Positions 1-22,912 of a stretch of DNA of 22,912 nt are shown piece by piece. Source of the stretch: a virus; IMG/VR virus record IMGVR_UViG_3300006810_000420, positions 1 to 22,912 of that record; one strand, given 5' to 3'. The notes beneath the pieces were generated by a model. That model searched no databases. It was given only the letters and a program-made list of their open reading frames with translations, and was not told the DNA's origin. Made by a program: the position numbers and the translations under genes. Numbering within the stretch: the stretch's first letter is position 1; each line of letters begins with the position of its first letter.

Positions 1-405
1 ATTCTTGACATAGGTTACTTGATCTTGCCAGTCCACATAGCAACTGCATCCCTCGACTGAACCGCGAAATGCCTTGCCATCGAACTTTAGTATTGTATCA
101 CAGTTTCCTTTGTGTGTCAACCCCTCTTTGATGGATTCAAGGTTATTAAATCCGAGAAATGACTCTTTAGCAAAATCATAATTCTTTACTCTGATTGCTT
201 CACCATCTAGTGTTGCTTCAATAACGAATTGCCGATATGGCGCATCCAGAGCGTAATTATATGCTTGTTCTCCATAAAACATGGAGTCGGTTCCTGGCAC
301 TTTTTTATGTGTCAAGCGCACCATAGCATATTTGGCAGGATATGAAAATGCCTGAACTTTATTCTCCCACGTTCCCTCAAACCAATCACAAAATACATCA
401 ATCAT
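1..405 (-). CDS. cpeT: CpeT/CpcT-like phycobiliprotein lyase (3' end cut by window edge)
   Basis: I translated this reading frame by hand. It starts at ATG 405-403 and runs off the left edge after 135 codons. The protein begins MIDVFCDWFEGTWENKVQAF and continues with the CpeT-family pattern: a W-x2-G-x-W-x-N-x2-QA block, a proline/alanine/VR segment, GEQAYNYALDAPYRQFV and then a DG...RVKNYDF segment. The CpeT/CpcT family attaches or chaperones bilins on cyanobacterial phycobiliproteins, and cpeT is a known cyanophage auxiliary metabolic gene, so it would act in the host cytoplasm on light-harvesting proteins. Its first 8 bases overlap the end of the upstream gene (398-664), suggesting translational coupling. 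Lyase activity is inferred from the family; in phages the substrate is often unclear. Confidence 0.85.
   Translation of the reverse strand, partial: MIDVFCDWFEGTWENKVQAFSYPAKYAMVRLTHKKVPGTDSMFYGEQAYNYALDAPYRQFVIEATLDGEAIRVKNYDFAKESFLGFNNLESIKEGLTHKGNCDTILKFDGKAFRGSVEGCSCYVDWQDQVTYVKN
92..120 (-). promoter_or_regulatory. Candidate sigma70 promoter inside the cpeT-like gene
   Basis: On the minus strand, TTGACA (120-115) is followed after exactly 17 bases by TACAAT (97-92). It matches 11 of 12 consensus positions but lies inside coding sequence, so it may be chance. If real, it would transcribe the last part of cpeT and genes beyond the left edge. Confidence 0.35.
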
Positions 406-664
406 CTTTAGGTAATAGTTCGGGATCATTAACTTCAATTTCAAACATCAGAGGATGTGCTTCCTCGTCAACAAGATATGAAGACCACTTGAACATTTCT
501 TCATCGTCCCAGTCTTTTCCTTGCAAAGCTTCGGTCTGGACTGCTGGATGATCCTGCACAATCTGTGGTAGTTCATCAAAGGTATATGGGATACCTTGTA
601 TGAAATACATACGAACCACCATGCCCATATAGAAACAATAGGATTGGGAAAGTGTGTATTTCAT
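398..664 (-). CDS. Hypothetical protein, 88 aa
   Basis: I do not recognise a family. The protein starts MKYTLSQSYCFYMGMVVRMY, which is hydrophobic and rich in Tyr and Met, and ends in an acidic stretch (EIEVNDPELLPKDD). The first 25 residues could be a short membrane-associated segment, but no clear signal peptide is visible. The ATG at 664-662 is supported by GGAG at 673-670, five bases upstream. That ribosome binding site lies in one arm of a 9-bp hairpin (669-695), and a late-promoter box lies between tRNA-Leu and this gene. The gene overlaps the cpeT-like gene by 8 bases, so the two are probably co-expressed. Confidence 0.7.
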   Translation of the reverse strand: MKYTLSQSYCFYMGMVVRMYFIQGIPYTFDELPQIVQDHPAVQTEALQGKDWDDEEMFKWSSYLVDEEAHPLMFEIEVNDPELLPKDD

Positions 665-668
665 AACA

Positions 669-695
669 TCTCCACTACGAATTATTTAGTGGAGA
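669..695 (-). promoter_or_regulatory. Hairpin masking the ribosome binding site of the 398-664 gene
   Basis: TCTCCACTA (669-677) and TAGTGGAGA (687-695) form a perfect 9-bp inverted repeat with a 9-base loop. The downstream arm, read on the minus strand, contains the GGAG Shine-Dalgarno sequence (673-670). An RNA reading through from the tRNA promoter would carry both arms and could hide this site. An RNA starting from the late box inside the hairpin would lack the upstream arm. Confidence 0.6.
682..689 (-). promoter_or_regulatory. Candidate late promoter box CTAAATAA
   Basis: CTAAATAA on the minus strand resembles the T4-type late promoter (TATAAATA) and the CTAAATA variant known from cyanophages. 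The start of transcription would fall near 674-676, upstream of the 398-664 gene. The box sits between tRNA-Leu and that gene, inside the hairpin loop and one stem arm. Confidence 0.6.
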
Positions 696-696
696 A

Positions 697-780
697 TGGG
701 ACGAGAGAGACTTGAACTCTCACGGGCATATGCCCAACAGATTTTAAGTCTGGTGCGTCTACCGATTCCGCCACCGTCCC
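697..780 (-). tRNA. tRNA-Leu (anticodon UAA)
   Basis: On the minus strand the sequence starts GGGACGGTGGCGGAATCGG and folds as a class II tRNA. The acceptor stem is GGGACGG paired with TCGTCCC, followed by discriminator A at 697. The anticodon loop is CTTAAAA with TAA as anticodon. The long variable arm is built on GGGCATATGCCC, and the T arm contains GTTCAAGTC. CCA is not encoded. Many T4-like cyanophages carry tRNA-Leu(UAA). A consensus sigma70 promoter lies just upstream. Confidence 0.95.
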
Positions 781-794
781 TTGAGAACCCTCAT

Positions 795-823
795 ATTATA
801 ACCGATGAGGGCGGCAGTGTCAA
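795..823 (-). promoter_or_regulatory. Consensus sigma70 promoter for tRNA-Leu
   Basis: TTGACA (823-818), a 17-base spacer and TATAAT (800-795) make a perfect consensus host-type promoter on the minus strand. Transcription would begin near 788, about eight bases before the tRNA. The -35 box overlaps the stop codon of the 820-1158 gene. CCCTCAT (788-794) and ATGAGGG (805-811) form a 7-bp inverted repeat around the -10 box, which could act as an operator or a weak terminator. Confidence 0.85.
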
Positions 824-1158
824 GAAATCCAGTTGACCTCGTTCAGGTACTGCAACGTTTCTTTGATAGACCCGACATGCTTGTATCCAATGGCTACTTG
901 TGGAAAAGTCGCTTCTTCTCCAAATTCGGCGTAAAATGCTTTTTCTGAATAATGTTTATCTACGCGATATTCTAGAAATTCGCTAATTTGAGGCAAACTG
1001 CGTAAAAGCATAGCCATGCGTTCGCACTCTTGATTGCCATTCGAGTAAATAACCGCTGTTTCTTTCATATTCGTGTTAATTACCATTTTTTTGGTTTCGT
1101 CACACCACACATAGGCAGTTTCAGTGCCGTCCTTGTGGATAATACTGTATCTAGTCAC
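820..1158 (-). CDS. Glutaredoxin-like protein with altered active site, 112 aa
   Basis: After about 30 extra N-terminal residues the protein shows a glutaredoxin-like order: AVIYSNGNQEC (beta strand and active-site loop), a helix with ERMAMLLRSL, then FLEYRVDKHY, FGEEATFPQVAIGYKHVG (the region with the cis-proline and the HVG substrate loop) and KETLQYL at the end. Glutaredoxins reduce disulfides with glutathione. The usual CxxC is NQEC here, so the N-terminal nucleophile cysteine is missing and only the second cysteine remains; activity is therefore doubtful. It overlaps the upstream gene by 8 bases (1151-1158) in a three-gene operon. The fold assignment is inferred from motif order. Confidence 0.6.
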   Translation of the reverse strand: MTRYSIIHKDGTETAYVWCDETKKMVINTNMKETAVIYSNGNQECERMAMLLRSLPQISEFLEYRVDKHYSEKAFYAEFGEEATFPQVAIGYKHVGSIKETLQYLNEVNWIS

Positions 1159-1462
1159 GTTGTCGCCAATCGTCTGGTTTGTCCTGTTTGAACCAATCTA
1201 CAATTTCATCTGCAGAACCGAACCCCGTTCTATGATTAGATGGGTCGGGGTCACCTAATCCCATCTTATTCATAAAATCATCCATACTGCCCTCCTCAAT
1301 CCCGTTGGACTGACGACGTGCTTTGTTTAACCAATCTCTAGCGGTTGTATGACGTTTAGCAAGCTTTTCTGCCCAAATCATATCCTCTAGTTTTACTTCT
1401 TCATTTTTTGCGATTTTTGAACAGATAAACTCTAAACGTAGTCGGTATTGCGTAGAAAGCAT
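1151..1462 (-). CDS. Conserved cyanophage-type hypothetical protein, 103 aa
   Basis: The function is unknown. The sequence has a helical N-terminal half (YRLRLEFICSKIAKNEEVKL, then EDMIWAEKLAKRHTTARDWL) and a polar C-terminal half with DDFMNKMGLGDPDPSNHRTG and DEIVDWF. This pattern resembles small proteins I recall from T4-like cyanophage genomes, but I cannot name a domain. Its stop overlaps the start of the glutaredoxin-like gene, and only one base separates it from the gene upstream, so the three genes from 1661 to 820 form one operon behind the promoter at 1684-1712. It is soluble, with no membrane segment. Confidence 0.75.
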   Translation of the reverse strand: MLSTQYRLRLEFICSKIAKNEEVKLEDMIWAEKLAKRHTTARDWLNKARRQSNGIEEGSMDDFMNKMGLGDPDPSNHRTGFGSADEIVDWFKQDKPDDWRQRD

Positions 1463-1463
1463 A

Positions 1464-1661
1464 TTACTCGTCCGATAGATAGTGCTCTAATTGGTTGATT
1501 CGCGTAAATTCTTGATATGCCAATTCAGAGCGAATATGGAGAATATCGCGAATATCGTCCACAATGAAAGTAGGGTCAATACCATCATCTAGGTATTTAT
1601 CGATCGCTTCCTTAAGGTAGCGATATCTATGCCACTCTTGTGAATAGGGTTTGTAGTGCAT
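1464..1661 (-). CDS. Small hypothetical protein, 65 aa, first gene of operon
   Basis: The protein starts MHYKPYSQEWHRYRYLKEAI and is almost entirely helical and charged, with DKYLDDGIDPTFIVDDIRDI in the middle and NQLEHYLSDE at the end. No known domain is visible. It is the first gene after a strong sigma70-type promoter (TATAAT at 1689-1684, about 23 bases before the ATG), so it is probably expressed early in infection together with the next two genes. Confidence 0.7.
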   Translation of the reverse strand: MHYKPYSQEWHRYRYLKEAIDKYLDDGIDPTFIVDDIRDILHIRSELAYQEFTRINQLEHYLSDE

Positions 1662-1683
1662 AATATAGCAGATTCATACAACG

Positions 1684-1712
1684 ATTATAGGGCAATATGC
1701 CAAAAAAGTCAA
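1684..1712 (-). promoter_or_regulatory. Sigma70-type promoter of the 1661-820 operon
   Basis: TTGACT (1712-1707), 17 bases and TATAAT (1689-1684) on the minus strand differ from consensus at one position. The -35 box straddles the stem and loop of the hairpin at 1699-1727. The promoter faces the three-gene operon that ends at 820. Confidence 0.8.
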
Positions 1713-1727
1713 CTCGACCTTTTTGGC
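1699..1727 (-). terminator. Hairpin after the spike gene, possible terminator
   Basis: GCCAAAAAAGTC (1699-1710) pairs with GACCTTTTTGGC (1716-1727) with one mismatch around a 5-base loop. It follows the spike gene, which ends at 1780, at the end of the late hub operon. The T-run is part of the stem rather than a free tail, so termination is likely but not certain. The hairpin also holds the -35 box of the next promoter. Confidence 0.45.
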
Positions 1728-1782
1728 GATTTTTTGGCGGCGAATTTTTTTCGACTTTTCTGTAATTGAAAGTCGATTTTTA
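1715..1782 (-). repeat. AT-rich intergenic repeat, copy A
   Basis: This stretch can be aligned by eye with 14230-14298. Both have CGACYTTTTTG at the left, then TTTTTGGCGG, then AATTTTTTTCG, then GTAAT, then AAAGTC. Copy A contains a second hairpin, TCGACTTT (1751-1758) with AAAGTCGA (1769-1776). Both copies follow the 3' end of a minus-strand structural gene. Confidence 0.55.
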
Positions 1783-2913
1783 GTTGAGGAAAATAGTAAG
1801 TGCTTTAACAGTAAGTGTACCACCAAACGATGCAGTTGTCACTCCAGCCATAGTGATCTTGTTTACACCTAAAGCAGATGTGATCTCAACACCACTTGCC
1901 ATAGTTGCCTTGAAAGATTGCTTGCCAGGTCCTAGTTTGAGATCCCAACATGCACCCACTACTGGTGGTTTGTCTCCTATAGCAGGAACAACACCAAGAA
2001 TCTCTTCCTCTTTAATACCACCAGCTTTGAAGTGGTGATTGCCTGTAGTATCTACACCAAAACCACCAGTGGTTGACTTGAGGTTGATGTTAGCAAGTGC
2101 ATTAAGGTTATAGTGACCACCAACACCAAGATAATAATTACCTGCGAGACTATGGTTGATAGTTCCAACAGTATTGGTAGCTTCAGTCGCTCCAGGTTGC
2201 GTGGTGTTGAGTGTCTTCTCACCAGCACCATCAGTATAGTCAGCACTTCCAATAGTTTTGTTATTGAATGATGTATCAAGGTTGTAATCACCACACCAGA
2301 TGCTCATCTTGCCATTGCCATCACCAACCTCAATGTTTACTGCTTCACCAGCCTTGAGTGTTAACGTCTTGAGAGCATTGATTGTAATGTTATCTCCCTT
2401 AAGATCGCAGGAGTCTCCCTGTGCCTCAATAGCGACCTTTCCCTCTGCGTAGACGGAATAAGCATGATCTTCTTTAGTAGACTCTCCCCTACTTCCTCTG
2501 TCATCTGCTGCTCTCGTTGAATCTTTAGGTCCTTTAGCTTGTACTGTGATGGTTCCATTGGCATTATGAATTTGATCAGCACTATTAAAAACTAGTTTAC
2601 CACCGCATCCAGACTGTCCTGGAACACCAGTAGAGAAGGTCATGTTACCTGTCTCGTCAAAGAACATAGCACTTTGACCGTTGGTTACAACGTAACCACC
2701 AGGCTGACCATCAGAACCCTCCCAGTCCATGCATGTCCATCCATTGGATACCCAATGAACTGTTGGTTTTGTCGAACAAAATTGTTTTGTACTTAATTCA
2801 TCACCTTTTCTGCCAGACGTGGGTTCGGCAGCACCATCTTGCCCAGCGAGTGTGCTGGATTTAGGAGATTTTTTGACAGTATCTGTCTTGTTATGTACGT
2901 TTGCACTTCCCAT
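1780..2913 (-). CDS. Beta-rich baseplate spike / needle-like protein (gp5 C-terminal type)
   Basis: This protein of about 377 aa is rich in Gly, Asn, Thr and alternating hydrophobic residues, as in the triple-stranded beta-helix at the C-terminus of T4 gp5 and in VgrG spikes. Examples are the segments YSVYAEGKVAIEAQGDSCDL, ITINALKTLTLKAGEAVNIE and GNYYLGVGGHYNLNALANIN. A likely role is the membrane-piercing tip or part of the central spike under the hub. I chose ATG 2913-2911 because it overlaps the gp5 stop as TAATG; an ATG at 2922 in the same frame would add three residues (MSI). It is the last gene of the hub operon. The assignment rests on composition and context, not on a recognised motif. 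Confidence 0.65.
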   Translation of the reverse strand: MGSANVHNKTDTVKKSPKSSTLAGQDGAAEPTSGRKGDELSTKQFCSTKPTVHWVSNGWTCMDWEGSDGQPGGYVVTNGQSAMFFDETGNMTFSTGVPGQSGCGGKLVFNSADQIHNANGTITVQAKGPKDSTRAADDRGSRGESTKEDHAYSVYAEGKVAIEAQGDSCDLKGDNITINALKTLTLKAGEAVNIEVGDGNGKMSIWCGDYNLDTSFNNKTIGSADYTDGAGEKTLNTTQPGATEATNTVGTINHSLAGNYYLGVGGHYNLNALANINLKSTTGGFGVDTTGNHHFKAGGIKEEEILGVVPAIGDKPPVVGACWDLKLGPGKQSFKATMASGVEITSALGVNKITMAGVTTASFGGTLTVKALTIFLN

Positions 2914-5900
2914 TATGGACAATCAATATATTTACCAGTACCAATCTTGACAGCACCTCTAACAGCAAGGTCATCGGGATCAAGACATATCATATTTGGA
3001 AGCACAATTGCTCCGCTACCACCACCCCCAATGATTTTCACTGTAGGGGTCTTTGTGTATTTAATTGTTCTGTCTAGAATTCTAACACTAATTACAAATC
3101 CTCTTTCATCGATGATTGCTTCGGCAATATCTGCCTCACCATTTATGTATACAGCGGGAGGTGTGCTGTATTTGATACCAGGAGCAATAAGTGTGAAAGA
3201 ATCAATGATACACTCCAACCCATTACCTTCGGGAGTGTTGACTTTGTATCCTAGACCTGGCTTGGTGACTCTAATTTCAGATACATATCCTTTGTCATCA
3301 AGAAGAGCGATAGCAGTAGCACCGAATCCTTGACCAGAACTGATGATAACCTTTGGTGCTTCGGAGTATCTATCTCCAGTATCTTTAACAGGAATACTAA
3401 TGATACTTCCAGCATCATCTGTAATAGCATCACCCGCTCTTGGTTTGTTAAGTTCAACTCTTACTGGTGCTGCAACAGTTTCTTCATCAACATAAGTTCC
3501 TACAATAGTAACCTCTTCAAAAGCATCATATCCAACGACTTTGAAGTAAACTTTTTCATCCCTTTCATCATCTAAATCATCAACAATACCTACAATAACT
3601 CTTGCAGTATTGTTACGAACAACAAAAGTTCCAGACAAATCATCCTGGACTACATCATCAGGAGAAATATCACCGTAGAGAAGGTACTCTAAACGTGTGC
3701 CATCAGCAATGTTTTCAGTGGTGATGGTGTAGTAGATGTCCTCACCTTCGTAGTAAAGTTCTTTGTCTGCTTCTACAAATACAGATTCGCGAGGGACAGT
3801 GTTTGGATTGTAGAAAGGATTGACTAGACCGTATGCATCATATGTAATTCTAACTCTTGCTGTTGCGTTTGTATCATCATCATTCTCATCAACAACAGTG
3901 AATAACATTTCCTGGTAATCGGATGTCAAGACATCATCTTCAGCAATTTGCACCTGAACTGTACCAATACCAAGAGGAATTTGTACTTCCACAACCTCAT
4001 CATTTTCATTGATGAATTCTTCAGTAACAGTTTCAATCTCTGTGATCACATAGTCTCCAGTCAGGCTTCCGCCAACAATATATTCTGGGAGAATAGTATC
4101 TCCACTCAATCTATATTTGAGAATGGTTCCGATAGGAACATTAGATGTTCTGATAGTATATGTAATCGTATCTCCTTCTGTTACTAGAGTAGGGTCAGCC
4201 ACCACCGTGTAATATCTTGTACCACTAGGATCTACTGGTAGGTCATCGAGATTATCCTCTGGGAATAAATCATCAAGAGCACCATCATCGGGGATGATAC
4301 CAGGGGGAGTGGTAGAAGCACCGCCATTAAAGAATGGTGTACCATCATCACCATCAGGAAATTGTGGTACATATCTGGGATCGTTTGATGGATCGGCAGC
4401 AGTTGATGGGAAGAAGTTGTCTGGCGTATCGACACCTGGGAAGAGATTGCCAGGAGGTTTTGAACCATCAGTAGGAATTTCTGGTGGATCCCACTCGGGA
4501 ACACCACCAACGAATACTACTTTAGTTGGGGGAGCATCGGAATAATCTTCAGACTCTGGGCAATCAAAACGCTCACCAGTATCTCCTGCGGCAAGATCTT
4601 TCAATAGATTGTCTAGGAAATCTTCATCATCTTCATCAGTTCCACAGTCGTTACACTTAACAGTTTCCTCTGAACACTTACCACTAGGTCCGCTGCAGTT
4701 AATACCGAGGAACGACATCACTTTTTGAATTGCTGATGATACAATGTCTACCGTACCACCAATTAATGACAGGATAGATTGAATCGGTCCAAGAATTTGA
4801 GCGATCAATCCATCAATCAACGACAAGATTTGATTAACGATACCATCTACTAGATTGATGACAGCACAGGCAGCAGGAGAAAAAATCTCCATAATAAAAT
4901 CAAACAGCAAGTCAGTTAAGAACTGAACCAACTTGTCAATAAGATCTTCAATAGCACAACCAAGAGCCTCAAGAACTTGGTCTAAAGTCTTCTTAATTGT
5001 CTTCAGTACGTTACCTTTAGATTTGACGGTATCATAATCTTTCTTTGGATCAACAGGTACTTTTTCTTTCTCTTCCTCTGGTACGTTGAGACCTAGTGCA
5101 ATCTTAACTAGGTCTTCAATACCAGTACGAATATTTCTAATAATTTCTGATTGAATTCTACCAACTAAACTTCTGACCAGTCTTGTAACTCTGCCAATAT
5201 GGTAGCGAGCAATCTCTACCTTATCGTACAAAAATCCATTGATCTGACTGACATAGTAACTACCAAGTTGCCCACCAGATGCTTGGTTCGCTGCCAACAT
5301 ATCACCAATGATGTTAGTCAGTTGTTTCGAGAAGTTACTCTCCGTACCACAAGTAGGGTTGGCAATGGTGACACATGCTTTAGAACCGATAGGGTTTGCT
5401 TCGCTATGTTTGCCACGCAATGCTGCGATGATAGCAGGAGCACCATTCTCTTCATGAGATTGTGCTGCCTTTGGTTCACCACCATCAATGTTAGCACCAG
5501 TCTCTGGATCTTTTCCATCTGCTGCTTTAACAGACCTGTGTGCCTGTGCCTTTACCTTTGGATCAGTGTAAGTAGTGAATGCTTTACCTTCACCAGAGTC
5601 TTGTGGCTCATCCACCATGACTTCAGTAGCACCAGCAGTGTGACCAATCGATCCCATGATGATCGGTTTCTGCTTGTCATTATCAAGGAAGAATCCAGTG
5701 ACCCAGTTACCTGCTCGTAGTTCTACAGTAGCACCAGTGACACCACCATCACTGAAGGGTGTGGTGACTGGCAGCATGACTTGTGCCCAAGGTAAGTCCT
5801 TCGTTGCAGTAGTATCCTTGAGGTTGTGACCAATAATTCTTACACGATACCTACCAGACTTTTTAGGATCATCAGTACCAGATGTTTCAATCTGACCAAT

Positions 5901-5966
5901 CCACCAGTGGAAGCCATCATCTCCCACCTGATTTGTCTGCATTAATGATGATAATACGGGATCCAT
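2913..5966 (-). CDS. 5: gp5-like baseplate hub protein with OB fold, 1017 aa, no lysozyme domain
   Basis: Residues about 18-112 match the gp5/VgrG OB fold: WWIGQIE, GRYRVRIIGH, LPWAQVMLP, GNWVTGFFLDND and PIIMGSIGH. Residues about 210-420 are long amphipathic helices, followed by a cluster of cysteines near 424-441 and a proline/aspartate-rich linker. About 585-700 and 735-850 are two Calx-beta-like repeats (VTEGDTITYTI, YYEGEDIYYTI). The C-terminus has repeats of the YSEAPKVIISSG...GFGA and YTKTPTVKIIGGGGSGA type. T4 gp5 (575 aa) carries a lysozyme between the OB fold and the needle; no such domain is seen here. It lies directly downstream of the gp27-like gene, matching the gp27-gp5 hub partnership. 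The identification as hub OB protein is firm; the roles of the middle domains are inferred. Confidence 0.85.
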   Translation of the reverse strand: MDPVLSSLMQTNQVGDDGFHWWIGQIETSGTDDPKKSGRYRVRIIGHNLKDTTATKDLPWAQVMLPVTTPFSDGGVTGATVELRAGNWVTGFFLDNDKQKPIIMGSIGHTAGATEVMVDEPQDSGEGKAFTTYTDPKVKAQAHRSVKAADGKDPETGANIDGGEPKAAQSHEENGAPAIIAALRGKHSEANPIGSKACVTIANPTCGTESNFSKQLTNIIGDMLAANQASGGQLGSYYVSQINGFLYDKVEIARYHIGRVTRLVRSLVGRIQSEIIRNIRTGIEDLVKIALGLNVPEEEKEKVPVDPKKDYDTVKSKGNVLKTIKKTLDQVLEALGCAIEDLIDKLVQFLTDLLFDFIMEIFSPAACAVINLVDGIVNQILSLIDGLIAQILGPIQSILSLIGGTVDIVSSAIQKVMSFLGINCSGPSGKCSEETVKCNDCGTDEDDEDFLDNLLKDLAAGDTGERFDCPESEDYSDAPPTKVVFVGGVPEWDPPEIPTDGSKPPGNLFPGVDTPDNFFPSTAADPSNDPRYVPQFPDGDDGTPFFNGGASTTPPGIIPDDGALDDLFPEDNLDDLPVDPSGTRYYTVVADPTLVTEGDTITYTIRTSNVPIGTILKYRLSGDTILPEYIVGGSLTGDYVITEIETVTEEFINENDEVVEVQIPLGIGTVQVQIAEDDVLTSDYQEMLFTVVDENDDDTNATARVRITYDAYGLVNPFYNPNTVPRESVFVEADKELYYEGEDIYYTITTENIADGTRLEYLLYGDISPDDVVQDDLSGTFVVRNNTARVIVGIVDDLDDERDEKVYFKVVGYDAFEEVTIVGTYVDEETVAAPVRVELNKPRAGDAITDDAGSIISIPVKDTGDRYSEAPKVIISSGQGFGATAIALLDDKGYVSEIRVTKPGLGYKVNTPEGNGLECIIDSFTLIAPGIKYSTPPAVYINGEADIAEAIIDERGFVISVRILDRTIKYTKTPTVKIIGGGGSGAIVLPNMICLDPDDLAVRGAVKIGTGKYIDCP

Positions 5967-5987
5967 ACCGAGCAGCAGTTACAAGAT

Positions 5988-5995
5988 TATTTATT
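5988..5995 (-). promoter_or_regulatory. Candidate late promoter box AATAAATA
   Basis: AATAAATA on the minus strand overlaps the stop codon of the gp27-like gene and lies 22 bases before the gp5-like ATG. It matches the T4 late box at seven of eight positions. It may boost expression of the gp5-like and spike genes within the operon. Confidence 0.5.
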
Positions 5996-7403
5996 AGGCA
6001 GTTTCAGCCTTTGAATCACCATCTCTACGACCATAAGAGTCGCGGATCAGAGTGAGGTGGGTGTTGCCTTTGATGTTCTTAAAATCATATGCATGATTCA
6101 CTTTAGCAATAAGATATACACCACTGTGTTCTGGGTCCCAAGACTCTTCAGATCTATCCTGACTAGGAATCATATTAGGAATAAAAATCTCTACAGTTTC
6201 ACCCACCTTTAATTCTGGATGAAGTGGAATAGTTATCTTTACTTCTTGATTGTTTAAACTTTCTAATCTAGAGATAGACTGTGCAACATAACTCTTCTGC
6301 CAGTCAGGAAACTCGGCAGCATTGCTACCACCATCTTTCTTCTCGGGTGATGCTACTTCAGTGCCATCAAACCATGTCTCATGATCAATCAGTGCTGACA
6401 TGATTCTTGTGGGTTTCGATGCCAGATCTGCCTGTCCCTTGAGCATACCTGACTGCGATCCAAGGTGACTCATCTCTTCAAAAGAATCTTTGAGCGAATA
6501 TGCATACTCTTCGTATGCTCCAGTGCTGTAGTTGTAGAAGCATACAACAGAAGAGTACGTTCCCATCCTTAACTTTGTTAGCAAGTCAATCTCTTGTTTG
6601 AAATCAATATTGAGAATTTTATTTCTAGCCGAGTTTTGTAGTCCTTCATTCTCTTGATACAATTGAAGAACTGGAGGGTTTTTTTCTATTGAGTTAAGTC
6701 TATCGATAGAATTAAAATGATATCCATCATAGTTTTCATAGAAAAAATAACCAGCAGAACCACTCATCTTTCCATAAGCACCAGAGTCAATGTCAGCGAC
6801 ACCTCCTTGACCATCTGATGTAGTGCCGCCAGATGATTCTGTAGTTTTATTTTCTGCATCTTGCGCCACAGATTTTGATAACAACCCCTTGATAATTGAG
6901 AAGGGTGTCTTCTTACCTGGATGAAATTTAACCTGGAACAAAGCAGGATCTGTTTTGATTTCTTTTTCTGTCTTTAAATTATCTGACAATAAACTCTTGA
7001 CAATAGCATCTGGTTTACCTGTTAATAATTTTGGCAAACGGATTGTCTCGTTAATTAAAGCCTCTTTGGAGATCAATCCTAATTTATAATACTGCACTCG
7101 ATCAGAACTTGATCTATCAGAGACTCTAAAAATTTTAAAAGTATATTCAACATCATCATCTATATCATTTGCTTCCAATTTTATAGTGATGTCTTCATAC
7201 CCTTGAATAGGTAGACTAGCAATCAAGTTTTCACCAGAATCAGCAACCAAAAGAGTTGCCTCTCTTGTAGGCAGATTTATATTTTCAAAGTAGTGCATAG
7301 TCTGCACCATGTCAATGATATCTTTTTCATCACCACCAATGGACTTGATGACGACACTCTTTGGTTTAAAACTAGAAGCGTATTGTAATTCGTGTTGCGC
7401 CAT
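5994..7403 (-). CDS. gp27-like baseplate hub protein, 469 aa
   Basis: The protein combines beta-rich N-terminal sequence (VVIKSIGGDEKDIIDMVQTM, YEDITIKLEAND, YTFKIFRVSDR) with a central segment GYFFYENYDGYHFNSIDRL that I associate with the hub domain of phage gp27-like proteins. Its C-terminal part ends KVGETVEIFIPN, HSGVYLIAKVNHAYD and THLTLIRDSYGRR, typical of the second tail-tube-like domain. T4 gp27 is 391 aa and forms the trimeric hub ring that joins the tail tube to gp5. The next gene downstream is the gp5-like protein, which agrees. It begins one base after the upstream gene's stop (TAATATGG). A low-complexity insert around residues 185-215 is extra. I regard the hub role as likely. 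Confidence 0.75.
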   Translation of the reverse strand: MAQHELQYASSFKPKSVVIKSIGGDEKDIIDMVQTMHYFENINLPTREATLLVADSGENLIASLPIQGYEDITIKLEANDIDDDVEYTFKIFRVSDRSSSDRVQYYKLGLISKEALINETIRLPKLLTGKPDAIVKSLLSDNLKTEKEIKTDPALFQVKFHPGKKTPFSIIKGLLSKSVAQDAENKTTESSGGTTSDGQGGVADIDSGAYGKMSGSAGYFFYENYDGYHFNSIDRLNSIEKNPPVLQLYQENEGLQNSARNKILNIDFKQEIDLLTKLRMGTYSSVVCFYNYSTGAYEEYAYSLKDSFEEMSHLGSQSGMLKGQADLASKPTRIMSALIDHETWFDGTEVASPEKKDGGSNAAEFPDWQKSYVAQSISRLESLNNQEVKITIPLHPELKVGETVEIFIPNMIPSQDRSEESWDPEHSGVYLIAKVNHAYDFKNIKGNTHLTLIRDSYGRRDGDSKAETA

Positions 7404-7404
7404 A

Positions 7405-10050
7405 TTATGAAGAAGTTACTGGTCTTGACGTGTATGCACCATCTAAATTGTTATCACTACCCTCTGGAACAGAGGCGGATGACGAGTCAGGTGGTCTAGA
7501 AGTTGAAGAAGATGATTGTCTCTCACTATTTAACCTAGCAACACCAGCAGTTGAACCTTGAGTTCTTTTTCTCCTTTCTGGTGGTTTTAAAGACTCTTGC
7601 TGTGCAGTTGCTGCTGATGCCGCAGTCTGTCCACTAGCAGCAGCAGGTGGTTGTATATTTGCAGCACTATTTTTTTTATTTTTTTCTTTAGCAGTTTTTA
7701 TAAAACTTTGCAAGACAGCGGCATGTGTAGGATCACTTGGAGGTACTGGCGTGCCTCCAAACAAATTACCACCTAATTTAAATAAATCAAATCCTTTAGT
7801 TGTTTTATATGCTTCATACAACACACCTTTATGCATGAACTTCATCTTATCATGAGTTCTCATTCCAAAGTTTTGAGTAACTGCTTGAGAAGTTTCTGGT
7901 GTTACAGCATCTGAATTACTACTGGGTGTTGGTGAGGGTTCAGTTGGACCTGCAGTTACAAGTTCTTTGTCTGCCCACATTCTAGCATTAGCAATTCTAG
8001 CATCATAGCCAGGATCTCCTGGTTGTTCGCCAGATCTTTCAAAGTTTTGCAACCAACTTCTGGCAGCAGCGTCAGCATCTGTTACTTCTTTAAGTTTTGA
8101 CCAGTCTCCTCTCTGTTTTGCCTCCCAAACCATTGCTTGAAGTTGTCCCTCCAAACTATATGGATCTAGACCCTGGTCCACTATCCATTTTTTGATTTTT
8201 GGCCAACGATGCACCTTATCCCATTGAGCGATTCCAAAGTGTCCCTCTGTATCATTTTCTCCAGTTCCAGTGTTATCTGCTCTTGGATTGAAAGTTGATT
8301 CTTGCTGTAAGTTTCCAGCAACACCTGCTGCTTGCTCTTTTGTCAAACCTTGAGACATAAGGTAATTCATTGTCATGTCACCACCTTCTCCCGTAAAGTT
8401 TGGAGAAGTTCCAGGATCACCACCACCACCACCACCGCCACCTCCACGGCGACCTCCAGTAGTAAGCTTCTTTAACTTATCAAATAAGTTACTGAAAAAT
8501 CCTTTCTTCTTATCCTTTGTTCCTCTTTTCCCACCACCATCTTTGTCGTCACCTTCTTTTCTCCCCATACCACCAGTTGCTTTGTTCACCAAGTTGTTTG
8601 GTAGTCCAAAGACATCAGCAATAGGTCTAGCAACTTTAGCTACCTCACCAGCAACATCAGAATTTTCTGGTCCTAATTGAGTAATTAATTGATTAACTGA
8701 CGACAAGATAGTACCACCAGCAACCATCATAGGTAATGACATAGCATCCATCAGTGGTTGTGCCATAGAGTCAGCAACACTACTAGATTTTGACCCCATA
8801 CCAAGATTGAGACTAGTAAATCCTACTTTACCTCCAAGGGATGAAGTTGCTGGTGGTTTTGATGGAGTTCCTGTCTCAAATTTAGGAACTGCAGGAGTCT
8901 CTGGTACAGGTCTGACCTTACCATCCATGGCACTAGGTTGACCTTGAGTGTAGTTATTGTCAAGTGGGATGACCATCTCATCACCATGCAACTTGGCAAG
9001 GTATCCCTCATCAGGTCCAGAAATGATACCACCTGTTTCGGCTTGAGGCATGTACCTATCTTGCTGCTGGAACTCAATGTCCTGTGCAGATGTAGCAGCA
9101 GGACTTGGTTCACCTAAATTCAATTCTGCATCGGATTTATCATCAAGACTCTCGTCTACTTCAGTAGTTACATCATCAAAGTCTCCAGAGTCAGCAGCAT
9201 CTCCTTGTTGTTTCGCTGCTGCCATAGACTTTGAAGTTTCCGCATCATCAGTCATCTTCTCTTGAAGTGCTGTCTGTGCATTAATAGCAGCAACAATAGC
9301 ATCAAGCTTTGCCTCAATACTATCAGTTCTCTCACTCAACTGGGTGACAACATCAGTCTTGATTGCTTGGACACCATCGGCAATGACTTTAGTCTCACCA
9401 ATAGTATTATTGATAGACTGTGCTGTCTTCTCAAGTGATGAAGCAATAGCAGACACCGCAGTAAGAATATCCTCTCTCGACACTCTACCACCGCCGCCAC
9501 CAGACGCTGCCTTGGCAGTCTTCTCCTCCGTCTTGGCAAGCATCCTCTCTTGAGTGACAGCCTTCTGCGACTGCGCCACATCAAAGGGAGACATCTTCTT
9601 CGGAACAACAGGCGTCTCTGCCTTCGCTTCCTTCTCTGGTGGTCTCTTGGCACTAACAAATGCGTAGTTATCAAACTGTTTACGAAATCTTTCGACCTCG
9701 TTTAGTTTCTTGATCTCTTTACCCTCGGCGTCTCTGTTGTCTACAAAGTTCCAGAACTGTGCCTTCGGATTCTTCAGCAGTTTGACACGATCAACTGCTG
9801 CCTTAATGTCTTGCTTCTTACCTGATAGATATGACCCACCGAACTTACTCTTCAGTGCTGCCTTAAAAAAGTATCCTTTCTCTACACCAATTTCTTCCAG
9901 ACTATCATAGCCTGCTTTCTTTGCCTTCTCTTCTGCTAACTTCCTCTCATCTTCAGCAAATCTACGCGCAGCAATAGCTTTGGAGATCAGTGACCCAAGA
10001 TGAGTCTGACCTCCTGTTGTATCTGTAAAGCCTTCTGTTCCTGCTGCCAT
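7405..10050 (-). CDS. Large tail/hub protein with phage tail lysozyme domain, 881 aa
   Basis: Residues about 557-697 fit a phage tail lysozyme domain: MNYLMSQGLTKEQAAGVAGN, then LQQESTFNPRADN with probable catalytic Glu584, EGHFGIAQWD, and a helical end with WLQNFERSGEQPG. Such domains cut peptidoglycan during infection. Before it are a charged helical N-terminus, a Gly-rich linker, a coiled-coil region (about 190-285), ETGGI...LHGDEMVIP (338-362), a hydrophobic stretch (430-490) and a run of nine Gly (536-544). The blocks from 190 to 490 reappear in the upstream gene product, so the two are paralogs. Position, size and composition suggest a tape-measure or hub-associated role inside the tail. 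The lysozyme domain is well supported; the tape-measure role is inferred. The start codon follows a late box at 10069-10076. Confidence 0.75.
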   Translation of the reverse strand: MAAGTEGFTDTTGGQTHLGSLISKAIAARRFAEDERKLAEEKAKKAGYDSLEEIGVEKGYFFKAALKSKFGGSYLSGKKQDIKAAVDRVKLLKNPKAQFWNFVDNRDAEGKEIKKLNEVERFRKQFDNYAFVSAKRPPEKEAKAETPVVPKKMSPFDVAQSQKAVTQERMLAKTEEKTAKAASGGGGGRVSREDILTAVSAIASSLEKTAQSINNTIGETKVIADGVQAIKTDVVTQLSERTDSIEAKLDAIVAAINAQTALQEKMTDDAETSKSMAAAKQQGDAADSGDFDDVTTEVDESLDDKSDAELNLGEPSPAATSAQDIEFQQQDRYMPQAETGGIISGPDEGYLAKLHGDEMVIPLDNNYTQGQPSAMDGKVRPVPETPAVPKFETGTPSKPPATSSLGGKVGFTSLNLGMGSKSSSVADSMAQPLMDAMSLPMMVAGGTILSSVNQLITQLGPENSDVAGEVAKVARPIADVFGLPNNLVNKATGGMGRKEGDDKDGGGKRGTKDKKKGFFSNLFDKLKKLTTGGRRGGGGGGGGGDPGTSPNFTGEGGDMTMNYLMSQGLTKEQAAGVAGNLQQESTFNPRADNTGTGENDTEGHFGIAQWDKVHRWPKIKKWIVDQGLDPYSLEGQLQAMVWEAKQRGDWSKLKEVTDADAAARSWLQNFERSGEQPGDPGYDARIANARMWADKELVTAGPTEPSPTPSSNSDAVTPETSQAVTQNFGMRTHDKMKFMHKGVLYEAYKTTKGFDLFKLGGNLFGGTPVPPSDPTHAAVLQSFIKTAKEKNKKNSAANIQPPAAASGQTAASAATAQQESLKPPERRKRTQGSTAGVARLNSERQSSSSTSRPPDSSSASVPEGSDNNLDGAYTSRPVTSS

Positions 10051-10068
10051 TTGCTAGTCCTAGTAGTG

Positions 10069-10076
10069 TTATTTAG
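10069..10076 (-). promoter_or_regulatory. Candidate late promoter box CTAAATAA
   Basis: CTAAATAA on the minus strand lies between the stop of the 10078-13299 gene and the ATG at 10050. The same octamer occurs at 682-689 and 14220-14227, each time in a short gap just before a minus-strand gene. Confidence 0.65.
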
Positions 10077-10077
10077 T

Positions 10078-13000
10078 TCAAGCAAGTAACTTTTGCATCA
10101 ATAAAGTATTAGATGCATTTGAGTTTTTCTTTGACATCATCATAGGTCCACCCACAATTATTGGGGGTGGTGAAGGAGATTCCTGAATGATAATGATGGG
10201 ACCACCACCATCCTCATCATCTTCTTCATCATACATAAGAATCTCTGGTGTATATTGTCTAGTAGCTTGAATCAATTCACTAGTAGTTGTAGAAGCATTG
10301 TATGCATCAAGCATGTCAGATACTGGCTGGAAAGAAGCAACCAGATTCTTCATGACCTTTTCTTTTCCTTTATCACCAACAATAATACTTGTTGCTGTTG
10401 ATGGAGTGTCTCCACCTTCACCATACAGTTTACTTCCTTCTTGTGGTGCTTTACTACCATTCTCATCATATAATCCATGGGCAACTGAAGCATTAGCGCC
10501 AGAAACTTTAGCTGTGACACCAAAACCACCAGTGCGGTACTTCAAGTCTTCAGTCTTAAGCGGGAAAGGAACCTTTGCTCCTGGATAATCTGCACCACCA
10601 ATCTGCAAGTCAATACCTCCTTGCGATCCACCTGCAGTGTGTACTTCTTGTCCCCTCTTTACTTTCCGTTTGATATCTGCTGGACTGTCAGACTCCTGAA
10701 CATACTGTCCCAGTCTACCAATCCAGATAGTTTTTTTACCTTTGTAGTGATTGATTACTTTCTCTGCTACTGCTCTGGCATCAGCGTTACCACCAGGAGA
10801 CGTGATGTTACCATCTTTATAACTTCCTGGAGCAATGTGAAAGTGAATGCCATATGATGCGCCAGAATTACCTTGGATAAACTTACCATCACCACCCACA
10901 TCTCCACCAACTCCAGTCCCATCACCAACATCAACTTCATTTGGCATAGTAATACCAAATAATTTCAAAGCACCACCGAAGAAATCAGTAATGTTTCCCT
11001 TCATCTTTTCAAGGATAGACTCGTTGCCTTTCACTGTACCACCTTCAGGTCCAAACTCATCTGGATCTATATTCTCATCTTCATCTTCGGATTTCTTTTT
11101 AACATCTTTAAGTGTGCTATCAATGCCAGCAAACGATCCACCAACATTTGTCTGCGCTAGTGTAGTAGGAACATCAAAGACATTGGTTAGAGATCCAGCA
11201 ACTTGCTTAAACATAGGAGCAATCAATGCTGCTGCTGGTCCAGCTTGTGTCAAGAAGTTTGATGATGCTCCAATCAATGCACCACCAATAGGTGACAGTA
11301 AATCACCCGCCATGTTTTGATTACCAGTTCCTGTTTCAAACTTATCAGCAGGAATAATCGCTTCGGTGCCATGAAGCACAGCAAGTCCTGGTTTAGTAAG
11401 ACCACCAGTTTCTTTCTGTTGAGTTTCATCTAAAATTTTCTGATCTTGAGCGGTGAATTCTCTACCAGTAATAGCATTGAAAATATCATACATTAATAGT
11501 CCAGTATCAGCAGCGATGGATACTGCTTCAGCCGCTGCAGGTGCGATAGCACCAACACCACTAACTGCGGCAGGAGAAGTGGCAACGGTAACCAATCCAG
11601 CAGTGCCACCAACACCAGCAAGCCATGCTCCTACAGCATCACCCCTGTTTGCTCTATCAATAGCATCAGCAGCACTAACAGCAGATCCAGCAACAGGGAC
11701 CATTCTTCCACCAAATTTAGCACCTGCTAATGCTATTCTTTTAGAAATGGGAGAATTTCTTACAAAAGCAAGTCCTCTCTTACCATATCGTATAGCATCA
11801 TCACCAAATCTTTGACCAAATCTTGCTACACCTTCAATAACTTCGCCACCCCATCTTTTGGTAGCCCTAACAGCATCATCACCATATTTTACAGCATTAT
11901 CACCAAATTTTTGAGCACCTTTAACAGCATCATCAACTTTTCCACTTACAAAATTTCGTGCCCTATTAAATTGATTACCAATTCTCTCTTTATTTCTATT
12001 AACAAATCCACCAATACGATCTCTTTGATCAGAAACAAAACGACCAGCTCTATCCTTCTGTCTGTTTAAGAAATTACCAGCTCTTTCTTTCTGACTGTTT
12101 AAGAAATTTCCTGCTCTACGTTTAAGATTTTCTGGTCCGAACTTCATTCTCAACAAACGAAGACGAGACCTCAACCACTTTGGAGCGAACTTTTTCCACA
12201 ACCAACGAGCTATACGCCCAAAGTATTTTGAAAGTCCTCCACCACCAGATCCGCCGCCACCTTTCTTCTTATTAATGTCAGCGAATCCTTCTGTTCCAGC
12301 AGTATCAGACTGTCCTTGCGCGGCAGCAATGTCTCTTTCAGTTTCTGCTTCGTCTAATGCTTCTTCAGCTGCTGCAGTCTGTGCTTGGAAAGCACCAAGG
12401 ATAGCATCAAACTTTGCATTGAGTCCTTCATGACTCGTCTCAATTTCTTGCAGGTTAGAAACTGTAGTGCCGAGTGCTTCACCCAGCATTACATTCTGCT
12501 TCTTCAGTTCACCATCAATACTCGACAGTGTGCCAGCAATAGCATCCAGTGATGTAACAAGAGTCGATAAGATCTTGGAGTTAGATACAGAACTAGAAGA
12601 AGTCTTTGGTTTCTTTGGTGTCTTCTCGTAGTTACTACCAGTCTTTTGGTTGACTGCTGCCAGCATACCAGGGGGCAGTAAGTCTACGATGTCAGATAAA
12701 TCTGGTTGTTCTTCTTGAGTCTCCTCTTTTTCTTCCCAAGGATCTGGAAGTTTATCAGCAGCAGGTTCTTCTTCCGCAGGTTCTTCTGGTTGTGTCGCTT
12801 CAAATTGAGGAACTTCTACCTCTTCTATAGGAGCATCTTCAAGCGCCTCGTCTACTACTTCAGCAGCCTCTTCTATGTTCTCCTTTACTTCTTCCTCTGC
12901 TTCTTCTACAACCTCTTCCGCCTCTTCTTCTACTGCTTCCTCTTTCTGTTCATTAGAAACAGTCGTGTCTGTAAATCCTTCAGTAGAAGAAGTCTTTACT

Positions 13001-13299
13001 GGTAAATATCTTTCTACAATCCACTGTTGATATTCTCTCTCCGCTTCGCCACTGGTACTACCAGTTTGAAGCATAGGATACCCAGCGGTATCCTTTTTCA
13101 TGTTAGCAATGATCTTGTCAGCGTCAGAGTTAGATAATTTCTTATCTAAAAAAGAAAAATAACTGGTGCCACTATCGTCCGTGCCGCCAGTTAGTTTCGC
13201 TTTTAATCTATTGAAGATACGATCGTTCTGACCACCACCAGCCACTCCTGGTCTGTAACATTCAACTATTCCTTCTGGTGGTGGAGTGGTGAATTTCAT
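10078..13299 (-). CDS. Large tape-measure/baseplate-hub-like structural protein, 1073 aa
   Basis: Domain order seen: N-terminal region ending in TEGFTD (106-111); a highly acidic Glu-rich stretch (about 118-200); a coiled coil (235-330); a second TEGFAD (336-341) and Gly-rich linker; five 11-residue repeats of the RAGNFLNxQKE type (395-449); KFGDNAVKYGDDAV-like repeats (464-510); a hydrophobic Ala/Gly-rich segment (530-600) that could enter a membrane; ETGGLTKPGLAVLHGTEAII (630-649); a second hydrophobic part (665-715); and a C-terminal region with GIHFHIAPG (817-825) that vaguely recalls M23 peptidases. It is a paralog of the next gene product. Length, helices, repeats and position after the chaperone-like gp26 pair suggest a tape measure or hub filler, but no family match is certain. 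Its ATG overlaps the stop of the gp26 frameshift extension (ATGA). Confidence 0.65.
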   Translation of the reverse strand: MKFTTPPPEGIVECYRPGVAGGGQNDRIFNRLKAKLTGGTDDSGTSYFSFLDKKLSNSDADKIIANMKKDTAGYPMLQTGSTSGEAEREYQQWIVERYLPVKTSSTEGFTDTTVSNEQKEEAVEEEAEEVVEEAEEEVKENIEEAAEVVDEALEDAPIEEVEVPQFEATQPEEPAEEEPAADKLPDPWEEKEETQEEQPDLSDIVDLLPPGMLAAVNQKTGSNYEKTPKKPKTSSSSVSNSKILSTLVTSLDAIAGTLSSIDGELKKQNVMLGEALGTTVSNLQEIETSHEGLNAKFDAILGAFQAQTAAAEEALDEAETERDIAAAQGQSDTAGTEGFADINKKKGGGGSGGGGLSKYFGRIARWLWKKFAPKWLRSRLRLLRMKFGPENLKRRAGNFLNSQKERAGNFLNRQKDRAGRFVSDQRDRIGGFVNRNKERIGNQFNRARNFVSGKVDDAVKGAQKFGDNAVKYGDDAVRATKRWGGEVIEGVARFGQRFGDDAIRYGKRGLAFVRNSPISKRIALAGAKFGGRMVPVAGSAVSAADAIDRANRGDAVGAWLAGVGGTAGLVTVATSPAAVSGVGAIAPAAAEAVSIAADTGLLMYDIFNAITGREFTAQDQKILDETQQKETGGLTKPGLAVLHGTEAIIPADKFETGTGNQNMAGDLLSPIGGALIGASSNFLTQAGPAAALIAPMFKQVAGSLTNVFDVPTTLAQTNVGGSFAGIDSTLKDVKKKSEDEDENIDPDEFGPEGGTVKGNESILEKMKGNITDFFGGALKLFGITMPNEVDVGDGTGVGGDVGGDGKFIQGNSGASYGIHFHIAPGSYKDGNITSPGGNADARAVAEKVINHYKGKKTIWIGRLGQYVQESDSPADIKRKVKRGQEVHTAGGSQGGIDLQIGGADYPGAKVPFPLKTEDLKYRTGGFGVTAKVSGANASVAHGLYDENGSKAPQEGSKLYGEGGDTPSTATSIIVGDKGKEKVMKNLVASFQPVSDMLDAYNASTTTSELIQATRQYTPEILMYDEEDDEDGGGPIIIIQESPSPPPIIVGGPMMMSKKNSNASNTLLMQKLLA
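11953..12117 (-). repeat. Five tandem 33-bp units coding for 11-residue repeats
   Basis: The encoded units are RAGNFLNSQKE, RAGNFLNRQKD, RAGRFVSDQRD, RIGGFVNRNKE and RIGNQFNRARN. They share R-x-G-x-F at the start and a basic/acidic pair at the end. An 11-residue period suits a long straight amphipathic helix. The first two units are nearly identical, implying recent duplication. Confidence 0.75.
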
Positions 13300-13487
13300 C
13301 TACGAGCCTTTGCTTCTTCTGCTTTTTTCTTTTCTTCTTGAATGTGCTGAATCAACAGGGAAGTGTACACTTCACGCTCCCAAGGCATCATGTTTTCTAT
13401 TTCCGTCAAAGAGTATTTATGGTACTGCATCAAAGCAAAGTTAGTCTTGTAATAGCTTTCCAGACTATTCTGGAAAACTGCTATGCG
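13296..13487 (-). CDS. Frameshift extension of gp26 (63 aa, tail-chaperone T-type; gp51 position)
   Basis: This frame has no obvious start of its own near its beginning. It is entered by a -1 slip at the heptamer 13493-13487 and adds 63 residues beginning RIAVFQNSLESYYKTNFALM and containing YHKYSLTEIENMMPWERE, before a basic/acidic helix ending in EEAKARR. Its stop overlaps the next gene's ATG (ATGA). A fusion product would be 299 aa: 236 from gp26 plus 63. Tail assembly chaperones of many long-tailed phages (lambda G/GT) use this layout just upstream of the tape measure gene. T4 has separate gp26 and gp51 in hub assembly. An internal ATG (13430-13428, MQYHKYSL) could allow a short separate protein of 44 aa instead. 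The reading frame is certain to be open; the mechanism is inferred. Confidence 0.7.
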   Translation of the reverse strand, partial: RIAVFQNSLESYYKTNFALMQYHKYSLTEIENMMPWEREVYTSLLIQHIQEEKKKAEEAKARR

Positions 13488-13493
13488 AAAAAA
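13452..13493 (-). promoter_or_regulatory. Programmed -1 ribosomal frameshift signal
   Basis: Read in the gp26 frame, the minus strand has T_TTT_TTC (13493-13487), a canonical X_XXY_YYZ slippery site two codons before the gp26 stop. Immediately downstream, TTTCCAGA (13476-13469) and TCTGGAAA (13464-13457) form a perfect 8-bp stem with a 4-base loop. Outer arms ATAGC (13484-13480) and GCTAT (13456-13452) extend it by 5 bp across a 3-base bulge. Spacing from the slip site is 2 bases to the outer stem or 10 to the inner stem. Confidence 0.8.
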
Positions 13494-14194
13494 GACTGCA
13501 GACCCTCAATGGTATAGTTACACTCGTTACCAGTGTTGGGATTGATCACCGTAAATGTATGTGTCAGACGTGGCATAGTTTCATAGAACTTTTGAATTGC
13601 CTCGAACTGTTTGCTGGTTAGACTCTCAACAAACTCACGGAACTCTTTCTTTGTAGTAGTGGAAGAGTCATACACTTCTTCACCATCAAAGATCTGATCA
13701 ATGTGTTCGGCAATAAAGTTAAAGATATGCTCTGGATCCAAATCCTTATTAAGGAATTGGGATTCAATAAATCTATCCATGCTTGGATAGTTCATAATGA
13801 TTCCCAGGCTATCAGTCAGCATGATCTTTCTGTCATGTCCTTCCTGTTTCTTAACTTCAACACTATCAATGTTGATCTTTGCCTTTGCTTGAGTTTCATT
13901 GTCATCATTACATGTGACAGTCATCTCAATGACTTCGCCCACAGCAGCGGCACGAATCTTAAGGAACAGATACTCAAGATCAAATGATGGTAGTTCATCT
14001 ACCTTCACCCTAGAAAGAACACATGCTCTCAATGTATTCTTTACTGCGCTGATAACTTCCTTTTCGTTGTTACCTTCCAGTGCTAGAAGCAATACTTTCT
14101 CTTCTTTAACTAGGAATGGTCTATACTTTACAGTCTTGCCTGTAGATGGTAGAGATAGTTCGTACTGTGGTACACCAAGTTTAGGTAATGCCAT
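13481..14194 (-). CDS. 26: gp26 baseplate hub assembly protein, 237 aa
   Basis: The protein starts MALPKLGVPQYELSLPSTGK and continues with YRPFLVKEEKVLLLALE and NTLRACV, the pattern of the T4 gp26-type base plate protein family (PF12322 as I recall it). These proteins help assemble the baseplate hub and are not thought to stay as major structural parts. T4 gp26 is 208 aa, so the length fits. The C-terminal half contains EFVESLTSKQFEAIQKFYET and then MPRLTHTFTV. The last codons contain the slippery sequence described separately, so a fraction of ribosomes may make a 299-residue fusion. A late box (14220-14227) lies 26 bases upstream of the ATG; there is no clear Shine-Dalgarno sequence. Confidence 0.85.
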   Translation of the reverse strand: MALPKLGVPQYELSLPSTGKTVKYRPFLVKEEKVLLLALEGNNEKEVISAVKNTLRACVLSRVKVDELPSFDLEYLFLKIRAAAVGEVIEMTVTCNDDNETQAKAKINIDSVEVKKQEGHDRKIMLTDSLGIIMNYPSMDRFIESQFLNKDLDPEHIFNFIAEHIDQIFDGEEVYDSSTTTKKEFREFVESLTSKQFEAIQKFYETMPRLTHTFTVINPNTGNECNYTIEGLQSFFA

Positions 14195-14219
14195 GAAATG
14201 TTTAAATCAAATCGTATAT

Positions 14220-14227
14220 TTATTTAG
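14220..14227 (-). promoter_or_regulatory. Candidate late promoter box CTAAATAA for gp26
   Basis: CTAAATAAATA on the minus strand contains the cyanophage-type CTAAATAA and an overlapping AATAAATA. It lies 26 bases before the gp26 ATG, so transcription would start about 13-20 bases before the gene. Confidence 0.7.
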
Positions 14228-14229
14228 CG

Positions 14230-14298
14230 CGACTTTTTGACCAAATTTTTGGCGGGAAATTTTTTTCGGAAATCAGGTAATCAAAAAGTCAATTTTGT
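14230..14298 (-). repeat. AT-rich intergenic repeat, copy B
   Basis: This stretch resembles 1715-1782 over its full length (shared TTTTTGGCGG and AATTTTTTTCG words). In this copy GACTTTTTGA (14231-14240) and TCAAAAAGTC (14281-14290) form a perfect 10-bp inverted repeat with 40 bases between. It fills the gap between the tail-tube-like gene and the gp26 late promoter. Confidence 0.55.
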
Positions 14299-14299
14299 A

Positions 14300-14983
14300 T
14301 CATCTAGTTGCATCTCCAAACACAACAGTGTGCTTCTGATAGTAGAAGTTAGCTGTAACCTTTGTGATCTGTGACGTACCATACGACAGAGGAACAGAGT
14401 CAATAGAATATGGAAATGCGTTCTGTAGGATATAGGATATACCTGCTCTGCCGTTAGGGGCAGCACCACTCTTTTCAGTCTTGGTGATTCTCATTACTGG
14501 ACACAGATAATCTTCAGGGTATCTTAACCTCACCTCTCTGCTTATTGGCAACGGCTTTACCGCCTTGATAGCACTCAATCCTGCTCCAGACACTGTTGGT
14601 TCATCACCAGCACCACCAGAAAAAATATATGAATGCCACGCAGTTACAAACTTCAATGGTGTCATATTAGCATCACACATCCATGTTAAAGATACGTCAC
14701 TATAAAATTTTGCATACGCATAATTAATTTGACTCTCCCCCAAAACTCTACCACTCAACTGCCCAGTAGCTGTCTGAATATTGGGTAACTGTGCTTCATC
14801 ACATAGAAGTTTGATCAAAATAGAACTATCTGACGGTCCTTTCGGGTTAGTAATATCCCCAATCTTATTGTTTGTCATAACTCTCTGCAAATCACCCGAT
14901 ATCTCAAAGTCTACGTCATATCCATTAGTCATGGACATGCCGCCAGCAGCGGAAATAGATTGTAAGAAAGTATCTAGTGACAC
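14300..14983 (-). CDS. Tail-tube-like structural protein (gp19/gp54 type), 227 aa
   Basis: The N-terminus MSLDTFLQSISAAGG and the C-terminal YGTSQITKVTANFYYQKHTV resemble the T4-like tail tube fold (gp19, also used in gp48 and gp54). The gene lies in the baseplate cluster, not next to a tail sheath gene, so it may be a tube initiator or a second tube-like protein rather than the main tube protein. The start codon is GTG (14983-14981); the only early ATG (residue 15) would remove the conserved-looking N-terminus. A perfect T4 late box (TATAAATA, 15018-15011) lies upstream. Fold confidence is moderate; the exact counterpart (gp54 or another) is uncertain. Confidence 0.65.
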   Translation of the reverse strand: MSLDTFLQSISAAGGMSMTNGYDVDFEISGDLQRVMTNNKIGDITNPKGPSDSSILIKLLCDEAQLPNIQTATGQLSGRVLGESQINYAYAKFYSDVSLTWMCDANMTPLKFVTAWHSYIFSGGAGDEPTVSGAGLSAIKAVKPLPISREVRLRYPEDYLCPVMRITKTEKSGAAPNGRAGISYILQNAFPYSIDSVPLSYGTSQITKVTANFYYQKHTVVFGDATR

Positions 14984-14984
14984 G

Positions 14985-15018
14985 CTAAATAGTTATAGTT
15001 GGTCCAACTATATTTATA
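14985..15018. promoter_or_regulatory. Divergent late promoters on a 19-base palindrome
   Basis: The plus strand has CTAAATAG at 14985-14992, 26 bases before the gp4 ATG. The minus strand has TATAAATA at 15018-15011, facing the tail-tube-like gene. Between and overlapping them, TATAGTTGG-T-CCAACTATA (14994-15012) is a perfect inverted repeat around one central base. This 35-base gap is the switch point between leftward and rightward structural operons. Confidence 0.7.
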
Positions 15019-15480
15019 ATGGCATATTCAGGTGTATATAAACCAACTCACCCACAGAAGTATAAGGGTAATCCAACTCGCATAATTTATCGTTCTCTAT
15101 GGGAACGAAAGTTTATGTACTTCTGTGATCATAATGATAGTATCATTGAGTGGGGCAGCGAGGAAGTAATCATTCCTTACAAGTGTCCTACTGATGGCAG
15201 GGTACACAGATACTATCCAGACTTTTATATTAAAGTAAAGGATAAGACTGGACGTTACCAAAAGTACATCATCGAAGTGAAACCAAAGAAACAAACACAA
15301 CCACCTAATGAGAAACCAAAACGTAAGACTGCCGCTTGGAAAAAAGAAGTCTTTACATTCATGAAGAACCGTGCCAAATGGGACGCTGCTCAAGACTTCT
15401 GTGAGGATAGGCAGATGAAATTTTTAATCCTTACCGAAGATCACCTAGGAGTAGGCACCCATGGCAAAAAGAAAAGCTAA
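15019..15480 (+). CDS. 4: gp4 head completion protein, 153 aa
   Basis: The sequence matches the T4 gp4 (gp50) head completion family in length (T4: 150 aa) and pattern: MAYSGVYKP, KYKGNPTRIIYRSLWERKF, IIEWGSEEVIIPY, YYPDFYIKVKD, IIEVKPKKQTQPP, TAAWKK and FLILTEDHLG. The PD (67-68) and ExK (86-88) residues, with a preceding Glu, fit a PD-(D/E)XK nuclease-like fold. In T4 the protein acts at the packaged capsid before tail joining. It is the first gene of the rightward operon behind the divergent late promoter. Its end overlaps the next gene by 20 bases. Confidence 0.92.
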   Translation: MAYSGVYKPTHPQKYKGNPTRIIYRSLWERKFMYFCDHNDSIIEWGSEEVIIPYKCPTDGRVHRYYPDFYIKVKDKTGRYQKYIIEVKPKKQTQPPNEKPKRKTAAWKKEVFTFMKNRAKWDAAQDFCEDRQMKFLILTEDHLGVGTHGKKKS

Positions 15481-16132
15481 AGGGTTCGGTGGAACCCAAA
15501 ACAAATACGAAACTATCTTCGAGAAAGTTAGCAAGGCATCAGAAGGAGAGAAGAAGTCTCTATCTTGGTACAAAATGCAGGTCAAGACCCTTGCTTCCAC
15601 ATATAAAACAGATCAAGACAAGTTAATTAGGAAGGAGAAGCGTGACAAATTTGATGACACGCAGGACGAAAACCTCCTTCGCAAGACAGTAAGAGATGGT
15701 CACTTATATTTCTTTGAGTATCAAGCAAAGTCGAAGTGGTTACCATACTACGATAAGTTTCCTTTAGTCTATGTCCTCAAAGACCTAGGCGATGAATTTT
15801 ATGGTGTCAATCTACATTACCTCAAGCCTAAAGCAAGAGTAAAAGTTGTGCAAAAATTAGAGCGTGGTCTCATTGATGTGCCTCGGGTAATCATACATAA
15901 ATATATAAAGAACCATTGTAAGAGTCTATTTTTAGACTTGGCAATCAGTGAGTGGGAGACATCTATCTTCTTACCTGTTGAAGACTTCGTTATCACAAAA
16001 GGATCTGGAAAGATTCCATACGACAGAGAGTTAGTGTGGGAAGAAATCGAATCCAAAGATCAAGATCGAGTCAAAGCACAACGAATCATCAAAGGATATG
16101 GTAAACAATCAGACAAGGAGATGGTGAAGTAA
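15461..16132 (+). CDS. Probable gp2-like DNA end protector, 223 aa
   Basis: The protein has a basic N-terminus (MAKRKAKGFGGTQNKYETIF), a central segment HLYFFEYQAKSKWLPYYDKF followed by PLVYVLKDL, then FYGVNLHYLKPKARVKVVQK and FLPVEDFV near the end. I associate the WLPYYDKFPLV...GVNLHYL pattern with proteins labelled DNA end protector (gp2) in T4-like phages. In T4, gene 2 also sits next to gene 4, and gp2 protects packaged DNA ends from RecBCD. The match is from memory, so the name is tentative. The gene overlaps gp4 by 20 bases and its stop overlaps the next start (TAATG). Confidence 0.6.
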   Translation: MAKRKAKGFGGTQNKYETIFEKVSKASEGEKKSLSWYKMQVKTLASTYKTDQDKLIRKEKRDKFDDTQDENLLRKTVRDGHLYFFEYQAKSKWLPYYDKFPLVYVLKDLGDEFYGVNLHYLKPKARVKVVQKLERGLIDVPRVIIHKYIKNHCKSLFLDLAISEWETSIFLPVEDFVITKGSGKIPYDRELVWEEIESKDQDRVKAQRIIKGYGKQSDKEMVK

Positions 16133-17142
16133 TGGTATATAGTGAAGCAGAAAAACAAAGCCACACTCCTCAACAGGAAGTAGATGCAGAAACTCAAGCG
16201 GCACGGGATAATAAAAGCGAGGAACAAAAAGCTGCCGACAAATTAACATATAATATCGGAGCAACATCTTTCGGCAAAACAAATACGAAAGATAGCAATG
16301 CGTTTAGGTATCCAAAGGCGGTGGATATAACAGAAAATAGTGACTATGTTGCTTTTGAATTCTACAAATACCAACCACCATTTAACCAGGACAGACGAGG
16401 CAATCAACAACAAGAATATAACATGTCAATAAGTGACGATGTTCTTGGAGAAAAGCTTGAAAGTATTTTAATGTATATGCCTGAAGATATTCAGTCAGAA
16501 TACGGTGCTAACTGGGGTGCTGTTGGATTTGGTTTGATTGCCAAAGAGATTATGGCTGGTGCTGTGGGACAATTTGATCTAGGAAGTTTTCTACAGAGTG
16601 CTGGTGGTGCAGTCCAAAGAAAACTAATTGATTCTATCGTAGAGAATGCAAACAAAGCATTGGGTACTAGCGTGACCACAAACCAAGCTTTAGGAGCAAC
16701 AGCAGGCAAGGTTGTCAACCCAAACGTGGAGATGATGTACGAAGCTCCAGAGATGAGAACGTTCTCATTGAGTTTCAAGATGTTTGCATCTAGTCCACAA
16801 GAATCCACGGAAATTAGAAAAATCTGCAATACATTTAAGAAAAATATGCTTCCAGAATTTGGTGGTCAGTTCATTAAAATTCCAAACATCGTGAAGGTCA
16901 CCTTCATGACTGGTAGTTCTGCCAACCAATGGGTGTCGCAGTTTAAACCATGTGCTATCAGCAACGTTACTATAAACTACACACCAGACGGATCATGGGC
17001 TACATATGGTTTAACTGGTAACACTAAAGAAGGATCCCAAGTTGCAATTGGTGCTCCAGTTGCTACCACTCTTACAATACAATTTAAAGAGTTGAAGATG
17101 TTGTTCCAAAATGATATTACAGTAGACGGAGCAAGTTACTGA
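16132..17142 (+). CDS. 48: gp48-like baseplate tail tube cap, 336 aa
   Basis: Recognisable parts are MRTFSLSFKMFASSPQESTE followed by IRKICNTFKKNMLPE, then FIKIPNIVKVTFM, and SQFKPCAISNVTINYTPDGS followed by WATY. This set of strands and helix is the tail-tube-like fold used by T4 gp48 (364 aa), which caps the baseplate centre and starts tube growth. The N-terminal 60 residues are charged and low complexity. A hydrophobic Gly/Ala stretch (about 125-165) is an insert. The gene is coupled at both ends: TAATG with the previous gene and TGATG with gp53. Position before gp53 agrees with the assignment. Confidence 0.8.
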   Translation: MVYSEAEKQSHTPQQEVDAETQAARDNKSEEQKAADKLTYNIGATSFGKTNTKDSNAFRYPKAVDITENSDYVAFEFYKYQPPFNQDRRGNQQQEYNMSISDDVLGEKLESILMYMPEDIQSEYGANWGAVGFGLIAKEIMAGAVGQFDLGSFLQSAGGAVQRKLIDSIVENANKALGTSVTTNQALGATAGKVVNPNVEMMYEAPEMRTFSLSFKMFASSPQESTEIRKICNTFKKNMLPEFGGQFIKIPNIVKVTFMTGSSANQWVSQFKPCAISNVTINYTPDGSWATYGLTGNTKEGSQVAIGAPVATTLTIQFKELKMLFQNDITVDGASY

Positions 17143-17822
17143 TGTATTTCAATCTAATTCCTAACATACAATACGACACAAAGCCCATTGATTATCCTTT
17201 CACTGGGTCAGATTTTGTAACTGCAAAGAACTTCTTCAGGAGATATCAAATCAATCCTGACATCTTTGGTTACTCTGTATACTACAAGAAATATTCTGTT
17301 GAGGATGGGGAAACCCCAGCGACTATTGCTAATGCGGCTTACGGCAGTTCATTCTATGACTGGGTTGTTGTTCTAACTAACAATCTCATCAACCCACTGT
17401 TTGAGTGGCCTAGATCTTCTAACGCCATCCAGAAATACTCCGAAAAGAAATACGATAACGCATATGCTCCACTGTATTACGAAACCGATGAGGTAAAAAC
17501 TAGTCAATATTTAATAGGTGATGCTACGAACAGGAGAGTGTACAATGTTGCTCTAGAATCTGGTATTAAAGTAGATGAAGATTTTTACAATACACCATTC
17601 ACATACTGGGATGGAACACAATCTATAACTGTTCCTGGTTCGTCAGTCTCCCATCCAGTGAGTGGTTACGAGCATGAGAATAGAGAAAATGATAGACGTA
17701 GAGAAATTTACTTGCTAAAAACTAATTATCTACAGCAGTTTGTACTTGAGTTTAAGAACTACAATAACTATAAGAAGTCGTCAGACTTCATCTCCAAGAG
17801 ACTAAAAAAGACAGGAGTCTGA
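17142..17822 (+). CDS. 53: gp53 baseplate wedge protein, 226 aa
   Basis: The order YYKKYSVEDGETPATIANAA then YGSSFYDWVVVLTNNLINP and LFEWPRSSNAIQKY matches T4 gp53 (196 aa), a wedge protein with a LysM-like segment that attaches wedges to the hub. It is the last gene of the rightward structural operon, overlapping gp48 by one base. Its stop codon lies in the loop of a hairpin shared with the end of gp32, which is transcribed towards it. Confidence 0.88.
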   Translation: MYFNLIPNIQYDTKPIDYPFTGSDFVTAKNFFRRYQINPDIFGYSVYYKKYSVEDGETPATIANAAYGSSFYDWVVVLTNNLINPLFEWPRSSNAIQKYSEKKYDNAYAPLYYETDEVKTSQYLIGDATNRRVYNVALESGIKVDEDFYNTPFTYWDGTQSITVPGSSVSHPVSGYEHENRENDRRREIYLLKTNYLQQFVLEFKNYNNYKKSSDFISKRLKKTGV

Positions 17823-17835
17823 CGACCCCTGTCTT
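17804..17835. terminator. Two-way terminator between gp53 and gp32
   Basis: AAGACAGGAGTC (17808-17819) pairs with GACCCCTGTCTT (17824-17835) with one mismatch around a 4-base loop. On the minus strand the hairpin is followed by six T, a good intrinsic terminator for gp32. On the plus strand the tail is TCTTCG, so it is weaker for gp53. The gp53 TGA lies at 17820-17822. Confidence 0.8.
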
Positions 17836-17842
17836 CGTGTGA

Positions 17843-18748
17843 TCATTCTTCAGCGAGTCGCTGGAAGTATGAGAGTGCATCATCGTCATCATCAGATGAT
17901 GCGGAAGGAGTGGAAGACATTGCTGTGATGTCGGGATCGTTGAACCCTCCAGCAGTGTTGTAAGGAACGGGGTCCTGTTCCTCTTCCTCTTGTGCCTGTG
18001 CTACAGGGCGAGGGGTCGAAAGACCAAGCACAGCATTCAGACGGTTCTCAATAGCATCATACTCTTTGAACTCTCCAGTGGCAGTGAAAGCCTCCAGACT
18101 GTATGCTTGCTTCCAGATTGCCTCCATCTCGTCATCATCAGGAGACAGTGCAGCAGGAGCAGTGAACTCGGACGCATCGTAGTTCCAGTAACCAGCGACG
18201 GTACGAATCTTCAGCTTGAAGTTAGCACCTTCCCAGAAATCAAATACATTTACAGGAGTTTCGTCTTGGAATTCAGGTTGCATGGCAGCGATGATCTTGT
18301 CATGGATCTTCTTGCCATACTTATAAAGGAAGACTTTTCCTTCATTTTCAGGGTGCTTGGGGTCACTCACAACGAGGATGTTGGAGTAGTATTCAAGCTT
18401 GCGCTTCTGCTTACGCGCAATTTCTTTGTCGCTCTCAACACCACTGTTCCACAGCTTGTTGTTGTGGGCACAGACAGGACACTGGTCGCCCTTGGTGGTG
18501 AGGCAGTTCTCGATCAACCAACCGCCAGGACCTTGGAAGGCGTGGCGATACAGTTTTGCCCAGGGGAGGGTCTCACCCTCGGGTGCGGGAAGGAAACGGA
18601 TGACTGCGTAACCGTTCCCAGAAGCGTCAAGTTCGGGCTTCCAGAGACGTTCGTCGGCACCACCTGAAGTAGTGCTGGACTTGGTGAGTTCCTTTTGGAG
18701 GAAGTCAAAGTTAGTCTGGGACTTGCGCTTAAGATCTGCAAAAGACAT
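17843..18748 (-). CDS. 32: gp32 single-stranded DNA-binding protein, 301 aa
   Basis: T4 gp32 (301 aa) has the same length. The N-terminus has a LAST-like basic motif (LKRKSQT, residues 6-12) for cooperative binding. The core carries the zinc ligands His69, Cys82, Cys90 and Cys93 in YRHAF...NCLTTKGDQCPVCAHN, matching T4 His64, Cys77, Cys87 and Cys90 in order. The C-terminal 60 residues are acidic (EEEEQD, DDDDDALSYFQ), as in T4, where this tail binds replication partners. It coats single-stranded DNA in replication and recombination. A strong promoter (18802-18830) lies about 50 bases upstream. There is no clear Shine-Dalgarno sequence; an unstructured A/C-rich leader precedes the ATG. Confidence 0.96.
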   Translation of the reverse strand: MSFADLKRKSQTNFDFLQKELTKSSTTSGGADERLWKPELDASGNGYAVIRFLPAPEGETLPWAKLYRHAFQGPGGWLIENCLTTKGDQCPVCAHNNKLWNSGVESDKEIARKQKRKLEYYSNILVVSDPKHPENEGKVFLYKYGKKIHDKIIAAMQPEFQDETPVNVFDFWEGANFKLKIRTVAGYWNYDASEFTAPAALSPDDDEMEAIWKQAYSLEAFTATGEFKEYDAIENRLNAVLGLSTPRPVAQAQEEEEQDPVPYNTAGGFNDPDITAMSSTPSASSDDDDDALSYFQRLAEE

Positions 18749-18795
18749 AGGATTGTTCGGATAGTTTGGATGTGGTTTGTGTGACCCCGCGTCAC
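18749..18795 (-). promoter_or_regulatory. gp32 mRNA leader: 5' hairpin plus unstructured A/C tract
   Basis: Expected transcription start is near 18795. The first 15 bases fold as GTGAC-GCGGG-GTCAC, followed by about 33 bases rich in A and C with almost no G. T4 gp32 represses its own translation by binding a structured leader followed by an unstructured tract; the layout is similar here, but binding is not shown. Confidence 0.4.
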
Positions 18796-18801
18796 CAACG
18801 T

Positions 18802-18830
18802 ATTATAACACAGGCAGAAGGAGGGGTCAA
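18802..18830 (-). promoter_or_regulatory. Sigma70-type promoter of gp32
   Basis: TTGACC (18830-18825), 17 bases and TATAAT (18807-18802) on the minus strand match consensus except for one -35 base. The -35 box begins in the last codons of the DUF1825 gene and lies in the loop of the hairpin at 18812-18843. Confidence 0.85.
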
Positions 18831-18843
18831 GACCCTTCTGCCT
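18812..18843 (-). terminator. Hairpin at the end of the DUF1825 gene, attenuator or terminator
   Basis: AGGCAGAAGG (18812-18821) and CCTTCTGCCT (18834-18843) form a perfect 10-bp stem with a 12-base loop. The DUF1825 stop codon is at the loop edge. No T-run follows, so this may be a weak terminator or an mRNA 3' end stabiliser. It encloses the gp32 -35 box. Confidence 0.5.
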
Positions 18844-19168
18844 CTAGGTGACGCTTCATCATCTGGACCTTGCTGATCAACTCATCAAAGATCACTGAAG
18901 CGTCTTCATTCTCGGCGGCACCATACATCATAGCAGCTTGCTTGATGCTGTCTGCCATCTCTTGTGCTTCTTCATCATCACTTAACTTAAGACGGAAGTA
19001 GAATACTTTCTGCTTCTCAATCATTTCTTCAAGAACATTGAAGTAATTCATTTGCTTTTCAGGAGACAGTGCAGGGAATGCCACCATTGATTTCATGCAA
19101 TACTCTTGCATTTTTGCAAGTTCTTGTAGGTCTCCCTGGACCATCTCGGATCTGAAGAAGTCACTCAT
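18827..19168 (-). CDS. DUF1825 family protein, 113 aa
   Basis: The start MSDFFRSEMVQGDLQELAKM and the helical pattern KQMNYFNVLEEMIEKQKVFY followed by FRLKLSDDEEAQEMAD resemble the DUF1825 family, found in cyanobacteria and their phages. The function is unknown; the protein is small, soluble and helical. It overlaps gp33 by 4 bases (ATGA) and lies between gp33 and gp32, so it is probably expressed with replication and late-switch genes. Compared with the cellular family it has an acidic helical C-terminal extension (ENEDASVIFDELISKVQMMK). Confidence 0.75.
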   Translation of the reverse strand: MSDFFRSEMVQGDLQELAKMQEYCMKSMVAFPALSPEKQMNYFNVLEEMIEKQKVFYFRLKLSDDEEAQEMADSIKQAAMMYGAAENEDASVIFDELISKVQMMKRHLEAEGS

Positions 19169-19383
19169 ACCAACATCAGTTTAGCTCTACTTGTTTTCTT
19201 AATGTAATTAAGTTTCTGTGCGTCGTACTTAAGTTTTTCTTTTAGAGGTTTGCTAATCAGTTTAGATACTGATTCGATCTCAATCTCATGTGTTTCACAG
19301 TAGTGAACAATCGCATCGATATAGTTCATCGAATTTTCGTATGCAATTTTCTCAACGTCCTGCGAAAATTTCGCAGTGGTCAT
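19165..19383 (-). CDS. 33: gp33 late transcription accessory protein, 72 aa
   Basis: The core MNYIDAIVHYCETHEIEIES, SKLISKPLKEKLKYDA and LNYIKK parallels T4 gp33 (MSYLEATTAFLEENSI, then a phenylalanine/lysine helix). T4 gp33 bridges RNA polymerase, the gp55 sigma factor and the gp45 sliding clamp to activate late promoters. I chose ATG 19383-19381 because GGAGGA lies about seven bases upstream; a longer in-frame start at 19410 would overlap the exonuclease gene. T4 gp33 is 112 aa, so this is the short cyanophage form. It explains the CTAAATAA/TATAAATA boxes found elsewhere in the window. Confidence 0.85.
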   Translation of the reverse strand: MTTAKFSQDVEKIAYENSMNYIDAIVHYCETHEIEIESVSKLISKPLKEKLKYDAQKLNYIKKTSRAKLMLV

Positions 19384-19387
19384 AAAT

Positions 19388-20080
19388 TTATCCTCCAGTT
19401 TTTCTAGCATGTTTCTCTTGATACTCCTTGATGTATGCTTGCAATGACAAAAGGTATTCCTTTTTAGGTGGCATAACTTTTACTTGAGTGTCACCATTTT
19501 CACAAGCAACAATCGTAACAAGTTTCTTTACAGACAATCCATATACTTCCTGTAGCATACATGCGTAGCCACATTCTTGCACATAATAGTCGTAAAGATA
19601 TTGCTCCTTCTTTGGTGCTTCTGCTGTCTTAAAGTCAATGATGGCTAGTTCTCCCTCATACTCTGCAATGCAGTCCACTCGTCCTGCAATTTGTAAAACA
19701 TCAGAGTATAGTGCCGCCTCTTGTAGGTATACCCTATTTATACGATCAAGAATTTCACGAGATGAATGGAACATTGTCCAAGGCAAGGGCATGTCCTTGT
19801 ACTTTTCCGTATCAAGTTCATTGTTAAAGTAATCTTCAACAAGTTTGTGGTAGCGTGTGCCTCTACCAGCAGCACGGTTAGACTTTGCTTGTGCTTTCTC
19901 TTTACCTATCCGCGCCCTCCACCTGGCAAGCCCTGCTTGCTTGGCGGAGTTGTTGCCGATCACAGTGGTGATTGACGGATACTTGCCACCAGTAGGGGTG
20001 ACATAATATCTTTTACCATCAATGGTTACTGTTTCCATTTCAACTGGTGTCAATTCACCAACATGATCAAACTGTTTCAT
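19388..20080 (-). CDS. RecB-like PD-(D/E)XK exonuclease, 230 aa
   Basis: Motifs in order are SITTVIG (36-42), GTRYHKLVEDYF (74-85) with His78, EAALYSDVLQIAGRVDCI (121-138) with Asp136, IIDFKT (147-152) giving the D-x-K catalytic pair, and QECGYACMLQEVYGL (168-182). This is the layout of RecB/Cas4-type PD-(D/E)XK nucleases, a common cyanophage protein. A role in recombination or host DNA degradation is likely, but the substrate cannot be told. The gene overlaps phoH by 4 bases (ATGA), and its end carries the Shine-Dalgarno sequence of gp33. Confidence 0.82.
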   Translation of the reverse strand: MKQFDHVGELTPVEMETVTIDGKRYYVTPTGGKYPSITTVIGNNSAKQAGLARWRARIGKEKAQAKSNRAAGRGTRYHKLVEDYFNNELDTEKYKDMPLPWTMFHSSREILDRINRVYLQEAALYSDVLQIAGRVDCIAEYEGELAIIDFKTAEAPKKEQYLYDYYVQECGYACMLQEVYGLSVKKLVTIVACENGDTQVKVMPPKKEYLLSLQAYIKEYQEKHARKTGG

Positions 20081-20829
20081 AATCCAAGATTCATCTTACT
20101 AATCAGGTAGGACTTAACAAGTCCAGAACGAACGATATCTTCAATACCATACTCAACCATCGAGAACTCTTTCATGTTCTCAAGGATCTTTTGGAAGTCA
20201 AGGATACCAGTGCGCTCTTGTGCTTTCTGTAGGTCAGACTGACGAGCATCACCACAGAACATGATCTTGGTGTCTTGACCACAGCGAGTCATGATTGAAT
20301 CAAGCTCGTGGAAGTTCAGGTTCTGACACTCATCAATGATAACGATAGAGTTATCAAGTGTAGTACCACGGAGGAATGAGGTAGACCAGAATGATACGGT
20401 TTCCTGTGCCTTCAGATTTTCATAGAGCATCTCGAAGGATGCATCATCAGGCATCTCGAACATGTATTTTACCATGTTCTTGTAAGGAATCTGATAGAGA
20501 GATGCTTTGTCTTCATGTGTACCAGGAAGGAATCCAATCTCTCTTGTCGCTACAAGTGAACGAACGATGTAGACTTTATCGTAAGGAGAGTCTTCATCAA
20601 GAACATCGCGGAGTGCAAGGTACAAAGCAACAAACGTTTTACCTGTACCTGCAGCACCATAAGCGAAAATGTTTTGACCCTTACCATACTCCTCGAACAT
20701 AACACGTTGGTTATCTGTAAGAGGTTCTACTGGAAGTAGATAGGATGAATTGATAGGCTTCTTTCTTTTCATCTGCTTCACGGACATGCCGTTGATATCA
20801 GGTTGATTACGCTTTCTTGCTCTTGGCAT
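20077..20829 (-). CDS. phoH: PhoH-like P-loop ATPase, 250 aa
   Basis: Walker A is GAAGTGKT (58-65) and Walker B is IVIIDECQN (162-170), with VRSLVATREIGFLPG (89-103), a PhoH family signature, and MFCGDARQSDL (190-200) as sensor. PhoH is an ATPase related to the N-terminal part of superfamily 1 helicases and is widespread in cyanophages, although its role in infection is unclear. The N-terminus is very basic (residues 1-26). The gene is translationally coupled to the exonuclease downstream and follows the small 20833-21072 gene by three bases. Confidence 0.95.
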   Translation of the reverse strand: MPRARKRNQPDINGMSVKQMKRKKPINSSYLLPVEPLTDNQRVMFEEYGKGQNIFAYGAAGTGKTFVALYLALRDVLDEDSPYDKVYIVRSLVATREIGFLPGTHEDKASLYQIPYKNMVKYMFEMPDDASFEMLYENLKAQETVSFWSTSFLRGTTLDNSIVIIDECQNLNFHELDSIMTRCGQDTKIMFCGDARQSDLQKAQERTGILDFQKILENMKEFSMVEYGIEDIVRSGLVKSYLISKMNLGL

Positions 20830-20832
20830 AGT

Positions 20833-21072
20833 TTACCACTCGATAGTTGAACCAGGGACTTTAGATGCACGGGACATGATATCAGACCACCCTGGATGGG
20901 TCTTACTCATTTTGTTTTTCCAGTGCCCGACTTCTCCGACACCAGCGACACCAGCGGACCAATCTTTATCCCATTCGGGATTATCTTTTTTCCACTGTTC
21001 GTATTCTACCATAGACATGTAGAGTTCTTTCGTCTCTCCAGTCTCTTTATGTTTAACAGGATATGTAGGCAT
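20833..21072 (-). CDS. Small hypothetical protein, possibly degenerate FmdB-like, 79 aa
   Basis: The start MPTYPVKHKETGETKELYMS and then MVEYEQWKKDNPEW has the rhythm of FmdB zinc-ribbon proteins (MPTY..., SM..., final Cys knuckle), but all cysteines are missing. The C-terminal half (WSAGVAGVGEVGHWKNKMSK, then PGWSDIMSRASKVPGSTIEW) resembles a small protein I recall from cyanophages between thyX and phoH. I chose the ATG at 21072-21070, which overlaps the in-frame thyX stop as TAATG; an upstream GTG (21081) would add three residues. Function unknown; the FmdB relation is weak inference. Confidence 0.65.
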   Translation of the reverse strand: MPTYPVKHKETGETKELYMSMVEYEQWKKDNPEWDKDWSAGVAGVGEVGHWKNKMSKTHPGWSDIMSRASKVPGSTIEW

Positions 21073-21709
21073 TAAGTCCACTCCAATGCTTCTGATACAG
21101 TAGGGAATTGCTCGACAAAGATATCTTTACAAGCGTTAGCGATGTCCATGTGTTCCTTCTGGGTTCCTTGGCAGAACGCAGGGAAATATAATGGATCCAA
21201 GAGCGACACGAGCCGCTCATGTATAGTTTGGTTGGTACTGCCAAAGGTAGTACAAAACGAGCACACTCTTTTGCAATATTTGCATCGAGCATGTCTTTAT
21301 ATAGCTTCATTCCTGCTTCAAAGTGCTTTTGCATTTTGATCTGGAACTCCTGCCGTGTGAAAGGATCGATGTCATCAATAGAGTTCTGTCGATTCTTTGT
21401 GTCTTGACGACGCAGATCAGGTAGAGGAATTTCGTCTGCCAACATAGAACTGTCAGCATACCGCTGCGAAAACTCTTGATATGTAAAAGAACGGTGACGC
21501 AGTATTTGAGCTGCCAGTCCCCTGGTAGTCTCAATCTCAAGGGTCATGAATGCCTGCTCAAATACAGACCAGTGTTGATGCTTGACACAATACTTAAGGA
21601 GTCCCGCTACCTTCGGGTTCTCCTGATTGTTCGGGTTGATGACTCTCGCTACGTACCCCATCGTCTTCTCCGCCTCTGGGGTCACTGAAATCAGTCTTAC
21701 GTTCGACAT
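21072..21709 (-). CDS. thyX: Flavin-dependent thymidylate synthase ThyX, broken by one-base frameshift
   Basis: ThyX makes dTMP from dUMP with FAD, NADPH and methylene-tetrahydrofolate, supplying DNA precursors. The signature RHRSFTYQEFSQR (71-83, RHR-x7-S) is intact, as are CRSWIHYISLRS near residues 168-179. Translation then leaves the family pattern after Ala180. The expected end (GTQKEHMDIANACKDIFVEQ then FPTVSEALEWT) continues in the -1 frame from 21167 to a TAA at 21072. Inserting one base near 21167-21170 restores a normal 212-residue protein. Without it the frame runs to 21053 with an unrelated C-terminus. This is a sequencing/assembly error or a recent inactivation. Start MSNVRL at 21709; an ATG two codons earlier (21715) is also possible. 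Confidence 0.88.
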
Positions 21710-21854
21710 AACCAAAACCTTTTCTTTTATTTGTTTGTTTGATGAGTGCTTCTTTCAGCAACTCGTCCGCATATGCACCGACAAGATTATCAAGTCCTTT
21801 GCCATTGCGAACGGCACTCTTAATTGCTTTCTTAAGAATACGTGATCGTTTCAT
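21594..21854 (-). CDS. Small basic hypothetical protein, 86 aa, overlapping thyX
   Basis: The first 55 residues (starting MKRSRILKKAIKSAVRNGKG and containing YADELLKEALIKQT) form a credible small basic helical protein. The last 30 (SDPRGGEDDGVRSESHQPEQ then SGEPEGSGTP) come from reading thyX in another frame and look unlike a real domain. A 116-base overlap is unusual in this compact genome, so the true stop may have been lost. Only one ATG is available (21854). It has no Shine-Dalgarno sequence, and the -10 box of a promoter lies just seven bases upstream, so the mRNA may be leaderless. No family recognised. Confidence 0.55.
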   Translation of the reverse strand: MKRSRILKKAIKSAVRNGKGLDNLVGAYADELLKEALIKQTNKRKGFGYVERKTDFSDPRGGEDDGVRSESHQPEQSGEPEGSGTP

Positions 21855-21860
21855 GTGTGT

Positions 21861-21889
21861 ATTATAACATAGTTTTGTCAATCTGTATA
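21861..21889 (-). promoter_or_regulatory. Candidate extended -10 sigma70 promoter
   Basis: TATAAT (21866-21861) is preceded by TGT (extended -10) and, 17 bases upstream, by TATACA (21889-21884). Transcription would begin close to 21854, at the ATG itself. It probably serves the 21594-21854 gene and thyX. Confidence 0.6.
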
Positions 21890-22045
21890 CCCATCGTCAT
21901 CATCGGTACTATGATAATGAGCTGGGTCATCAAAGTTTTCACCTTTGTGTAGGTAAGAGTCTGTGTCGGAATAGATCTCGGATTCTAATGAGTTTAGAAG
22001 AGACTTAAGATTCTTGTAGATTAATTTGAGCTTATCTTTATCCAT
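21878..22045 (-). CDS. Small acidic hypothetical protein, 55 aa
   Basis: The protein starts MDKDKLKLIYKNLKSLLNSL, a short helix, and ends in a very acidic tail with HSTDDDDGYTD. I chose ATG 22045-22043 because GGGAGG lies six bases upstream; the longer frame from 22075 has no such site. I recall similar tiny proteins in cyanophages but know no function. The gene follows a terminator/promoter unit at 22066-22100. Confidence 0.7.
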   Translation of the reverse strand: MDKDKLKLIYKNLKSLLNSLESEIYSDTDSYLHKGENFDDPAHYHSTDDDDGYTD

Positions 22046-22065
22046 GGTATCCTCCCTTTCATTAT

Positions 22066-22094
22066 ATATTAGCATAAAAAAAGAGGGGTATCAA
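22066..22094 (-). promoter_or_regulatory. Candidate sigma70 promoter with -35 in a terminator loop
   Basis: TTGATA (22094-22089), 17 bases and TAATAT (22071-22066), with TGC just before the -10, make an extended -10 promoter on the minus strand. TATAAT also occurs at 22066-22061 but has no -35 at normal distance. The -35 lies in the loop and stem end of the adjacent terminator. Confidence 0.5.
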
Positions 22095-22100
22095 CCCCTC
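22076..22100 (-). terminator. Intrinsic terminator after the 22091-22258 gene
   Basis: On the minus strand GAGGGGT (22100-22094) pairs with ACCCCTC (22089-22083) around a 4-base loop and is followed by seven T (22082-22076). The stop codon of the upstream gene lies in the loop. Confidence 0.9.
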
Positions 22101-22258
22101 CTGTTGCTTGGTTCTACCTTAAGTAGTCCCTCGAAGTATTCGTGTAAGTGCATCCGATAGCAGGACCAGTATGTTACTCCTCTATATTTGAGTTGATAAC
22201 AACTGGGTGGTCTGCTGTCTTTATCCATGTCATCATCATGATAGACATAGTTTTCCAT
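22091..22258 (-). CDS. Small DUF4278-like protein, 55 aa
   Basis: The segment CYQLKYRGVTYWSC matches the YRG-x-x-Y pattern of DUF4278, a family of tiny cyanobacterial and cyanophage proteins of unknown function. The N-terminus is acidic (MENYVYHDDDMDKDSRP), and the end (FEGLLKVEPSNRRG) lacks the second YRG unit. I chose ATG 22258-22256, next to the previous gene's stop (TGATATGG); longer in-frame starts up to 22345 would overlap that gene by up to 86 bases. Confidence 0.65.
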   Translation of the reverse strand: MENYVYHDDDMDKDSRPPSCYQLKYRGVTYWSCYRMHLHEYFEGLLKVEPSNRRG

Positions 22259-22259
22259 A

Positions 22260-22427
22260 TCATTTTTGATAGGTGTGTCCGCGATAGCAGAATGTACCAT
22301 GGACTTCATCAACATCACCTTCTTTGCACTCAAACTTGACACCACGATAGGTAGTCATAGCAATTTGTGCATCGTGAAGTGCAGCAGCTTTTTGAATCTG
22401 CTTCTTGATGAGAGTTAAAGTGTTCAT
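22260..22427 (-). CDS. DUF4278 family protein, 55 aa
   Basis: This short gene reads MNTLTLIKKQIQKAAALHDA, then QIAMTTYRGVKFECKEGD and GTFCYRGHTYQK. The two YRG-x-x-[YF] units are the hallmark of DUF4278 proteins. Function is unknown. GGAG lies eight bases before the ATG at 22427-22425. The next gene begins at its stop and has the same length, suggesting a tandem pair of related proteins in one operon. Confidence 0.8.
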   Translation of the reverse strand: MNTLTLIKKQIQKAAALHDAQIAMTTYRGVKFECKEGDVDEVHGTFCYRGHTYQK

Positions 22428-22472
22428 TGTAGGTCTCCTAAAGGATGGGTGAGTGTTAAATCTCCCGTTCCT

Positions 22473-22634
22473 TCAGTCGTTTGCGTCCCACTTACATTCA
22501 GGTGTTGCTTCCTTTATGGTCTCAACAACTTCGGTTTGAATGATTTTACTTATACTGTCGTTTGCTCGGACACGACCGATCATATCGGAAGCATCTTGGC
22601 AAGCGATATTAGCATATAGTAATAATTCAAACAT
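22473..22634 (-). CDS. Small hypothetical protein, 53 aa
   Basis: The protein reads MFELLLYANIACQDASDMIG, then RVRANDSISKIIQTEVVETI and KEATPECKWDAND. It is helical and soluble, with two cysteines and no known motif. GGAG lies about ten bases upstream of the ATG. It is the first gene after speD in a leftward operon, with a hairpin leader at 22668-22689 and a promoter at 22704-22732. Similar tiny proteins occur near speD in cyanophages as far as I recall. Confidence 0.7.
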   Translation of the reverse strand: MFELLLYANIACQDASDMIGRVRANDSISKIIQTEVVETIKEATPECKWDAND

Positions 22635-22667
22635 GGGATGAACGCTCCGTTCCGCGACTTACTTGCG

Positions 22668-22689
22668 TTCGCTATTCGAGAATAGCGAA
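22668..22689 (-). repeat. Perfect 10-bp inverted repeat in leader
   Basis: TTCGCTATTC (22668-22677) and GAATAGCGAA (22680-22689) are separated by two bases. In RNA this makes a stable hairpin in the leader of the 22634 operon, with the closest loop formed by opening one pair. GCGTTC/GAACG words recur next to it (22665-22670, 22691-22695 and around 22640-22652). Confidence 0.7.
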
Positions 22690-22703
22690 TGAACGATTGG
22701 TAT

Positions 22704-22732
22704 AGTCTACCATAGTATATAGGGAATGTCAA
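22704..22732 (-). promoter_or_regulatory. Candidate promoter of the small-gene operon
   Basis: TTGACA (22732-22727), 17 bases and TAGACT (22709-22704) with TGG just before the -10 form an extended -10 promoter on the minus strand, directly after the speD stop. The -35 is perfect and the -10 matches four of six. Confidence 0.6.
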
Positions 22733-22751
22733 CTGTATCATTCAATACAAT

Positions 22752-22912
22752 TTAAATTCTCTTAACGTGGGTGACTCTGGGGTCAGAGCACCCCAGTGAT
22801 TCAATTATATAGTCACATGCCAGGCGTGGGCGAGCCGTTGTGCCACATGTATAAACGTCCACCGCACAAGAACTATCCTCTGGCCAAGTGTGAATACTAA
22901 TGTGACTCTCTG
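22752..22912 (-). CDS. speD: S-adenosylmethionine decarboxylase SpeD, C-terminal 53 residues (5' end outside window)
   Basis: The frame enters at the right edge with the self-cleavage site ESHISIHTWPE. In the class 1 family (Thermotoga maritima numbering) cleavage between Glu62 and Ser63 turns the serine into the pyruvoyl cofactor. Here the equivalents of Ser63, His68 and Cys83 (in DVYTCG) are present at the right spacing, so the visible catalytic half is intact. The enzyme makes decarboxylated SAM for spermidine synthesis; speD is a common cyanophage auxiliary gene. The frame ends VTHVKRI with TAA at 22754-22752. The start and the N-terminal part are not visible. Confidence 0.93.
   Translation of the reverse strand, partial: ESHISIHTWPEDSSCAVDVYTCGTTARPRLACDYIIESLGCSDPRVTHVKRI

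Follow-up and report, generated by a model that had tools for sequence, protein, structure and literature searches.

The abstract of the study that identified the tail assembly chaperones of T4-like phages reportedly says that several T4-like groups retain frameshifting, while T4 relies on two distinct genes, 26 and 51. That study identified gp26 and gp51 as these chaperones (Vladimirov, Gautam and Davidson, Virology 2022, 566:9-15). A 2025 paper on phage Adele (PMC12846349) refers to it for -1 signals of the poly-T type in the TAC-N genes of T4-like phages, and the PRFect paper (PMC10885494) for the arrangement of a short gene plus a fusion. In phage lambda, immediately upstream of the tape measure, G/GT likewise comprises a short form and a long form that is extended by a -1 frameshift, and such a frameshift is conserved among long-tailed phages (Xu, Hendrix and Duda 2004). 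The tail chaperone frameshift of the Pakpunavirus Adele uses a GTTTTT motif and is from a different phage family (PMC12846349). A non-phage system, dnaX of E. coli, combines a Shine-Dalgarno-like (SD-like) element 9-14 nt upstream, a heptamer, and an 11-bp hairpin shortly downstream; 9-14 nt is also given as the working distance of SD-like stimulators of -1 frameshifting in the same source (PMC5009743).

The locus that we describe here encodes the same proteins as the published T4-like case, in which T4 itself has the two forms as separate genes. The frameshift principle for T4-like chaperones is already published; what is new is this contig as a further case, with its stimulators resolved in detail. 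The locus resembles lambda G/GT in its arrangement, but we detected no sequence homology between the two, the heptamers differ, and the T4-like site has a conserved SD-like element and a conserved hairpin. We know of no SD-like or hairpin stimulator at the lambda site. By sequence and position, the dnaX-type features are all present: an SD-like element, an in-frame heptamer of the form X_XXY_YYZ, and a downstream hairpin, with stimulation by the outer two being a prediction. The dnaX heptamer is A_AAA_AAG, whereas here it is U_UUU_UUC, and the shift shortens the dnaX protein but would extend gp26.

By "the window" we mean the entire stretch of DNA that we analyzed, a 22.9-kb viral record (IMGVR_UViG_3300006810_000420) from a marine T4-like cyanophage near Synechococcus phage S-CAM3 (Kyanoviridae, Charybdisvirus). 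The 1.8 kb that surround the site are 84% identical to S-CAM3 over 97% of their length, and the gp26 proteins are 91% identical. All of the features below are on the minus strand. The short chaperone (TAC-N) is gp26, a zero-frame protein of 237 amino acids encoded at 13481..14194; it matches PF12322 (T4_baseplate, E = 2.3e-70), far above the cut-off, and phrog_150 (baseplate hub, E = 2e-79). The preceding gene (14300..14983) encodes a tail tube-type protein, with matches to PF23849 (Phage_TTP_2, E = 2.5e-43) and phrog_45 (tail tube). The gp51 or TAC-C part of the putative fusion lies in the -1 frame at 13296..13487 (63 codons plus the stop TGA) and matches phrog_634, "baseplate hub assembly catalyst," which is gp51 (E = 1.4e-29); the initial annotation was right to call it gp51-like. 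The next gene (10078..13299, 1073 amino acids) belongs to phrog_11440, a family of unknown function, and has a weak match to the tape-measure family phrog_4070 (E = 0.013). We presume that it is the tape measure, mainly because of its position. The order is thus tube, gp26, gp51, and a large structural gene, with the tube-type gene confirmed upstream and the 1073-aa gene downstream weakly tape-measure-like, and the G/GT-like layout that had been proposed holds to that extent.

The 3' end of gp26 reads GGT CTG CAG TCT TTT TTC GCA TAG. The slippery heptamer T_TTT_TTC (13487..13493) is in the zero-frame register, and a single codon (GCA) separates it from the stop codon TAG (13481..13483). Past the heptamer, the -1 frame reads CGC ATA GCA ... 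CGT AGA TGA and stays open for 63 codons (13487-13299). Its stop codon, TGA at 13298-13296, shares bases with the start codon of the following gene (ATG, 13299-13297), as ATGA. These elements and their coordinates had been read correctly in the initial annotation, down to the base. By itself, TTTTTTC is not rare: it occurs 11 times in the window, with 7.4 occurrences expected. A chance heptamer would not explain the conservation described below; the significance of the site lies in the combination of its parts and in their conservation.

Given this combination, we think it very probable that ribosomes undergo a programmed -1 frameshift at this site, and that a tail assembly chaperone is thereby made in two forms. 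The slippage itself, its efficiency, and the role of the products as chaperones are our predictions. Most ribosomes would terminate at the TAG and release gp26 of 237 amino acids. The downstream hairpin would delay a fraction of them, on which pairing between an upstream GAGGG and the 16S rRNA would also pull. These ribosomes would slip back by one base on U_UUU_UUC, with both Phe tRNAs re-pairing, so that two tRNA-Phe slip in tandem from UUU UUC to UUU UUU. They would then read 63 more codons and make a gp26-gp51 fusion of about 299 amino acids (...LQSFFRIAVFQNSLE...). By analogy with lambda G/GT and T4 gp26/gp51, the gp26 portion may coat the tape measure, and the gp51 portion may recruit tail tube subunits or the hub. 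Tandem slippage of tRNA-Phe, stimulated by an internal SD and a hairpin, is the simplest reading of the site.

We asked how widely the heptamer is kept. Among relatives from viral contigs, all 80 (47-89% identity) have a gp26 that ends with an in-frame T_TTT_TTC. In an enlarged set, T_TTT_TTN is present in 185 of 195 distinct loci, as T_TTT_TTC (161), T_TTT_TTA (21), T_TTT_TTT (2), or T_TTT_TTG (1); the loci are related, so these counts overstate their independence. (Three scans of viral contigs, whose queries came from Ackermannviridae, Cr30, and Vibrio phages, yielded two loci each.) We reduced the effect of kinship by clustering for the SD-like element and by using disjoint pairs for substitutions in the -1 frame. 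Nearly all of the 185 loci have one codon between the heptamer and the stop; three have two. Outside of the Ackermannviridae-type phages, every distinct relative with a scorable site has the heptamer (185/185), always in the zero-frame register. The initial annotation had named relatives that lack the slippery site and keep a separately started gene as evidence against frameshifting; outside of the Ackermannviridae-type group, we found none among those with a scorable site. The heptamer extends beyond the cyanophages to Vibrio phages of Schizotequatrovirus, Sinorhizobium phages phiM9 and phiM19, Caulobacter phage Cr30, Aeromonas phage AS-yj, Stenotrophomonas phage Moby, Xanthomonas phage X1, and Nitratidesulfovibrio phage SRB7757. 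At every site, the last base of the codon that precedes the heptamer is T, whereas comparable codons in other places end in T about 65% of the time. Away from the site, only 11 of 170 Phe-Phe pairs in these genes are encoded by TTT TTC. The 21 loci with T_TTT_TTA encode Phe-Leu instead of Phe-Phe.

Upstream of the heptamer we identified an element that the initial annotation, which had nothing upstream of the site, did not include. GAGGG (13503..13507) is SD-like, lies 9 nt before the heptamer, and is a putative stimulator. Together with the heptamer and the hairpin, it gives the site the three-part layout of dnaX. Across 123 clusters of relatives, predicted pairing to the anti-SD sequence peaks at this offset, at about -6.5 kcal/mol as compared to 0.06 for the background. 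Synonymous-codon nulls averaged -4.9, and the observed value (-6.56) was stronger than all 200 of them. Also, a Glu at the position of the element is encoded by GAG in 80 of 104 clusters, versus 31.2 expected. So the amino acids alone explain part of the signal, and the element is selected beyond the amino acid constraint. We found no prior description of an SD-like element at this site in the literature that we searched, which was mostly outside of subscription journals.

An SD-like element just upstream of a stop codon could also serve translational coupling, in which ribosomes would finish gp26 and then reinitiate at a start codon that overlaps its stop. Such an overlap (TAATG or TGATG) does occur at 11 of the 185 sites, including those of Cr30, Vibrio phage phi-ST2, phiM9, phiM19, and Moby. 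But the other 174 sites have no overlapping start, and the window, which reads GCA TAG CAG, is among them. Furthermore, the phages with the overlap retain the heptamer, and the SD-like element is spaced for -1 slippage and not for a start codon. We consider coupling to be extremely unlikely and reject it for the window, while in a few relatives it may be an addition. In loci L085-L088 and L107, which have TAATG or TGATG as well as the heptamer, a separate short gp51 could also be made.

The predicted frameshift signal also includes a hairpin, which begins 7 nt past the heptamer (13454..13479). Its arms, 13479-13469 and 13464-13454, form 11 bp around a 4-nt loop. The hairpin that the initial annotation described is confirmed, with a stem slightly longer than the 8 bp given there. 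The additional pairing of ATAGC with GCTAT that had been proposed is absent from the minimum-energy fold of the window, although equivalent pairing is found in S-CAM3 and in locus L003. The window's hairpin has a folding energy of -14.3 kcal/mol (z = -3.8 relative to dinucleotide shuffles), and just 2 of 200 shuffles fold as well. Across 184 loci, the 50 nt past the heptamer have a mean folding z of -2.47, versus +0.17 for a control stretch that lies 60 nt further on. A helix of 6 bp or more with a spacer of 4-10 nt is found in 54% of relatives and in 5.5% of control stretches, so under this strict rule the hairpin is not in every relative. Sixteen sequences have the same register as the window. 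Across them, pairing of the 11-bp stem reaches 90%, and five of them have exchanged a C-G pair for G-C; two controls both scored lower, on paired cells and on covariation. Because the exact pairs vary between groups, it is the presence and the position of the hairpin that are conserved. In the comparison across relatives that the initial annotation had proposed as a check, the heptamer (outside of the Ackermannviridae-type phages), the presence of a hairpin, and the -1 frame are conserved.

The conservation of these parts also bears on transcriptional slippage, in which RNA polymerase would add an extra U to a share of the mRNAs at the run of six T. The run is kept at all sites. Six T is short for slippage by bacterial polymerases, however, and at every site the run has the register that tandem tRNA slippage requires. 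Transcriptional slippage would need neither this register, nor the SD-like element, nor the hairpin, yet all are conserved. We judge this explanation to be extremely unlikely.

We next asked where translation of the -1 frame begins. We aligned 171 extensions. Nearly all of them begin with FFR and have NF at positions 17-18, and we found no conserved start codon from the heptamer to the HKYS motif. We then counted synonymous and nonsynonymous changes, using codons with a single change in 78 independent close pairs. Between the heptamer and an internal Met codon (ATG at 13430 in the window), the -1 frame has 252 synonymous and 96 nonsynonymous changes, or 72% synonymous, as compared to a random expectation of 19%. 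In the other two frames of the same stretch, the counts are 50/286 and 42/307. After the internal Met, the ratio for the -1 frame is nearly the same as before it (421/139). Because selection on the protein starts at the heptamer, before the internal Met, the -1 frame must be entered at or very near the heptamer.

These data also address another explanation for gp51, that it is a small separate protein which starts within the -1 frame, at ATG 13430 or at another internal codon. The window does have this ATG, and public records do show gp51 as a separate gene: where it is annotated, it usually appears this way, with 43 amino acids in Syn1, 57 in S-PM2, 44 in S-CAM3, and 30 in P-HM2. But these starts are scattered, non-homologous, and in disagreement with one another. 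ATG 13430 is kept in just 60% of relatives, and the others (about 40%) have Val or Ile codons there. The 18 codons upstream of it are under strong selection as protein in the -1 frame, and this is the case that the initial annotation had set against frameshifting: in sequence, it fails. We consider an internal start to be very unlikely and reject it. Instead, the site, the selection on the -1 frame, and the missing start codon support a single shifted gp26-gp51 fusion, as first suggested, and not two genes.

Ten loci lack the heptamer. Nine of these are from Ackermannviridae or from a related Vibrio group, and the tenth is from Stenotrophomonas phage IME-SM1. In IME-SM1 (L109, 1468-2310), the slippery run is one T shorter than in Moby, so its gp26 is annotated with a 281-aa end, which is not found in any relative. 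The missing T is likely to be a sequencing error. The Ackermannviridae (KpS110, Det7, Coodle, 2050H1, Bue1, GR28A, and YC) and the 157-kb Vibrio phages (K475 and D506) keep the gp51-like -1 frame, with its MPW motif. None of the gp26 3' ends from these two groups (L090, L091, L098-L103, L105, and L110) has the canonical heptamer. Their sites read NTT TTC, GCT TTC, or CTT TTT, with one further codon ahead of the stop, and all of them have U_UUC or U_UUU in the last codons. Because these relatives keep the -1 frame without the heptamer, the frame change is not always made by way of the canonical site. Candidate devices are a slip of a single tRNA or, in some of these phages, a restart at TAATG.

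T4 differs in another way. PF12322 includes both T4 gp26 (E = 8.8e-64) and T4 gp51 (E = 3.9e-52), and in T4 gp51, this domain runs in frame into the gp51 tail domain (phrog_634, at the C-terminal part). A profile comparison of the window's gp26 with T4 gp51 gives 86% probability; the Pfam evidence is stronger. T4 genes 26 and 51 are divergent neighbours. From these domain contents, T4 has one gene for the short form and another for the long form, in contrast to the single frameshifted gene of other T4-like phages. The two-gene state of T4 would have arisen by duplication. Having two genes in place of recoding would account for two remarks in the literature: T4 was once named as the exception to G/GT frameshifting (PMC5009743), and a comparison from 2010 described the cyanophage gp51 as being without its first ~200 residues (PMC3037559). 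On our reading, nothing is missing from the cyanophage gp51, since the frameshift joins it to gp26, which contributes the part in question.

We also considered a broader proposal, which is tentative and on balance somewhat doubtful. T4-like cyanophages and their wider kin may use a dnaX-type cassette (an internal SD, U_UUU_UUN, and a hairpin) that yields a much higher share of the long form than in lambda. The cassette might have been replaced by gene duplication in T4, and by a non-canonical slip at U_UUC or a restart in the Ackermannviridae. Both the cassette and the Ackermannviridae case may be undescribed. In the literature that we searched, which was mostly outside of subscription journals, we found no paper that describes the site in cyanophages specifically.

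A public phage collection has 570 records with a gp51-like match, and the erroneous annotation of gp51 as a truncated separate gene probably runs through hundreds of cyanophage records. In other words, gene catalogues would be misreading one frameshifted chaperone gene of the T4-like cyanophages as two genes. With its conserved three-part signal, the site also offers a ready test of how phages tune their chaperone ratios in cyanobacteria.

Finally, we examined the structure of gp26 and the genes after it. A predicted structure of gp26 (pLDDT 86, pTM 0.79) matches T4-like baseplate hub proteins in a viral library, including that of Serratia phage 2050H1. When the PDB was searched with this model, using Foldseek, there was no significant match, and the HK97 tail assembly chaperone 2OB9 was the only entry with an appreciable probability (0.57; TMt 0.43; a weak match, with E = 1.7). 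Searching the PDB with the sequence of gp26 gave nothing useful. The match to 2OB9 may hint at a chaperone fold.

The presumed tape measure is followed by a gene for an 881-aa protein (7405-10050 in the window) with a tail lysozyme domain (PF18013, E = 7.5e-28). This protein shares a segment with phrog_11440, which is the family of the 1073-aa gene, and either of these two genes is a candidate for the tape measure.
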